From positions 1-59,705 of the forward strand of contig SVST01000017.1 in the NCBI GenBank assembly GCA_015064155.1: 59,705 nt of DNA, written 5' to 3'. This stretch comes from Oscillospiraceae bacterium. GTDB lineage: Bacteria > Bacillota > Clostridia > Oscillospirales > CAG-272. Below the pieces are notes generated by a model that was not told where the DNA came from, ran no database searches, and saw only the letters and a list, made by a program, of their open reading frames with translations. The position numbers and the translations under genes are program-made. This document shows, in pieces, positions 1-59,705 of the stretch. The first letter of the stretch is position 1, and the number at the start of each line of letters is the position of its first letter.

Positions 1-7
1 TGTGTAG

Positions 8-78
8 GACAATATTCTTACCTCCGTGTAGTTGTTTGTTGTGGTGACTACATTTTACACCTTGGTGAGAATATTGTC
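8..78. repeat. Imperfect inverted repeat at window edge, possible IS end
   Basis: A 15-nt arm at 8-22 (GACAATATTCTTACC) is answered by GGTGAGAATATTGTC at 64-78, one mismatch from its reverse complement, around a 41-nt spacer. A T-run follows, then a stretch ending TTGCACTTATTATTATAATC at 97-116 that resembles the terminal repeats I recall for IS30-family elements of Firmicutes. No transposase is visible because the window starts here. It could equally be a transcription terminator of an upstream gene. Confidence 0.3.
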
Positions 79-114
79 TATACTTTTTTGAGGTGTTGCA
101 CTTATTATTATAAT

Positions 115-232
115 CTGCCGAGGTGGCACGGCAACGCCGTGACGGAGGGATTGTAAAAGCAAAAATTTCATCGTAAAACAATCCCTCAGCCGCCTTCGGC
201 GTCTGCTCCCTTTACACAAGGGAGCCTTTGGT
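115..232. repeat. Interspersed repeat typical of gut clostridia (MITE-like)
   Basis: GGAGGGATTGT (145-155 region) and ACAATCCCTC (177-186) form complementary arms. They are followed by a small GCCTTCGGC-type hairpin and the motif CTCCCTTTACACAAGGGAGC, itself a hairpin, at 206-225. This arrangement is a familiar non-coding element scattered through gut Ruminococcaceae genomes (recalled, not searched). No reading frame is supported in it. The rest of the 1-322 stretch holds no gene. Confidence 0.6.
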
Positions 233-322
233 TTGTGCGCCTCGAAAGTCTGTCTGCTTTTCCTCGCGCAAGCACTGCTTTTGTGGACACAAAAACGATG
301 TCAACACAAGCCAAAAGTTAGA

Positions 323-1366
323 TTATAGTGTCATCAAAGCTTTAAAATCTTCAGTCTCCCTAACAGGATCAAAACAACGATTGTTGTTCAAGCAACGAAT
401 AAAATCATCAACATCTGTTGTATCTGAATCTGTGACTGGGTGCTCTTCTTCGATAAGTGAAAATAGCGGAGCTGTGAACTTTATTGTCTTTTGATGATTT
501 ATTTTTGTCATTTCTTCCGCATGGTACCTTGCCTTTTTCAGTTCTTCTAATACACAGTTATATTGTTGTGTTTTGCAGAAGCAAAAGGCTTTGCTAATAG
601 AATTGTATTGCAGCGTATTGTGATAATACTGAAAATTACCATCCGGAAACATAATATTCAGTATTTTTTCAACGGCTTCATACACTTCTATTGAGTCTTG
701 ACCAAATTTTAGTTGAAAGAGAAAGCTATTTAACTTTGTATTCGTAAGGCGTTGACAATGCTTTTTCCTTTCTTCACCCTCCAAGCACCAACAAAGCAGT
801 TCATCCCTTTTCTCCTCATCCTCTTCTAACATAGCGTATTGCTTAGCTTCGTCCTTTTTTTGATTACAGCTAAGTGCAAGAACAATTCCGAACAGCGCTT
901 TGGAATATAATTTTGAATCCTTGGTGTTATCTAAAACCAATCTATAATGTTTTGCTGAACTTTCAAGCAAACGAGTATATTCACTATTATCCAAGGTCGG
1001 TATAGCAACATAATATTCTGCAGATGCCAACCATTCCACATATTCCATATTTCCGGGATATTCAGCAACCGCACGCCGGGCGATTTGATAATTCTTTTCC
1101 TTGTCGTCGTGTTCCCAATATTTGTGGAATGCTTCATCAAATTCCGTTTTCCTCAAATCCTTTTGATAGGTTTCCATTCCAAGCAGATAATCGGTGGTTA
1201 CGTTAAATAAATTGGCAAGCGGCGGCAACAAAGAAATATCGGGCATAGCAACATCTGTTTCCCAACGGCTAACCGCCTGCGGAGAAATAGAAAGAAGTTC
1301 TGCAAGATTTTCTTGTGTCATATTTGCTTCTCGTCGAAGGGATTTTATCGTTTGTCCAAATGTCAT
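323..1366 (-). CDS. XRE-family transcriptional regulator with large C-terminal domain
   Basis: This 347-residue protein has an N-terminal helix-turn-helix of the XRE/Cro-C1 class (about residues 5-60). It shows the typical LRREANMTQENLAELL and SPQAVSRWE stretches followed by a LPPLANLFNVTTDYLLG tail. The remaining 280 residues are helical, rich in Glu, Lys and Tyr, and have the look of a TPR-like sensor domain, but I recognise no named family. It lacks membrane segments, so it should act in the cytoplasm. The start is the ATG at 1366, preceded by AGGAG at about 9 nt and a good promoter. It lies downstream of tRNA-Leu on the same strand but is separated from it by a strong hairpin, so it is probably a single-gene unit. 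Its targets are unknown. Confidence 0.85.
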   Translation of the reverse strand: MTFGQTIKSLRREANMTQENLAELLSISPQAVSRWETDVAMPDISLLPPLANLFNVTTDYLLGMETYQKDLRKTEFDEAFHKYWEHDDKEKNYQIARRAVAEYPGNMEYVEWLASAEYYVAIPTLDNSEYTRLLESSAKHYRLVLDNTKDSKLYSKALFGIVLALSCNQKKDEAKQYAMLEEDEEKRDELLCWCLEGEERKKHCQRLTNTKLNSFLFQLKFGQDSIEVYEAVEKILNIMFPDGNFQYYHNTLQYNSISKAFCFCKTQQYNCVLEELKKARYHAEEMTKINHQKTIKFTAPLFSLIEEEHPVTDSDTTDVDDFIRCLNNNRCFDPVRETEDFKALMTL

Positions 1367-1411
1367 ATAAACTATTCTCCTAATTTGATTACTCGACCGG
1401 TCTGTGACTAT

Positions 1412-1440
1412 ATTATACCAAGTTTTTGATCATTTGTCCA
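1412..1440 (-). promoter_or_regulatory. Promoter of the XRE gene
   Basis: On the minus strand TGGACA (1435-1440) and TATAAT (1412-1417) are separated by 17 nt. This places transcription start about 40 nt before the ATG at 1366. Confidence 0.6.
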
Positions 1441-1491
1441 CCTCTCGATAATTGCGAGGTGGTAAACTGAAAATTTAGTTTGATATAAAAG

Positions 1492-1525
1492 TTTGGCGCA
1501 CCTGCTTTATCGCAGGTGCGCCAAA
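1492..1525 (-). terminator. Terminator of tRNA-Leu
   Basis: A perfect 14-bp stem (TTTGGCGCACCTGC / GCAGGTGCGCCAAA) has a 6-nt loop. On the minus strand it is followed by a T-containing CTTTTATAT tail. It lies 14 nt beyond the tRNA 3' end, as expected for a tRNA transcript terminator. Confidence 0.7.
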
Positions 1526-1538
1526 GGTGCCTTTGTAT

Positions 1539-1622
1539 TGGTACGGGTAACAGGACTTGAACCTGCACATCGGAGATACTAGATCCTAAATCTAGCGCGT
1601 CTGCCAATTCCGCCATACCCGC
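1539..1622 (-). tRNA. tRNA-Leu (anticodon UAG), CCA encoded
   Basis: Read on the minus strand from 1622, the sequence starts GCGGGTATGGCGGAATTGGC and ends TTCAAGTCCTGTTACCCGTA-CCA. The anticodon stem CTAGA/TCTAG encloses the loop TTTAGGA, which gives anticodon TAG for CUA and other CUN leucine codons. The molecule has a long variable arm, as class II tRNAs do, and the 3' CCA is encoded at 1539-1541. The acceptor stem has a G1-U72 wobble. A short peptide-like frame across it (MAELADALDLGSS) is the usual artefact of translating leucine tRNA genes. Confidence 0.95.
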
Positions 1623-1733
1623 GAACCGTTGTTATTATACTATCTTTTACTCTGTTTGTCAAGTTCATTTTTCGGAGATGCAGTTCTTTTCTTTGCTTTT
1701 TTTGCAAAAAGTCAAGGAAAACTTCTGTACCTA

Positions 1734-1762
1734 TTGACAATTCGGGTTCACAGTGCTATAAT
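1734..1762 (+). promoter_or_regulatory. glyS promoter
   Basis: TTGACA (1734-1739) and TATAAT (1757-1762) are both perfect and are spaced by 17 nt. They lie 35 nt upstream of the glyS ATG. Confidence 0.85.
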
Positions 1763-1797
1763 AAGATGATTATTAAAAAATTCAGGAGTGTACAAAA

Positions 1798-3213
1798 ATG
1801 AACAATTCCGAAAAAACAATGGACAAAATCGTTGCGCTGTGTAAAACGCGCGGCTTTATCTTCCCCGGCTCCGAGATCTATGGCGGTCTTGCCAACTCTT
1901 GGGATTACGGACCTCTTGGCGTAGAGTTTAAGAACAACGTCAAGCGCGCATGGTGGAAGAAATTCGTACAGGAGAGCAAGTGGAACGTCGGTCTTGACAG
2001 TGCCATCATCATGAACCCCGAGGCATGGGTTGCATCGGGTCACGTTGGCGGTTTCTCCGACCCCTTGATGGACTGCAAGCAGTGCAAGATGCGTCACCGT
2101 GCCGACAAGCTGATCGAGGAATATGCATTCCAGAACGGTCTTGACGACAACCCTGCAGGTTGGTCTTTCGAGCAAATGGCTGACTACATCAAGGAAAAGG
2201 GGATCGTTTGCCCGCAGTGCGGCAGCAACGACTTTGCCGATATCAAGAAGTTTAACCTGATGTTCAAGACCTTTATCGGTGTTACCGAGGACAACACCAA
2301 CACGGTATATCTCCGTCCCGAAACCGCACAGGGTATTTTCGTAAACTTCAACAACGCGCAGAGAAGCTCCCGTAAAAAGCTGCCTTTCGGTATCGCGCAG
2401 ATCGGTAAATCTTTCCGTAACGAGATCACGCCCGGTAACTTCGTGTTCCGTACCCGTGAGTTCGAGCAGATGGAGCTGGAGTTCTTCTGCAAGCCCGGCA
2501 CCGACCTTGAATGGTTTGCATACTGGAAGGACTACTGCCACAAGTTCCTTTTGAACCTTGGTATGCGCGACGAAAATCTCCGCTTGCGTGACCACGACCC
2601 GGAGGAGCTGTGCTTCTATTCTAAGGCAACCACCGACTTTGAGTTCCTGTTCCCGTTCGGCTGGGGCGAGCTTTGGGGCATTGCCGACCGTACCGATTAT
2701 GACCTTGGCCAGCATCAAAACCACAGCGGCAAGGATATGACCTATTTCGATCAGGAAACCGGCGAGCATTACATTCCTTACGTTGTTGAGCCCTCTTTGG
2801 GTGCAGACCGTGTGGCGCTTGCATTCCTGGTTGACGCGTACGACGAGGAAGTGATCGATGCGGAGAAGAACGACGTTCGTACCGTTCTGCATCTGCACCC
2901 CGCACTGGCTCCCTTCAAGGCTGCCGTGCTGCCGCTTTCCAAGAAGCTGGGTGACAAGGCTACCGAGATCTATGAGGAGCTTTCCAAGTACTTCATGGTA
3001 GACTACGATGAAACCGGTTCGATCGGTAAGCGTTACCGCCGTGAGGACGAGATCGGTACACCTCTTTGCATCACCGTTGACTTTGAAACGGTGGGCGACG
3101 ATACCAAGCCCGCAGACAACTGCGTAACGGTTCGTGACCGTGATACCATGGAGCAGGTTCGTATCCCGATTTCCGAATTGAAGTCCTATATCGAAAAGAA
3201 GATCGAGTTTTAA
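1798..3213 (+). CDS. glyS: Glycyl-tRNA synthetase (dimeric, eukaryotic/Gram-positive type)
   Basis: The enzyme charges tRNA-Gly with glycine using ATP, in the cytoplasm. Its 471 residues fit the single-chain alpha-2 class II GlyRS of Gram-positives, not the alpha2-beta2 form. The N-terminal block carrying [14 protein letters not shown]-like and WDYGPLG motifs is present. Motif 2 is seen as [21 protein letters not shown] near residue 203. Motif 3, [10 protein letters not shown], lies near residue 335, and an anticodon-binding domain follows ([10 protein letters not shown] onward). Two CxxC pairs (CKQC, CPQC) near residues 99 and 140 are typical of the insertion domain. The start follows CAGGAGTG by 9 nt. 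It is monocistronic, with its own promoter and terminator, and no T-box is seen in its short leader. Confidence 0.97.
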
Positions 3214-3229
3214 TTCTTGATCCGATACA

Positions 3230-3275
3230 GAAAACACAGCCCACTCATTGCGAGTCGGCTGTGTTTTCCTTTTTT
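3230..3275. terminator. Bidirectional terminator between glyS and the MATE gene
   Basis: A 12-bp stem, GAAAACACAGCC (3230-3241) with GGCTGTGTTTTC (3257-3268), is followed by a T-run on the plus strand and is preceded by sequence read as a tail on the minus strand. The convergent MATE gene has its stop codon (3245) inside this hairpin. Confidence 0.85.
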
Positions 3276-4624
3276 GTTTTCCATTCCTTGGGGATCCATT
3301 TTCCGGTTAGATATATGACAATCATGACAATATCCTCGGCAAGCCAAGAGAAAATGCGGCTGAGAACCGAGCCGTAAATGCCGAACCTTGCAACGATGGG
3401 GAAGACCAAAATCAGTTGCACCACGGTTGCGAAGATCGAAACTCCATACAGCGTCCAAAGGGCTTTGACGCCGCGCAAAAAGCTGTGCAAAAGCGTGCTG
3501 ACGGCATAGGTGACGTACAAGGGCAGCATGGTTCGCACAAGCGACACCGCAAGCGGAATGCTTTGCGCGCTTTGGGCATCGGTTAAGAAAAAGGATGCAA
3601 AAAATTCGGGGAAGATCATAAGGGGAATCATCAGTATTCCGCCAAACAGGAGCGATTGCCCAAGTCCCACCAAAACCGCGCGCCGAAGCATCGCTTTTTT
3701 CTCGGCAGGGGTTTTGTCCACTCCCATACACTGCGCAGAATAATTGCTTACCGTTTTTCCCGCGCAGGAATAGCAGTTGGTAACCCATCCCGCCAAGCTG
3801 CCAAAAATCGATTTTGCGGCAAGGGCAATGCCGCCCAGCGCGTTTATACTTGGGGAGGCTGCGAAATCAACTACAAACAAAGAGCCCTGCTGAAGCACCG
3901 AGACCGAGGTGTAGGAAAAGGAGTCGCGCAATTCGCGAAAAGAAATTTTTGCTTTGCAGGTCTTCGGAAGCACCTTTTGATAAAATTTTCGAAGCCGCCA
4001 CAGATAAAACACCGTAACCACAAGGTCCGAAAATCCCGTGAAAAAGGCAATGCCGCCAATTCCCCAGTCCAAAACCGTTACCGAGAGCAGGTTTCCGCCG
4101 ATATTGATGGCGGAGGAGATCAGGCGCAGATATAACCCATAGGAGCTGTTTCCCATAGAGGCAAGAATCACGCCGCCCAGCTGGTTGGTCACCTGCACGG
4201 CAAAGGACGCCATCAAAACGATAAAATAGATCTTTGCTTCGTGGCGGTAAAAGCCGCTTACGTTCAAAAAGTCCAAAACCGGGTCGCAAAAGAGGATCGC
4301 AACAAGGGAAATGAACAGCGGCGCGACAAAGCAAAAGAAGAAGTTGGTCAGGCTGTTGTTGCGTAGCTTTTCGTAGTTTTTCTCTCCAAACAGCCGCGCG
4401 GTATACACAGAAGCGCCCAGCGTGTAGCCAACGAACAGCATATAGACCAGCTGATGAAGCGAGGCGGTTGACGAAATGGCGGCAAACGATGATTCCCCCA
4501 AGAATCGCCCTGCGATGATCGAATCAATCGTGGAATACGCCAACCCCAAAAAGCCGGAAAGAATGGCGGGGATGGTAAAAAGAGCAAAGTTTTTGCTCAT
4601 GCTTCCTTCGGTCAGATTTTTCAT
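3245..4624 (-). CDS. MATE-family multidrug/toxic compound efflux transporter
   Basis: This is a 459-residue polytopic membrane protein of the MATE class (Na+ or H+ driven export of organic cations, drugs or metabolites). It opens with the family signature region MSKNFALFTIPAILSGFLGL, followed by IIAGRFLGESSFAAIS and about twelve hydrophobic segments in two homologous halves. A frame extends 35 codons further upstream, but the ATG at 4624 is preferred because GGAGTG lies 6 nt before it and the extension would cross the divergent promoter region. It is divergent from a DeoR regulator with which it shares a control region, so that regulator may control it. The substrate cannot be told from sequence. 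Confidence 0.9.
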   Translation of the reverse strand: MKNLTEGSMSKNFALFTIPAILSGFLGLAYSTIDSIIAGRFLGESSFAAISSTASLHQLVYMLFVGYTLGASVYTARLFGEKNYEKLRNNSLTNFFFCFVAPLFISLVAILFCDPVLDFLNVSGFYRHEAKIYFIVLMASFAVQVTNQLGGVILASMGNSSYGLYLRLISSAINIGGNLLSVTVLDWGIGGIAFFTGFSDLVVTVFYLWRLRKFYQKVLPKTCKAKISFRELRDSFSYTSVSVLQQGSLFVVDFAASPSINALGGIALAAKSIFGSLAGWVTNCYSCAGKTVSNYSAQCMGVDKTPAEKKAMLRRAVLVGLGQSLLFGGILMIPLMIFPEFFASFFLTDAQSAQSIPLAVSLVRTMLPLYVTYAVSTLLHSFLRGVKALWTLYGVSIFATVVQLILVFPIVARFGIYGSVLSRIFSWLAEDIVMIVIYLTGKWIPKEWKTKKENTADSQ

Positions 4625-4634
4625 AAAGCACTCC

Positions 4635-4728
4635 TTGACAACGCTTTTTTGATTTGCTATAATGATAACAGATTTGCAACAATATAACAAGAATGTTTGA
4701 GAAAAATCAAAATTCTCATTTGTTCTCA
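4635..4728. promoter_or_regulatory. Overlapping divergent promoters and likely DeoR operator
   Basis: On the plus strand TTGACA (4635-4640) and TATAAT (4658-4663) are spaced by 17 nt and drive the DeoR gene. On the minus strand TTGTTA (4685-4690) and TATCAT (4662-4667), also 17 nt apart, fit the MATE gene, so the two promoters abut at 4662. Downstream, TGAGAA (4698-4703), TTCTCA (4713-4718) and TTCTCA (4723-4728) form an inverted repeat plus a half-site that could bind the regulator. The operator role is inference. Confidence 0.6.
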
Positions 4729-4743
4729 ATCTTGGAGGGGAAA

Positions 4744-5496
4744 ATGTATCAAAAAGAGCGTGTAGAGGCTATTTGTGAGATTTTGAGAAAATACGGATAC
4801 GTCACGGTGAAGTTTTTGAGCGCAGAGCTGGGTTACAGCACCGCAACGGTCAACCGCGACCTGAACCATATGGAAAAACTAAGCATGATCCGCCGCACCT
4901 ACGGAGGGGTGGAATCCACCGAGACGGCGTACACGCCGCTGTTGTTTCGCTACGACGCCTACAAAAGCGCCAAGCGCGCAATTTGCAAGCGCGCGGCGGA
5001 GTTTGTGGAGGAGGGCGACACGGTCTTTGTGGATGCCAGCACCACCACGCAGTTTTTGGCGGAGTATCTGCCCAAAGCCAAGCCGAGCCTTGTAATCACC
5101 CCCAACACCGCTTTGGCGGCAATGCTTTCCGAGCAGGGGGTATGTGTGCATATCCTTGGCGGACAAGTGGTGGAAGCCCCCTATTTTTGCGGCGGCGCGG
5201 AAACCGTGCAGGCGGCGCGAAGCTACCGCGCGGATAAGTGCTTTTTGTCGTTGGCGTACGTCACCGAAAACGGAGAGCTGATCGCGCGGGAGGACAACAA
5301 ATTTTTGTACAAGGAATTTTTAGCTCGCTCCAAGCAAAGCTTTTTGTTGCTTCATCACGGCAAGATCAAAAGCGGCAATATCTTCTGCGGAACGCTTGAC
5401 GACGTAAGCTGTGTGATCAGCGATATCGATTACGACGAGGAGTATCAAGCGCGGTTTGGCGGCGTTCGGTTCGTGTGCGTGGAGAACAAGAAATAA
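4744..5496 (+). CDS. DeoR/GlpR-family transcriptional regulator
   Basis: A 250-residue sugar-phosphate-responsive repressor. The N-terminal winged HTH (residues 1-57) carries RVEAICEILRKYGYVTVKFL, then SAELGYSTATVNRDLNHME, and the junction RRTYGGV. The C-terminal DeoR sensor domain follows, with DTVFVDASTTTQFLAEYL, VITPNTALAAML and the HILGGQV strand. Proteins of this type release DNA when a phosphorylated sugar binds. The ATG at 4744 has GGAGGGG 6 nt upstream; a 17-codon extension exists without a ribosome site. It faces the MATE gene and precedes galT by 114 nt with a separate promoter, so galT or the transporter are the natural target candidates. Confidence 0.9.
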   Translation: MYQKERVEAICEILRKYGYVTVKFLSAELGYSTATVNRDLNHMEKLSMIRRTYGGVESTETAYTPLLFRYDAYKSAKRAICKRAAEFVEEGDTVFVDASTTTQFLAEYLPKAKPSLVITPNTALAAMLSEQGVCVHILGGQVVEAPYFCGGAETVQAARSYRADKCFLSLAYVTENGELIAREDNKFLYKEFLARSKQSFLLLHHGKIKSGNIFCGTLDDVSCVISDIDYDEEYQARFGGVRFVCVENKK

Positions 5497-5542
5497 TTTG
5501 GACGCGTGCGCAGAAAACTCATGTTTTTTTACAAAAATCCCA

Positions 5543-5571
5543 TTTACAAAAAAGCGATGGCGTGATATAAT
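5543..5571 (+). promoter_or_regulatory. galT operon promoter
   Basis: TTTACA (5543-5548) and TATAAT (5566-5571) are spaced by 17 nt and lie 39 nt upstream of the galT ATG. Confidence 0.75.
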
Positions 5572-5610
5572 AAAAATGATTATAAATTCAATTAACGGAG
5601 CGGAACGACA

Positions 5611-7110
5611 ATGGAAACAAACGTATGTAATTTGATCGCCGATTTGGTGGAGTATGCGGTGAAGGAGGGGCTTTGCGAGGAGGCAGATCGCACCTTTTAT
5701 CACAACATTTTGATGGCGGAGCTGGGTGGCGGTGCTTTTGAAGCAGACCGTGCTCCCATTGCGCATCCCACGCTGGACGATATTTTGGAACAGCTTTGCG
5801 ATTATGCGATTGCAAACGGTGTGATTGAGGATTGCGGCGTGACGGGAAGAGATCTGTTTGATACCAAGCTGATGGGACATCTGACACCCCGTCCGAGTGA
5901 GGTCATCCGCCATTTCAACGCGCTGTATGCGCTGTCTCCCGAGGCGGCAACCGACTACTACTATCACATCAGCTGTGCATCCAACTACATCCGCACCGAG
6001 CGTGTGAAAAAGGACTTGAAATGGGTCTATTCCGGCAAATACGGGGATCTGGATATCACGGTCAATCTTTCCAAGCCCGAAAAGGATCCCAAGGCGATTG
6101 CCGCTGCCAAAACGCAGAAGCAAACCGGTTATCCCAAATGTGCGATCTGCCGCGAAAACGAGGGCTATGCGGGCAGTCTTTCTCAGGCGGCAAGACAGTC
6201 GCACCGTCTTATCCCCATCACGATGGCGGGGGAGGATTGGTTCTTGCAGTACAGTCCCTACGTTTACTACAACGAGCATTGCATCGCGCTGTCTGCAAAC
6301 CATACACCCATGCAGATCAACCGCGACAGCTTTGTCAAGCTGTTGGATTTCGTGACGCTGTTTCCGCACTACTTTTTGGGCTCCAATGCCGATCTGCCCA
6401 TCGTTGGCGGCTCGATTCTGACACACGATCACATGCAAGGCGGTCACTATACCTTTGCGATGGAGCGCGCCGAGATCGAGCGTGAGCTGCAATTTGAGGA
6501 CTTTCCGCAGATTCGTGCGGGAATCGTGAAGTGGCCCTTGTCGGTGATCCGTCTGACGAGCTCCGACCGTGATGCGTTGATCGAGCTTTCCGATCGGATT
6601 CTTTCCGCATGGAGAGGATACAGCGATCCAGATGCCTTTATCTTTGCCGAAACGAATGGCGAGCCGCACAACACGATTACCCCCATTGCGCGCCGTCGCG
6701 GTGAGGATTATGAATTGGATCTGGTGCTTCGCAACAATATCACCACCGAGGATTGTCCCTTGGGCGTTTTCCATCCCCATGCGGACAAGCACAACATCAA
6801 AAAGGAAAACATCGGCTTGATCGAGGTCATGGGTCTTGCGGTGCTTCCGTCCCGACTCAAGGCGGAATTGGAGGCTCTTGCCGCCGCCATCCTTGCAAAG
6901 CGAGATCTCTCTGCCGACGAGGTGCTGGCAAAGCATGCCGATTGGGTGGACGGCTTTATCGGAGCGTACGAGGTTTCTGCCGACAATATCACCGAGATTT
7001 TGCAAAAGGAGGTCGGCAAGACCTTTGAGGCGGTCTTGGAGGATGCGGGCGTTTATAAGTGTACCGAGGAGGGCAGAGCTGCATTCCTGCGCTTTGTTGA
7101 TCGGATTTAA
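5611..7110 (+). CDS. galT: UDP-glucose--hexose-1-phosphate uridylyltransferase, class II
   Basis: This is the Leloir pathway enzyme that exchanges UMP between UDP-glucose and galactose-1-phosphate, giving glucose-1-phosphate and UDP-galactose in the cytoplasm. At 499 residues it matches the Gram-positive class II family rather than the 350-residue E. coli type. Family marks include the N-terminal NLIADLVEYAVKEGL region, CAICRENEGYAG near residue 174, and GGSILTHDHMQGGHYTF near residue 268, which carries the active-site histidines. No galK or galE is in the window. The gene is followed after 8 nt by a surface esterase and then a lyase-like gene, so it appears to be the first gene of a glycan operon. 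Confidence 0.95.
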   Translation: METNVCNLIADLVEYAVKEGLCEEADRTFYHNILMAELGGGAFEADRAPIAHPTLDDILEQLCDYAIANGVIEDCGVTGRDLFDTKLMGHLTPRPSEVIRHFNALYALSPEAATDYYYHISCASNYIRTERVKKDLKWVYSGKYGDLDITVNLSKPEKDPKAIAAAKTQKQTGYPKCAICRENEGYAGSLSQAARQSHRLIPITMAGEDWFLQYSPYVYYNEHCIALSANHTPMQINRDSFVKLLDFVTLFPHYFLGSNADLPIVGGSILTHDHMQGGHYTFAMERAEIERELQFEDFPQIRAGIVKWPLSVIRLTSSDRDALIELSDRILSAWRGYSDPDAFIFAETNGEPHNTITPIARRRGEDYELDLVLRNNITTEDCPLGVFHPHADKHNIKKENIGLIEVMGLAVLPSRLKAELEALAAAILAKRDLSADEVLAKHADWVDGFIGAYEVSADNITEILQKEVGKTFEAVLEDAGVYKCTEEGRAAFLRFVDRI

Positions 7111-7118
7111 GGAGGATT

Positions 7119-8873
7119 ATGAAACGGAATAACGTTTTATCATGGTGCTTGCTGGTGCTGGGTGTGCTGATTGCGGTTTTGTTGACCGTCAATCTGGCGC
7201 ACGGCGGTGTGTTTGTTCTGGAGGGCTTGAACGGACGCGACGGTGTGAACGGTCAAAACGGTAAGGACGGCTTGGATGGACGGAACGGCTTGGACGGTCA
7301 GGATGGCTTGGACGGTCAGGACGGACAAAACGGAAAGAGCGCGTACGAGCTTGCCGTGGCTGACGGATTTGAGGGCTCCTTGCACGAGTGGCTTTTGTCG
7401 CTGGCGGTTCGCGGTGCGGACGGTCAGGACGGGCAAGACGGCTTGGACGGAGCCGACGGTGCGGACGGAACGAACGGAAAGGATGGCGTTGGGGTCACGA
7501 ATGCTCGCGTGGACAGCACGGGGGCGTTGTTGATTACGCTGTCGGACGGTACCGTTTTGAACGCGGGCTACGTCGGTACGGGCGGTGGCTTTTCGGAAGC
7601 TCCCGATGAAAACGGCTTTTACGAGGTTTACGAAACGGTTGTGCTCAACGATCTGGCAAGCAGTCTGTATTTGCGTGCCGAGCCCGACACCACCACCGAG
7701 ATTTTGTTTTCGGTGTCGCGCGGTGACGAGCTTTTGCGTGTGGGCGATCAAAAGACCCCCGAGGGCTTCAGTCGTTTTTTGTACAAGGATAAGATCTGCT
7801 ATGCAAGATCCAAATATTTTGACGTAAAATATACCTACAGCGGGGAAATTCCCACGGTCAATCTGCCCGATTCGATGATGCTGACGGCAGGGGAGCGAGC
7901 CTGGTTTTATACCGATCAGGTGGTTCCCGCGCTTGAGGACGGCTTGTCGGTGGTGTATTCCTATTCGGGAAAGGGCGAGCGCGTGCTGCAAGCCGATTCG
8001 TTTGCTATCACCCCCGACGAGGTGGGAGGCGGAGCCACTTTGACCGTTCGCGTGCAAACGCTTGACGGGGGAGAGGTTCAAACCGTCACCGAGAAGACGG
8101 TGAACGTAACGGTTGTGGAACGTCGGGACGATCTTGCCTTGAAGGGCATTCTGATCGGGGACAGCCGCATTTCCGACAATACGATCGTTTCCAAGCTGTT
8201 GGCGGATTTTCCGAGCCTTGAACTCTTGGGAACAAGACAGACCGCAAGCTCGGGAAAAATGCACGAGGGACGTGCCGCTTGGAGCATTGACGATTATCTG
8301 ACGCAGCCATCCAAAACGGTGGCGGGCGTCGTGGTGGAAAATGCCTTTTACAATCCCGAAACAGAGAGCTTTGATTTTGCCTACTATATGGAAAAAACGG
8401 GCTTTGACGCGCCCGATTTCGTGGTGTTCAATTTAGGTGCAAACGACGGCTTTTCCAAGGAATCGGTAGAAAAGCTGAGCCGCTTGGTGGCGTCGGTACA
8501 AGCCTACGCGGCTTCCGAATCGCTCACGATTCGTATTTTGGTTTTCGGGGAATACCGTTCTCCCGAAACGGGGTACTGTCTGGCGCAATCGTTTACCACC
8601 GACGTATGGGCAATGCGGCAGCGTCAGGCGGCCTATTTCGAGTCCCTTCTCGAAGCCTTTGACGGGCGCGAGGAGGAAAGCGTTTATTTACTGGCTACCC
8701 ATGCGGGAATCAACGCGTGGAGTGATTGGCACCGCAGTACGACCGATGCGGTGGACGGTGATCCCGTGGAGAGGATCGATGACGTAATTCATTTGGGAAC
8801 GAACGGCTATTACAAAGAGGAGGCGGTTCTCCGCGCTTACCTGTACGGGCTGTTCGGCGGAAGCACCTCATAA
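7119..8873 (+). CDS. Membrane-anchored collagen-like protein with SGNH hydrolase domain
   Basis: The 584 residues start with an uncleaved-looking signal anchor (residues 7-27, no lipobox). Gly-X-Y collagen-like triplets follow at about 36-73 and 99-124. The segment GKSAYELAVADGFEGSLHEW between them is often seen joined to such repeats. An SH3-like stretch lies at about 168-236, and from about 340 there is an SGNH/GDSL esterase-type domain. That domain has GDSR (347-350) as the nucleophile block, LGANDG as the third block and a late Asp-x-x-x-His (DDVIH). It probably sits on the outer face of the membrane and deacylates glycans. AAGGAGG lies 5 nt before the ATG. It lies between galT and a polysaccharide-lyase-like gene in one operon. 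Confidence 0.82.
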   Translation: MKRNNVLSWCLLVLGVLIAVLLTVNLAHGGVFVLEGLNGRDGVNGQNGKDGLDGRNGLDGQDGLDGQDGQNGKSAYELAVADGFEGSLHEWLLSLAVRGADGQDGQDGLDGADGADGTNGKDGVGVTNARVDSTGALLITLSDGTVLNAGYVGTGGGFSEAPDENGFYEVYETVVLNDLASSLYLRAEPDTTTEILFSVSRGDELLRVGDQKTPEGFSRFLYKDKICYARSKYFDVKYTYSGEIPTVNLPDSMMLTAGERAWFYTDQVVPALEDGLSVVYSYSGKGERVLQADSFAITPDEVGGGATLTVRVQTLDGGEVQTVTEKTVNVTVVERRDDLALKGILIGDSRISDNTIVSKLLADFPSLELLGTRQTASSGKMHEGRAAWSIDDYLTQPSKTVAGVVVENAFYNPETESFDFAYYMEKTGFDAPDFVVFNLGANDGFSKESVEKLSRLVASVQAYAASESLTIRILVFGEYRSPETGYCLAQSFTTDVWAMRQRQAAYFESLLEAFDGREEESVYLLATHAGINAWSDWHRSTTDAVDGDPVERIDDVIHLGTNGYYKEEAVLRAYLYGLFGGSTS

Positions 8874-8886
8874 GAAAGGAAACGAT

Positions 8887-11616
8887 ATGAAAAAGAACTT
8901 GAAGAGCTGTATCGAGTCGGCAATTTCGGATACTGCCCGCACCTTGGTGGATCTTGACCGCGGCGGACTGCTTGAAGAGATCGGCTTGCCCGGTGACACG
9001 CTCCATAAAAAGAACGCACGCGTCAGCGCAAAATGGCACTTTGGTGACCGTTCCGCCGTTCGTATTCCGCTTTACGGCAACGAGCTGACAAGCGCGCGGT
9101 ATCTCACCTTTGCGGTATTTGCAACGGGCGGGATCGGAGGGTCGTTCTCGTTGATGCTGGATTGCGGCACCGAGGGAGGGGACGGCTACGACTGTCTTTT
9201 CCCGATTACGCGCGACGGCTGGAACAGCTATCGCATCGAGCTGCCGTTTTTGCATACCGTCGGTGCACCTCTTGGCATTGATACCGCACAGACGCTTGTT
9301 TTGGATTGCGTGCGTGCAGGACAGAACAATCGCACCGATACCGTTTTGTATTTGGATAATTTTTACGTTTGGCAACACGCCGCACCGCGGATTTATGTTT
9401 CCTTGCCCGAATTGAAGAGGGCGGCGGTCTTTTCTCGGGGCGGCTCGTACGCGTTGATTGACCGCAAGAAAATCGCGATTACGCCCGATGGCTCTTCGGC
9501 AGTCCCCTTTGAGCGTGACGGCATTTTATGGTTGCCGATGGCACCCGTTGCGGCAGGGCTTGCACACGCGGCAGTGGCAGATACGGGCGCGGGGACGCTT
9601 TCGTTTACCTACCGCCGCAAAAAATACGTTTTTTCCAAGGACTCTGATACCGCTTTGGTGGGAGATACGCGCCAATCTCTCGGCTTTTCTCCCGTTTCGG
9701 TGGAGGGGACGCTCTTTTTCCCTGCGTCCTTCGTAGCAGACTTTTTCCATTGGCGGCAATGCTTTACCGACCCCACGGGACTTGTCGTGCTTTCTAACCG
9801 AAAGCAGATCTTCGATCCCGTGCGCGACGAGGAGCTGATCCGGGAGCTGGTGATGGATACCGTTTTGACGCGTCCCGACGGGGAAAAGATCCTGTGCGAC
9901 CTGCACCGCACTTTCCCCAATGCCAACCGCGCAAGGCTGTTGGCATCGCACGATGAATTGATGGCTCTTCGCCGCCTGGCAAAGACCGATTCCGTGCTTG
10001 CGGGATACGTATCGGCATTGACGGCGCGGTACGGTAAGAAATCGGAACGGTTTCTTTGGGATTCGGAGGTCAACGACGCCGCAGCGTTGCGGGAATCGAG
10101 TGACGCGCTGATTGCCTTTGCAATGCTTTACCGTATTACGGGGGATAAGTGTTATTCCGAGCGCGTCCTTTCCCGGGCACAAGCGGTTGCCGCGATGGAG
10201 AATTGGAATATTGGAGGTCTTTCGCTCCTTGGCGAGGCTGCTTTCTCCATGGCACTTGCGTACGATTGGTGTCATCATACCTGGAGCGAGGCGCAAAAGG
10301 CGGGTCTTGAGAGAGCCATGCTTCGAAACGCAATGCGCCCCATGCTGGAGGTCTATGACGGCAAGGGGAAAATGTGGCACACGGGCGGCGTGACCGCGGC
10401 AACGGTGAATGCGGGTCTTTTGGCACTTTCTTTCACGCTTGCCGACGTCTATCCGCAAACCTCCTACAAATTGATTGACCGTATCGTGCGGAACGTCGAG
10501 CCATGCTTCGCCGTTTACGCGCCAGACGGAGGGCATCCCACCTCCTTGCGTGCATGGGAAAAGACTACGCGCGCGCTGGCGTTGCTTTCGGCAATGCTGG
10601 AAAGAGCCTGCGGAAGTGACTACGGCTTTTCCAAAGCCCCGGGCTTTTTGGAAACCGCAGATTTTCCGATTCACACCGAAACCGCAAACGGAAGCTGGAA
10701 CTATCACGATGCCGCACAGAGTAGCTTGGATACCGCGATGCAATTTTGGTTTTCAAGACGGACCGGTGACACAGAGGCTGCATGGATGCGAGCGAGAGAT
10801 TTGCAGATGGGCAAAAAAGAGGTCAGCCCGTTTGATCTTTTATTCTATATGCCGATCGACGGCAATTTTACCGTACATCTGCCGTTGGATGCCGTTTACC
10901 GCAAAGCGGGACTTGCCGTGATGCGGTCCGATTGGGGCGCAGATGCCGTATGGGTTGGTCTGCATGGTGGCAGTAACCGTGTCGGCGGTGCCGATCTCGA
11001 TGCGGGTAGCGTGGTTTTGGAAATGGGCGGAGAGCGATTTTTCGCCGAAACGGGCGGGGACGAGAGTCTTCCTCTCTTGCTTCGCCGACGCGCCGAGGGA
11101 CAGAATACCTGGCACATCGGGGAGGTATCTGACGGTGAGCCCGACCAAAATCTTGACGCAGCGGTTCGCTTTGACGAAATGAAGACCTCCCCCACGCGCG
11201 CATTTGCAACGGTGGACATGACCTCGGTAAGTGATGCATTGGTTCGCGCAAAACGCGGAGTCATGCTGACCGAGGATCGAACGGTGGCGGTGATTCAGGA
11301 TGAATTGACGATGTCAAAAGCAGAAGCCTTTACTTGGTCCGTGTGGACAAAGGCTTCGGTAAAGCTCAGCCCAAGCGGACGGAGCGCGATTCTGACCCAA
11401 AACGGAAAGCGCATGGGATGCAAGCTTTGCGGTATCGGTTCTCCTGCGCGGTTTACGCTTCAAACGGTGGAGGGCACCGAGTGGAGCTGCTTACAGGTGC
11501 GCGTTTCCGGCAAGGAAAAACTGCGCATGGCAGTGGTTTGCCGTCTGCTTGCCGACGGTGAAAAGGCAACCGAAAAGGTATACGACGTTACCCCCATCAG
11601 CCGTTGGGAAGATTGA
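8887..11616 (+). CDS. Heparinase II/III-like polysaccharide lyase family protein
   Basis: A 909-residue protein. Residues 165-300 resemble the copper-amine-oxidase-N-type beta domain often used as a binding module. Residues 330-630 form an alpha/alpha toroid, seen as NWNIGGLSLLGEAAFSMALA, AYDWCHHTW and DGGHPTSL. The C-terminal 220 residues are a beta-sandwich like Heparinase_II_III, with HGGSNRVGGADLDAGSVVLE and GERFFAETGGDE where family members have their conserved HNHxDxGS-type block. Such proteins cleave uronic-acid glycans by beta-elimination. There is no clear signal peptide, which suggests action on imported oligosaccharides or an unusual export route. AAAGGA precedes the ATG by 6 nt. 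Exact substrate and activity cannot be assigned. Confidence 0.8.
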   Translation: MKKNLKSCIESAISDTARTLVDLDRGGLLEEIGLPGDTLHKKNARVSAKWHFGDRSAVRIPLYGNELTSARYLTFAVFATGGIGGSFSLMLDCGTEGGDGYDCLFPITRDGWNSYRIELPFLHTVGAPLGIDTAQTLVLDCVRAGQNNRTDTVLYLDNFYVWQHAAPRIYVSLPELKRAAVFSRGGSYALIDRKKIAITPDGSSAVPFERDGILWLPMAPVAAGLAHAAVADTGAGTLSFTYRRKKYVFSKDSDTALVGDTRQSLGFSPVSVEGTLFFPASFVADFFHWRQCFTDPTGLVVLSNRKQIFDPVRDEELIRELVMDTVLTRPDGEKILCDLHRTFPNANRARLLASHDELMALRRLAKTDSVLAGYVSALTARYGKKSERFLWDSEVNDAAALRESSDALIAFAMLYRITGDKCYSERVLSRAQAVAAMENWNIGGLSLLGEAAFSMALAYDWCHHTWSEAQKAGLERAMLRNAMRPMLEVYDGKGKMWHTGGVTAATVNAGLLALSFTLADVYPQTSYKLIDRIVRNVEPCFAVYAPDGGHPTSLRAWEKTTRALALLSAMLERACGSDYGFSKAPGFLETADFPIHTETANGSWNYHDAAQSSLDTAMQFWFSRRTGDTEAAWMRARDLQMGKKEVSPFDLLFYMPIDGNFTVHLPLDAVYRKAGLAVMRSDWGADAVWVGLHGGSNRVGGADLDAGSVVLEMGGERFFAETGGDESLPLLLRRRAEGQNTWHIGEVSDGEPDQNLDAAVRFDEMKTSPTRAFATVDMTSVSDALVRAKRGVMLTEDRTVAVIQDELTMSKAEAFTWSVWTKASVKLSPSGRSAILTQNGKRMGCKLCGIGSPARFTLQTVEGTEWSCLQVRVSGKEKLRMAVVCRLLADGEKATEKVYDVTPISRWED

Positions 11617-11637
11617 TTAAAAATGATATTATAAAGG

Positions 11638-11688
11638 AAACTGCGTTTTGCTCCCTCTGACTGTAAGAAGGCGCAAAACGCAGTTTTT
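11638..11688. terminator. Bidirectional terminator
   Basis: A 14-bp stem, AAACTGCGTTTTGC (11638-11651) with GCAAAACGCAGTTT (11673-11686), ends in T residues on the plus strand and TTCCTTTATAAT on the minus strand. It closes both the galT operon and the convergent alpha-galactosidase operon. Confidence 0.85.
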
Positions 11689-11691
11689 CAC

Positions 11692-12519
11692 TTATAAATT
11701 CAGTGTTTGGTTGGGGAGAATCGAGATCAACTGTTTGTTATACGAGAACCAAAGCGTGATTGAGGTGGGATTTTTGACCGTCTTGCAATCGGCGGAGAAA
11801 ATGAGGCGATGGTAGGCTTCTACGTATTCGTAGATTTCGATATTTGTTGCATACCAAATTTCGGCTTCTCTGCCCCCCATATATGAAGTGAAGCGTTCAA
11901 TGATTTCCCAGTTTTGATTGTCCTCAAATTCATAGCTGTGTCCCCACAGATAAAACAATTTGGGCAGATACTTGGCTTCTTTTTCCACAAAGCTTGTTGC
12001 AAGCTCCATCAAGCGAGGTGAGTTGTGATGGCAGGTCGTAGGCATACGAAGCCAATCGGTGGGAAGATCAAAACGTTCGGTGCTGTCCGTTGTACGTGCG
12101 TAAACGATGCCGCAAGACCTTGCCGCACTCACAATTTCATCGTTGTAGGAGTTGTTTGGGTATGCCATTCCGCGAACGATGCGGTGAAATTGTTCCTCCA
12201 AGCATTGACGATCGCAAAGAAGCTCCTCTGTTGCGGCAACGATCGGCAAAGCTGCCAAAAAGGGATGGGTATGGGAATGAATGGCTACCTCGTGCGGGCT
12301 GTTTTCATCAAAGAGCTTTGTCATTTCATCCTTTGACATCATGCGGAGATGGCTGTCATCCTGGGGATAAAGTCCGCTGTTGATGTTAAAGGTTGCCTTC
12401 ATTCCGTAGCGATTGAAAATTTGTATCAGACGAATATTTTCCCTGACATTATCGTCGTAGCTGAACGTCAGCGCCTTTGCACGACCTTCGGGAAATCTCA
12501 TAAAGATCATTTTTCTCAT
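11692..12519 (-). CDS. Polysaccharide deacetylase family protein (NodB-like)
   Basis: This 275-residue protein has the NodB fold marks. Motif 1 is ALTFSYDD near residues 16-23, with two aspartates as catalytic base and metal ligand. Motif 2 is HSHTHPF near residue 80, supplying the two metal-binding histidines. An RGMAYPNNSYNDE block follows near residue 115. Enzymes of this family remove N- or O-acetyl groups from glycans. No signal peptide is seen, so it is probably cytoplasmic and acts on imported oligosaccharides. It is the last gene of a three-gene minus-strand operon, 10 nt after the GH36 gene. Confidence 0.87.
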   Translation of the reverse strand: MRKMIFMRFPEGRAKALTFSYDDNVRENIRLIQIFNRYGMKATFNINSGLYPQDDSHLRMMSKDEMTKLFDENSPHEVAIHSHTHPFLAALPIVAATEELLCDRQCLEEQFHRIVRGMAYPNNSYNDEIVSAARSCGIVYARTTDSTERFDLPTDWLRMPTTCHHNSPRLMELATSFVEKEAKYLPKLFYLWGHSYEFEDNQNWEIIERFTSYMGGREAEIWYATNIEIYEYVEAYHRLIFSADCKTVKNPTSITLWFSYNKQLISILPNQTLNL

Positions 12520-12529
12520 AGCAGTCCTC

Positions 12530-14491
12530 TTATCCTGTTATAACGCTGTAAAACCAGATCTTTGCCACGCGAGTTTCGCGGATCGTTAATGAAAGACCGT
12601 TTTGTGCAAGCTCTTTTCCCGAAATTTCAAATTCACCGCCGTCAAGGTCAGTAAAACGATAGGTTTTGGTCGGATCAATCGCGCGAAGCGCAAGGGACGC
12701 TTCTGTATACGGGCTTTTTTCGCGCTTGAAGACTTGAATCATGCCGTCGTTCGACTCGGGACGGTGCCATTGTGAAGCACACCAAGCGGTTTCGTCCTTG
12801 GTTGGGTGGGTCAGGGGATAGAGATCGCCTTGGAAATAGGGACGCACGCGGCAATATTCCTCTGCGCGCGCACGGAGCCATTCTATCTGTCCCGGTTCCG
12901 CGCCGAAATGCTCGTTTGCCGAATAGGAGTAGGTGGTGGAAAGACCGCCCGTTGCATAGGCGCTTCGCATACGGTAGGTGTCGTACACGCGACCCGATCC
13001 GGTGCCGCTGTAGGGCATCCAAAGCGAAAAATTGACGTTGTTTACCTGTGTAACCTCGGGGTTGGGGTCTGCGGGACATTGCGCATCGCTTCTCCAAAGA
13101 GCCGTGCTTCGTTTCATCATCTCAATATCCAACCGCTTGCCGCCCGAGGCACAGTTGTCGATAAACAGCTTCGGAAAGCGTTCCAAAAGGGTATCCCACA
13201 GGGTGTACAAGCCCATGATGTGTTTGATTTCGGTGATGCCTTTGCGATCCTCGGTGTCGTTTCCGCGCCAGTATTCCAAGGGGTCCATGTTGAAATCCTG
13301 ACGGTAGCAATCCACGTTTAAGTCGGTAATACGCTGTGTGATCCAATCGATGCAGTAGTTGAGTGTTTCGGGGGTCCCGAGGTTCAAAAGCAGCGATTTG
13401 CGATCTCCGTTGTGTAACAAAAGCGCGGGATGCTCGGCGGCAAAGCGCGTTGTGGAGCGCACACGCTCGGGCTCAAACCAAAGCACGAATCTTCTGCCTT
13501 TTTCTTTGATCTTTTTTGCTACGTCATGAAGTGCCTGCGGGTGGATATGTCGGCTGATTTCCCAATCTCCCACACGCTCCGACCAATCGCCTTGGAACTC
13601 ATTGTCGGAGGGCAGGGTATTCTCACCGCACCACCCCGCGTCGATCCAGAAAACGTCGTTGGGAATGTGATTCTCATCAATTTGCTCAATGCGCTCCAGC
13701 ATTTTTTCGGTGGTTGTGCCGCCCCAAAATCCTACCGTAAGGGGAGCAACCTGCGCGTTTTTCGGAACGATGCACGCACGCAAAAAGCGGCGCCAAAGAT
13801 TTTGCGAATCCTCAACCGAACCCGTGTAAGGGAGGATCAGAACCGATGACGTGCGAATTTTTTCACCGGGGTAGAGGACGAAATGCGTATCTTCGATTTT
13901 ACTTTGTATGCGAAGTGCATCCTCTGTGCGGGAAATTTGTGCGTTCCACTGTCCCGTCCAGCCTACGGCAACGAAATACCCCACACCGTTTTGATGGATA
14001 TTGAAAAAGGGGGCGCATCCGCCGCTGGAGCGTCCGCCGCGGGTTTTATATTTCTTTGGAGATTGGTTTGGGAAAATGTAATTATGCTGAAACAGACTTC
14101 CGTTGTCGAAATGTGTCGAAAAATCGGTTTCGTCGATGCTGTCGGAGCCGCGCGGATTCAGAATAAACATATCGCAGTCGATGTGAGGGATCCACGGCGT
14201 AGGCTGACGCACCTCTGCGTGCGGGCAGGGGAGTGTGACCTCGCAATCCCACAGTTCGCTGATCAAGGGGGTGTTTTCGTTCCCCGTGTTTTCCCAGTGA
14301 TTGACCCACTCGTATGCACCGAAGTCGTCATATTTTTTTGCCACGTTGGTCAGCGTCAAGCCGCCCTGGAAGTGATACACCGTGGTTACTGTATTGTCGC
14401 AAACCGATTCTTTCTTTTGATAAGGCTGCTCGAAAGCCGGCTTTCCGCCATATAAAAAGGAGATTCGACGGTTGTTTTTTAAAAATTCCAT
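12530..14491 (-). CDS. Alpha-galactosidase, glycoside hydrolase family 36
   Basis: The enzyme releases terminal alpha-1,6-galactose from raffinose-family or galactomannan oligosaccharides. The 653 residues include the N-terminal beta-sandwich, then the (beta/alpha)8 catalytic domain with FWIDAGWCGENT near residue 270. The nucleophile block YRQDFNMDP is near residue 396, and DNCASGGKRLDIEMMKRSTA with the acid/base aspartate in LWRSD is near 440-466. Family length is 650-730. The start at 14491 is supported by AAGGAAACC 6 nt upstream; a frame reaching nine codons further has no ribosome site. No signal peptide is seen, so it should act inside the cell after uptake. Galactose released here would feed the nearby galT. 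Confidence 0.94.
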   Translation of the reverse strand: MEFLKNNRRISFLYGGKPAFEQPYQKKESVCDNTVTTVYHFQGGLTLTNVAKKYDDFGAYEWVNHWENTGNENTPLISELWDCEVTLPCPHAEVRQPTPWIPHIDCDMFILNPRGSDSIDETDFSTHFDNGSLFQHNYIFPNQSPKKYKTRGGRSSGGCAPFFNIHQNGVGYFVAVGWTGQWNAQISRTEDALRIQSKIEDTHFVLYPGEKIRTSSVLILPYTGSVEDSQNLWRRFLRACIVPKNAQVAPLTVGFWGGTTTEKMLERIEQIDENHIPNDVFWIDAGWCGENTLPSDNEFQGDWSERVGDWEISRHIHPQALHDVAKKIKEKGRRFVLWFEPERVRSTTRFAAEHPALLLHNGDRKSLLLNLGTPETLNYCIDWITQRITDLNVDCYRQDFNMDPLEYWRGNDTEDRKGITEIKHIMGLYTLWDTLLERFPKLFIDNCASGGKRLDIEMMKRSTALWRSDAQCPADPNPEVTQVNNVNFSLWMPYSGTGSGRVYDTYRMRSAYATGGLSTTYSYSANEHFGAEPGQIEWLRARAEEYCRVRPYFQGDLYPLTHPTKDETAWCASQWHRPESNDGMIQVFKREKSPYTEASLALRAIDPTKTYRFTDLDGGEFEISGKELAQNGLSLTIRETRVAKIWFYSVITG

Positions 14492-14521
14492 GTTACGGTT
14501 TCCTTTCTTGATATTCAAAGG

Positions 14522-15409
14522 TTAGAGGAACAAAAGCGTTCCCACGAAGCACAAAAGGATGCAAGCTGCCAGCCGTTTGGAGATCTTTTCTTTGAAGAAT
14601 ACGATTCCGACGATGGATGAAAAAATCATACTGCCTCCTGTGATAAACGGGTAAAGCACGGTGGCGGGCAGGCTTTTCGCTCCCATCAGTTGGAGCAGAT
14701 AGGAAACGCCGCCGATTGCCGCAGAGCAAAGAATAATAAACAACACGGGGAGCTTATTCGTTGGGAGATGCTCTTTTTGCTCCTTTGTTTTTTTGAATTT
14801 GGAAATGAGAAATGCGGTCCCCGCGATCAGAAATTTCCAAACACCCGATAGCATTACGAATTCTTCGGTTCCTACGACCCGATGAGATGCTTCAATTTGA
14901 TGTGCCTTGGAAACGATGCTGACGCATCCGTTTAGCACAAAGACCAGAATGCATAGCAAAATCATCTTGCCGTTGGTTTTTTCTCCTTTTTGGGGCAGAT
15001 TTGAGAGGAAAATGGCACTCATTAGAATGAAAAGTCCGGCGGTGCGAATCCATGAAAAGGACTCGTCTAAAAACAGAAGCCCCCAAACGTAGGGAAGCGT
15101 CATGCCTCCCACCATCAAAAAGAGCGAGTAAAGTGCCATACTTCCGGATTTCAAAATACGGAATCCAAACAGAATATAGGTGATTCCGAGTGCCGATAAA
15201 AGGCACGCCAGTGCTGCGGAGTAAAGTGAAATTTCGAGGTCAAAACCGCTGAGCACCCCAAAAATCAGAGCAGTGAAAAGCCCGGACAGCGAGTTGAATG
15301 CAAAGCCTGCCGACAGCGACGTTCCTTCGCGTTTTTGATAAAGCTTGGTAAGTGCGAAATCAACGGCCAAAAGAACGGCCGCCAGCACCAATAATGAATA
15401 GTCTTTCAT
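14522..15409 (-). CDS. DMT-superfamily (EamA-like) transporter
   Basis: A 295-residue integral membrane protein with about ten hydrophobic helices in two repeated halves, the layout of the drug/metabolite transporter superfamily. The second half starts near KMILLCILVFVLNGCVSIVS, and the LPATVLYPFITGGSMIFSSI plus FFKEKISKRLAACI endings are typical of EamA repeats. The ATG at 15409 has GGGAGC 7 nt upstream; a longer frame runs back across the AraC promoter and is rejected. It leads an operon with alpha-galactosidase and deacetylase, so a role in moving the oligosaccharide or a product is likely, although most EamA proteins of known function are exporters. Confidence 0.85.
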   Translation of the reverse strand: MKDYSLLVLAAVLLAVDFALTKLYQKREGTSLSAGFAFNSLSGLFTALIFGVLSGFDLEISLYSAALACLLSALGITYILFGFRILKSGSMALYSLFLMVGGMTLPYVWGLLFLDESFSWIRTAGLFILMSAIFLSNLPQKGEKTNGKMILLCILVFVLNGCVSIVSKAHQIEASHRVVGTEEFVMLSGVWKFLIAGTAFLISKFKKTKEQKEHLPTNKLPVLFIILCSAAIGGVSYLLQLMGAKSLPATVLYPFITGGSMIFSSIVGIVFFKEKISKRLAACILLCFVGTLLFL

Positions 15410-15430
15410 CACAATGCTCCCTTTTTTTAT

Positions 15431-15489
15431 ATTGTACCATAAAACAATGGATATTTCTATTGACTTTTCACCAAAAAATATGCTATAAT
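15431..15489. promoter_or_regulatory. Divergent promoters of the AraC gene and GH36 operon
   Basis: On the plus strand TTGACT (15460-15465) and TATAAT (15484-15489) with an 18-nt spacer drive the AraC gene. On the minus strand a good -10, TACAAT (15431-15436), lacks any recognisable -35 at 16-18 nt, as is common for promoters that need an activator. The AraC protein encoded alongside is the obvious candidate (inference). Confidence 0.6.
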
Positions 15490-15510
15490 CACCAAAAAGG
15501 AGGTGCGAAA

Positions 15511-16335
15511 ATGGATTTGATCCGCGAGAGCGAGCTTTCTTACGCGCCAATGAATGCATTTGAGATGAAGCTTTCCTACGTGGAGATTACGCGGGATTCT
15601 CCGAACAACCAATACAATTCCCACGTTCATCCCGAGTGTGAGATCTACGTCAATTTGTCGGGGGACGTTTCGTTTATGGTGGAAAACCGCATCTATCCCA
15701 TCGTGCCGGGAAGTATCGTGATCACGCGTCCTTATGAATATCACCATTGCATTTACCACAACAATGATTTACATAAGCATTTTTGGATTTTGTTTTCACC
15801 AAGCGAAAACCAACGTTTTTTGCGACGCTTTTTTGAAAGACGTGCGGGAAACGAAAATCTGCTGACGTTATCCTCGGAGCAACAAATGGAGCTGAACGGG
15901 CTGCTTTTCGAAATGCTGGAGGGTGGGGAGAGCGACCTGCAACGGCAATACCGTTTTCTGAAAATGCTTTGTCTTTTGGACGCTGCTACCCCTGCACGTT
16001 TGCAGGCGGACGTATCTTTTTCCGACGTGGAACGAGCGTTGGAGCATATCGAACAAAACTATGCTTTTCCGATTACGGTTTCCGCGCTTTCCAAGCTATC
16101 TCATGTCAGCGTGAACACTTTGGAACGGCATTTTGAAGCTGTTTTGCATATGTCCCCGTCGGTCTATCTGAAAAAGAAACGCTTGGGAATCGCAGCCGAG
16201 CTTTTGTACAAGGGGGCTACCGTTGGAGAGGCTTGCAGGCGGAGTGGCTTTTCGGACGAATCGCGCTTTATCGCGCTGTTCAAAAAGACCTATGGGGTAA
16301 CTCCGATGAAATATAAGGCGCAGGTGCGTCCGTAA
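15511..16335 (+). CDS. AraC-family transcriptional regulator (cupin sensor)
   Basis: A 274-residue activator. The N-terminal cupin (residues 20-110) shows HVHPECEIYVNLSG and the PGSIVITRPYEYHH stretch that shape the sugar-binding barrel. The C-terminal region carries two helix-turn-helix motifs: FPITVSALSKLSHVSVNTLERHF and the classic VGEACRRSGFSDESRFIALFKKTYGVTPMKYK ending. AAAGGAGGTG lies 6 nt before the ATG at 15511. It is divergent from the transporter/alpha-galactosidase/deacetylase operon, whose weak -35 region suggests it is the target. The inducer is probably an alpha-galactoside or a product of it. Confidence 0.9.
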   Translation: MDLIRESELSYAPMNAFEMKLSYVEITRDSPNNQYNSHVHPECEIYVNLSGDVSFMVENRIYPIVPGSIVITRPYEYHHCIYHNNDLHKHFWILFSPSENQRFLRRFFERRAGNENLLTLSSEQQMELNGLLFEMLEGGESDLQRQYRFLKMLCLLDAATPARLQADVSFSDVERALEHIEQNYAFPITVSALSKLSHVSVNTLERHFEAVLHMSPSVYLKKKRLGIAAELLYKGATVGEACRRSGFSDESRFIALFKKTYGVTPMKYKAQVRP

Positions 16336-16359
16336 ATACAAAAGCGGAAACGATGGTCG

Positions 16360-16481
16360 TTCCTACAACTCACACATTTTCGTGGAAATGTTGCTCTTTT
16401 GGGGGACCAAACATTTGGCACGGACCGTTGAGGACGCCGGTTCCTACAGATTCACACATTTCCATGAGAATGTTGTCTTTT
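16360..16481. repeat. Two diverged 41-nt hairpin repeats, period 81 nt
   Basis: Copy 1 (16360-16400) and copy 2 (16441-16481) both begin TTCCTACA and share CACACATTT, AATGTTG and a CTTTT ending, at roughly 80% identity. Each copy contains CACATTT...AAATGTT-type complementary arms that could fold. The 16336-16635 interval otherwise has no gene that I can support. Its role is unknown. Confidence 0.5.
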
Positions 16482-16590
16482 CGGCAGAGCGTTTTCCCTT
16501 GCGCAAAATGCTATCGGCAGTACCGAACGTTCGACACAAAAAATAAAAACTCTCACGAAACAAAACTCTCTGTGAAAGTTTTGAAAGGGT

Positions 16591-16620
16591 TTGGGAAAAC
16601 TTTTTCAAAAGTTTTCCCAA
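16591..16620. terminator. Perfect inverted repeat, terminator-like
   Basis: TTGGGAAAACTTTT (16591-16604) is the exact reverse complement of AAAAGTTTTCCCAA (16607-16620). The effective loop is about TTTTTCAAAA. No T-run follows on either strand, so termination of the AraC transcript is possible but not certain. Confidence 0.45.
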
Positions 16621-16635
16621 GAAAAAATTGCGGTC

Positions 16636-16664
16636 TTGACATTGCAACGTGTTTATTGTATAAT
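16636..16664 (+). promoter_or_regulatory. Promoter of the sugar isomerase pair
   Basis: TTGACA (16636-16641) and TATAAT (16659-16664) are both perfect with a 17-nt spacer. They lie 42 nt upstream of the ATG at 16707. Confidence 0.85.
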
Positions 16665-16706
16665 GAAAGGGAACTCTATATTTTCCAAAGAAAGGAAGAT
16701 TTTATC

Positions 16707-17561
16707 ATGTATCAGTTTCCAATCGGCGTTATTATCGATTCTTTCCGCACCGATACCCGCACCGCGATTGAAAAGGCGGCAGCATTGGGTGCGCAGGGTA
16801 TTCAAATGTACAGCACCAAGGGAGAGAATTCTCCCGAAAATTTGACTCCTTCAAAAAGGCGCGAGCTTTTGGATATCGTAAAATCAAACGGTCTTCGTTT
16901 TTCCGCTTTGTGCGGTGACCTTGGAAAGGGCTTTGGCAATCCCGAGCTGAATCCCGAGCTGATCGAAAAATCCAAGCGCATTTTGGATCTTGCCAAGGAG
17001 CTGGAAACCGACATCGTGACCACGCATATCGGTGTGGTTCCCGAGGATGCCACGGTGGAGCGTTACGGCATTATGCAACAGGCTTGCTTTGAGCTTTCGC
17101 GTTATGCCGACAGCATCGGCTCTCATTTTGCCATCGAAACCGGTCCCGAAACCTCCGCGGTCCTCAAAAAATTCTTGGATGCACTGGGCTCAACGGGTGT
17201 TGGCGTCAACCTTGACCCTGCAAATCTTGTGATGGTAACCGGCGACGATCCCGTGCAGGCGGTTCACAACCTCAAAAAGTATATCGTTCATACCCACGCA
17301 AAGGACGGCGTGATGCTGGAGCGTACGAATCCCGAGTTTATCTATCACGTCACCCCCATGCCCGAGGATATGAAGGGCATCAAGTTCTTCCGTGAGGTTC
17401 CTCTGGGAGAGGGAAGCGTACCGTTCGTTCCTTACCTCAAGGCACTGGAGGAGATCGGATATACGGGCTTTTTGACCATCGAGCGCGAGGCAGGCGAGGA
17501 TCCCGCCCGTGATATCGGCATTGCCAAGGATCATCTGTTGAATATTATTGCAAACAATTAA
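16707..17561 (+). CDS. Sugar phosphate isomerase/epimerase, xylose-isomerase-like TIM barrel
   Basis: A 284-residue TIM barrel of the AP-endonuclease-2/xylose-isomerase-like superfamily, which isomerises or epimerises sugars, ketoses or inositol derivatives with a divalent metal. Visible marks are the first strand FPIGVIIDSF, the metal-site stretches TDIVTTHIGVVPED and HFAIETGPE, GVNLDPANLVM, the HTHAKDGVM motif near residue 195, and the last strand YTGFLTIERE. The ATG at 16707 follows AAAGGAAG; an upstream frame covers repeats and the promoter and is not real. It is followed after 27 nt by a second barrel of the same superfamily. Substrate unknown. Confidence 0.85.
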   Translation: MYQFPIGVIIDSFRTDTRTAIEKAAALGAQGIQMYSTKGENSPENLTPSKRRELLDIVKSNGLRFSALCGDLGKGFGNPELNPELIEKSKRILDLAKELETDIVTTHIGVVPEDATVERYGIMQQACFELSRYADSIGSHFAIETGPETSAVLKKFLDALGSTGVGVNLDPANLVMVTGDDPVQAVHNLKKYIVHTHAKDGVMLERTNPEFIYHVTPMPEDMKGIKFFREVPLGEGSVPFVPYLKALEEIGYTGFLTIEREAGEDPARDIGIAKDHLLNIIANN

Positions 17562-17588
17562 CAGCAATTTGTTGAAAGGAAACGTATT

Positions 17589-18464
17589 ATGAAAATTTCG
17601 GTTAGCTCTTATTCGTATCAGCAAAAAATCAAGGCGGGCGAGATGACCCAGCTGGACGTCCCGCGCGTTGCCTCCGAGATGGGGATTGAGGGGATCGATT
17701 TCACCGAGCTGAAGCCCAACGATGCACCCACTCTTGCGGAGCAGCTGGACTATGCCGCAAAAATTCGCGCCGAGGCTGAAAAATACGGTATGACGATCGT
17801 TGGATATACCGTTGGTGCCAATTTGTATCAGGGCTCTCCCGAGGAGGACGAAAAAGAGGTTGAGCGCCTTAAGGGTCAGGTTGACGTTGCTGTTGCAATG
17901 GGTGCCAAGGTGATGCGTCACGACGTTTGCAAGAAGGAGCGTCAGGAGGACGGCACCGTTGTCAGCTTTGCCAAAATGCTGCCCACAATTGCCGCAAACG
18001 CACGCAAGATTACCGAGTATGCCGCGTCCAAGGGACTGAAGACCTGCTCGGAGAACCACGGCTACGTGGCACAGGACAGCGACCGTGTAGAGGCTCTTTA
18101 CAATGCGGTCAATCATGAAAACTACGGTCTTTTGATCGATTTCGGCAACTTCGCTTGCGTGGATGAGGACAGCGCAAAGGCGGTTTCCAGACTTGCCCCC
18201 TACGCATTCCACGTTCATGCCAAGGACTTCCGCATCTACCCCCACGGCAGAGTCACCGAGGAAAAGGGCTTCTCCACGCGCGGCTGCAATAAGCTGGTCG
18301 GATGCGCAATCGGCGAGGGCGACATCCCCGTGGCACAGTGCGTGGCAATCATGAAGCGCGTCGGCTACGATAGCTTTATGACCATCGAGTACGAGGGCAA
18401 CGAGGATTGCTTGGTCGGCATCGAAAAGGGATATAAGAACCTCAAGAGATTTATCGAGGCTTGA
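17589..18464 (+). CDS. Sugar phosphate isomerase/epimerase, TIM barrel, second copy
   Basis: A 291-residue relative of the preceding protein, but not a close duplicate. The first strand reads ISVSSYSYQQ. Metal-ligand and substrate regions are seen in TCSENHGYVAQDSDR, LLIDFGNFACVDED, AFHVHAKDFRIYP and the final FMTIEYEGNEDC. It keeps a Glu-His-Asp-Glu type metal set, so it is probably active. AAAGGAAA precedes the ATG. It shares the promoter at 16636 and ends at a strong terminator, so the two enzymes form a bicistron that likely carries out successive or alternative steps on one sugar. Confidence 0.85.
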   Translation: MKISVSSYSYQQKIKAGEMTQLDVPRVASEMGIEGIDFTELKPNDAPTLAEQLDYAAKIRAEAEKYGMTIVGYTVGANLYQGSPEEDEKEVERLKGQVDVAVAMGAKVMRHDVCKKERQEDGTVVSFAKMLPTIAANARKITEYAASKGLKTCSENHGYVAQDSDRVEALYNAVNHENYGLLIDFGNFACVDEDSAKAVSRLAPYAFHVHAKDFRIYPHGRVTEEKGFSTRGCNKLVGCAIGEGDIPVAQCVAIMKRVGYDSFMTIEYEGNEDCLVGIEKGYKNLKRFIEA

Positions 18465-18470
18465 TTTTTC

Positions 18471-18509
18471 AGAGGAGAAAGCAAAAATGCGGCTTTCTCC
18501 TCTTTTTTT
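18471..18509 (+). terminator. Terminator of the isomerase operon
   Basis: AGAGGAGAAAGC (18471-18482) pairs with GCTTTCTCCTCT (18492-18503), a perfect 12-bp stem, and a run of T follows. Confidence 0.9.
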
Positions 18510-18543
18510 GCGCCCATGTCCGCGGAAAATCTCGGAGAAGTAA

Positions 18544-18572
18544 TTGACAGCCCCCTCATTTTATGGTATACT
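18544..18572 (+). promoter_or_regulatory. alaS promoter
   Basis: TTGACA (18544-18549) and TATACT (18567-18572) have a 17-nt spacer and lie 46 nt before the alaS ATG. Confidence 0.8.
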
Positions 18573-18618
18573 ATACTGTAAAGATTTTTGAAGTGCAAAG
18601 CGAAAGGACGATTTTGCT

Positions 18619-21249
18619 ATGAAATGGACATCACTTAACGACCTGCGCGAGAAGTATCTGGCATTTTTTGAATCGAAGGGACACCTTCGTCTGCCGTCTT
18701 ATCCGCTGGTTCCCATCAACGATAAATCCCTGTTGTTGATCAACTCGGGCATGGCGCCTATGAAAAAGTTTTTCACGGGTGAGGAGCAGCCGCCCCGTAC
18801 GCGTGTAACCACCTGTCAGAAGTGTATCCGCACCCCTGACCTTGAGCGTGTGGGCCATACCGCGCGTCACGGTACTTTCTTTGAAATGCTGGGCAACTTC
18901 TCGTTCGGCGATTACTTTAAGGATCAGGCGATTCCGTGGGCATGGGAATTTCTCACCGAAACGCTGGAGATTCCGAAGGAGCTTTTGTGGCCCTCGATCT
19001 ATGAGAGTGACGAGCAAGCCTACGACATTTGGGTGAACAAGGTGGGGGTTGATCCCGCACACGTGGTTCGTCTTGGTAAGGCGGACAACTTCTGGGAGCA
19101 TGGCACGGGTCCTTGCGGTCCTTGCTCCGAGATCTACTTTGACCGCGGCATCAAATACGGCTGCGGCTCGCCCGATTGCAAGCCCGGCTGCGATTGCGAC
19201 CGTTTCATGGAGATTTGGAACAACGTGTTCACGCAGTTCAACAATATGGGGGACGGCACCTACACCGAGCTGACCCAGAAGAACATCGATACCGGTATGG
19301 GTCTTGAGCGTTTGGCATGCGTGATGCAGGGCGTTGACAATATGTTTGAGGTTGATTCGATCCACAAGGTGATCGACAGCGTTTGTGCGATTGCGGGCAA
19401 GGAGTACGGCAAAGATAAGAACGACGACATTTCGATTCGCGTGATTACCGACCACATCCGTTCGGCAACCTTTATGATCTCGGATGGTGTCATTCCGTCC
19501 AACGAGGGACGCGGCTACGTGCTTCGCCGCATTTTGCGCCGTGCTTGCCGTCACGGAAAGCTCTTGGGCATCAATCGATCCTTCCTGCCCGAGCTTGGCG
19601 AAATTGCCATTGGCGAATCCGACAAGGCATACCCCGAGCTTGCCGAGAAAAAGGCGTATATTCTCAAGGTCGTTGCCATGGAGGAGGAGCGCTTTGACGC
19701 AACCATCGATGCGGGTCTTGCCATTTTGAACACGGTGATCGAGGATTCGAAAGCGAAGAACAGCAAGGCACTTTCGGGTGAGGACGTGTTCAAGCTTTAC
19801 GATACCTTTGGATTCCCGATTGACCTGACGCGAGAGATCGCCGAGGAGGCAGGTCTTGCGATTGACGAGGAGCGTTTTGCCGCCCTGATGCAGGAGCAAA
19901 AGGTTCGCGCGCGTGAAGCAAGAGCCAATATCAGCGGTTGGTCGAATGCATCCAAGACCCTTTTGGAGGGCATTCCCGCCACCGAGTTCGTAGGATACGA
20001 TACCCTCACCGCCAATGCCAAGGTGTTGGCAATTATGGCGGACGATATGGCTGTCAGCGAGATCAGCGAGGGCGAATGCTCGGTGATTCTTGACGTCACG
20101 CCTTTCTACGGAGAGGGCGGAGGTCAGGTTGGAGATACGGGTGCTCTGATTGCCGGTGATACGGCTTTGACGGTTACCGACACCAAGAAGACCGACGGTA
20201 TTTACATCCATCTTTGCAGCGTTGCAAACGGTGTATTGAAGGTGGGTGATAGCGTACGGGCTGAGGTAAACGCGAACAGACGTCAAGCCATTATGAGAAA
20301 TCACTCGGCGGCCCACTTGTTGCAGAGCGCACTGCGCCGTGTATTGGGCAACCACGTTGAACAGGCAGGCTCTTACGTTTCGGATACCGTTTGCCGCTTT
20401 GACTTTACACATTTTGCAGCACTCACCGCAAAAGAGATTGCCGACGTCGAGGCATTGGTGAACGCTGAAATTTTTGCAGGCGCAGAGGGCTCTATGACTC
20501 CCATGGCTTTGGAGGAAGCGAAGAAGCTGGGGGCAATGGCTCTGTTCGGCGAGAAGTACGGTGACGTCGTTCGCGTAGTTCGCATGGGCGAGAATTCCAT
20601 CGAATTTTGCGGCGGTACGCACGTGGACAACACCGCGAAGATCGGTATGTTTAAAATTTTGACCGAGTCCTCCGTAGCGGCGGGTGTACGTCGTATCGAG
20701 GCTACCACGGGCGAGGGAATCCTGCGCTTGCTGGCGGATAAAAACGCGCTGATTGCCGATACCGCAAAGGAGCTCAAGGCGCAGAATCCCGCCGATCTTG
20801 CAAAGCGTGCGGCACAGCTGCAGGCGGAGCTTTCGGCAATGAAGAAGGAGATCGAGTCGCTCAATGCCAAGATGGCGGCATCCAAGCTGGACGATATCAT
20901 GGCAGCGGCTGTTGCACTCAAATCGGTTCGTCTGGTTTGCGCAGACCTTGCGGGAATGCAAGCGGATGCGGCACGTAGCCTTGCCGATGAGATCAAGGCG
21001 CGCTACGATGACGTCGTTGCGGTGCTTGCGATCCATGGTGACGGGAAGCTGAACTTCCTTGCGGTTGCGGGTAAGGCGGCGGTTGCGTGTGGCGCACACG
21101 CAGGCAAGCTGGTAGGCGCGGTTGCGGCTGTCACGGGCGGTAAGGGCGGCGGACGTCCCGACAACGCGATGGCAGGCGGACGCGATGAATCCAAGATCGC
21201 CGAGGCACTGCAAACGGCAAACGGTGTTCTGGAAGGCATGCTGAAGTAA
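18619..21249 (+). CDS. alaS: Alanyl-tRNA synthetase
   Basis: Charges tRNA-Ala with alanine and clears mischarged Ser/Gly-tRNA-Ala. The 876 residues match the full-length bacterial enzyme. The class II catalytic core covers residues 1-240, with SYPLVPINDKSLLLINSGMA and HTARHGTFFEMLGNFSFGDY. The editing domain carries HSAAH near residue 561 and CGGTHVDNT near residue 670, which together provide the zinc-type ligands. A C-Ala-like domain ends with the glycine-rich KGGGRPDNAMAGG region near 850. GAAAGGA precedes the ATG. No T-box leader is present in the short 5' region, unlike valS in this window. Confidence 0.97.
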   Translation: MKWTSLNDLREKYLAFFESKGHLRLPSYPLVPINDKSLLLINSGMAPMKKFFTGEEQPPRTRVTTCQKCIRTPDLERVGHTARHGTFFEMLGNFSFGDYFKDQAIPWAWEFLTETLEIPKELLWPSIYESDEQAYDIWVNKVGVDPAHVVRLGKADNFWEHGTGPCGPCSEIYFDRGIKYGCGSPDCKPGCDCDRFMEIWNNVFTQFNNMGDGTYTELTQKNIDTGMGLERLACVMQGVDNMFEVDSIHKVIDSVCAIAGKEYGKDKNDDISIRVITDHIRSATFMISDGVIPSNEGRGYVLRRILRRACRHGKLLGINRSFLPELGEIAIGESDKAYPELAEKKAYILKVVAMEEERFDATIDAGLAILNTVIEDSKAKNSKALSGEDVFKLYDTFGFPIDLTREIAEEAGLAIDEERFAALMQEQKVRAREARANISGWSNASKTLLEGIPATEFVGYDTLTANAKVLAIMADDMAVSEISEGECSVILDVTPFYGEGGGQVGDTGALIAGDTALTVTDTKKTDGIYIHLCSVANGVLKVGDSVRAEVNANRRQAIMRNHSAAHLLQSALRRVLGNHVEQAGSYVSDTVCRFDFTHFAALTAKEIADVEALVNAEIFAGAEGSMTPMALEEAKKLGAMALFGEKYGDVVRVVRMGENSIEFCGGTHVDNTAKIGMFKILTESSVAAGVRRIEATTGEGILRLLADKNALIADTAKELKAQNPADLAKRAAQLQAELSAMKKEIESLNAKMAASKLDDIMAAAVALKSVRLVCADLAGMQADAARSLADEIKARYDDVVAVLAIHGDGKLNFLAVAGKAAVACGAHAGKLVGAVAAVTGGKGGGRPDNAMAGGRDESKIAEALQTANGVLEGMLK

Positions 21250-21282
21250 TTTTATTCATTATAATATACGATCGAAAACCAA

Positions 21283-21330
21283 ACCCCGTACGGTTGCCCG
21301 GCTTTATTCCGGACACCGACGGGGTCGTTT
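21283..21330 (+). terminator. alaS terminator
   Basis: ACCCCGT (21283-21289) pairs with ACGGGGT (21319-21325), and an inner CGGT/ACCG plus CCGG/CCGG extend the stem. CGTTTTAT follows. Confidence 0.65.
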
Positions 21331-21344
21331 TATGCAAAGAAAGA

Positions 21345-21368
21345 GGACTACCGCGTTTGCGGTAGTCC
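21345..21368 (-). terminator. Terminator of the 732-residue LRR lipoprotein gene
   Basis: GGACTACCGC / GCGGTAGTCC is a perfect 10-bp stem with a 4-nt loop. On the minus strand it is followed by a CTCTTTCTTT tail, and it lies 19 nt past the stop at 21387. Confidence 0.75.
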
Positions 21369-21386
21369 CTTGACTTTTAAACGGTT

Positions 21387-23585
21387 TTAGTTAACAGAGG
21401 TGAGTCCGTCGGAGCACTTGACCTCAAATGCCAAAACGCTGTTGTTGTTCCAAACGGGCTTTTTGGGGTTGGGGATCAAAGCGGTCCACTGCTCAACCGT
21501 TCCCTTGAAGGTGATGCTTGTGATTCCAAAGCAACCGGTGAAGGAATAATCACCAAGCTTTGTTACGCTCTTGGGAATGGTAACGCTCTTCAACGATTCG
21601 TTGTAGTAGAATGCGTACTTGTAAATTTCATACTCTCTTCCGTTGCAGGTAGCGGGGAGGATCAAATCGGTTTCGGTTCCGATGTAAGCGATCAGATAGC
21701 AAGCTGCCGAATCCTCGGTAACGTCCTCGTAGAAGACGTATCCGTTCTCATCCACCCAAACCTTGGATGCATCGGCTTCCGACGTGCGGATGTTCAACGC
21801 ATAATAACCAACGTAGCCGTTCTTCTTGTCGGCCTTGATCGTGAGAGAGGAGAGATTGTAAACCTCAACCAGCTTTTGGCATCCGTAGAATGCATTGTCT
21901 TCGATGGTTGTAACGTCTGCGGGAACCGTGATGATGAACAGGTTGGAGGCGCAATAGAACGCATAATCACCAACGGTGGTTACGGTACTCGGAATCTCAA
22001 ACGAGATGTCGGTCTTTCCAACCGCATAGCGCAGCAGCGTTTTGCCGTCCTTGCTGTAGAGGTTACCGTCGATGGACTGATAGGTTGCGTTTGCTTCTGC
22101 AACGATGATGTTTTCAAGCTTGAAGCAGGCGATGAAAGCGGTTGCGTCAATGCTTTCCGCCGCAGTACCAACGGTAATGTTTCTCAATTCCGAGCACTTC
22201 ATAAACGCATTCGCGTTGATGTACTTCACGCTGTCGGGGATCGCGATCTCCAGCAAGCCGAAGCAGTTTGCAAACGCTTCAGCGGCGATACCGATCGTAT
22301 CGTTTCTCAGCGTGGTGTAGGTGGTTGCATAGAAGGGAGCGCATTTCACTGCCCATTTTCCGAGATACTGGATCGCACCGTCGGTTTCGATGATCTTCGT
22401 GCAACCGTCGAATGCCGCTGCACCGATAAAGGTGATGGTATCCTCGGGGAGCGTAAAGTCGGTCAGTCTTTCACAACCGCTGAACGCCGCCGCACCGATG
22501 TGCGTGATGCCTTCGGGCAAGGTAACGCTGACCAAAAGCTTGCTATCCGTGAACGCGCCGTCGGGGATGCTGTCACCGCTGATGATAACTACGGTTTGCA
22601 GGCTATCCTTGGGAAGCACGGTGGATACGCTTGCGGGGATGGTTGCGCTGGTAATCTTGGTGCAAGCCTCGAATACCTTCGTTCCAACCGTTGTAACGCT
22701 TGCGGGGATGTAAACCGTTGCAAGCGAGGTGCATTTTTCAAACGCACTGTTGCCGATGCTGACGACACCCTCGGGCAGAACGATATTGGTCAGCTGCGGG
22801 CAGTTCTTGAAAGCGTCCTTTCCGATTTCGGTTACACCGTCGGGAATGGTGACGCTGACCAGAGCCGTTGCCGAGTTGAATGCCTTATCGGGAACCTTGG
22901 TGCCGTTGGTAATGACGACCGCCTGCAATTTTCCCTTGGTAAGCTCTGACACGGCAACCATGGGAACGGTAGCGTTTGTCAGCTTGGTGCATTTGGAGAA
23001 TGCCTTGGAACCAACGGAGGTAACGCTATTGGGAATCGTGATGCTCAACAGCTCGGTAGCAGCCGCAAACGCATTTTTCTCAATCGCGGTTACGGGCAAT
23101 CCCTTATAGGTTTTCGGGATGGTGACGTCGGTAGCAGTGCCGGTAAAGGTTACTACGCTGTACGTATCGCCCACCTTCTTGAAAGTAAATCCAAACGCTT
23201 CGTCGTATGCGGCTCCGCAGGTGTCGCACTTGTCCTCTGCGTTGTAGGAGTGACCGCCCAAGGACGCGATGGACTGTGTGACCGTGTTGCCGCAAGCGCA
23301 GGTTTTGGTTTGCTGACCCTTGGTATCACAGCCTGCCTCGGTGGTGGTTACCCATTCGCCGTAAACGTGTGTATGCTCGGGAACAACCTCCTCGGGCTCG
23401 GTGTCGTCGGACTCCGAGGGATCCTCAACGGGATCGGTGCTTGAGGGGTCGGATGCCGAGGGATCCGTTGTTGCCGCAGGGGTGGCGGTTGTTTGAGCGC
23501 CGTCTTTGTCTTTCTTGTTACATCCAACAAGTACGCAACAAGCCACAAGCAGGCAAGCAAGAACGAGCAAAAGCTTCTTTTTCAT
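21387..23585 (-). CDS. BspA-like leucine-rich repeat surface lipoprotein
   Basis: A 732-residue cell-surface protein. A lipoprotein signal ends LVGC with the lipidated Cys at 22. A Ser/Thr/Asp/Pro/Glu-rich linker (to about 75) follows, then a small Cys-rich region with CDTKGQQTKTCACG and CDTCG, a pattern seen in HTH-type surface proteins of gut clostridia. From about residue 140 there are leucine-rich repeats of the BspA/LRR_5 kind, period about 23, with cores such as SITIPNSVTSVGSKAFSKC. BspA proteins of other bacteria bind host matrix proteins or partner bacteria; here adhesion is the best guess. It has its own promoter and terminator and lies next to a much larger relative. Confidence 0.9.
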   Translation of the reverse strand: MKKKLLLVLACLLVACCVLVGCNKKDKDGAQTTATPAATTDPSASDPSSTDPVEDPSESDDTEPEEVVPEHTHVYGEWVTTTEAGCDTKGQQTKTCACGNTVTQSIASLGGHSYNAEDKCDTCGAAYDEAFGFTFKKVGDTYSVVTFTGTATDVTIPKTYKGLPVTAIEKNAFAAATELLSITIPNSVTSVGSKAFSKCTKLTNATVPMVAVSELTKGKLQAVVITNGTKVPDKAFNSATALVSVTIPDGVTEIGKDAFKNCPQLTNIVLPEGVVSIGNSAFEKCTSLATVYIPASVTTVGTKVFEACTKITSATIPASVSTVLPKDSLQTVVIISGDSIPDGAFTDSKLLVSVTLPEGITHIGAAAFSGCERLTDFTLPEDTITFIGAAAFDGCTKIIETDGAIQYLGKWAVKCAPFYATTYTTLRNDTIGIAAEAFANCFGLLEIAIPDSVKYINANAFMKCSELRNITVGTAAESIDATAFIACFKLENIIVAEANATYQSIDGNLYSKDGKTLLRYAVGKTDISFEIPSTVTTVGDYAFYCASNLFIITVPADVTTIEDNAFYGCQKLVEVYNLSSLTIKADKKNGYVGYYALNIRTSEADASKVWVDENGYVFYEDVTEDSAACYLIAYIGTETDLILPATCNGREYEIYKYAFYYNESLKSVTIPKSVTKLGDYSFTGCFGITSITFKGTVEQWTALIPNPKKPVWNNNSVLAFEVKCSDGLTSVN

Positions 23586-23677
23586 TGGTTTCTCCTTTTC
23601 CGTATAGGTCCTTTTTTCTCACCGCAAACGAGCAGGCGGCGAGCATTTGATTTTGGGGACAAAACCCTTTCTATAAT

Positions 23678-23706
23678 ATTATAATACGAATTCGATCTTT
23701 TGTCAA
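23678..23706 (-). promoter_or_regulatory. Promoter of the 732-residue LRR lipoprotein gene
   Basis: On the minus strand TTGACA (23701-23706) and TATAAT (23678-23683) are perfect with a 17-nt spacer. The 5' leader is about 85 nt. The remaining sequence to 23885 holds no supported gene. Confidence 0.85.
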
Positions 23707-23885
23707 TGTCTTACGGTAAATTTTTTCTTTCTTTCGAGAAATTGTTCGGGCAATATATTGTGTACTTTCCACAAAAAAACGCATATTTTATGTCTATGCC
23801 GAAAAAGAAGAGCGAAGATTTGAATACCTTTTTGGGTTTTTCTTTCGATGCTCGGCTTGTGGAAAGACTCCCGAAAAAGCAAAAG

Positions 23886-23914
23886 CCGAGGCTACCACAT
23901 AGTGGCAGCCTCGG
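23886..23914 (-). terminator. Terminator of the 1472-residue LRR lipoprotein gene
   Basis: CCGAGGCTACC (23886-23896) pairs with GGCAGCCTCGG (23904-23914) with one mismatch. The minus strand then reads CTTTTGCTTTTTC. Confidence 0.8.
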
Positions 23915-23921
23915 GGAGTGA

Positions 23922-26900
23922 TTATTTTAGCGAAACCGTGCCGTCGGAGCAGACGACTTCGGTTGCGGGGACGTTGGCGTTCCATCCATCCTTTTTGTCG
24001 ATTGCGTTCCACTCGTCAACCGTGCCTTGGAAATTGATGGTTGTAAGGCTCGTGCAATCTTTAAACGTATAAGCACTGATGCTTGTTATGCTGCCGGGGA
24101 TCGTGACGGTTACAAGCGTTTCACAACTGTTAAACGCATATTCTAAATGATTTCCGCCAATAACGGTTACCGACTCTAACGTTGACGGAATATAGTAGAT
24201 AATGCTACGGATTACCCCTCTTTCCGTCAGGTAAGATTGCTCGGTTCTTTTTCCGCCCGCATAAGCATTTTCACCGAAGAGATAGCCGATCAGGGTTGTT
24301 TGATCCGAGTTCGACTCTGCGGTAGCACCGACAAAGGGGAGAACAATGCTTTTTAGGTTGCTACATCCCGAAAATGCTGCATTACCAATCCGAGTGACCG
24401 TATTGGGGACCGTGACGCTGATAAGCTTCTCGCAATCAGCAAACGCATACGGGAAGATCTCATAACTCTTTCCGTTACAAGCTTCGGGCAGAGTTATAGA
24501 GCTTTCGGTTCCGGTATAGCCAACCAAGTAACAATGCTTTTCGTCTTTGTAAAAACGATAACCCTGCTCATCTGTCCAAAACTTACTGGATCCGCTGGTA
24601 GGCGTATAAATGTTTAAAGCATAGTCCCCGATACTCATATCTCCGGGAGGTGTTTGTCCTTTTTCAAACGTAAACAAAGACCGATTGTAAACCTCAAGCA
24701 AGCTGCTGCACCCATAGAACGCCTCAAGACCGATGCTCACAACACCGCTTCCAATCGTGATGCTTGAAAGACCGGTGCAATATGTGAACGCATAGTCCCC
24801 GATGCTCGTGACACTGTCGGGAATTGTGATGCTTGTAAGTCCACTACACCCAAAGAAAGCACAATCTCCGATACTCGTGACACTTCCGTCGGTTGGAATC
24901 ACGCTGTTTTTGCAACCCAATATCAAAGTTTTCGTTGCCGTTTCAATCAAACAGTTTCCTGCGGAATGATACGTTTTGTTGCCTTCTGCAACCGTGATGC
25001 TTGCAAGGCTGCTACAGTTTGCGAATGCACTCATCGCGATGCTTGCGACACCTTTTCCAATCGTGATACTTATCAGGCTACTGCACTCATAGAACGCATA
25101 GTCACCGATGCTCGTGACACCGTTTCCAATCGTGACGCTCGTAAGGTTGATACATTCGTCGAACGTATACTCATCAATGCGTTTCACATTGTCCGGAATC
25201 GTAATGCTTGTTAATTTATCTGATTGAGCAAACACGTAAGGACAAATGCCGACCGTATCGTTACGCAGAGTTACGGCGGCTACAGAATTGTCGTAGCCAA
25301 CAACCCATTTATCTACGTAAGATACTCCGTTTTCTTGCTGTATCAGATTTGTACAACCATCGAACACAGCCGCACTGAAGCTTGTGACACTTTCGGGAAT
25401 CTTGATGCTTGTAAGACTCTCACAACCACAGAATGCATAGCTACCGATGCTCGTGACACCATCCGGAATTGTGATGTCGGTTGCAAGCGTTCCGTTGATG
25501 TACAGATCGTGAGCGTAATAAAGCGGATTCGATTCAACATCACCGCCAAATTCAATACCACCGCCAAATTCAATATTGCACCAGGCGGCAAGATCGGTAA
25601 TATAGACGGCAGTCAAGTTGTAACACACCCAGAACGCATAAGAGCCGATGCTTGTTACACTGTTTGGAATTGTGATGCTTGCAAGGCTACTGCACCCCTC
25701 GAACGCATAAGAGCCGATGCTTGTGACGCTGTTTGGAATTGTGATGCTCAAAAGGCTTGTGCAACCGTAAAATGTTTGCGCGTTGATACTCGTAAGTCTG
25801 TTCGAAAGTATGACGCTTGTTAAGCTACTGCAATTGCGGAATGCTCGTTCACCGATATAGGTGACGTTATCGGGAATCGTAATGCTTGTCAAACCGGTGC
25901 AATAGTTAAAGGCAGAATCGCCGATATTCGACAGACCCTTTCCAAACGTGATGCTTGTTAAACGTTCACAACTGTTGAAAGCGGAACTGCCAATACTAGT
26001 CACACTATCGGGAATCACGATATCGGTAAGACTACTACAAATCCAAAATGCCGAATCTCCAATGCTTGTCACTCCATTTCCAAACATAACGGTTGTAAGG
26101 CTTTTGCAATCGGAGAACGCACTATCTCCGATGTATTTCATGCTATCGGGAAGTACAATACTTGTCAATCCGTCACATCCGTAGAACGCACCTGAACCGA
26201 TACCGACCGTATCGTTGCGCAATGTTACGGAGGAAACCGAAACATCCGAGAAATCGCAGCCGATTACCCACTTGTCTACGTAAAGCACTCCGTTTTCTTT
26301 CTGTATCAGGGTTGTACAACCATCAAACGCCCCGTATCCGATGCTTTGGACACTGTCGGGAATCGTGATGCTTGCAATGCCGGTGCAATATGCAAACGCA
26401 TAAGCATTGATTCCGGTGACACTGTCGGGAATCGTGATGTCGGTTGCAAGTGTTCCGTTGACGTACAGATTATGGGCATAATAAAGCGGATTCGATTCAA
26501 CATTTCCGTATTCACCGCCAAATTCAATATTGCACCAGGAGGCAAGATCGGTGATGTATACGCTTTTCAAGCGGCTGCAACCATCAAATGCAGCATAACC
26601 AATGCTCGTGATCCCCTTGCCAATTGTGATGCTTGAAAGGCTACTGCATCCGGAGAACGTGTCTGCGGCGATACTCGTGACACTGTCGGGAATTGTGATG
26701 CTTGTCAGGCTGTTGCAATATATGAACGCAGCATAGCCGATGCTCGTGACACTGTCGGGAATCGTGATGCCCGGAAGACTCGAGCAACCGTAGAACGCTT
26801 CATCGCCGATGCTCGTAACACTGTTTGGAATCGTGATGCCCGGAAGACTCGAGCAACCGTAGAACGCTTCATCGCCGATGCTCGTAACACTGTTTGGAAT

Positions 26901-28340
26901 CGTGATGCTTGTCAGCTTCCGACACCCATAGAACGCTTCATCGCCGATGTATGTAACACTGCTTCCGATCGTGATGCTTGAAAGGCTTTCGCAATCATAG
27001 AACGCACCGGGCGCAATGTCTGTAACACCATTCCCAATAGTAGCTTTTGAAAGGCTTTTGCAGTTTTCAAACGCATACCAGCCGATGCTTGTGACACTGT
27101 CGGGAATCGTAATGTTTGAAAGGTTTGTGCAATCCTCGAACGCAAGATTGCCGATGCTCGTGACACCGGTGCCGATTGTAACGCTTGAAAGATTCTTGCA
27201 GCCCAAGAACGCAGCTTCACCAATGCTCTTAACACTACCCGGAATCGTGATGCTTGCAAGCGTGGTGCAATCGGCAAATGCGGAATTACAAATTCCAACA
27301 GTATCGGCACGCAGGGTGATGTTTGTTGCCGATCCATCGCATGCCACGACCCATTTTTCTACGTAGGATACGCCGTTTTCTTGTTGGATCAGCTTGGTGC
27401 AACCCTCAAAGGCAGCTTGACCGATGCTTACCAATCCATCGGGCAGCGTAATGGCGGTAAGACCGCTGCAACCGGCAAATGCCCCATCCTCAATGGTTGT
27501 CACGGTATCGGGAAGCACTATCTTGATGATAGACGCGGGATCCATAGGGAGCGTGATTGAATCTTGCAGATCAATTCCATGTTCTTCTGCAAGCTCAAAC
27601 AGAGAAAGAATATCGGCTTGATGCTGCTCAAGGGTGTATCCCGCGTAGGTTGATAGCATGTAGGAAACGTAATTCGTAGTGCGAGGTACATAGCCATCCA
27701 AAAATACCCAAATATCGGTCACTGCAGTAATCGGGTAGGTTTCCAGCAGCAACTGTTTTTTCATTTCCGTGCGCTTGTCTTCAAGGGATTCAAATTTGAA
27801 GCTGGCCATAAACCGGTCATATTCAAAAGCAGTGATATCTCCTTTATCCACAGCTGCTTGCAGGGGCTTCAGAATGTGTTCCTGAAACAGATCGTCGGAC
27901 AGCACGCTGGGAATCGATTGTCCGGCAAGATTCAGATGAACAGACGTTACCTGACGTCCATCCGGTGAAACAGCAGGGATTTCCACGATCAGATCTTTGG
28001 CACCGTATGCAATTTTTATACCGGAAACACTGCAGGTGTCGAAATGATGGATTGTATAAAGAAGCTCATAGTCTGCTTTTGGAGCAGGCTCGGGAACAGA
28101 GGGGTCTTCTTCAGAAGTCGTAGGTTCCTCGGAAGTTTCCGGCTCTTCTTCGGAACTTGCCGGCTCTTCCGCGGAGCTTCCCGGCTCTTCCCCGGAGCTT
28201 CCCGGCTCCTCCGAGCTTGCGGGTGCATCTGTCGTCACGTCATTCGTGGTTTCGTCGTCTATTTTGTCCTGTTCTGCGCAGCCAACGATCAGCGTGCAGA
28301 CGAGCAGACACGATAAGAGCGTCAAAAATAGCCTTTTCAT
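23922..28340 (-). CDS. Giant BspA-like leucine-rich repeat surface lipoprotein
   Basis: A 1472-residue lipoprotein with signal ending LIVGC (Cys21), then a long acidic Ser/Glu/Pro linker to about residue 90 built from near-identical EEPGSS/EEPASS units. A mixed domain to about 270 follows, then about fifty LRR_5 repeats of 23 residues with the core TSIGDYAFYGCSSLTSITIP. A larger module recurs inside the array: xVYITDLAxWCNIEFGG, SNPLYYAHxLYxNGTLATDI, then ITIPDxVT, followed by a xENGVxYVDKWVVG block that also recurs. This points to growth by segmental duplication. It is likely displayed on the cell surface as a rigid solenoid for adhesion. It has its own promoter and terminator. Confidence 0.92.
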   Translation of the reverse strand: MKRLFLTLLSCLLVCTLIVGCAEQDKIDDETTNDVTTDAPASSEEPGSSGEEPGSSAEEPASSEEEPETSEEPTTSEEDPSVPEPAPKADYELLYTIHHFDTCSVSGIKIAYGAKDLIVEIPAVSPDGRQVTSVHLNLAGQSIPSVLSDDLFQEHILKPLQAAVDKGDITAFEYDRFMASFKFESLEDKRTEMKKQLLLETYPITAVTDIWVFLDGYVPRTTNYVSYMLSTYAGYTLEQHQADILSLFELAEEHGIDLQDSITLPMDPASIIKIVLPDTVTTIEDGAFAGCSGLTAITLPDGLVSIGQAAFEGCTKLIQQENGVSYVEKWVVACDGSATNITLRADTVGICNSAFADCTTLASITIPGSVKSIGEAAFLGCKNLSSVTIGTGVTSIGNLAFEDCTNLSNITIPDSVTSIGWYAFENCKSLSKATIGNGVTDIAPGAFYDCESLSSITIGSSVTYIGDEAFYGCRKLTSITIPNSVTSIGDEAFYGCSSLPGITIPNSVTSIGDEAFYGCSSLPGITIPDSVTSIGYAAFIYCNSLTSITIPDSVTSIAADTFSGCSSLSSITIGKGITSIGYAAFDGCSRLKSVYITDLASWCNIEFGGEYGNVESNPLYYAHNLYVNGTLATDITIPDSVTGINAYAFAYCTGIASITIPDSVQSIGYGAFDGCTTLIQKENGVLYVDKWVIGCDFSDVSVSSVTLRNDTVGIGSGAFYGCDGLTSIVLPDSMKYIGDSAFSDCKSLTTVMFGNGVTSIGDSAFWICSSLTDIVIPDSVTSIGSSAFNSCERLTSITFGKGLSNIGDSAFNYCTGLTSITIPDNVTYIGERAFRNCSSLTSVILSNRLTSINAQTFYGCTSLLSITIPNSVTSIGSYAFEGCSSLASITIPNSVTSIGSYAFWVCYNLTAVYITDLAAWCNIEFGGGIEFGGDVESNPLYYAHDLYINGTLATDITIPDGVTSIGSYAFCGCESLTSIKIPESVTSFSAAVFDGCTNLIQQENGVSYVDKWVVGYDNSVAAVTLRNDTVGICPYVFAQSDKLTSITIPDNVKRIDEYTFDECINLTSVTIGNGVTSIGDYAFYECSSLISITIGKGVASIAMSAFANCSSLASITVAEGNKTYHSAGNCLIETATKTLILGCKNSVIPTDGSVTSIGDCAFFGCSGLTSITIPDSVTSIGDYAFTYCTGLSSITIGSGVVSIGLEAFYGCSSLLEVYNRSLFTFEKGQTPPGDMSIGDYALNIYTPTSGSSKFWTDEQGYRFYKDEKHCYLVGYTGTESSITLPEACNGKSYEIFPYAFADCEKLISVTVPNTVTRIGNAAFSGCSNLKSIVLPFVGATAESNSDQTTLIGYLFGENAYAGGKRTEQSYLTERGVIRSIIYYIPSTLESVTVIGGNHLEYAFNSCETLVTVTIPGSITSISAYTFKDCTSLTTINFQGTVDEWNAIDKKDGWNANVPATEVVCSDGTVSLK
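26762..26899. repeat. Exact 69-bp tandem duplication inside the LRR array
   Basis: Positions 26762-26830 and 26831-26899 are identical. Each encodes one 23-residue LRR unit (contains DEAFYGCSSLPGITIP). Other repeats in the array have diverged, so this duplication is recent. Confidence 0.9.
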
Positions 28341-28406
28341 CTTTTTTCTCCTTGTTTTTTCGTGATGTCCGAATCGGAAAATCCAACTTGTTTTTTCCTT
28401 GGTTTT

Positions 28407-28435
28407 ATTGTAACACAGCCTTTTGCCGTTGTCAA
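28407..28435 (-). promoter_or_regulatory. Promoter of the 1472-residue LRR lipoprotein gene
   Basis: On the minus strand TTGACA (28430-28435) and TACAAT (28407-28412) are separated by 17 nt. The leader to the ATG at 28340 is about 60 nt. Confidence 0.8.
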
Positions 28436-28459
28436 GTTTTTTAGCCGTAAAATCTTAGG

Positions 28460-29158
28460 TCATTCTTTTTCGTCGATCATTTGATCGATCTCCCAAAGCT
28501 CGGCAATGCGGTAGGGAAAGGTGAGTCCCTCCTTGGAGGAATCGCAAAGAAAATACCGTTGCTCGGAACGCGCAAGCATGGCAATTTTGACGTCGCGCTC
28601 GGGCTTGGAGGAATCGGTGATCTCCCCGTTTTTGACACCGCGTGCCGAGAAAAAGCACTTGTGCGCACGGATGCCCCCGATGAAACGCTCGGCATCGCTT
28701 CCCACCAGCGCAATCGAATCGTTGAGCATTTCGCCGCCCGTGCAAAAATTGTGGATCTTCAATTCCGAAAGCACCACCGAAAGATGCGGATTGTTGGTGA
28801 TGACGGTCAGATCCTCGATGCCCGAGAGATACGGTGCCATGAAATACGTGGTGGAGGACGCATCCAAAAAGACCGTGTCCCCGTTTGCAATCAAGGAGGA
28901 GGCTTTCGCGCAGATATGCTTTTTCGCCGCGATGTTTTGGGTGGCTCGGATGAAAAGCGGCAGCTGCTCGTCGTAACGCTCGGTTAAAACGGCACCGCCG
29001 AAGCTGCGCTTGAGCATTCCTTTCGCTTCCAGTGCGGCAAGGTCGCGCCGTACCGTTGCGGGACTGTAAAAAAGGGCTGCGCAAAGCTCCTTTACCGTCA
29101 TCTCCTTGTTCTTTTCAAGCAATCGCAAAATGTCATTCTGACGTTGAAGAGGTAGCAT
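28460..29158 (-). CDS. DeoR/GlpR-family transcriptional regulator
   Basis: A 232-residue repressor. The winged HTH (1-56) contains QRQNDILRLLEKNKEMTVKEL, LFYSPATVRRDLAALEAKG and the RSFGGAV hinge. The sensor domain shows DTVFLDASSTTYFMAPYL, VITNNPHLSVVLSE, FCTGGEM and the C-terminal KCFFSARGV region, as in proteins that sense sugar phosphates or glycerol phosphate. AAGGAGG precedes the ATG by 6 nt. It is divergent from the glycerol-1-phosphate-dehydrogenase-like operon, whose substrate or product is the likely effector. No clear terminator follows it before the LRR gene promoter. Confidence 0.9.
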   Translation of the reverse strand: MLPLQRQNDILRLLEKNKEMTVKELCAALFYSPATVRRDLAALEAKGMLKRSFGGAVLTERYDEQLPLFIRATQNIAAKKHICAKASSLIANGDTVFLDASSTTYFMAPYLSGIEDLTVITNNPHLSVVLSELKIHNFCTGGEMLNDSIALVGSDAERFIGGIRAHKCFFSARGVKNGEITDSSKPERDVKIAMLARSEQRYFLCDSSKEGLTFPYRIAELWEIDQMIDEKE

Positions 29159-29169
29159 ATATGCCTCCT

Positions 29170-29271
29170 TTTGATTGAATTTGATTATCTTATGGGTCTA
29201 TTATAGATCATTTTTGATCGAATGTCAAGAGTTGAAAAAGCGGTTGACAAAAAAATTATTTGTGCTACAAT
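29170..29271. promoter_or_regulatory. Divergent promoters with direct-repeat operator candidates
   Basis: On the minus strand TTGACA (29223-29228) and TATAAT (29200-29205), spacer 17 nt, drive the DeoR gene. On the plus strand TTGACA (29244-29249) and TACAAT (29266-29271), spacer 16 nt, drive the dehydrogenase operon. TTTGATTGAAT (29170-29180) and TTTGATCGAAT (29213-29223) are direct repeats 43 nt apart. The second lies inside the spacer of the regulator's own promoter and also forms GATCATTTTTGATC (29207-29219 region). Autoregulation is inferred. Confidence 0.65.
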
Positions 29272-29302
29272 GATGGGGAAGAAAACGAAAGGAAGTGTAC
29301 TT

Positions 29303-30601
29303 ATGACTACCGTTTACGATTTGATCAATCGGGACCTGCATTGCTCCTGCGGACGCACGCATCGGTGCGATATTGAGGCACTCAAGATCGGTTCGGGCGC
29401 GTTGGATGCGTTGCCCGACTTGATTTCGAACCGTCATATTTTATTGGTTGCCGATGCGAATACCTATCCCTTGTGCGGGGACCGTGTGCGCGCGCTTTTG
29501 GGGGATCGCATTGAGCGTCTTTGCTTGTTTGAGGGGGATGGAATCCTGGTCCCCGACGAGGCGGCGATCGAAAAGATTCGCGCTTGTATGAGCGACAAAA
29601 CCGACCTGGTGCTTGGCATCGGCTCGGGTGTGATCAACGATCTTTGCAAATACGTGGCGTTTTTTGCAGGTCTGCGCAGCGGAATCATTGCCACCGCACC
29701 CTCGATGGACGGCTATGCATCCTCGGGCGCGGCAATGATTATCGACGGCATGAAGGTCACCTACACCACCAATTCCCCTACGTTGATTTTGGGGGACGTT
29801 GATATTTTGCGTGCAGCACCGATCGAGATGATTCGTTCGGGCTATGCCGATATCATCGGAAAATACAGCGCGCTGTGCGACTGGCGCTTGAGCGAGCTGA
29901 TCAACGGCGAATACCGTTGCCCGTTCGTGTACGATTTGGTGCTGGAGAAGACGAACGAGATTCGCAGTGCGGCAAAAAAGCTGGTTGCGCGCGATGCGGA
30001 AGCGGTTGGGTTGTTGATGGAGTGCCTGGTGTTGATCGGTGCGTGCCTGACTCTGCTTTCCACCACGCGTCCCGGCTCGGGCAGTGAGCATCATTTGTCG
30101 CATTATTTTGAGATCACGGGCTTGATTGAGGACAAGCCGTATTTTCTGCACGGCACCGACGTGGGGTATTCCACGGTGGTAACGGCTGCGCTGCGCGAGG
30201 AGATCCGTGCGGTGAAGGCTCCCGTGTTTTCCGCGCTTTCCCAAGAGAGCCGCGAACGCTGCTATCGCGCCGTTTACAAGGGCTCGTGGGAGGAGGTGCG
30301 CGATCTGCAAAACCAAGCCGCGCGCTATGACCACCCCGTGTATGAGAGCTATCTGGCGCACTGGGACAAGGTTTTGGAAATTCTTGGCGAGTGTCCCTCT
30401 GCCGACGAGATTCGCACGATGCTTACCGACGTGGGCTTTGATCTTCCTTTGTTTGAAGCAACGTACGGCACGGAAAAGATCCGCAACGGGATCTTCTTTG
30501 CCAAGGACCTCAAGGATCGATATTCGGTTCTGTGGCTGTATTACGACCTATTTATAAATGAAAGAGAGGTGGAAAGAATTGAACGGGGAGCAATTGTTTG
30601 A
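29303..30601 (+). CDS. sn-glycerol-1-phosphate dehydrogenase-like protein (AraM/EgsA family)
   Basis: A 432-residue member of the AraM/EgsA family, which reduces dihydroxyacetone phosphate to sn-glycerol-1-phosphate with NAD(P)H and a divalent metal. The Rossmann part shows ILLVADANTYPLCGDRV and LGIGSGVINDLCKYVAF. TAPSMDGYASSGAAMI is a family signature near residue 135. The metal-binding part has SGYADIIGKYSALCDW, SGSEHHLSHYFEI and FLHGTDVGYSTV with the Asp and two His ligands. The ATG at 29303 has GAAAGGAAG upstream. It overlaps the following SIS gene, so the two are translationally coupled. True substrate may be another keto-sugar phosphate, given its neighbours. Confidence 0.88.
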   Translation: MTTVYDLINRDLHCSCGRTHRCDIEALKIGSGALDALPDLISNRHILLVADANTYPLCGDRVRALLGDRIERLCLFEGDGILVPDEAAIEKIRACMSDKTDLVLGIGSGVINDLCKYVAFFAGLRSGIIATAPSMDGYASSGAAMIIDGMKVTYTTNSPTLILGDVDILRAAPIEMIRSGYADIIGKYSALCDWRLSELINGEYRCPFVYDLVLEKTNEIRSAAKKLVARDAEAVGLLMECLVLIGACLTLLSTTRPGSGSEHHLSHYFEITGLIEDKPYFLHGTDVGYSTVVTAALREEIRAVKAPVFSALSQESRERCYRAVYKGSWEEVRDLQNQAARYDHPVYESYLAHWDKVLEILGECPSADEIRTMLTDVGFDLPLFEATYGTEKIRNGIFFAKDLKDRYSVLWLYYDLFINEREVERIERGAIV

Positions 30602-31172
30602 GGTGATGCATCGCGCGGTGGAAAACGAAGCGCGTGCGGTGGAAAAGCTGGCGGCGGAGATGGATTCGGAAGCCTTTTTAAAGGGATTGGAGCTTTTGCT
30701 TGCCTCGAAAATGACCGTACTTTCCGCGTGTGGGTCTTCGGGCTTTGCCACCAAGAAATTTGCCCATTCGCTTTGCTGTGTGGAATGTCCCGCGAAATTC
30801 GTGCCGCCATCCGAGGCGGTTCACGGCGGTATGGGCGCGCTCCAGCCCGGGAATCTGTTGATTCTGGTATCCAAGGGCGGAAAAACCGAGGAGCTGTTGC
30901 CGCTTTGCGACATTGCAAGGAAAAAATCGGCACACGTTTTGGCGGTGACCGCCAATCGGGAGTCCCCCTTGGCGAAGGCGGCGGACGTTGTGCTTTGCTT
31001 GCCCGATTCCCCCGAAAGCGACCGCTACGGTGTGATGTCTACTGCAAGCTTTGCGGCAACGATTGCCATTTTTGACGCTCTGATGATGGGAATTATGGAG
31101 GCGCGCGACTACCCCTTGTCGGATTTTGCCTTGATCCATCCGGGCGGAGCCGTTGGGAAAAGGATTTGCTGA
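30579..31172 (+). CDS. SIS-domain phosphosugar isomerase/binding protein
   Basis: A one-domain SIS protein of about 197 residues related to KpsF/GutQ arabinose-5-phosphate isomerases and 6-phospho-3-hexuloisomerases, without their CBS domains. The sugar-phosphate loop is SACGSSGFATKKFAHSL near residue 50, and SKGGKTEELLPL near 104 is the second phosphate-binding loop. The family ending LIHPGGAVGKR is intact. I chose the TTG at 30579 because GAGGTGG sits 6 nt before it; an ATG at 30558 (204 residues) has no ribosome site. Either start overlaps the dehydrogenase gene, by 23 or 44 nt. It probably isomerises an aldose/ketose phosphate in the pathway served by this operon. Confidence 0.85.
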   Translation: MNGEQLFEVMHRAVENEARAVEKLAAEMDSEAFLKGLELLLASKMTVLSACGSSGFATKKFAHSLCCVECPAKFVPPSEAVHGGMGALQPGNLLILVSKGGKTEELLPLCDIARKKSAHVLAVTANRESPLAKAADVVLCLPDSPESDRYGVMSTASFAATIAIFDALMMGIMEARDYPLSDFALIHPGGAVGKRIC

Positions 31173-31173
31173 T

Positions 31174-31827
31174 ATGATACGCGCGGTTCTTTTTGATATG
31201 GACGGAACGATTTTCGATACCGAGCGTGTGTATCGAAAGGGATGGTTTTATGCCGCAGAGGCGGTTGGCTTTGGGGAAATGGAGCAGCTTCTTGCGCGTA
31301 TATTTGGGGTCAGCGAGCGTGATATCGGCACTTACGTGTATCAAACCTACGGTGCCGATTTTCCCTACGAGCAAATGCTTGCGATTCGTGCGCAAAGGAT
31401 TGCCGATGAGATCGAGAAGCACGGAGTCCCACTGAAGCCCGGAGTACCCGAGGTGTTTGCGCAGCTGAAGATGCGCGGGATTCAATCGGCACTCGTGACC
31501 TCTGCCCCCGTGTTCCGGATTCGGGACTTTTTGGAGAGAAGCGGATTGACCGACGTGTTTTCGGCGGTGATCAGCGGTGACCGTGTCAAGGAAAGCAAGC
31601 CGGCACCCGATATTTTTCTGCTTGCCGCCAAAGAGCTTGGCTTGTCCCCCGAGGAGTGTCTGGTGGTTGAGGATTCGCGTAACGGTGTGCTGGCAGGGCA
31701 CCGCGCGGGCATGCGGGTGGTGATGATTCCCGATCTGCAGGACGTCAACGACGAGGTGCGACCTGCGGTGACGTATCTGTTGGGGTCGTTGGAACAGCTT
31801 CCCTCTGTGATCGATTCGGAAAGGTAA
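31174..31827 (+). CDS. HAD-superfamily hydrolase, beta-phosphoglucomutase-like
   Basis: A 217-residue HAD phosphatase or phosphomutase with a helical C1 cap. Motif I is FDMDGTIFDTE (residues 7-17) and motif II VTSAP near 108. Motif III is the Lys in KESKPAP near 140, and motif IV VVEDSRNGV near 168. Close families include beta-phosphoglucomutase and sugar-phosphate phosphatases. The ATG at 31174 begins one base after the stop of the SIS gene, showing coupling. Together with the dehydrogenase and SIS genes it suggests a short route that isomerises, oxidises or reduces, and dephosphorylates one metabolite. Confidence 0.88.
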   Translation: MIRAVLFDMDGTIFDTERVYRKGWFYAAEAVGFGEMEQLLARIFGVSERDIGTYVYQTYGADFPYEQMLAIRAQRIADEIEKHGVPLKPGVPEVFAQLKMRGIQSALVTSAPVFRIRDFLERSGLTDVFSAVISGDRVKESKPAPDIFLLAAKELGLSPEECLVVEDSRNGVLAGHRAGMRVVMIPDLQDVNDEVRPAVTYLLGSLEQLPSVIDSER

Positions 31828-31836
31828 AAAACGAAA

Positions 31837-31878
31837 AAAGAGGTTGTCCGCGTATCAAATACAGCGGGCAACCTCTTT
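31837..31878. terminator. Terminator between convergent HAD genes
   Basis: AAAGAGGTTGTCCG (31837-31850) pairs with CGGGCAACCTCTTT (31865-31878) through a 14-bp stem with one G-U pair. The minus strand continues TTTTCGTTTTTT, so it mainly serves the minus-strand gene, whose stop codon lies in the loop region. Confidence 0.8.
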
Positions 31879-32499
31879 CGGCTCTTCGCAAAGATATTTT
31901 GCGCCTGCGCAGAGCAGCTCTTCTCTTGAGCCAAAGCCCCACAAGGCACCTGCGCAGTCTATTCCCAGGCGCGCCGCGCCAAGCACGTCGTTGTCGCGGT
32001 CACCGATCATCAGGACCTCGGCGGGAGTATCAATGCCAAGCCGTTTCATGGCATCCTCGATCACCTCTTGCTTTTCTCCGCGCGTGCCGTCGATTTCGGG
32101 ACCCGAAACACAGGAAAAATAGGGAGCCAGACCGTGCGTTTGCAAAAGCTGTTTTGCGAATACGTGCGGTTTACACGTGGCAAGCGCGCAGACCACTCCG
32201 CGGTGCGTCAATTCCTCCAGAAGCGCGGGGATTCCGTCAAACAAACGGCATTCCGAAATTCCGTGCTCGGCATAGTATTCGCGAAACAGATCGATTCCGT
32301 GCTCGGCGTCGGTTCGCGAAAATCCGCAATGCTCCATAAAGCTGCGATAAAGCGGAGGTCCGATAAAAGCGTTCAGTTGTTCTTGCGTGGGAGGCGGAAA
32401 CCCCAATTTTTTGAGTGCATAGCGGGCGGAATTGAAGATCCCCGGTGCCGAATCGATCAGCGTGCCGTCCAAATCGAAAAAAGCGTAGCGGTAAGGCAT
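31855..32499 (-). CDS. HAD-superfamily hydrolase, phosphoglycolate-phosphatase-like
   Basis: A 214-residue phosphatase with motif I FFDLDGTLIDSAPGI, the cap-domain FIGPPLYRSFMEHCG stretch, motif II ALATCKPH near residue 112, motif III Lys in GEKQEV near 145 and motif IV MIGDRDNDVLGA near 167. This set is typical of Gph/PpaX-like enzymes of Firmicutes that act on small phosphate esters. The ATG at 32499 is favoured by AAGGA 7 nt upstream; one six codons earlier (32517) lacks a site. It is monocistronic and convergent with the other HAD gene, but not a close copy of it. Confidence 0.87.
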   Translation of the reverse strand: MPYRYAFFDLDGTLIDSAPGIFNSARYALKKLGFPPPTQEQLNAFIGPPLYRSFMEHCGFSRTDAEHGIDLFREYYAEHGISECRLFDGIPALLEELTHRGVVCALATCKPHVFAKQLLQTHGLAPYFSCVSGPEIDGTRGEKQEVIEDAMKRLGIDTPAEVLMIGDRDNDVLGAARLGIDCAGALWGFGSREELLCAGAKYLCEEPKEVARCI

Positions 32500-32539
32500 G
32501 GTTTCGTCCTTGTTCATTTGAATTTTACAAAAAAGCCCC

Positions 32540-32568
32540 TTGCAAGGGCGTTTTTTTTATGGTATACT
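32540..32568 (+). promoter_or_regulatory. Promoter of the DUF6062-mnmM-VanY operon
   Basis: TTGCAA (32540-32545) and TATACT (32563-32568) have a 17-nt spacer. The -35 box lies in a small GCCCCTTGCAAGGGC hairpin followed by eight T residues (32535-32558), a terminator-like structure within the promoter. Confidence 0.6.
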
Positions 32569-32620
32569 TTATTATACACGATTTTTTTCACAAAAGCAAC
32601 AGAAAAAGGAATTTTTTACG

Positions 32621-33322
32621 ATGGATATGAATTTTACCATTCCCGTCAACGAGGCGTTTGAAGCGAGTGCCGCCAACCCCTCGTGCGGATGCGCCCTGTG
32701 CGCGCTTTACCGTAAATTGGAGGAGGACGAGCTGGATCTGATTCTCGGCGCTTCGATGATGGAGCCCGCAATCCGCATCCGAACCAATCACACGGGCTTT
32801 TGCCGTCAGCATTACGACTTGATGTTCGTTCGGAAAAACCGCCTTGGCATGGCACTGACGCTGGAAAGCCATTTGGACGAATTGCGCAAGGAGATTCGCG
32901 ACGGCGGTCTTGGCGGCGGTCAGGGGAACAAACCGATCAGGCGCATCGGCGAGCTGGAGGAGAGCTGTTACGTTTGCGAGCGTATTTCTCACAATTTTGA
33001 AAACATGGTGGATACGGTGGTCTATCTTTGGCAAAACGACGAGGAGTTTGCGCCCAAGCTCAAGGCGCAGCCCTATTTTTGCCTGCCGCATTACCGCAAG
33101 CTGCTCGCCTACGGTCAGCGACGCCTTGGTAAGCGCGTACAGCCCGAGTTTGCCAAGCAGTGTGCCACGGTCGTGGAGCACTATTTTGACGAGCTGCGCA
33201 AGGACGTGAGCTGGTTTTGCAAAAAATTTGACTATCGGTACGAAGAAGAGCCTTGGTACAATTCCAAGGATGCCGTGGAGCGCGCGTTCAAATTTTTGCG
33301 CTCCGATCTGCATAACAAATAA
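32621..33322 (+). CDS. DUF6062 family protein, cysteine-rich
   Basis: A 233-residue protein of a clostridial family I recognise as DUF6062. It starts MDMNFTIPVNEAFE and has paired Cys/His clusters: CGCALC (residues 20-25), CRQH near 61, CYVC near 117 and CLPH near 150. These could bind metal or form disulfides, and ILGASMMEPAIRIRTN is the conserved core. Its function is not known. The ATG at 32621 has AAAGGA 9 nt upstream; the frame that reaches further back would read through the promoter. It is first in a three-gene operon with a tRNA methyltransferase and a peptidase. Confidence 0.8.
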   Translation: MDMNFTIPVNEAFEASAANPSCGCALCALYRKLEEDELDLILGASMMEPAIRIRTNHTGFCRQHYDLMFVRKNRLGMALTLESHLDELRKEIRDGGLGGGQGNKPIRRIGELEESCYVCERISHNFENMVDTVVYLWQNDEEFAPKLKAQPYFCLPHYRKLLAYGQRRLGKRVQPEFAKQCATVVEHYFDELRKDVSWFCKKFDYRYEEEPWYNSKDAVERAFKFLRSDLHNK

Positions 33323-33339
33323 GAAGAGGGCGTGAAGTC

Positions 33340-33894
33340 ATGATCGATCTTTTGGATCTGCATAAATTTTTTATTCTCAAGCATTTGAAAAAGGGTGACT
33401 TTGCCGTGGATTTTACCATGGGAAACGGCTACGATACCGAATTTTTGTCCCGAGCCGTGGGAGAAACGGGCAGGGTATACGCGTTTGATATTCAGGCGCA
33501 GGCGGTGGAGTCAACCGCAAAACGGCTGGCGGAGGTCGATTGCCCGAAAAACTATACTCTGATACATGATTCGCATCACAACGTGAAAAACTACGTCAAG
33601 GAGCCGATCAAGGCGGGGATGTTCAATCTTGGATGGCTGCCGGGAGGTGACAAATCGATCACCACGCTGCGCGAAACCACCATGCCTGCCATTGAGGCGG
33701 CGATCGAGCTTTTGGATCGGGATGCGATCCTGAACGTTGCGGTGTATCCCGGTCACGAGGAGGGCGATGCGGAGGGACGCATGATCTGCGAATACTTGGC
33801 GGGAATCAGCCGCTATAAGGTTTGCGCAACGCGCGTGAATATTCTCAATTCCCCCACTTCTCCCTACTTCATTATGATTGAAACGAAAGCGTGA
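33340..33894 (+). CDS. mnmM: tRNA 5-aminomethyl-2-thiouridine methyltransferase MnmM (YtqB-like)
   Basis: A 184-residue class I SAM-dependent methyltransferase of the rRNA-methylase-like family that includes B. subtilis YtqB/MnmM, which methylates nm5s2U34 to mnm5s2U34 in some tRNAs. The SAM loop DFTMGNGYDTEFL is at residues 23-35 and VYAFDIQ at 46-52. The family motif FNLGWLPGGDKSITT is near 90, followed by NVAVYPGHEEG and the ILNSPTSPYFIMIE ending. Length and motif order match YtqB throughout. It follows DUF6062 by 17 nt with GAGGG before the ATG. Confidence 0.85.
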   Translation: MIDLLDLHKFFILKHLKKGDFAVDFTMGNGYDTEFLSRAVGETGRVYAFDIQAQAVESTAKRLAEVDCPKNYTLIHDSHHNVKNYVKEPIKAGMFNLGWLPGGDKSITTLRETTMPAIEAAIELLDRDAILNVAVYPGHEEGDAEGRMICEYLAGISRYKVCATRVNILNSPTSPYFIMIETKA

Positions 33895-33900
33895 GAAAGC

Positions 33901-34758
33901 ATGAAGAAAACGATAAAAGCCGCGTTGGCGGCGGTGTTGTCGATGTCGATTTTTTTGGGTGGCTGCATCAAGGAAGACAAAAACAACGGGCAGATCTCCT
34001 CCGAGGCATTGCACGTTTATAAAAGCACGACGTACGTTTATTCGACCGCCGTGGATGAATCGGTGCTGACGACCGAGCTCAGTCCCGCTTATTTGATTCT
34101 TGCCAACAAGACATCCGTGTTGGGAGAAGAATACGTTCCAACCTCACTGACACCCATCGGCAGCCGTTTCGTCACCGAGAATGACCGCACGGGCGGACTT
34201 TCTTTGGAGGCGGGCGCGAATCTTGCATTGTCCGCGATGCTTTTGGAAATGGAAGCGAACGGTGTCACGGACATCTTCGTTACCAGCGCGTATCGCTCTT
34301 ACGCATACCAAACCCGATTGTTTGAAAATTATCAGACGAAAGAGAGCAGTACCATTTCGGAGGATGCACGGAAGTATTTCGGAGAAGCGTATATTTATGA
34401 AAATTACACTTCAAAGGGGAAAACCAAGCTGACCTTTTCGGATGCGGTGGAGGTTGTTCTCAGCTACTCGGCGCGCCCGGGAACGAGCGAGCATCAAACC
34501 GGACTTTGCGTGGATTTCGTTACCGAGGAATACGGTGACCGTTTGGACGAGAATTTCGAAAAGACGCAAGCCTATGCATGGCTGCGCGATAATGCCTATA
34601 AATTCGGTTTTATTTTGCGCTATCCAAAGGAGAAAACCGAGCTGACGGGGTATTCGTACGAGCCGTGGCACTATCGGTTCGTCGGCAGAGAAGCGGCTAC
34701 CGATATGCATTTTTCGGGACTTTGTCTGGAGGAATACCTGAATTGCTTGCAGTCATAA
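33901..34758 (+). CDS. D-Ala-D-Ala carboxypeptidase, VanY-type M15 lipoprotein
   Basis: A 285-residue lipoprotein. The signal ends FLGGC (Cys22), so it is anchored outside the membrane. The peptidase M15B/VanY domain spans about 85-280: VTSAYRSYAYQTRLF, then SARPGTSEHQTGLCVDFV carrying the zinc ligands His and Asp, and the final YEPWHYRFVG with the catalytic Glu and third zinc His. It trims the terminal D-Ala from peptidoglycan stem peptides. It is last in the operon, 6 nt after mnmM, and ends at a terminator. There is no sign of van resistance genes around it. Confidence 0.9.
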   Translation: MKKTIKAALAAVLSMSIFLGGCIKEDKNNGQISSEALHVYKSTTYVYSTAVDESVLTTELSPAYLILANKTSVLGEEYVPTSLTPIGSRFVTENDRTGGLSLEAGANLALSAMLLEMEANGVTDIFVTSAYRSYAYQTRLFENYQTKESSTISEDARKYFGEAYIYENYTSKGKTKLTFSDAVEVVLSYSARPGTSEHQTGLCVDFVTEEYGDRLDENFEKTQAYAWLRDNAYKFGFILRYPKEKTELTGYSYEPWHYRFVGREAATDMHFSGLCLEEYLNCLQS

Positions 34759-34775
34759 AAATGAAAGCATAAAAC

Positions 34776-34825
34776 AAGAGGTGAGTCACTGTGCGCGCAT
34801 GCGCCGTGACCCACCTCGTTTTTGA
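34776..34825. terminator. Terminator between VanY and SGNH genes
   Basis: GAGGTGAGTCAC (34779-34790) pairs with GTGACCCACCTC (34807-34818) with one mismatch around a GC-rich loop that can fold itself. TTTTT follows on the plus strand. It is shared with the convergent SGNH gene ending at 34841. Confidence 0.75.
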
Positions 34826-34840
34826 TGATTGGGGAAGCCG

Positions 34841-35944
34841 TTAAATTTTATTCTGCGTCAAAGCAAGATTCAATTCAGCCTCAATGGCATCCGCCATCAA
34901 CGCAAAGCCCAGGTCGTTGGGGTGACAGCCGTCCACGGTTGCCATTTCCTGATACGCACCGCGGAAGATGGCTCCTCCGTCGATATAGTAGGCATTGATG
35001 TCCCCGTGTGTGCGCGCATAGTGGAAGGTGTCGATGACAACTTCTCTGCGGCGCAGATTGACGTCGTACGAGTTCGGAGAGATCAGGTCGGGCTTGGAGA
35101 GCATGATGTAGGGAATATCGGGGTGCTTTTCGCGAATGATTTTGTACAAGCGCAGATGCGTGTCACGCAGATATTCCACGCTTGGGGCATTGTGGTCGTA
35201 ATCGCAAACGAACACGCTCATGGAAAGCGAGGCAAGATAGTGTGCCATGCTTTCCTCGGCTTTTCCGTTTCCCGAAAATCCGAGATTGATATGGTCGATT
35301 CCCATGCGGCGGGTGATGATGTTCTCGTAGCAGTTACCGGGGCGTGAGGAGCATCCGCCTTGGGTGATCGAGCTTCCGTAGTACACGATGGGATCGATAT
35401 TGCGGTAGGAAAGTCCCTCGCCTAAGGTCGCATCGGGGGCAACACCTACCCAAAGGTCGCGCACGTTGCTGTAGGTGGGGAAGTGGATGGTGAAATAACG
35501 AAGCTTTTTGCCCGTCAACTGGATCACCGATTCGTAGCTGTCTTCAATGGTGAAGGGAGGCACGAAAGTTTTGCAATAGCGGCTGTATCCTGTGTCGGGA
35601 TCGTCGATATACAAATCAAAGCCTGCGCTTCCCGTCAGAGGAAAGTGGGGCATTTTGCCAACCTTGTCATAGGTTGCACGGATGGCAATGTAGGGCGAAT
35701 CGCTGGAAAAACGCACACGTCCGCCTGCCGAGGAGCGACCTAAACTAAACAGATCCGCGCTGATCGGCTTTGTAATCTCGTCGGGAATGCGTTTGAATTC
35801 GGGCTCCTCCAAGGGACGGTACAAGCCGTAAATCGAAAACGGCGGCTTGCGAACCGAATACATGGAAACGTCAAGATTTCCGATAGAGGAGGGAACCTGC
35901 AAATTTTTATCGGGAATGTTGTGCTTTTCAAAGTTGCTGCTCAT
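34841..35944 (-). CDS. SGNH/GDSL hydrolase with N-terminal beta domain
   Basis: A 367-residue esterase-type protein without signal peptide. Residues 60-180 form a beta-rich jelly-roll-like domain. The SGNH domain from about 180 has the nucleophile block YYGSSITQGGCSSRPG, the oxyanion Gly in LGFSGNG, an Asn in CDYDHNAP in place of the usual GxND, and the catalytic Asp-x-x-His in TVDGCHPNDLG. This layout occurs in intracellular carbohydrate acetyl-esterases of gut Firmicutes, so deacylation of imported sugars is likely. It overlaps the upstream XRE-membrane regulator by 17 nt, which indicates translational coupling. Confidence 0.87.
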   Translation of the reverse strand: MSSNFEKHNIPDKNLQVPSSIGNLDVSMYSVRKPPFSIYGLYRPLEEPEFKRIPDEITKPISADLFSLGRSSAGGRVRFSSDSPYIAIRATYDKVGKMPHFPLTGSAGFDLYIDDPDTGYSRYCKTFVPPFTIEDSYESVIQLTGKKLRYFTIHFPTYSNVRDLWVGVAPDATLGEGLSYRNIDPIVYYGSSITQGGCSSRPGNCYENIITRRMGIDHINLGFSGNGKAEESMAHYLASLSMSVFVCDYDHNAPSVEYLRDTHLRLYKIIREKHPDIPYIMLSKPDLISPNSYDVNLRRREVVIDTFHYARTHGDINAYYIDGGAIFRGAYQEMATVDGCHPNDLGFALMADAIEAELNLALTQNKI

Positions 35945-36560
35945 GGCTTTGGGAGTCCTTTCGAGAATGTTTTTTTATGCTTAATTGCGATCCGAGAATG
36001 ACAGCGGCTTGCGCCGGAATACCGATGAGAAACAGCATCCAGATATTATATTGCAAGGCTTGCAAATAAACGGCTGCTAAAAGGCTCCATGCAAGGAGTG
36101 ACGCAAATACGATTGCGCACACGCGGAATTTCCAACGAACGTTGAACAGAGTCAGCAACCCGAAAGAGATCGGGATAGACCAAACGAAGACTGTCCAAAG
36201 GTTGACGTGCGCGTAGGAGGCTACCAAAACGTAGATCACCGTTGCGATTAAATAAATCATGGAAACGGCAAGCAGCTCCATAATCACGCGCGGAGCAATA
36301 TTTCTTGAGGGCTTTTTCTTGGCTTGGATCAGCGCATTTGACGCGCCGCGATCGGTTACGAGGGTATCGAGTGTGACACCGTACATATCGGCAAGCTGCT
36401 TGAGCACCTTCAGGTCGGGAAGTCCTTCGCCGCGTTCCCATTTTGATACCGATTTGTCCGAATAATTGATCTTTTCCGCCAGATCAGCCTGCGTCCATTG
36501 CTTGGCGCGCCGCAGTTCGGTCAGGTTGACGGCAACGATTTGTTCTAAGCTTTTTTCCAC
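35928..36560 (-). CDS. XRE-family regulator with C-terminal membrane segments
   Basis: A 210-residue protein with an N-terminal helix-turn-helix (1-65: AVNLTELRRAKQWTQADLAEKI, YSDKSVSKWERGEGLPDLKV, MYGVTLDTLV). A linker follows, then four hydrophobic helices from about 95 to 195. Such HTH-plus-membrane proteins are common in Firmicutes and may bind DNA while tethered to the membrane. The stop overlaps the SGNH hydrolase start. A strong promoter lies 30 nt upstream. Ligand and targets are unknown. Confidence 0.87.
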   Translation of the reverse strand: MEKSLEQIVAVNLTELRRAKQWTQADLAEKINYSDKSVSKWERGEGLPDLKVLKQLADMYGVTLDTLVTDRGASNALIQAKKKPSRNIAPRVIMELLAVSMIYLIATVIYVLVASYAHVNLWTVFVWSIPISFGLLTLFNVRWKFRVCAIVFASLLAWSLLAAVYLQALQYNIWMLFLIGIPAQAAVILGSQLSIKKHSRKDSQSHEQQL

Positions 36561-36588
36561 GACGCTCTCCTTTCCGTGTATTCATTTT

Positions 36589-36617
36589 ATTATACCATTT
36601 TTTTGCGGTTCTGTCAA
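36589..36617 (-). promoter_or_regulatory. Promoter of the XRE-membrane/SGNH operon
   Basis: On the minus strand TTGACA (36612-36617) and TATAAT (36589-36594) are perfect, spacer 17 nt. Confidence 0.85.
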
Positions 36618-36658
36618 CAAAAAAATCATCCCGTTTCAAAAAAACGGAAAAAGAAAAA

Positions 36659-36684
36659 GCGCAAGAATCGTTTGATCCTTGCGC
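36659..36684 (-). terminator. rpsT terminator
   Basis: GCGCAAG (36659-36665) pairs with CTTGCGC (36678-36684), and GATC/AATC extend it. The minus strand then runs TTTTTCTTTTTCCGTTTTTTT. Confidence 0.8.
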
Positions 36685-36729
36685 GATTTCCATGCTTTTT
36701 CGGTGGGTTATTCCTCTAAAGCAACCAAA

Positions 36730-36996
36730 TTACTTGTTCAAAGCGTTCAGCTTCTTGGTAAACTGGCTCTTCTTGTGAGCAGCGGCATTCTTATGGATGA
36801 TTCCGTAAGCTGCTGCCTGGTCAACCTTCTTCACAGCGGCCTTGTATGCTGCCTGTGCAGCAGCCATGTCACCGGAAGCCAGAGCTGCATCATACTTCTT
36901 CATTTCGGTTTTCAGAGCAGTACGGTGCATTTTGTTTTGCAGAGTTTTGTTTTCGATAACCTTAACTCTCTTCTTCGCAGACTTGATATTCGGCAT
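36730..36996 (-). CDS. rpsT: 30S ribosomal protein S20
   Basis: An 88-residue, Lys/Ala-rich helical protein that binds 16S rRNA early in small-subunit assembly. The sequence starts MPNIKSAKKRVKV and continues with the family pattern HRTALKTEMKKYDAAL and GIIHKNAAAHKKSQF, full length for the family. AAGGGAGGTG lies before the ATG. It is monocistronic with a long leader of about 85 nt that could allow autogenous control, but I cannot see a specific structure. Confidence 0.97.
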   Translation of the reverse strand: MPNIKSAKKRVKVIENKTLQNKMHRTALKTEMKKYDAALASGDMAAAQAAYKAAVKKVDQAAAYGIIHKNAAAHKKSQFTKKLNALNK

Positions 36997-37087
36997 GTGT
37001 GTTCACCTCCCTTAAGATTTTAAGAAAATGATACTTGAAAAGCGGCGCCTGAGAGGGTGCGCACATTTTTCATCCATATACCCGTAC

Positions 37088-37116
37088 ATTTTATCACAAC
37101 TCAATTGAAATTGCAA
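37088..37116 (-). promoter_or_regulatory. rpsT promoter
   Basis: On the minus strand TTGCAA (37111-37116) and TAAAAT (37088-37093) are separated by 17 nt. Confidence 0.65.
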
Positions 37117-37169
37117 GACCTTTTTGAAAAAAACTTTTGTTTTTTCTCTTTTTTTTCAAAAAATGCAAA

Positions 37170-37865
37170 TCATTTGCGTACAAGATAGTTTCTTTTGAGC
37201 TTTTCGACGAAATCATCGGTTTCCAGATCGTCCTTTGCGGGGATGGAGCAGATTTTTCCGCTGTCGTAAACGATGCGCAATTCACACGTCTTGACGCGGA
37301 AGCACTTGTTGTCGATGCTTTTTACGTTTTGGGCATCGCGAACCACCGAGATTTCCTCCAAGGCGGAGAAAAGAATCTCATAGGTTTCGGTCGTGGCGGT
37401 TTCGTCGATGATCGAAAAGGTTCTTTTCTTAATGAAGAAGGCATCGTTCAAAATCAGCATTTTGGCGGCTACCGCCTCGGACGAGCAAAGCTCGCCACTC
37501 TTCAGCCTTTTGAAATACAGCCCATTGTGCATCGAGTAGCAGGCAAAGTGATGCTCCTCGGGATTTTGGGGGATTCTTCGGCGGAACCGAAAGCCCTCGT
37601 TTTCCTCCAGCTCCTTGAACGTAATGGCGTTCATTGCGTCGTCGCGGGCCTTTTGCAGGTCAACCTCACTCGCGCGACCGATATTGCCGATTAAGAAGAG
37701 AATCAATCCGATCGGCATCAGGATACTTGCCAAAATATAGGACATATACGAAAAGCCCAACCACAGCATCAAAAAACCTACAGCGGCAGTTCCGATACCC
37801 AGTATGCCCATTCCGTCCCATTTTACAAAATAGTTAACCAGCATTTTGTTTCTTTTTCGATTCAT
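37170..37865 (-). CDS. Hypothetical two-TM membrane protein
   Basis: A 231-residue protein I do not recognise. A basic N-terminus (MNRKRNK) is followed by two adjacent hydrophobic helices (about 20-42 and 44-62), then about 165 residues that should be cytoplasmic, mixed alpha/beta, ending in a basic tail. The stretches FRFRRRIPQNPEEHHFACYS and CFRVKTCELRIVYDSGKICSI look like beta strands of a small globular domain reminiscent of PH-like folds (weak impression only). AGGAGT lies 4 nt before the ATG at 37865. It has its own promoter, which borders the relic gene upstream. Confidence 0.7.
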   Translation of the reverse strand: MNRKRNKMLVNYFVKWDGMGILGIGTAAVGFLMLWLGFSYMSYILASILMPIGLILFLIGNIGRASEVDLQKARDDAMNAITFKELEENEGFRFRRRIPQNPEEHHFACYSMHNGLYFKRLKSGELCSSEAVAAKMLILNDAFFIKKRTFSIIDETATTETYEILFSALEEISVVRDAQNVKSIDNKCFRVKTCELRIVYDSGKICSIPAKDDLETDDFVEKLKRNYLVRK

Positions 37866-37914
37866 AATGACTCCTCTTTTTCTGCGAACGTATTTCCGTC
37901 CGATTTTCGCAACC

Positions 37915-37943
37915 AGTATACCATTTTTTGCAGAAAAAGTCAA
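37915..37943 (-). promoter_or_regulatory. Promoter of the two-TM protein gene
   Basis: On the minus strand TTGACT (37938-37943) and TATACT (37915-37920) are separated by 17 nt. The -35 box coincides with the stop codon of the phage-type relic gene, so the relic ends exactly at this promoter. Confidence 0.75.
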
Positions 37944-39913
37944 TAGACCAACGGTTGATTTCTGTTAACTCTCGGTTGAAGCCCGGGTTTTGCCGCATTC
38001 AAGCCTTTCCAAAGCATATCGACGATTTCTGCTCGGGATTTACCGTGCAGATTTCCGTAAACCTCGCCGAAGCTCATATACTCCGAAAGGACTGCGCTCA
38101 CGATTGCAGAGGCATCCTTTTTGGTGTAAACCTTTTTATGGTTTTCGTTTGCCTCAGCTTTCAGTTCCTCGCCTTCGGAAAAATTAAAGTTGCGGCGACG
38201 TTCTGTTTCGCGCATGAGCTCGGCATCCTGGGGTTTCAAAGAAAAATGGGATTTACCAGTATTTTTTTGTTCATTTATCTTGACAAATGCTTTTGCTTTG
38301 CGTATAATAGTATTAGAGTCAAGATTTGTTATAGCGTTGGGGAATTGGACCCCAAGGCTCACTGACAGAGATTGACTCTTTTTTTTGTTCCAATAAATCG
38401 TTGCGTCGGTTGCTCCTATTTTGTTTAGGAATGATTGAAAATTGTCTTTTCCATATGCGCTCGTCAAAATATTTGCCTTGATATGACGCCTCTCCAGCCT
38501 TCCATCGCCACTAAGTAAAATCGCTGCAATTACAGGTCGATTTTGATTGTCGATTGCTTCTGTAATGATAACAACGCTTTTATCGTTGGTGAAGCTATCC
38601 GCAATCAAAACAGGATCGGAGATATACTCCGGTAACCGTTTTACAAAATCAATATCAAGATCATGATAATTAGCGTTTCCTTTTGCGCCATTATCATTTC
38701 TCGTGATGCTTTTCAAATGATTTGCCGTCAGCAGAATAGGAAGATTGGGCAGCCCAGCTTCTTGCAGAAGTTTCGGTGTGTCCATAACCTTCAAATGTGT
38801 ACTCGTTGTATCGGCTCCACCCAAAACATCATCAATTTGATTCGCGAAAGGCTTCAAAGAAAATTGAGATTTCCCCTGCAAAAAAGGCTTTGGAATATAT
38901 TTATAAAAACTTTCGTCAGAGGGGTTGATTTTTCTGAAATATTCTGCTATACTAATAACAGACGGGACAGAGTATTGTCGGGCAACGCCAGCATTGGCGA
39001 CCTCTTGCTTAACGCTCCCGTCTTTTTTGATGCTCTCCAACGCAATTGCAACATGGAGAGTATTTTGTTTATCCGTAAATTCTTTTACTTCGAGCTTCAC
39101 GGGAAAAATTTTTTCTCCATCCACAAAAGCACTGGCAAGAACATAAACATTGCGTAAGGTATCATCACGTTTATATCCATCTTCATTTCTATTATGGACT
39201 TCGATTCCGATTGCGTTATCAATAACATCATCCAAACAAGATAACATTTTTGCAAAACAAATATAGTTTTTTTGTTGTTTGCTAACGCTTTCACGCATTT
39301 TCTCTTTTGAAAATCTAAAATCAAGCTGGATATCACGATTTCTATATGTTTGATAAACAGAAAATTCAGTCCCAAGTTTTTTAAACAAACGAACCCTATC
39401 TCCATATTCGGAAAATTCTATGTCTTTTTCGCTTAATTCGAGCCTTTTCTGAGCAGCCTCCATTTTTTTATTGTCAGCAATTGCAGATAACGAAATCGAA
39501 CGATTTTTTAAAATTTGATATCGCTCATCATCTGTCATTTCGGTTGTAATTTTCTTTGGTTTTTCGCCGTTTTCCTTATCAACTTCCCCATTTACAATCT
39601 CTTCCCCCTCGCTATCTGCGAGGTTTTTTTCTATTTTCCCAAAACGGTAGTCAAGCCCTGCGTTTTTGATCGCATCCAGGAACAGTCCTTCCGCCTTTTT
39701 CAGTCGCTTGTACTCGGTACGGGCTTCGGGGTTGCCAAGGGTGCGGAAGCCTTCTGCAAGGTCCTGGATCTTGCCAAGGATGCGCTCGGCAAGGTTTGCA
39801 TCCTGCCGCACGATGCGCTCGATGAATTTTTCGTTTCCAAGGATCTCCGCCGTCAGATGCGCTCCGATCTCGTCCCGCAATGCCTGTTCGGCAGAGGTCA
39901 ACCGATTTTTCAA
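37940..39913 (-). pseudogene. Broken phage/ICE large polyvalent protein with MuF-C-type domain
   Basis: An open frame of 657 codons without a credible start (TTG at 39913, no ribosome site). The first 90 residues (SAEQALRDEIGAHLTAEILG ... LKKAEGLFLDAI) match a helical segment I know from huge polyvalent proteins of phages and integrative elements. Residues about 375-560 look like the MuF C-terminal domain: THLKVMDTPKLLQEAGLPNL, SDPVLIADSF, ILTSAYGKDNFQSFLN. The tail KKDASAIVSAVLSEYMSFGE ... LWKGLNAAKPG is a further polyvalent segment, cut off. Coding-like sequence continues upstream to about 40045 in another frame (ending SFTDSMPENVENVNTNGEK); one missing base in the A-run at 39916-39920 would join them. 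It is more A+T-rich than its neighbours. I conclude it is a decayed mobile-element fragment. Confidence 0.75.
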
Positions 39914-40088
39914 ACTTTTTCGCCGTTGGTGTTGACATTCTCTACATTTTCGGGCATACTATCAGTGAAAGAGTCGTTTTTGATCGCGCCGGTCTTCGTG
40001 ACCCGCGAGAAACCGGTAGGTGACTGGTTGGCGGCTCTTTTTTCTATATTTTTTTTGACAAAAAATTGAAAAAATATGAAAATATGTA

Positions 40089-40117
40089 TTGATTTTTGAC
40101 GAGAAATGGTGTACAAT
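40089..40117 (+). promoter_or_regulatory. pfkA promoter
   Basis: TTGATT (40089-40094) and TACAAT (40112-40117) are separated by 17 nt. The leader is about 75 nt. Confidence 0.65.
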
Positions 40118-40198
40118 ATGAAGAAGTTCAATAACAAAATCGGACAGAGCCGTTTGCGGCAAAAAAACGAAGAGCAGAAAACAAGGAAGGTTATAAAC

Positions 40199-41275
40199 AT
40201 GGCAGTATTCAGAAAAATCGGTGTATTGACCTCGGGCGGAGATGCGCCCGGCATGAACGCGTGCGTAAAAGCAGTGGTGAACAAGGCGATCTCTTTGGGC
40301 ATCGAGGTAATCGGTGTCAACGGCGGTTATGCCGGCTTGATTCAGGGAGATTTGATTCCTCTTACGCACAATCACGTGAACAACATCGTCAGCAAGGGCG
40401 GAACGGTGCTGTATTCCAGCCGTTGCCCCGAGTTTAAAACCGAAGAGGGAATTTCCCGCGCGGTGGAAACCTGTAAGAAAAACCATATCGATGCGCTGAT
40501 TTGCATCGGAGGTGACGGAACCTTCCGCGGTGCTACCGATATGACGCTGCACGGCATTCCGTCGATCGGCTTGCCCGGCACCATCGATAACGATATCACG
40601 GCAACCGACTATACCATCGGTCTTGATACCTGTATCAACACGGCAACGCGCTTTATCGATCAGCTTTGCGATACCTGCGAATCTCACGCACGTCTGAACG
40701 TGGTTGAGGTGATGGGACGCGATTGCGGTCAGGTAGCTTTGTACGCGGCAATCGCATCGGGTGCGGTTGCGGTTGCGGTTCCCGAGGTTCCCTTTGACGA
40801 GGCGGCTGCCATCGAGAAGATCCGCAAGCTTCGCGCAAGCGGAAAGCGCAGCATGATCGTAGTGGTTTCCGAGGGCGTGTTCAATCCCGACGGATCGAAA
40901 TACGGTCCGACCCTGACCAAGAAGATCGAGGCGGAAACCGGTGTGGAATGTAAATTTGCCTGCCTTGCTCACGTCGTACGTGGCGGTGACCCCACCGTGC
41001 GTGATCGCGTGACAGCAACCGAGATGGCGGTGAGAGCCGTAGAGCTGCTGGTACAGGGAAAGAGCAACCTCGTGATGTGCGAGCTGGACGGTGAGATTCA
41101 TCCCGTAGATATTTCCTTTGCGCTGATTGCCGACCGTATGTACAAAAACAAGCTCAAGGACGGTGACCTGGAGAAGTTTACATCCGAGGAAGTTGCCGCT
41201 ATGGAGGCTCTGCGTGAAAAGCGCACTGCCGAGATCAACCGCCTGTATCAGGTGGCACAGGACGTCAGCTTCTGA
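40199..41275 (+). CDS. pfkA: ATP-dependent 6-phosphofructokinase
   Basis: Phosphorylates fructose-6-phosphate to fructose-1,6-bisphosphate, the committed step of glycolysis. The 358 residues are slightly longer than E. coli PfkA. TSGGDAPGMNA (11-21) and the nucleotide loop IGGDGTFRGA near residue 102 are present. LPGTIDNDI with the catalytic Asp is near 124, and the fructose-phosphate site VEVMGRDCGQVALYAA near 163. The Gly residues in GGDGT and PGTIDND, rather than Asp and Lys, indicate ATP rather than pyrophosphate as donor. AAGGAAGG lies 8 nt before the ATG. It is monocistronic. Confidence 0.96.
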   Translation: MAVFRKIGVLTSGGDAPGMNACVKAVVNKAISLGIEVIGVNGGYAGLIQGDLIPLTHNHVNNIVSKGGTVLYSSRCPEFKTEEGISRAVETCKKNHIDALICIGGDGTFRGATDMTLHGIPSIGLPGTIDNDITATDYTIGLDTCINTATRFIDQLCDTCESHARLNVVEVMGRDCGQVALYAAIASGAVAVAVPEVPFDEAAAIEKIRKLRASGKRSMIVVVSEGVFNPDGSKYGPTLTKKIEAETGVECKFACLAHVVRGGDPTVRDRVTATEMAVRAVELLVQGKSNLVMCELDGEIHPVDISFALIADRMYKNKLKDGDLEKFTSEEVAAMEALREKRTAEINRLYQVAQDVSF

Positions 41276-41304
41276 AACTGATTTTTTCAATATCAAGCAA
41301 GAAA

Positions 41305-41342
41305 CGCGCGGTATGCCGAATCGGTATGCCGCGCGCCTTTTG
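41305..41342 (+). terminator. pfkA terminator
   Basis: CGCGCGGTATGCCG (41305-41318) pairs with CGGTATGCCGCGCG (41322-41335) with two G-U pairs and a 3-nt loop. CCTTTTGGTTT follows. Confidence 0.8.
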
Positions 41343-41362
41343 GTTTAATTTTGGGAAACAAC

Positions 41363-41391
41363 TTGATTTTGAGAGAGAAATATGCTATAAT
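41363..41391 (+). promoter_or_regulatory. Promoter of the collagen-like protease gene
   Basis: TTGATT (41363-41368) and TATAAT (41386-41391) are separated by 17 nt. Confidence 0.7.
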
Positions 41392-41433
41392 GAATTTCGA
41401 AGAGAATCCGATCACTTTGAAAGGAGTTGCGAT

Positions 41434-42993
41434 ATGAAAACGTGCGGAAAACAGATTTGCTCTGTGCTTTGCCTTTTGCTGTGCCTTGTTTTTGCGTTGA
41501 ACGGTTGCGCAAAGCAGACCGATCCGATCGGCATTTCAAGTGCCGAGATCAATGCCAACGGAGAACTGGTTTTGCATTATTCCAACGGAACGAGGCAAAA
41601 TTTGGGTGTGGTCGTTGGCGAGGACGGCAAAGACGGCGAGGATGGAGAAGACGGTGCCGACGGAAAAGACGGAGTCGACGGTGAGGACGGAAAAGACGGA
41701 GTCGACGGTGAGGACGGAAAAGACGGTGTAGACGGCAAGGACGGCAAGGACGGCAAAGACGGTGTCGACGGCAAGGACGGCAAAGACGGTGTCGACGGCA
41801 AGGACGGTGTCGACGGCAAGGACGGTGTCGACGGCAAGGACGGTATCGACGGAAAAGACGGTGTCGACGGCAAAGACGGTGTCGACGGCAAGGACGGAGA
41901 GGACGGCAAAGACGGCAAGGATGCCGACGCTGTTTCTTCCGAGGCGGCTGCAAAAATGCTGCGCAATACCGTGAGCATCTATGCCGAATTCCGCGGAACC
42001 CCCGAGGGAACCGAAAGCACGCTTGTAACCTACCATAAGGCAGGCTCGGGTGTGATCTACCGCCCCGATGCCGAAAGCGGCAGTGCCTTTATTATCACCA
42101 ATCATCACGTGGTTTACGATCAATATTCAAGCTCTGCAACAAAGCGCGCTAAAGCGATTGAGGTGTACCTCTACGGTGCGGAATACAGCGACTACGCCAT
42201 TTCTGCCACCTACGTGGGCGGCACGATGGAGTATGACATCGCGGTTTTGCGGATCAAGGATAGTGATCTTTTAAAGGAGGTGCAGCCCGAGGGGGTTACG
42301 TGGGCTGACTCGGATCTCGTGCGTGCAGGCGAAAAGGTGGTTGCCGTCGGCAATCCCTTAGGCTTGGGAATTTCGATGACGACGGGCATCGTCAGCGTTG
42401 ATTCCGAGTACTGTGAGAGGTATCTTTCCGACGAGGTCACGTTAACGGTGACACGCGGGATACGGATCGATGCGGCGGTGAACGGCGGCAACAGCGGCGG
42501 CGGACTTTACAACGCACGGGGAGAGCTGGTGGGAATTGTCAACGCAAAGCTGATCGACGTCGAGATCGAGGGCGTCGGCTATGCGATTCCATCCACCGTT
42601 GCGCAAGCACTTGCCGATAACCTGATCGACCACTGCCTTGGAAAGGTAAAGAAAACGCTGTGCCTTTACAACGTGGAGTTTGAAGTTTCGTTCACGAGCT
42701 CCAAAGCCGTGTACGATGCCGAAACCGGCACGGTTTCGGTGGAAGAAACCGTGGAGATCGATTCTGTCACCGAGGACGGTATCTTCGACGGCTTACTGCA
42801 AGAGGGAGATCAGATTGTTTCCTTGTCGATCGGAGAACGCACCAAGACGGTAACACGCAGCTACCAGGTGGAGGATTTTTGTTGGAATCTTCGCGCGGGG
42901 GACACGCTTACCGTAACCGTTTTACGCGACGGGACCGAGATGGTATTCTCTGCGGTCATTCCCGCGGGCAACGCGATCAACGATATTGTCTGA
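41434..42993 (+). CDS. Collagen-like HtrA/DegP-type serine protease lipoprotein
   Basis: A 519-residue lipoprotein. The signal ends FALNGC (Cys25). Residues 62-163 are about 34 uninterrupted Gly-X-Y triplets of the GKDGVDGKDG type. Residues 175-400 form a trypsin-like protease domain: His225 in ITNHHVV, Asp268 in YDIAVL and Ser354 in GGNSGGGL make the full triad. A PDZ-like domain follows to the end (DGIFDGLLQEGDQIVSL, LRAGDTLTVTVLRDG). It should act outside the membrane, as HtrA proteins do in quality control, with the collagen-like stalk holding the protease away from the membrane. AAGGAGTTG precedes the ATG at 41434. The stalk DNA is highly repetitive, so its length may vary between strains. 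Confidence 0.9.
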   Translation: MKTCGKQICSVLCLLLCLVFALNGCAKQTDPIGISSAEINANGELVLHYSNGTRQNLGVVVGEDGKDGEDGEDGADGKDGVDGEDGKDGVDGEDGKDGVDGKDGKDGKDGVDGKDGKDGVDGKDGVDGKDGVDGKDGIDGKDGVDGKDGVDGKDGEDGKDGKDADAVSSEAAAKMLRNTVSIYAEFRGTPEGTESTLVTYHKAGSGVIYRPDAESGSAFIITNHHVVYDQYSSSATKRAKAIEVYLYGAEYSDYAISATYVGGTMEYDIAVLRIKDSDLLKEVQPEGVTWADSDLVRAGEKVVAVGNPLGLGISMTTGIVSVDSEYCERYLSDEVTLTVTRGIRIDAAVNGGNSGGGLYNARGELVGIVNAKLIDVEIEGVGYAIPSTVAQALADNLIDHCLGKVKKTLCLYNVEFEVSFTSSKAVYDAETGTVSVEETVEIDSVTEDGIFDGLLQEGDQIVSLSIGERTKTVTRSYQVEDFCWNLRAGDTLTVTVLRDGTEMVFSAVIPAGNAINDIV

Positions 42994-43009
42994 ATTTGAT
43001 ATAAAAGCA

Positions 43010-43047
43010 AGCGGCTCCGTTCACACGCGAACGGAGCCGCTTCTCTT
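43010..43047. terminator. Bidirectional terminator between the protease gene and valS
   Basis: AGCGGCTCCGTTC (43010-43022) pairs with GAACGGAGCCGCT (43029-43041), a perfect 13-bp stem. T-rich sequence follows on the plus strand, and TTGCTTTTATATC follows on the minus strand. Confidence 0.9.
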
Positions 43048-43060
43048 TGTTTATGATTTT

Positions 43061-45715
43061 TTACTGCAGCTTTTCCAGCGCCGCCTTGACACCCTCTAAG
43101 TTCTCGGTGTACTTGGCAAGCTTGGTGCGCTCGGCATCTACCACCGCTGCGGGAGCCTTTGCAACAAAGCTCTCGTTTGCCAGCTTTTTGTTGATGCGGT
43201 CGATCTCTGCCGTCAGCTTTGCCAGCTCGGCAGACAAGCGTGCACGCTCCTTTTCGGTGTCAACCAAATCGGAAAGCGGCAGATACAGGGTTGCCGAATC
43301 GGTGATGATCTGTACGGCGTTATCGGCACTGACCACGTCTGCGGCGAACGCTTCTTTGACCTCTACCTCGGAGGCGGAAGCCAGGCGAACGAAGAACGGG
43401 TGGGTCGATGCACCGAAGGACTCGGGATACTTGGTTGCAATGTAAACCTTTGCCTTGCGGGAGGGAACGACGTTCATTTCGTTGCGGCGCAAGCGAATTG
43501 CCTTGATGGCGGCAATCACGCGCGACAGCTCTTCGGATTCACGCGGGAAATTGAGGGAGGCGTCGGGGGCGGGATAGGATGCCATGACGATGCTTTCCGA
43601 ATCACCGTCGTGCGGCAGTGCTTGATAGATTTCCTCGGTGATGAAAGGCATGAAGGGATGCAGAAGCTTGAGAGTACCCGTCAGCACGTAGGAGAGGACG
43701 TTCTGCGCGATCAGGTTGCCGTCGGTATCCTTTTCGGACAGACGGCTCTTGGTAAGCTCAATGTACCAGTCGCAGAAAATATCCCAAACAAACTCGTAAA
43801 TGGCGGCAAGCGCAACACCAATCTCATAATGATCCAGCGCGCCCGTGACTGTTGCCACGGTTTTGTTGTATTCGGTCAAAATCCACTTATCCTCGGAGGA
43901 AAGGCGGTCGTTGCTCGGCAATTCAACCTTGTCGATGGTCAGATTCATGCGGACGAAGCGCGATGCATTCCACAGCTTGTTTGCAAAGTTGCGGGCTGCC
44001 TCCATCTTCTCGTCCGAGAAACGCATATCGTTTCCGGGGGAGTTACCCGTGGAGAGCGCAAAGCGGAGCGCGTCGGCACCGTATTTTTCGATGATCTCCA
44101 AGGGATCAATTCCGTTGCCCAGCGACTTGGACATTTTTCTGCCCTGCGCGTCGCGTACCAGACCGTGAATGAAAACGGTGTGGAACGGCTTTTCGCCCAT
44201 GTGCTCAAGCCCCGAGAAGATCATACGCGAAACCCAGAAAGTGATGATATCGTAGCCCGTGACCAGCACGCTCGTGGGATAATATTTTTTCAGATCCTCG
44301 GTGTTTTCGGGCCATCCCAGCGTGGAGAACGGCCAAAGAGCCGACGAGAACCAGGTGTCCAGCACGTCCTCGTCCTGACGGACCGCAGCACCGCACTTGG
44401 GACACGTGGTAATATCCTCCTTGGAAACGGTCATTTCTCCGCAAGCGTCGCAATAGAACGCGGGGATGCGGTGACCCCACCAAAGCTGACGCGAAATGCA
44501 CCAGTCGAGGATGTTGTTCATCCAGTTGAAGTAGTTTTTGGAGAAGCGTTCGGGAACGAAGCGGATCTCGCCGCTTTCCACCGCCTTGATGGCGGGCTCT
44601 GCCAAGGGCTTCATCTTGACGAACCACTGATCCGAGGTCATCGGCTCAACCGTGGTGCCGCAACGGTAGCAGACACCGACGTTATGATCGTGGGGAACGG
44701 TTTTAACCAGATAGCCGTCCGCCTCCAGATCGGCAACCAAAGCCTTGCGGCAGGCATAGCGATCCATTCCCTCGTATTTGCCCGCATTGGCATTCATGGT
44801 TGCGTCGTCGTTCATGACCTTGATCTGCTCAAGACCGTGACGCTGACCCACCTGGAAGTCGTTGGGGTCGTGTGCGGGGGTGATTTTCACACAGCCCGTA
44901 CCGAAGCCGATTTCTACGTAATCATCGGCAACGACGGGAATTTCTCTCTCAACGATGGGCAGAATCAGCGTTTTCCCGATGAGGTGCTTGGTAGCTTCAT
45001 CCTCGGGGTTGACTGCAACGGCGGTATCACCGAACATGGTTTCGGGACGCGTGGTAGCAATCTCCACGTAGCCGTCCTCGCCCTTGATGGGATACTTGAT
45101 ATGCCAGAAATGACCGGGCTGATCCTTATAATCAACCTCAGCATCGGAAAGAGCCGTCAAACAGCGGGGACACCAGTTGATAATGCGGTATCCGCGATAG
45201 ATCAGACCCTTGTCGTACAGATTGACAAAGACCTCGCGAACAGCGCGGGAGCAGCCCTCGTCGAAGGTGAAGCGTTGACGGGTCCAGTCGCAGGACGCGC
45301 CCAGCTTTTTGAGCTGACCCGTGATGCGTGCCTCGTATTTATCCTTCCATTGCCATACGCGCTCAAGGAATTTCTCTCTGCCGAGATCATAGCGGGAAAG
45401 TCCCTCTTCCTCGCGCAAACGCTCCTCTACCTTGATCTGTGTTGCGATACCTGCATGGTCGGTACCGGGAACCCAAACGGTATTGAAGCCCTGCATGCGC
45501 TTGTAGCGGACCAGGATGTCCTGCAGGGTTTCATCGAGCGCGTGACCCATGTGCAATTGACCCGTTACGTTGGGGGGCGGAATGACCACAGAGAAATGCT
45601 CGGCATTGTTGTTTTTGTCGGGCGTGAAATAGCCTTTTTCACACCATGTCTGATAAATTCGATCCTCAAACTCACCGGGGGCGTAGGTTTTCGGCAGCTC
45701 GTTGTATTGGTTCAT
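43061..45715 (-). CDS. valS: Valyl-tRNA synthetase
   Basis: Charges tRNA-Val and edits misactivated threonine. The 884 residues fit the bacterial enzyme. The class I HIGH-type motif is seen in [17 protein letters not shown] near residue 48, and the KMSKS loop is intact in [16 protein letters not shown] near 525. CP1 editing sequences [19 protein letters not shown] and zinc-type CDACGEM/CPKC pairs are present. A coiled-coil C-terminus ([20 protein letters not shown]) ends the chain. The ATG at 45715 has AGGAGG 6 nt upstream; a longer frame runs into the T-box leader and is not coding. Expression is controlled by that leader. Confidence 0.97.
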
Positions 45716-45751
45716 GTAAAACCTCCTAAAAATAAATACAATTTGTGCGGA

Positions 45752-46003
45752 ACAAAAAAGAAAAGCCTCCTTCGTCCCTTTTATCAGGACGTGGAAGCAC
45801 GCGGTACCACCTGATTTCCCCGAAAAAACTCCGAGGCTCTCTTGCTCCGTAACGTGGAGGACCCGTTGCAGGCTACTTACAAGGGGGACCCCCGGTTCAC
45901 CGACACCGCTTGGGAGCGACTTCTGCCGACCGTGCCGCGAACTCGCACCAACCGTTCGCTCTCTGTGCGCCGTGTCCCGCATACTACTCTCCGTCATTGC
46001 GTT
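45752..46003 (-). promoter_or_regulatory. T-box riboswitch leader of valS
   Basis: On the minus strand the canonical T-box GGTGGTACCGCG lies at 45800-45811. It is followed by a terminator formed by GCTTCC...CGTCC with GGGACG...GGAGGC and a CTTTTCTTTTTT tail ending near 45752. Upstream, the stem I distal signature AGAGAGCGAAC ... GGTTGGTGCGAG is visible. GAAGTC near 45918-45923 offers GTC (45918-45920), a valine codon, as the specifier. Uncharged tRNA-Val would pair with the specifier and T-box bulge, form the antiterminator and switch valS on. Confidence 0.92.
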
Positions 46004-46009
46004 TTGAAC

Positions 46010-46038
46010 AGTATACCATATTTTTTTGAAAATGTCAA
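46010..46038 (-). promoter_or_regulatory. valS promoter
   Basis: On the minus strand TTGACA (46033-46038) and TATACT (46010-46015) are separated by 17 nt. Transcription should start near 46003, at the foot of T-box stem I. Confidence 0.85.
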
Positions 46039-46091
46039 CAAGTTTTCAAGAAAATCTTCGGTTGACGTGCGTTTCGTGAATCCAAGCTTTG

Positions 46092-46130
46092 AAAAGTCCG
46101 TGTCGGAAAACCGATGCTGCACGGACTTTT
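46092..46130 (-). terminator. Terminator of the methyltransferase gene
   Basis: AAAAGTCCGTG (46092-46102) is the exact reverse complement of CACGGACTTTT (46120-46130). The loop has a further TCGG/CCGA pairing. It lies 28 nt past the stop at 46158. Confidence 0.75.
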
Positions 46131-46157
46131 CGCCATAAGGGGTATCGTATCTGCCGC

Positions 46158-47171
46158 TTACGGATTCGGGGATTGGGGAATGCTTGGCGCAAGCTTCTTC
46201 AAAAACGCATCGGTGAGCAGCTCTCGGGGGTCGGCGCCGTGCAGGTTCATGGGGGTACGTGGGTCGTTTATCCGGTTCCAAACCATGTGTCGGAGCGAGG
46301 ACAAGAGGGTGGATTCGATCCAGTAGTCTACGTTCCGAAGCCCCCTTTGCTTTTCGATGCGGCAGATGGCAAGGTAAAGCTCCAATCCGTCGCTTTGATC
46401 GCGCCAAAGGTCGACAAAAATTGAGTCAAACGCTGTTTGGGGGAGCTCTTGCAGATAGGCAATCGCATCGGCTTCGATGACCGTGATCTTTTCACGGTGC
46501 GGAAATTGCGGCAACAGATGCTCGTTGAAAAGCGCGATGATACGGGGGTCGCGCTCGACGACCGTTACCGATGACACGCATTCGCGCTGCGCCGCGGAGA
46601 ACGCATAGTAACCAAGCCCCAAGCCAAGCGTCAAAACGCGACCGCGTGCGTGCGAAATCGGCTCGCACATGGTTTCGATTTCAAGTGGGGTGACCGTCAT
46701 CCATTCAATACCGTTTTCCAACACGGCGGGGAAGCGAAATTCTTCTTCAAAGTACCCGATCTGTGGGATCTCGCGCAGGTCGTCGGTGCACAGCAGGTGG
46801 TCGCAAATGAAAGGCTCGTAGGGGGCATAGCTGCTTTCCTTTAGTTCCCATGCGCCGCTTTTGACGCTTGGAAAACGCACGGCCCTGCAGTAGGGGTCGT
46901 TTTGATAGACGTCGGGATTCAAGCGGTGCAAGCCTTGGCAAAGATAGGTGTCCTCCAAGTGTGCGTGCTGCTCGTTTTGCTCGGTGTCCCAGCCCAGAAC
47001 CGCCGAGAACAGCGACAAATATGCTTCCTCCGTATCGACGCGACAGGTGCTTGCAATTTTACGGACGGTATCGGCGGTAATGACGCGCGGTTGCAGGTTG
47101 AGATAACGGCTGTAGCTTGCCGTTACCGTTTCGTTTTGCCGCATGATCTCGGCAAGACGCTCGTATTGCAT
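46158..47171 (-). CDS. Class I SAM-dependent methyltransferase-like protein
   Basis: A 337-residue protein. Residues 1-160 are of unknown fold, with a conserved-looking FDP-type FEEEFRFPAVLENGIEWMT stretch. From 170 a Rossmann-type SAM domain appears: motif I VLTLGLGLGYYAFSAA near 181, motif II VTVVERDPRIIALF, acidic motif ITVIEADAIAYLQ near 233 and FDSIFVDLW near 250. The last part resembles spermidine-synthase-like methyltransferases, but the catalytic motifs of aminopropyl transfer are not seen. Substrate unknown. GGGAGG lies 7 nt before the ATG, and it is a single-gene unit. Confidence 0.75.
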   Translation of the reverse strand: MQYERLAEIMRQNETVTASYSRYLNLQPRVITADTVRKIASTCRVDTEEAYLSLFSAVLGWDTEQNEQHAHLEDTYLCQGLHRLNPDVYQNDPYCRAVRFPSVKSGAWELKESSYAPYEPFICDHLLCTDDLREIPQIGYFEEEFRFPAVLENGIEWMTVTPLEIETMCEPISHARGRVLTLGLGLGYYAFSAAQRECVSSVTVVERDPRIIALFNEHLLPQFPHREKITVIEADAIAYLQELPQTAFDSIFVDLWRDQSDGLELYLAICRIEKQRGLRNVDYWIESTLLSSLRHMVWNRINDPRTPMNLHGADPRELLTDAFLKKLAPSIPQSPNP

Positions 47172-47207
47172 AAAGAAGCCTCCCGTTGCGAATTTATTTC
47201 CACGCTT

Positions 47208-47236
47208 ATTATAAACGATTTTACCAAAAAATGCAA
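47208..47236 (-). promoter_or_regulatory. Promoter of the methyltransferase gene
   Basis: On the minus strand TTGCAT (47231-47236) and TATAAT (47208-47213) are separated by 17 nt. Confidence 0.65.
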
Positions 47237-47385
47237 GTGCAAGTTGTTCAAAGGGGCGAATTTGATCTGGGCTCTCCTCTTGTTTACAATTTGTTCACAC
47301 AACCGAATAAGGGATTGACTATAATGATTCTAACAGTCGGACGATTCTATCATTCGTTCGATGAAAAACGTAAGGAGTAAAACCT

Positions 47386-50300
47386 ATGAAGAAGATTCTG
47401 TCAATCGTTTTGACCCTGTCGATGCTTCTCGGAATGGTTACGATGGTTGCTCCCGTCGCAAGTGCGGCAGAGGATACCACCGAGTACACCGAGGTTGCAA
47501 CGCTGGATCAGTTTGTTGCGGCACTGGCAGCGAAACAGAACATTAAGCTGACCGCTGACATCACGCTGAAGAAAAACACGAAGTATTTGCTGTACACCGC
47601 TACCACCCTCAACGGTAACGGTCACACCATCTACATCCCCGAGATGGACGGCAACATCAACTCGCCGTTTGCTTGGGAGCCCAACACGGCTCTGGGTGAC
47701 GGGATGTACGCAACTACCACGGTGAAAAACATCAATTTCGGTAGTGCGGATGATCCTTTCGTGCATCGCAACACCTCCCAAACCACGATGGCTTTGTTTA
47801 CCGGACTTTCGGCAAACTACAGTGTTGTGTTTGAGAACGTCAACCTGTACTACAATCTGATTACCCCCGTAGCGGTTACTGCCGGCGGCTTGATTTCCAG
47901 CACGGGCGGAAACATCACCTTTAACAGCTGTAACGTGTTCATTGAGAGCCACGACCTTTCCACCGCATCGGGCGGTATCGTCGGTACGATCTCTTCGACC
48001 GGTGTCGTAACCATGAACGACTGTAACGTATACGGCCGCGTATCCAACGAGGCAAGCACCGCGTCGGGATTCGTCGGTATGCTGCAGGGTAGCCTGGTGA
48101 TGAACAACTGCAAGAACTATGCAAACGTCGCAAGCACCTCTACTGCGGGTCAGAAGTTCGCGGTTGGCGGCTTGGTTGCATACGCAACGGCTTCGTTTAC
48201 CAAGCTGGAGCTGAACAACTGTATCAACTACGGTAACGTAGCGGGCGATCAGGCTGCGGGCGGCTTGATCGGTTACAGTGAAACCTCCTCCTCCGGCGCA
48301 CGCATCATGCTGAAGAACTGCGTCAACTACGGTAACGTAACGGCGTTCAACGGCAACGCAGCCGGCTTCGTCGGATATGCAAGAAAGCTCCAATTCAACA
48401 ATTGCGTCAACTTCGGTACCATTACCGGTTGGTGTATCGGCGGTTTCATCGGAAATGCCGATAACGTTTACTTCTATGATTGTATCAACGCGGGCGATAT
48501 CTACGGTGAGGCAAAGAAGGGTCAGAACTGCTGTGCCGGCGGATTTCTCGGCATTGCATATACCATCATTTTGCAGGACTGTGCGAATATCGGACTCGTT
48601 AATATGATGAGTGGTGCGGCTCACGGCTCGGGTAACTTCTTCAGCTACCTGTCCAGCACCGCAACCATGACCAATTGCTACGCGTTCGGTACCTTGGATT
48701 CGGTTACCGGATACCACGGTGTGATCGCAGGTACCTCCTCGCCCGGAACGGTTGTTTCTACGGGATGTAAGTATATCGATTGCGGCGCGTCTTTGGGACT
48801 CGTTGGAAGCGATTGCCAAAAGGTTACCGTTGAGGAAGCTCCCGCACTGATCAAGGCGGCTACCGGTCGTGATGCCATCGTTGGCAACGACGGGAAGATC
48901 GTTCTTGCAACTCCCAAGGTCAGCGGCGTACAAACCACCGAGCCCGAGGGCGGCAAGCAGAGCATCCGCGTGTTGGCAACCATGGGCAAGGCAACCGACG
49001 TGACCAAAACCGTAGGCTTTGACATCCGGTTCATTGATAACGGAGTTGTCGGCGATACGGTGACCTACTCTACCGACAAGGTCATGGTAGCCATCAACAA
49101 CAAGATCGGCGTTACCAGCGAAAAGATCTATGCGAACCGGATGTACGGTGACTTTATCTTCAGTGCAGAGGTGCGCAACGTTCCCACCACCGGAACCTTC
49201 GTCATCGAGGCAACTCCTTGGATCAGCGACGGAACCAACGCTTACTACGGCGAAACCAAAACCCTGACCTTTGTAAACGGAGAATATACCGAGAAAGTTA
49301 TGGATAAAACCGATAATTTGCCGAATCCGATCCTCTACGGATCTCCCCTGCCTCAAAAGGCAAACACCGCACTTTACAGAAAGTCGGTTCTCTTCTGCGG
49401 TGACTCGATCACCTACGGTACGCAGGATAGAGGCGTGTACGCTCCCACCAGAACCTGGGCGGGCAGAATCGCGTACGTTCACGATATGGATCACATCACC
49501 GCGGGTATTTCCAGTGCGTCTATTTCCGATTCCCGTTCGGCTTACAGTATCATCGTAGATCAGGTGGCAAAGTATAAGGATCGCGATTTCGACTTCATTA
49601 TGCTCCACGGCGGTGTAAACGATGCATGGGATAGCGTAGCACTCGGCACCGTAACCCCCGAAGGCACTACCACCTTTGACCGCAACACCTTTGCGGGCGG
49701 ACTTGAAAATCTGCTTTACAGCGTCAAGCAGTGGTTCCCCGATGCAAAGGTCGGTTATATCATCAACTTCTACGCACCCAACGAGATGAGTGGAACCGTA
49801 TCCGAAATGTCTGCGTACGTAGACATGATGAAGGTCATCTGCGATAAGTACGACGTTCCTTACGTTGACCTTTATAACAATCAGGAATTGACCGATGCGT
49901 TGCTGGTTACCTCTCGCGACAGCGAAACGCAGAAGACCTACCTGCCCGACCACATCCATCCCAATGCAGGCGGATACGATCTGATCTATCCTTACATTGA
50001 GGAATTCATGGAAACCGTATTGGCAGGCGGCGAATCCTCCAAGGAAACCGAGGAAAGCCTGAAGATCAACGGCGTTGATATCTCCAACTATCAGATCATC
50101 TACAAGGCACCCGCAGATGCGGCTACCCTGAAGAACTACTGGCGTCCCGAGTACGATGCGGCAAGAATTACCGCCGAGCGCTTGGCTGAACTGATCGAAG
50201 CCAAGTTTGGTGTCAAGGTTCCCGTATACTCCGACGCACACGCACCCGAAAAGGCATACGAGATTTTGGTTGGCGAAACCAACCGTGCGGCATCCTCCAA

Positions 50301-51159
50301 CGCGGCAGTCCCCACGCTGACCACCGACGACTACTACGTTGGCGTGATCGGCTCCAAGCTTGTGATCCGCGGCGGTGCCGACGGTACGACTTACCATGCG
50401 GTTGATGCCATCGAGTCTTACTTCAAGACCGCGGCTGCCGATAACGTTTACAACATGACGGTAAGAATGAATCAAACCGGCACGTATCATCTGGAGCGCG
50501 TTGCATTTATCGGTGACAGTATCACCTATGCCGCAATCTCCACCAATTATACGACAAACGGCGGTATGTTCGGTTATCCCAAGCAGTCGGGAAGAATCGA
50601 CTGGAGAGAAAGCGTAGTAACGCCTTACGGCTCTGCGGGAACCAAAATGACCGAGTACATGGGCATCGCACTTTGGACCACCTTCTGCAACGATGCAGAG
50701 GCAAATCCGTATGACGTTGTCGTAATCATGTTGGGTATCAACGATGCAAACGTAGCCGATAAGAACGGCGGATGGACTTCAAGTCTGACCACGTCCTTTA
50801 CGACCGCAATGCAGAACATGGTGAAGGCAATCGACACCATGAATCCCGATGCCGAGATCGTGATCATGACCTGCTGCGTACACTACCGTGTAGACGGTGC
50901 GGGCGGATATACCTCCATCGTATCCTCTGCAACTGTGGTTGAATTGCAGAAGAGCATTGCGTTGAGCTTGAAGAATGCGGGCTATAACGTACACCTGTAC
51001 GATATGAACGCATACTCCACCGAGAACACCACCAAGGCAATGTTCAACTCCGACCTCCTCCACCCCGCTGACGCAGGTCACGAGGTTCTGGCACGCGGTG
51101 TTGCAAAGATGCTGCAGATGCTCAGAGAGGGCAAGACCGACGAGTATTTGCTCTATTAA
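47386..51159 (+). CDS. Secreted beta-helix protein with two SGNH hydrolase domains
   Basis: A 1257-residue secreted protein. A cleavable signal peptide ends near APVASAAED. Residues 40-490 form a right-handed beta-helix of GLUG-like units (NNCINYGNVAGDQAAGGLIG, NCVNFGTITGWCIGGFIG). A beta-sandwich spans about 515-640. The first SGNH domain (about 665-880) has CGDSITYGTQ, HGGVNDAW and DHIHPNAGGYD. A domain like the N-terminal module of GH20/GH67 enzymes (about 890-1030, with the ITAERLAELIEAKFGVKVPV stretch) follows. The second SGNH domain (about 1037-1257) has FIGDSITYAA, MLGINDAN and DLLHPADAGHE. Both hydrolase domains keep their catalytic residues. It probably deacylates complex glycans outside the cell. 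AAGGAG precedes the ATG. A TATAAT at 47320-47325 has no clear -35. Confidence 0.88.
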   Translation: MKKILSIVLTLSMLLGMVTMVAPVASAAEDTTEYTEVATLDQFVAALAAKQNIKLTADITLKKNTKYLLYTATTLNGNGHTIYIPEMDGNINSPFAWEPNTALGDGMYATTTVKNINFGSADDPFVHRNTSQTTMALFTGLSANYSVVFENVNLYYNLITPVAVTAGGLISSTGGNITFNSCNVFIESHDLSTASGGIVGTISSTGVVTMNDCNVYGRVSNEASTASGFVGMLQGSLVMNNCKNYANVASTSTAGQKFAVGGLVAYATASFTKLELNNCINYGNVAGDQAAGGLIGYSETSSSGARIMLKNCVNYGNVTAFNGNAAGFVGYARKLQFNNCVNFGTITGWCIGGFIGNADNVYFYDCINAGDIYGEAKKGQNCCAGGFLGIAYTIILQDCANIGLVNMMSGAAHGSGNFFSYLSSTATMTNCYAFGTLDSVTGYHGVIAGTSSPGTVVSTGCKYIDCGASLGLVGSDCQKVTVEEAPALIKAATGRDAIVGNDGKIVLATPKVSGVQTTEPEGGKQSIRVLATMGKATDVTKTVGFDIRFIDNGVVGDTVTYSTDKVMVAINNKIGVTSEKIYANRMYGDFIFSAEVRNVPTTGTFVIEATPWISDGTNAYYGETKTLTFVNGEYTEKVMDKTDNLPNPILYGSPLPQKANTALYRKSVLFCGDSITYGTQDRGVYAPTRTWAGRIAYVHDMDHITAGISSASISDSRSAYSIIVDQVAKYKDRDFDFIMLHGGVNDAWDSVALGTVTPEGTTTFDRNTFAGGLENLLYSVKQWFPDAKVGYIINFYAPNEMSGTVSEMSAYVDMMKVICDKYDVPYVDLYNNQELTDALLVTSRDSETQKTYLPDHIHPNAGGYDLIYPYIEEFMETVLAGGESSKETEESLKINGVDISNYQIIYKAPADAATLKNYWRPEYDAARITAERLAELIEAKFGVKVPVYSDAHAPEKAYEILVGETNRAASSNAAVPTLTTDDYYVGVIGSKLVIRGGADGTTYHAVDAIESYFKTAAADNVYNMTVRMNQTGTYHLERVAFIGDSITYAAISTNYTTNGGMFGYPKQSGRIDWRESVVTPYGSAGTKMTEYMGIALWTTFCNDAEANPYDVVVIMLGINDANVADKNGGWTSSLTTSFTTAMQNMVKAIDTMNPDAEIVIMTCCVHYRVDGAGGYTSIVSSATVVELQKSIALSLKNAGYNVHLYDMNAYSTENTTKAMFNSDLLHPADAGHEVLARGVAKMLQMLREGKTDEYLLY

Positions 51160-51177
51160 ATCAAATAACGTTTCTTC

Positions 51178-51205
51178 AAAAGGGAGTGCTTCGGCACTCC
51201 CTTTT
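51178..51205 (+). terminator. Terminator of the dual-SGNH gene
   Basis: AAAAGGGAGTGC and GCACTCCCTTTT form a 12-bp stem closed by a TTCG tetraloop. The T-rich right arm supplies the tail. Confidence 0.9.
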
Positions 51206-51247
51206 CGTCGTGTAAACAAGAAACAATCCGTTTAAGAAAAATTAGAA

Positions 51248-51276
51248 TTGACAAAGTGCTCTTAAAATGGTATAAT
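51248..51276 (+). promoter_or_regulatory. Promoter of the TerB-N/ATPase/helicase operon
   Basis: TTGACA (51248-51253) and TATAAT (51271-51276) are perfect with a 17-nt spacer. The leader is short (about 30 nt). Such a promoter suggests steady expression, unless a repressor encoded elsewhere acts on it. Confidence 0.85.
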
Positions 51277-51312
51277 AATATAATACAAGAATTTGCAAAA
51301 GGGGGTGTGATC

Positions 51313-52977
51313 GTGGAACGAGATAAGCGGAAACGGCAAGACGAACTGGATCGCTTTTGGGAGATTGACGATTTGCTCCCGAAGCGTCGCGCACCGCACT
51401 ATCCCTCCGACACCGAGGCAACCGAAATCGAGCTGCCGCGGGTGACGAAAAAACCGAACGCGTCTGCAACTCCCACGCAAAAGGAACCGATCCCACCGCG
51501 GGAGCAGCCTCCGAAAACGCACTTTATTCCTCCGCACGGACCCGAGGAGGAGGCATTGCGCCCCCGACCGATGCTGGAGTATACCCCCGATAACGCGCTG
51601 ATTCGATGCGTTCGTATCTATCCGTGGAAGATCGATTACCGATACTACGAGGGCTTTTTGCGCGACGCTGTCCGTTTGTACGGGGTACGTGGCGAATCGT
51701 GTCAAAGAGTACCGTTCTTTTCCTACTCACCGCAGTATACGCAGATGAATCGCGCACAGCTGGAGTGGTATCTGTGGTGGCGTGAGCTTGCGCGCGGCGG
51801 GGACTATACCGATACCGATTACAGCTACGTGCTTTTGTACGTGTATGAGATCATCAATCTTTCGGGGGTCATGGATGCTGCCGAATCGCAGCGTCGCTTG
51901 TGCGAAATTTGGCTTCGCTACCGATCGATCTACCGACAGCTTGACAGCTATCTGCCGAACTGGATCTGTGATTACAGTCTGATTCATCGATTGCCGCCGC
52001 CGGACGAGTCGTTGGGAATCGTCTTGTCCGACGTGATGCCGCATGCCACGCTCAAGGAATTTTTCGTGCAATCGGGTGGAAAAAACGGCTATCTGACGGC
52101 ATTGTTGGCGTTTTGTTCAAACTATGATTACCGCAAAAGTAAGTTTTATACCAAGGAGAATGCCGCGCTGTTTGACCGCGTGATTCCCGATGCGGTGGAA
52201 CGGGTGACGCACCGATTGACGTGTGACGGCAAGCTGTTCGCAAATTCGGGAATGGACGACAGCAGTATGATGCGCGATGCTTATGCGGGCGCGCTTTGTG
52301 CGTATCGGAACAAGCGGCGCATTGAGGTTCAATACTGTTCCTTTTCGCGCTCGCACGAGCTGCGCTTTTTGATTACCGACGTGGTAAAATATACCGAAAA
52401 TAAGATTCGCGCGGTGCTTGGTGTGCGTTCCAGGCTTTCGGTTTATGCGCTTCCCACCGCGTTGCGCGAGCTGTTGGACGGCTTTTGCGAGGAAAGCTTG
52501 CCGAAACGCGCAACCACCTCCAAAAACACCGATACAGCACCTGCCGAATACGAGCGCTTGTACGATCTGCCGCGCACCGAGCTTTCGCTTTCTCATGCGG
52601 CGAGCATCGAGCGCGCCTCGTGGGAAACCACCGAGCGATTGGTGGAGGCATTCGAGGAGGACTCCGATTCGGTTGCAACCGAGGCGGAAGCACCTCCCAC
52701 ACCGATACCGGCGGCTTTTGTTCCGCAGGGCGATGCCGAATCATCCGACGAGTGGCAGAAATACCGTGACTATCTCTTGGCGGCTTTGTCCGATGACGTT
52801 GGCGCGCAACGCGAGGCGGCACGAAAAACGGGACTTCCCGAAGAGGTTTTGACAGACGAAATCAATACCCTGGCGGCAGACCTCTTAGGCGATATTTTAT
52901 TGGAAGAAAACGAAAACGGCTTTGCGGTGATCGAGGATTACCGCGACACGGTACAAGCCATTGCACAAAAATTGTAA
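51313..52977 (+). CDS. TerB-N / TerB-C domain protein
   Basis: A 554-residue protein. Residues 1-95 are a charged, Pro-rich, probably disordered tail. About 115-320 is the TerB-N domain, with the signature run SYSPQYTQMNRAQLEWYLWW, the DYTDTDYSYVLLYVYEIIN helix and a Pro-rich LPPPDE loop. The last part is TerB-C: SIERASWETTERLVEAFEE near 430 and LTDEINTLAADLLGDILLEE near the end. The central TerB metal-binding domain common between them is not obvious. In the literature these domains belong to tellurium-resistance-linked DNA-processing neighbourhoods (Anantharaman, Iyer and Aravind). The GTG at 51313 with GGGGG 7 nt upstream is chosen; GTG at 51307 is an alternative. It is the first gene of the operon, 13 nt before the ATPase. 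Confidence 0.85.
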   Translation: MERDKRKRQDELDRFWEIDDLLPKRRAPHYPSDTEATEIELPRVTKKPNASATPTQKEPIPPREQPPKTHFIPPHGPEEEALRPRPMLEYTPDNALIRCVRIYPWKIDYRYYEGFLRDAVRLYGVRGESCQRVPFFSYSPQYTQMNRAQLEWYLWWRELARGGDYTDTDYSYVLLYVYEIINLSGVMDAAESQRRLCEIWLRYRSIYRQLDSYLPNWICDYSLIHRLPPPDESLGIVLSDVMPHATLKEFFVQSGGKNGYLTALLAFCSNYDYRKSKFYTKENAALFDRVIPDAVERVTHRLTCDGKLFANSGMDDSSMMRDAYAGALCAYRNKRRIEVQYCSFSRSHELRFLITDVVKYTENKIRAVLGVRSRLSVYALPTALRELLDGFCEESLPKRATTSKNTDTAPAEYERLYDLPRTELSLSHAASIERASWETTERLVEAFEEDSDSVATEAEAPPTPIPAAFVPQGDAESSDEWQKYRDYLLAALSDDVGAQREAARKTGLPEEVLTDEINTLAADLLGDILLEENENGFAVIEDYRDTVQAIAQKL

Positions 52978-52990
52978 GAGAGGTTTTTTC

Positions 52991-54367
52991 ATGGAACAGA
53001 TACGGCAAAATGAGATACCAAAGGTGCCGAAGCGCATATTAACGTCCCTGCTTTCGTCGGTTTCGGCGGGGGTGGTTCCGCGTGCGGGTGCTCCGTATAT
53101 TGCCATCGGACGGCAGGACGAAATTGCCGCCTTGCTGTCCGACCTGGAGGCGGTCAACGAGGGTGGCGGATCGATGCGCTTTTTGATCGGACGCTACGGA
53201 AGCGGAAAAAGCTTTCTGATGCAGCTGATTCGCGGTTATGCGCTGGAGCGCGGTTTTTTGACCGCAGACGCTGATCTTTCGCCAGAAAGACGCTTGTACG
53301 GCACGGGTGGCAGCGGTGTTGCAACCTATCGGGAGCTGATGAAAAATTTAGCCTCCAAGGCATCCCCCGACGGCGGAGCTCTTCCGCGCCTTTTGGCTCG
53401 TTGGATCAACGATTTGCAAACGGCGGTGTTGGATACGGGGATTTCCGCAAAGGAGGAAGCCTTCTCGGATGCATTGAACCGTCGCGTGGCGGACACGCTG
53501 CGTGAAATGGAGTTTTTGGTGGGCGGTTTTGATTTTTCACGTGTGATCGTTGCCTATTATCGCGCCTACGTGGCGGGGGATGACGACCGAAAGAGCGCGT
53601 GCCTGCGTTGGTTGCGCGGCGAGTACGCGACCAAAACCGAGGCAAGGCAGGCTCTTGGTTTTTCGGTTTCGGTGATTATCGACGACGACAACTGGTATGA
53701 TTTTTTAAAGCTGTGGGCGGCACTTTCGCGCACGATGGGCTATCGGGGGCTGGTGGTATTCGTGGATGAATGCGTCAATCTGTATAAGATTTCGCACCGT
53801 GTCAGCCGCGAAAACAACTACGAAAAGATTCTGTCGATGTTCAACGATACCCTGCAGGGAAGAGCCCCGGGACTTGCGTTGGTCTTTGGCGGCACGCCGC
53901 AGTTTTTGGAGGACACGCGCAGAGGCTTGTTTTCCTACGAGGCACTCCGAAGCCGCCTCTGTGACAGCCGCTTTGCCTTGGAGGGCTTTAAAAATCTGAT
54001 CGGTCCCGTGATTCGTCTGCGCCGCTTGTCGGACGACGAGCTGTTTGCCTTGATCAGTCGCGTCACCAAGCTGTACGCGCAAAATTACGGGCAGCAGCCG
54101 CGCATCACCGAGGAACAGATGGTCGAATTTTTGCGGATTTGCCTGGGGCGCGCGGGTGCGGACAGTATGATTACACCGCGTGAAATGCTGCGCGATTATA
54201 TGACGGTTCTCAATATTCTGATGCAAAATCCCGAGGCAAGCTTTGAAGAGGTCGTGGGAAGCGCGGTCACGCTCAAAACCGAACAAGAGCTTTTGGAAGA
54301 GCGCGAGGCGGCAGAGAAGCCGACGGACGACACACACCGTTTTACGATAGATGAGATTGAATTTTAA
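52991..54367 (+). CDS. BrxC/BrxD-like P-loop ATPase
   Basis: A 458-residue ATPase of the family that includes BREX proteins BrxD/BrxC (the former DUF2791 P-loop family). Walker A is GRYGSGKS (67-74) and Walker B GLVVFVDE (253-260). FGGTPQFLEDTRRGLFSYEA (299-318) is the conserved downstream block, followed by an arginine-rich helical part ending near ITPREMLRDYMTVLN. An N-terminal VVPRAGAPYIAIGRQDEI segment is also family-typical. It probably remodels DNA or protein partners using ATP, together with the helicase that starts 2 nt after it. AGAGGT precedes the ATG at 52991. Compared with 1200-residue BrxC it is the short BrxD-like form. Confidence 0.85.
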   Translation: MEQIRQNEIPKVPKRILTSLLSSVSAGVVPRAGAPYIAIGRQDEIAALLSDLEAVNEGGGSMRFLIGRYGSGKSFLMQLIRGYALERGFLTADADLSPERRLYGTGGSGVATYRELMKNLASKASPDGGALPRLLARWINDLQTAVLDTGISAKEEAFSDALNRRVADTLREMEFLVGGFDFSRVIVAYYRAYVAGDDDRKSACLRWLRGEYATKTEARQALGFSVSVIIDDDNWYDFLKLWAALSRTMGYRGLVVFVDECVNLYKISHRVSRENNYEKILSMFNDTLQGRAPGLALVFGGTPQFLEDTRRGLFSYEALRSRLCDSRFALEGFKNLIGPVIRLRRLSDDELFALISRVTKLYAQNYGQQPRITEEQMVEFLRICLGRAGADSMITPREMLRDYMTVLNILMQNPEASFEEVVGSAVTLKTEQELLEEREAAEKPTDDTHRFTIDEIEF

Positions 54368-54369
54368 AA

Positions 54370-56595
54370 ATGAGTGAGATTTTTGAACGATTTCCGCGTT
54401 TTATACAGGAGTATATTTACGCGCACAACTGGGAGAGCCTGCGAGAGGTGCAGGTTGCGGCGGCAAAAACGATTTTTGAGAGTGACCGCAATCTGCTCCT
54501 GACCTCGTCCACGGCAAGCGGTAAGACCGAAGCCGCATTCTTTCCCATTCTGTCCGAGCTGTGCGAGGATCCGCCCGCGAGCGTTGGCGTGCTGTATATT
54601 GCGCCCTTGAAGAGTCTGATCAACGACCAATTTTACCGCATCGAGGAGCTGCTTTCGGAAAGCGGGATTCCCGTGACCCATTGGCATGGGGACGTGGCAC
54701 AGTCGCACAAGAAAAAGCTGCTTGAAAAGCCGCGCGGAATCTTGCAGGTGACCCCCGAATCACTGGAATCGATGCTGATCAACCGTTCCAACGATCTGGT
54801 AAGGCTGTTTGGAGATCTGCGTTTTATCGTCATTGACGAGATCCATACCCTTACGGGAAGTGATCGCGGCAATCAGATCCTTTGTCAGCTTGCGCGGATC
54901 GGTTCCTTGATCGGCTATCATCCGCGGCGCGTGGGACTATCGGCAACCATTGGCGATTTGCAAACCGCCGCCGATTGGCTGGGGGCGGGAAGCGGAAGAG
55001 CCACCGATGCTCCCGTGTCCGATCCCGGGAAAATTCGCTGGCGGCTGGGAATGGAGCATTTTTATATCGGAAATGCCAAGACCGAGCAGGCAATTGAGCC
55101 GCGTGAGGATACGTCGGCACCCGCACCGCCCACCGCATACGACGCAGGGTACTCCTATATGTACGATTGCGTGCGCGACCGTAAGTCGCTGGTCTTTTCC
55201 AATTCGCGCGAGGAAACCGAATATCTGTGCGCAACGCTTCGGCAGATTGCAAAGCTGCGTGGGGACAGTGACGTATTTTTGATTCATCACGGCAATCTTT
55301 CGGCATCGATTCGCGAGGAAGCCGAGCTGAAAATGAAGGATGAGGACGTGATGGCGGTCACCTGCGCCACCGTTACCATGGAGCTTGGCATTGATATCGG
55401 ACGCTTGGAGCGCGTTCTGCAGAATCAGTCGCCCAACTCGGTCACGGGCTTTTTGCAACGGCTGGGACGCTCGGGAAGACGCGGTCAGCCGCCCGAGATG
55501 ATGATGGTTTTCCGTGAAGAGGACCCGCTTCCCAACACCCCGCTGCCGCAGCTGATGCCGTGGGAGCTACTCAAGGCGATTGCAATCGTCCAGCTTTATA
55601 TCGAGGAACGCTTCATCGAGCCTCCAAATTTGCGAAAATTGCCGTACAGTCTTCTGTTTCACCAAACGTTGAGCGTTCTGGCATCGTCAGGAGAATTAAG
55701 CGCACGGCGGCTTGCCGATCGCGTGCTGTCCCTTTCGCCGTTTCTGCACGTTCCGAAAGAGGATTACAAGGTGTTGATTCTTTCGATGCTCAACAACGAT
55801 TTTTTGGAAATGACCGAGGAAAAAACCTTGATCGTAGGCTTGGCAGGCGAGAGATTGCTCCGAAGCTTCAAGTTTTACGCGGTGTTTAAGGATTCCGAGG
55901 ACTACACCGTACGGTGCGGCTCGGATGAGATCGGAACCATTACCACGCCGCCGCCCGTTGGCGACCGTTTTGCTCTGGCAGGCAGAGTGTGGGAGGTCGA
56001 GGAGCTGGATATTGCGCACCGATTGATCTACGTCAAAAGCGTGGAGGGCAAGATGGAGGTGTCCTGGCCGGGTGACTACGGCGAGGTGCATACGCGCATT
56101 TTAGAGCGCATGCGGCAGGTGCTCTCCGAGGACACCGTCTACCCGTATCTCAAGCCCAACGCACAAAAACGCCTGGAGGTGGCACGCCACGTGGCGCGAA
56201 ACACGGGGATGCTGTCGCATTCCTTGGTGCATCTCGGCGGATACTCGTGGTGTTTGTTCCCGTGGCTTGGGACGCGTGCCTTCCGTGCCATGCGCAAGAT
56301 CATTGCATCGAAATCGCAGTCCTTTGGCATTACGGGTGTCGAATACGAGGGGTGCTACTATATTACCTTTAAAATGTCGCGCGGTAACGATTATGAGCTG
56401 ATTTCGACGCTTGCCGAGGAAGCGCGTACCGACCGAATTTCCGCACACGCCTTGGTGAGTGGCGGAGAGGTCCCCGTATTTGAAAAATACGACGACTACG
56501 TTCCCGCCGATCTTTTGCGCCATGCTTATGCGGTTGATAAAATCGACGCAGAGAGCGCAAAACGGAGGATTTTGGAGATCGAAGAGGAATACTGA
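54370..56595 (+). CDS. Lhr/BrxHI-like DEAD/DEAH-box helicase
   Basis: A 741-residue superfamily 2 helicase. The Q-like REVQVAAAK stretch precedes motif I STASGKT (47-53). Motif Ia is APLKSL, motif II DEIH (156-159), motif III SAT (191-193), with IHHGNLS and TVTMELGIDIG in the second RecA domain and motif VI QRLGRSGRRG (363-372). Beyond 420 a winged-helix and Lhr-type C-terminal region follow, and CLFPWLGTRA near 620 is a recognisable Lhr-like feature. BrxHI of type 2 BREX belongs to this group. Only 2 nt separate it from the ATPase gene and no ribosome site is seen, so it is translated by coupling. It likely unwinds or translocates on DNA as the motor of this three-gene system. Confidence 0.9.
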   Translation: MSEIFERFPRFIQEYIYAHNWESLREVQVAAAKTIFESDRNLLLTSSTASGKTEAAFFPILSELCEDPPASVGVLYIAPLKSLINDQFYRIEELLSESGIPVTHWHGDVAQSHKKKLLEKPRGILQVTPESLESMLINRSNDLVRLFGDLRFIVIDEIHTLTGSDRGNQILCQLARIGSLIGYHPRRVGLSATIGDLQTAADWLGAGSGRATDAPVSDPGKIRWRLGMEHFYIGNAKTEQAIEPREDTSAPAPPTAYDAGYSYMYDCVRDRKSLVFSNSREETEYLCATLRQIAKLRGDSDVFLIHHGNLSASIREEAELKMKDEDVMAVTCATVTMELGIDIGRLERVLQNQSPNSVTGFLQRLGRSGRRGQPPEMMMVFREEDPLPNTPLPQLMPWELLKAIAIVQLYIEERFIEPPNLRKLPYSLLFHQTLSVLASSGELSARRLADRVLSLSPFLHVPKEDYKVLILSMLNNDFLEMTEEKTLIVGLAGERLLRSFKFYAVFKDSEDYTVRCGSDEIGTITTPPPVGDRFALAGRVWEVEELDIAHRLIYVKSVEGKMEVSWPGDYGEVHTRILERMRQVLSEDTVYPYLKPNAQKRLEVARHVARNTGMLSHSLVHLGGYSWCLFPWLGTRAFRAMRKIIASKSQSFGITGVEYEGCYYITFKMSRGNDYELISTLAEEARTDRISAHALVSGGEVPVFEKYDDYVPADLLRHAYAVDKIDAESAKRRILEIEEEY

Positions 56596-56602
56596 AATGG
56601 AT

Positions 56603-56635
56603 AAAAGCACGCGCCGTTTATCGGTGCGTGCTTTT
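56603..56635. terminator. Terminator of the helicase operon
   Basis: AAAAGCACGC (56603-56612) pairs with GCGTGCTTTT (56626-56635), plus inner GCC/GGT pairs. It also sits 9 nt past the end of the convergent small membrane gene. Confidence 0.8.
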
Positions 56636-56643
56636 CGGTTTCT

Positions 56644-56895
56644 CTATTCCGTCCCCTCGCGCGACACCAGCTCGATCAGCACGGCACCGCCTGCGGTAAG
56701 GGCAATCCCGGCAACGGGGTATTCCAAAAGCGGCTGACAGCGGTTCGTGGCGAGAATCGGGTCAACGTCGCGCATTTGCAGATAGGAGATGAGTAGCGTC
56801 ACAAGCGAGGTTACAAGCATTGGCAGGGCAATGCGTAAAAACAGCTTGGTATAGCGTGAGGGCGGCTTCAGCTTTGGAATTTTGATATGTAGCAT
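56644..56895 (-). CDS. Small hypothetical two-TM membrane protein
   Basis: An 83-residue protein I do not recognise. A basic start (MLHIKIPKLKPPSRYTK) precedes a hydrophobic helix at about 20-41. A short polar loop follows with one Cys, then a second helix at about 62-78 and an acidic end. The purine-rich AAAGGAG lies directly against the ATG at 56895, an unusually short spacing, so initiation may be weak or use AAAGG only. A good promoter lies 70 nt upstream. It is the convergent neighbour of the helicase operon and shares its terminator. Confidence 0.6.
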   Translation of the reverse strand: MLHIKIPKLKPPSRYTKLFLRIALPMLVTSLVTLLISYLQMRDVDPILATNRCQPLLEYPVAGIALTAGGAVLIELVSREGTE

Positions 56896-56964
56896 CTCCT
56901 TTCTTGCATGGTTATGAATTGAATGAAAAATGTATTTCGGCTCTTTTTCTCTTTTCTGATTCCT

Positions 56965-56993
56965 ATTTTATCAAAAAAAGCCGAATTTGTAAA
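56965..56993 (-). promoter_or_regulatory. Promoter of the small membrane gene
   Basis: On the minus strand TTTACA (56988-56993) and TAAAAT (56965-56970) are separated by 17 nt. The rest of the 56896-57277 interval holds this promoter and a TATAAT at 57185-57190 (plus strand, poor -35) likely serving the next gene. I see no other element. Confidence 0.55.
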
Positions 56994-57277
56994 GGAACGG
57001 ATTTTTCCATGTCTTCCATTTTCGTGCAGGCGGTCGGTCGGAGGTCACTTTTTTGTATAAATACTCCAAGATTGTGTATGTTTTGCCACGGATAAGCTCG
57101 CGAGAGGCTTTTAGCTGGATTTCTTTGGTTGTTTTCCACAAATTTCCATGCATTTTGTTTGTTCCCCCACGCATATCCCCGTGCTATAATGGGACGTAGC
57201 CGTCAGAGAACAGAACGTGAGTGGTTTCTCTCTCGGCGAAACCGACGGGAAAACATGAATGGGAGGTTCACCGAACG

Positions 57278-57547
57278 ATGAAATGTCAAGACGATCGGGA
57301 AACGGGAGTATTGCTGGCAGAGCGCGCGGCGCAGGCGGGGACGGCTCGGCTGATTTATCGGCTGGAGTGCAGAAAGGGCTTTTGGATGTCGGTGTCGAGC
57401 GATGCCGAAACCGAGCGCATCTTCCTCGGCAGTGATTTGGAAATTGCATGGTCGTTTTTCGGCGCGGCAGTGCAGGGAAGCGTTACGCCCTGCGTCCTGG
57501 AGGAGGTCTTTTGCGACTGGTTTGCGATCCAACAGCCTGCAAAATAG
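57278..57547 (+). CDS. Hypothetical protein, DUF6514-like
   Basis: An 89-residue protein resembling the small clostridial DUF6514 family (recalled pattern: a YxLEC-type strand, GFWMSVS, then VTPCVLEEVFCDW at the end, where the family has TPCxLxEVxED). Predicted as a few beta strands and a C-terminal helix, no signal peptide. GGGAGG lies 12 nt before the ATG at 57278, longer than usual; a frame extending upstream is possible but has no better site. Function unknown. It lies 110 nt upstream of nrdR, which has its own promoter. Confidence 0.65.
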   Translation: MKCQDDRETGVLLAERAAQAGTARLIYRLECRKGFWMSVSSDAETERIFLGSDLEIAWSFFGAAVQGSVTPCVLEEVFCDWFAIQQPAK

Positions 57548-57566
57548 GGAAATCTTGGAAAACCTC

Positions 57567-57595
57567 TTTACATTTTCATAAAAGTATGTTATAAT
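57567..57595 (+). promoter_or_regulatory. nrdR promoter
   Basis: TTTACA (57567-57572) and TATAAT (57590-57595) are separated by 17 nt and lie 62 nt upstream of the nrdR ATG. Confidence 0.75.
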
Positions 57596-57657
57596 AATGC
57601 AAACAGAAACAAAGGACAGCCGATACGCGGCGTTCCGAAAGAAAAGGATGATTGGGT

Positions 57658-58104
57658 ATGAAATGTCCCGGATGCGGATATGCAGAAAGTAAAGTAATCG
57701 ACTCCAGACCCGTGGTTGAGGCGAACAGCATTCGCCGCCGCCGCGAGTGTTTGTCGTGCCAAAAGCGGTTTACCACCTTTGAGGTGATCGAAACCGTGCC
57801 GATGATCGTGGTCAAAAAGAACGGCTCCAAGGAGCTGTTTGACAAGCAAAAGCTGCTTTCGGGTGTCCTCAAGGCAACCGAAAAGCGTCCGATCGATACC
57901 ATTGCAATGGTTGACGAGATCGAAGCCGAGCTTCAGAATACCCTGCGTCAGGAGATCGATTCCACCGAGATCGGTGAGATGGTGATGCAAAAGCTCAAGG
58001 AGCGCGACCACGTGGCATACGTGCGCTTTGCGTCGGTTTACCGCGAGTTTAAGGACATCGATACATTCCTTGCGGAGCTGCGTGACCTCAAGGGGAACGA
58101 ATGA
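57658..58104 (+). CDS. nrdR: Transcriptional repressor NrdR
   Basis: A 148-residue nucleotide-sensing repressor of ribonucleotide reductase genes. The zinc ribbon MKCPGCG ... [12 protein letters not shown] (residues 1-37) is followed by the ATP-cone domain (49-140: [33 protein letters not shown]). The length is typical. The ATG at 57658 gives the family's invariant MKCP start; a TTG two codons earlier is closer to AAAGGA but not needed. No nrd gene is in the window, so its targets are elsewhere. It ends before a clear terminator. Confidence 0.96.
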
Positions 58105-58125
58105 GCGCGGCTTGCATGAAAAAAG

Positions 58126-58156
58126 ACGGAAGAACCGATCGGTTTTTCCGTTTTTT
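58126..58156 (+). terminator. nrdR terminator
   Basis: ACGGAAGAACCGATC pairs with its near-mirror GGTTTTTCCGT through AACCGATCGGTT. Six T residues follow. Confidence 0.75.
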
Positions 58157-58223
58157 GTTTTTTATCGATTTTTGATCAAAAAAATAAAAAAATTATAAAA
58201 ATAATAAACGAGCAAATGCTATG

Positions 58224-58253
58224 AAAAAACGAGGAAAAACGAGAAAAAACGAG
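58224..58253. repeat. Three tandem AAAAAACGAG-type decamers
   Basis: AAAAAACGAG, GAAAAACGAG and AAAAAACGAG run head to tail in the A+T-rich stretch between nrdR and rplM, 49 nt before the rplM -35 box. They could act as an UP-element-like or protein-binding site, or be simple slippage. Confidence 0.55.
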
Positions 58254-58301
58254 ATCGGCGATTGCTAAATTAAAATTGAGAAATTTTTTTCAAAAAAGGG
58301 G

Positions 58302-58331
58302 TTGACAAGGGGGTAGACGTTGTGGTATAAT
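58302..58331 (+). promoter_or_regulatory. rplM-rpsI promoter
   Basis: TTGACA (58302-58307) and TATAAT (58326-58331) are perfect with an 18-nt spacer, preceded by A+T-rich DNA as usual for strong ribosomal protein promoters. Confidence 0.85.
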
Positions 58332-58379
58332 ATGCGAGCATGAAAAAATTTGTTATATTTTGTATGGAGGAAAACTACA

Positions 58380-58808
58380 ATGTCTACATTTATGCAGAAA
58401 AAAGAAAACGTAGTTCGTAAGTGGTACATTGTCGACGCTGCAGGAAAGCCCATGGGCCGCACTGCTGTTGTTGTTGCGAACCTGCTTCGCGGCAAGAACG
58501 AGCCCGAATTTACCCCGAACGTAGACTGCGGTAACTTCGTTATCGTAGTAAATGCCGACAAGGCTGTCTTGACCGGTAAGAAGATGGAGGATAAGTACTA
58601 CTACCATCACTCCGGCTATATCGGCGGTATGAAGTCGGTACAGGCTAAGACCATGATGGCAACCAAGCCCGAGCGCGCAATGGAGCTGGCTGTTAAGGGC
58701 ATGCTTCCCAAGAACACTCTCGGCGCCAACGCATTCACTCGTTTGAAGGTTTATGCAGGCGAGGCTCATAAGCACGAGGCACAGAAGCCCGTTGCTTACG
58801 AGGTTTAA
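58380..58808 (+). CDS. rplM: 50S ribosomal protein L13
   Basis: A 142-residue protein placed early on 23S rRNA. The start MSTFMQKKENVVRKWYIVDA, GRTAVVVANLLRGKNEPEF, the YYHHSGYIGG motif and AVKGMLPKNTLG match L13 over its full length. GGAGG precedes the ATG at 58380 by 9 nt. It is cotranscribed with rpsI, as in most bacteria. Confidence 0.98.
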   Translation: MSTFMQKKENVVRKWYIVDAAGKPMGRTAVVVANLLRGKNEPEFTPNVDCGNFVIVVNADKAVLTGKKMEDKYYYHHSGYIGGMKSVQAKTMMATKPERAMELAVKGMLPKNTLGANAFTRLKVYAGEAHKHEAQKPVAYEV

Positions 58809-58834
58809 TTGAGAGAAAGGAAGGACACAGATAG

Positions 58835-59236
58835 ATGTATACCAGTGCAAAGCCCTATTTCTACGGAACCGGCAGAAGAAAGAAGTCGGTTGCTCGCGTT
58901 CGTATCGTTCCCGGTACCGGCGCGATCACTATCAACAAGCGTGATATCGACGATTACTTCGGTCTTGAGACCCTGAAGCTGATCGTTAACCAGCCCTTCG
59001 GCGTAACCGGAACCGAGGGTAAGTTTGACATTATCGCAACCGTAAACGGCGGCGGTATCTCGGGTCAGGCAGGCGCAATCCGCCACGGTCTGGCACGTGC
59101 TTTGGTAGCAGCAGACGCAGAGAACAAGCCCGCCCTCAAGGCAGCAGGCTTCCTCACTCGCGATCCTCGTATGAAGGAAAGAAAGAAGTACGGTTTGAAG
59201 GCTGCTCGCCGTGCTCCCCAGTTCTCCAAGAGATAA
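58835..59236 (+). CDS. rpsI: 30S ribosomal protein S9
   Basis: A 133-residue protein of the small-subunit head, whose tail reaches the P-site t[20 protein letters not shown] at the start, [21 protein letters not shown] in the middle and the ending APQFSKR are all characteristic. The terminal SKR is needed for tRNA contact and is intact. It starts 26 nt after rplM with AAAGGAAGG upstream, and ends at a hairpin. Confidence 0.98.
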
Positions 59237-59263
59237 TTACCCGCAAGGGATTGTTTCGATATA

Positions 59264-59292
59264 CAAAAAGCTCTGCTATGCAGGGCTTTTTG
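59264..59292 (+). terminator. rplM-rpsI terminator
   Basis: CAAAAAGCTCTGC pairs with GCAGGGCTTTTTG with one mismatch and a 3-nt loop. TTATTTTT follows. An integrase remnant begins directly after it. Confidence 0.85.
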
Positions 59293-59300
59293 TTATTTTT

Positions 59301-59408
59301 GAGCACCTCGGTCATTGCAATACTGAAATCACCTCTAATATCTACGTTCATATCTTCAAAGAATACAAAGCAAAGATGGCTGAATCTATCGAGCACGATT
59401 TGCTTTAA
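59301..59408 (+). pseudogene. C-terminal remnant of a tyrosine recombinase/integrase
   Basis: In the plus frame ending at the TAA of 59408, the peptide EHLGHCNTEITSNIYVHIFK plus a further 15 residues matches the end of phage/ICE integrases. It shows the LGH block, the spaced Thr, and the catalytic Tyr in NIYVH. Nothing of the rest of the gene is upstream, since the rpsI terminator abuts it. It is a relic of an element once inserted at or near the terminator. Confidence 0.7.
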
Positions 59409-59415
59409 TCAAAAA

Positions 59416-59447
59416 GGGCGGTTCAATTTGTAAAAATTGAGCCGTCC
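59416..59447 (+). terminator. Terminator-like hairpin after the integrase remnant
   Basis: GGGCGGTTCAATT (59416-59428) pairs with AATTGAGCCGTCC (59435-59447) with one G-U pair and one mismatch. The sequence TATTTACTTTT follows. It is probably the original terminator of the lost integrase gene. Confidence 0.65.
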
Positions 59448-59449
59448 TA

Positions 59450-59478
59450 TTTACTTTTAACTGTTTTTATGGTATAAT
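59450..59478 (+). promoter_or_regulatory. Promoter of the truncated last gene
   Basis: TTTACT (59450-59455) and TATAAT (59473-59478) are separated by 17 nt and lie 40 nt before the ATG at 59519. Confidence 0.6.
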
Positions 59479-59518
59479 ACAGCTAATAGATAAACTTGAA
59501 TTTGACGAGATAAAACAC

Positions 59519-59705
59519 ATGAAAATGTTATGGATTATTATTTTAGTAGCGGACAATCTACTACCATTTCTTCTTGCACATTTTTATCCAAACTATAAGC
59601 ATAAAGAAATGGCACTCTCGGTACTGGGCTCACGGCAAAGTCCTGTGAAGTGGATTTACAATGTGTGGTGCATACTCTCGGGTGTCGTTTTCTGTATTGC
59701 TCCGT
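59519..59705 (+). CDS. Partial membrane protein, DUF998-like (runs off window)
   Basis: The first 62 codons of a gene cut by the window end. The peptide begins MKMLWIIILVADNLLPFLLA, then FYPNYKHKEMALSVLGSRQS, PVKWIYNVWCILSGVVFCIA. The ALSxLGSxxSPVKWIYNxW pattern is one I know from DUF998 membrane proteins, where it follows the first helix. An alternative ATG is at 59525. No strong ribosome site is seen. It uses A+T-rich codons, unlike the ribosomal genes nearby, so it may belong with the former mobile element. Confidence 0.6.
   Translation, partial: MKMLWIIILVADNLLPFLLAHFYPNYKHKEMALSVLGSRQSPVKWIYNVWCILSGVVFCIAP

Follow-up and report, generated by a model that had tools for sequence, protein, structure and literature searches.

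The window, i.e. the whole stretch of 59,705 nucleotides analysed here, carries a compact operon of three genes encoding a TerB_N/TerB_C protein (SngA), a P-loop ATPase (SngB) and an SF2 helicase (SngC) (Table 1). All three genes are intact, as judged from the open reading frames and their translations, and the translations contain the motifs GRYGSGKS, FVDE, DEIH and QRLGRSGRRG. The starts were chosen from the sequence (GTG at 51313 for SngA, ATG at 52991 for SngB and ATG at 54370 for SngC) and leave gaps of 13 nt between SngA and SngB and of 2 nt between SngB and SngC. This agrees with the original prediction, which had described three intact genes with intact motifs, separated by these gaps, under one consensus promoter and with one terminator. 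The feature it delimited (51248..56595) holds as a three-gene stretch, but position 51248 is the start of the promoter and not of the first gene. A loose promoter scan of the window was at chance level overall (5 found versus 5.1 expected); the exact pattern, absent from all of 100 shuffles, occurred nine times in the window, so that consensus promoters appear to be normal in this organism and the promoter of the operon is, judged from its letters, a normal strong promoter for the organism. A site with at least 11 of 12 matches was found near the SngA start in 67 of the 71 relatives with enough sequence but in just 1 of 355 letter-shuffled controls, showing that the near-consensus promoter is conserved among relatives. 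The terminator scan of the window was also at chance level (8 found versus 8.8 expected) and, therefore, the terminator downstream of SngC was assigned by its stem length and position.

Table 1 Features of the SngABC operon in the window
Feature	Position	Strand	Description or source
Sigma-70-type promoter	51248..51276	+	TTGACA-17-TATAAT with TG ahead of the second hexamer; 12/12 match
SngA ORF	51256-52977	+	ORF list
Shine-Dalgarno-like AGGGGG	51300..51305	+	Sequence
SngA, 554 aa	51313..52977	+	TerB_N, alpha/beta region in the centre (about residues 245–400), variable linker, TerB_C with predicted winged-helix C-terminus
SngB ORF	52961-54367	+	ORF list
SngB, 458 aa	52991..54367	+	BrxC/BrxD-type P-loop ATPase; PADLOC SngB 9.3e-169, Pfam BrxC_BrxD 8.6e-160
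SngC ORF	54370-56595	+	ORF list
SngC, 741 aa	54370..56595	+	SF2 helicase, Lhr-core-like architecture
Intrinsic terminator	56603..56635	+	14-pair stem, T-rich tail; terminator scan

A comparison with the PADLOC models, which had been suggested as a check for a known class, placed all three proteins best as Shango. SngA matched the SngA model (1.7e-53), SngB matched the SngB model with 560 bits, followed by BrxD (2e-52, 177 bits), and SngC matched the SngC model (7e-245, 813 bits), followed by BrxHI (402 bits). Pfam matches to TerB_N (70.6 bits), TerB_C (26.6 bits, cut-off 26.3), BrxC_BrxD (532.6 bits) and DEAD (98.3 bits) agreed with the predicted set of a TerB-N/TerB-C protein, a BrxD-like ATPase and an Lhr/BrxHI-like helicase; at 0.01, all 51 aligned SngA sequences had TerB_N and 49 of the 51 had TerB_C. 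PMC10250203 describes Shango as a system of three genes that comprises TerB, ATPase and helicase parts and cuts plating 10–100-fold for many, not all, of the tested Pseudomonas phages; anti-phage activity has been reported in P. aeruginosa and E. coli. The window triad has the same features, namely SngA with TerB_N/TerB_C, the SngB ATPase, the SngC helicase and the order A-B-C. Triads on a Paenibacillus and an Aeromonas plasmid have the order A-B-C too, each protein scoring best as SngA, SngB or SngC. The window SngC shares 45% identity with its Paenibacillus counterpart and 32% with that of Aeromonas over about 730 residues, and SngA is 31% identical to Paenibacillus SngA across 296 residues; BLASTP of the window SngA against Aeromonas SngA gave no significant match. 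We assign the window triad to Shango, an already named anti-phage system, with high confidence; by its gene content the operon is a complete SngA-SngB-SngC system, and an anti-phage role is likely by homology. The self-contained three-gene system of anti-phage type that had been predicted is thus Shango and not a new candidate, since it had been named and tested against phages before (PMC10250203), with the function that was predicted. Its mechanism is given as unknown in a 2026 review (PMC12926258). A literature search on TerB-N/TerB-C together with a helicase found nothing, and the papers listed for the names SngA, SngB and SngC were mostly unrelated. Sequence searches of solved structures with SngA (alone and as profile) and SngB gave no match, nor did Foldseek with the predicted SngA model at 0.001. 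The predicted model of SngC has an Lhr-like fold and matched the folds of Lhr and MrfA.

SngB was found in 23 of 35 genomes of the genus and in 204 of 295 genomes of the gut Clostridia family, spread over 55 of its 71 genera (110 of 151 among family genomes of at least 90% completeness). Of the 295 genomes, 202 carried SngC (at 1e-60) and 201 carried SngA (at 1e-8). When the three lists were compared by hand, all three genes were found in 190 genomes, at least one in 213 and none in 82; the co-occurrence of the triad across genomes, for which the original prediction had proposed to look, was indeed observed. A single SngB match was present in 199 of the 204 SngB-bearing genomes. Wider draws gave SngB in 56 of 245 genomes of the order (ten from this family, two very weak) and in 46 of 391 of the class (26 genomes above 400 bits). 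The named relatives (best 80 of 193) are metagenome-assembled Clostridia, with a ruminant host given in about 50 of the 80 titles. For rumen genomes, PMC13356809 mentions Shango as one of the systems. Prevalence alone is not special, since N6_Mtase, a broad methyltransferase family with matches that vary in number and are often weak, and with a count that lumps restriction systems with other methylases, was over cut-off in 61 of 98 family genomes. Elsewhere, 692 plasmid records were found to carry SngB homologues; of these records, 542 are predicted to be conjugative, and the full triad was confirmed in two examples. A peptide-pattern scan of viral contigs gave no confirmed relative, and no relatives were found in phage records.

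The spacing of SngB and SngC was determined in 118 genomes, a set drawn from the better-scoring matches (150 of 204 SngB and 152 of 202 SngC genomes entered; the second SngC match of G085 was left out and SngC of G048, G060 and G120 was located by a separate search). The two genes were less than 600 nt apart in 68 and 0.6–4 kb apart in 12 genomes. They were unlinked in 16, that is, on other contigs with more than 6 kb of flank in 15 and more than 100 kb apart in one; in the remaining 22 they were on different contigs with a contig end not excluded by the flank rule. Of 20 family loci, eight showed no SngC close to SngAB (the contig of one, L084, ends 1.8 kb behind SngB), and seven of these eight genomes carry SngC elsewhere, with none at 1e-60 in G072. 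G051 has its sole SngA on another contig, with none in the 9.4 kb upstream of SngB. The five genus members without SngB that were tested had no SngC either. Genes between SngB and SngC look metabolic, e.g. EutH-like or PHP-domain genes; a Pfam tally of 150 flanking or interposed genes pooled over loci counted EutH four times and PHP twice. That the three genes are kept together though unlinked is predicted by selection on a joint function, and the joint keeping or loss of often unlinked SngA, SngB and SngC provides natural evidence for one functional unit. SngA diverges fast, with 29–60% identity to the window protein versus 67–86% for SngC.

To analyse inheritance, SngB and RpoB trees were compared for the 38 genomes with both (SngB n = 53, RpoB n = 40). 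Left out were 15 SngB genomes, ten without an RpoB search, three without an RpoB match (G006, G009 and G017) and two with fragments (G025 and G064); the SngC tree had n = 37, G072 being without SngC. Patristic distances correlated with those of RpoB with 0.76 for SngB and 0.80 for SngC, and 0 of 500 permutations was as high; without the three genomes of a divergent type the values were 0.82 and 0.875. By comparison with RpoB, the SngB and SngC trees revealed a foreign-looking Shango type in three genera. The SngB tree and the RpoB tree each unite the 19 genus members with five relatives in a single clade (SH-aLRT 99 each); the genus alone was not recovered as a clade in the SngB tree, and of the exact splits RpoB shares just 4 of 35 with SngB and 12 of 34 with SngC, a low agreement that is partly due to poor resolution. 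When 19 positive genus members, 7 negative ones and 7 positive outgroup rows were placed on an RpoB tree, four changes sufficed to account for the negatives, of which G003, G010 and G033 are only 71–84% complete, so that a gene may have been missed. These changes are best read as four losses and the pattern in the genus fits ancestral presence with losses. Shango of this family looks vertically inherited, like ordinary chromosomal genes, and not traded between strains. As far as the literature searched goes, this inheritance pattern is the unexpected and new part; a search of openly available papers gave no statement of vertical or near-core Shango, which is weak evidence of absence.

A location in a defence island was considered and rejected. 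Of 274 genes that flank the triad or lie between its members, called by a simple purpose-written caller, 150 were scanned; they came from 40 of the 80 named loci (L094–L134 without L107) and gave 11 gene-family hits in seven PADLOC families at 1e-15 (PD-T4-2_B four, mad2 two, and dGTPase, RT_UG29, PDC-S07, RTasDnaG-like and mad3 one each). Hence, some defence-type genes do occur near family Shango loci, but the sampled flanks do not look like a defence island. The 25 of 111 Pfam families listed for the flanks include NrdR, EutH, riboflavin kinase, DNA polymerase III delta and other housekeeping families. The original prediction had contrasted its defence reading with a triad conserved throughout the clade beside housekeeping genes and without a link to defence; the scarcity of defence genes in the flanks agrees with that picture, the presence of SngB in 204 of 295 genomes falls short of universal. 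In a metagenome study, restriction genes co-locate with Shango outside islands (PMC10924106). A single conserved insertion site in the genus was rejected as well, since the flanks of most members, with genes called in the same way, differ; shared flanks were found in pairs such as L057 with L058 and L070 with L073.

The explanation that we favour, and hold to be reasonably probable, is that the operon is a complete Shango system of a vertical, single-copy chromosomal set, in which SngB loads SngC on foreign or abnormal DNA and SngA serves as adaptor. Its computed parts are the family identity, gene order, promoter, vertical signal, co-retention and the Lhr-like fold of the SngC model; we infer the loading, the substrate, the role of SngA, the replication block and the activity of the window copy. 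SngB, an ORC/Cdc6-type AAA+ ATPase, would most likely load, license or gate SngC, an Lhr-core-type SF2 DNA translocase, on foreign or abnormal DNA, e.g. phage replication intermediates. SngA, with its TerB_N and TerB_C domains and a winged-helix-like end, is most likely an adaptor which recognises the substrate or bridges to it. The translocase would then strip or remodel the DNA, by which phage replication would be blocked. Since no nuclease is evident in the triad, any destruction of DNA would require a nuclease of the host.

Given the inheritance pattern in the family, a guard that is domesticated or permanently kept has to be taken seriously as a rival. In its strict form the triad would be a domesticated genome-maintenance module whose main substrate is stalled or damaged DNA of the cell itself, with phage defence secondary or lost. 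High prevalence with nearly always one copy, the vertical signal against RpoB, joint retention even where the genes are unlinked (at least 16 of 118 genomes), the conserved near-consensus promoter and the few defence genes in the sampled flanks all fit such a module, as does the fold match of SngC to Lhr and MrfA, helicases which are thought to act on stalled or damaged own-cell DNA. However, the system is dispensable, with none of the three genes found in 82 of 295 genomes and four changes read as losses, the fast divergence of SngA compared to SngC is expected of a part in conflict, SngB homologues are on 692 plasmid records and phage defence by Shango has been published (PMC10250203). On balance, we consider the strict form rather unlikely. 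A broader proposal, put forward tentatively and with slightly better prospects, is that Shango of this family is a domesticated near-core DNA-surveillance machine, one selected unit even if scattered, with a likely role in maintenance of the own genome and with mobile cassettes as offshoots or relatives; if so, it would be a stable innate guard. The vertical pattern hints at a steadier job in guarding DNA and, if the maintenance module were true, the border between phage defence and DNA repair would be testable in one lineage. Furthermore, contacts between SngA, SngB and SngC could be mapped with the many diverged sequence sets that the family has inherited vertically.

Improbable by comparison is an ordinary mobile Shango cassette that was recently acquired by the window genome. 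The many plasmid-borne SngB homologues elsewhere, the differing flanks of most genus members and the foreign-looking type in three genera would be in line with it, but the distances of SngB and SngC follow those of RpoB, both trees place the window copy with G002, G014 and G022, and viral contigs and phage records yielded no confirmed relatives. It is also opposed by the neighbouring nrdR, which follows SngC at 0.5–1.1 kb and on the same strand in the window as well as in 7 of the 80 named relatives (best 80 of 193); these seven are less similar (71–79% SngB identity). Within about 3 kb of the triad nrdR was found in 13 of the 80, 57 of which have 3 kb of sequence behind SngC. The arrangement looks like an old chromosomal neighbourhood.

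Membership in BREX was rejected, because Shango models outscore BrxD and BrxHI 2- to 3-fold and BREX core genes were without match. PglX, BrxC and PglW were sought within the window and PglZ genome-wide: the 38 other predicted window genes gave no PADLOC match at 1e-15 and hence no BREX part, as predicted for a PglX/BrxX methylase and PglZ, and PglZ was not found in the window's own genome (86% complete). Neither a nuclease nor TerD-family or TerC was among the 25 of 57 Pfam families listed for these 38 genes, and PADLOC matched none of them. A reduced or orphan type 2 BREX, i.e. a BrxD-BrxHI dyad with TerB-N as new partner, is thus very improbable: the Pfam BrxC_BrxD match and the 402 bits for BrxHI speak for it, but the Shango models score two to three times higher, SngB stays far below the NCBIfam BrxD equivalog (173.9 bits, cut-off 350), the other window genes and the own genome gave no such part, and among 98 family genomes PglZ is over cut-off in just 4 (6 at E 0.001). 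The idea that TerB-N replaces missing BREX parts is accordingly not supported, SngB and SngC reaching 560 and 813 bits as Shango versus 177 and 402 bits as BrxD and BrxHI.

Compared to known systems, the window operon resembles the BrxD-BrxHI pair of type 2 BREX in its homologous, linked ATPase and helicase, which likely share a loader/translocase logic, but it differs by its TerB_N/TerB_C partner and the lack of BREX parts in the 38 other window genes. SngC is far under the cut-off of PRK13767 (186 of 849 bits) and PRK09751 (100 of 1496 bits), which we take to be the Lhr-type models of NCBIfam, and agrees with Lhr in fold alone; unlike Lhr and MrfA (YprA), it is accompanied by SngB in 194 of 202 family genomes. 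The likeness to Shango extends to all three proteins, each with its best PADLOC match there, to the gene order and to the compact operon. The window SngA is short (554 aa versus 789 aa in Aeromonas; 573 aa in Paenibacillus). Unlike Shango elsewhere, Shango of this family has a vertical signal and nearly always one copy, its sampled flanks are not a defence island and at least 16 of 118 genomes have its genes unlinked.

Within the family of the window genome, a divergent SngB with approximately 47% identity to the window SngB was found in members of three genera (loci L074, L075 and L076 of genomes G170, G042 and G040). These three proteins form a separate clade whose placement disagrees with the RpoB tree, which argues that they are likely transferred or replaced copies. 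In the genus, raw assembly size was at least 2.0 Mb in 18 of the 23 SngB-positive members and 1.1–1.8 Mb in the SngB-negative members (n = 12).

SngB homologues were also present on 692 plasmid records, a count based on SngB alone, with Klebsiella (449) and Salmonella (144) among the hosts; 542 of the 692 were predicted to be conjugative. Among the matches listed, the SngB scores were near-identical across Klebsiella plasmids, suggesting a single widespread type. The triad on a Paenibacillus plasmid (locus L240) is immediately followed by a gene whose product is a possible accessory.

In the window, a T-box leader overlaps the 5' end of ORF 43061-45997 (-) and, therefore, the true start of the gene lies further inside the ORF. 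From the Pfam matches of the window genes (25 of 57 families listed), this ORF perhaps encodes a class I tRNA synthetase. Furthermore, the perfect promoter sequence TTGACA-N17-TATAAT was found at nine sites in the window versus none in 100 shuffles, and near-consensus promoters thus seem to be usual in this organism.

Coordinates of the leader, the triad-adjacent gene and the promoter sites
Feature	Position	Strand	Evidence
T-box leader	45782-46006	-	Rfam, 121.6 bits
Gene with GGDEF_GdpP-like match	L240:8546-9931		Pfam match slightly below cut-off
Perfect TTGACA-N17-TATAAT sites	1634, 1734, 4635, 16636, 23678, 29200, 36589, 38280, 51248
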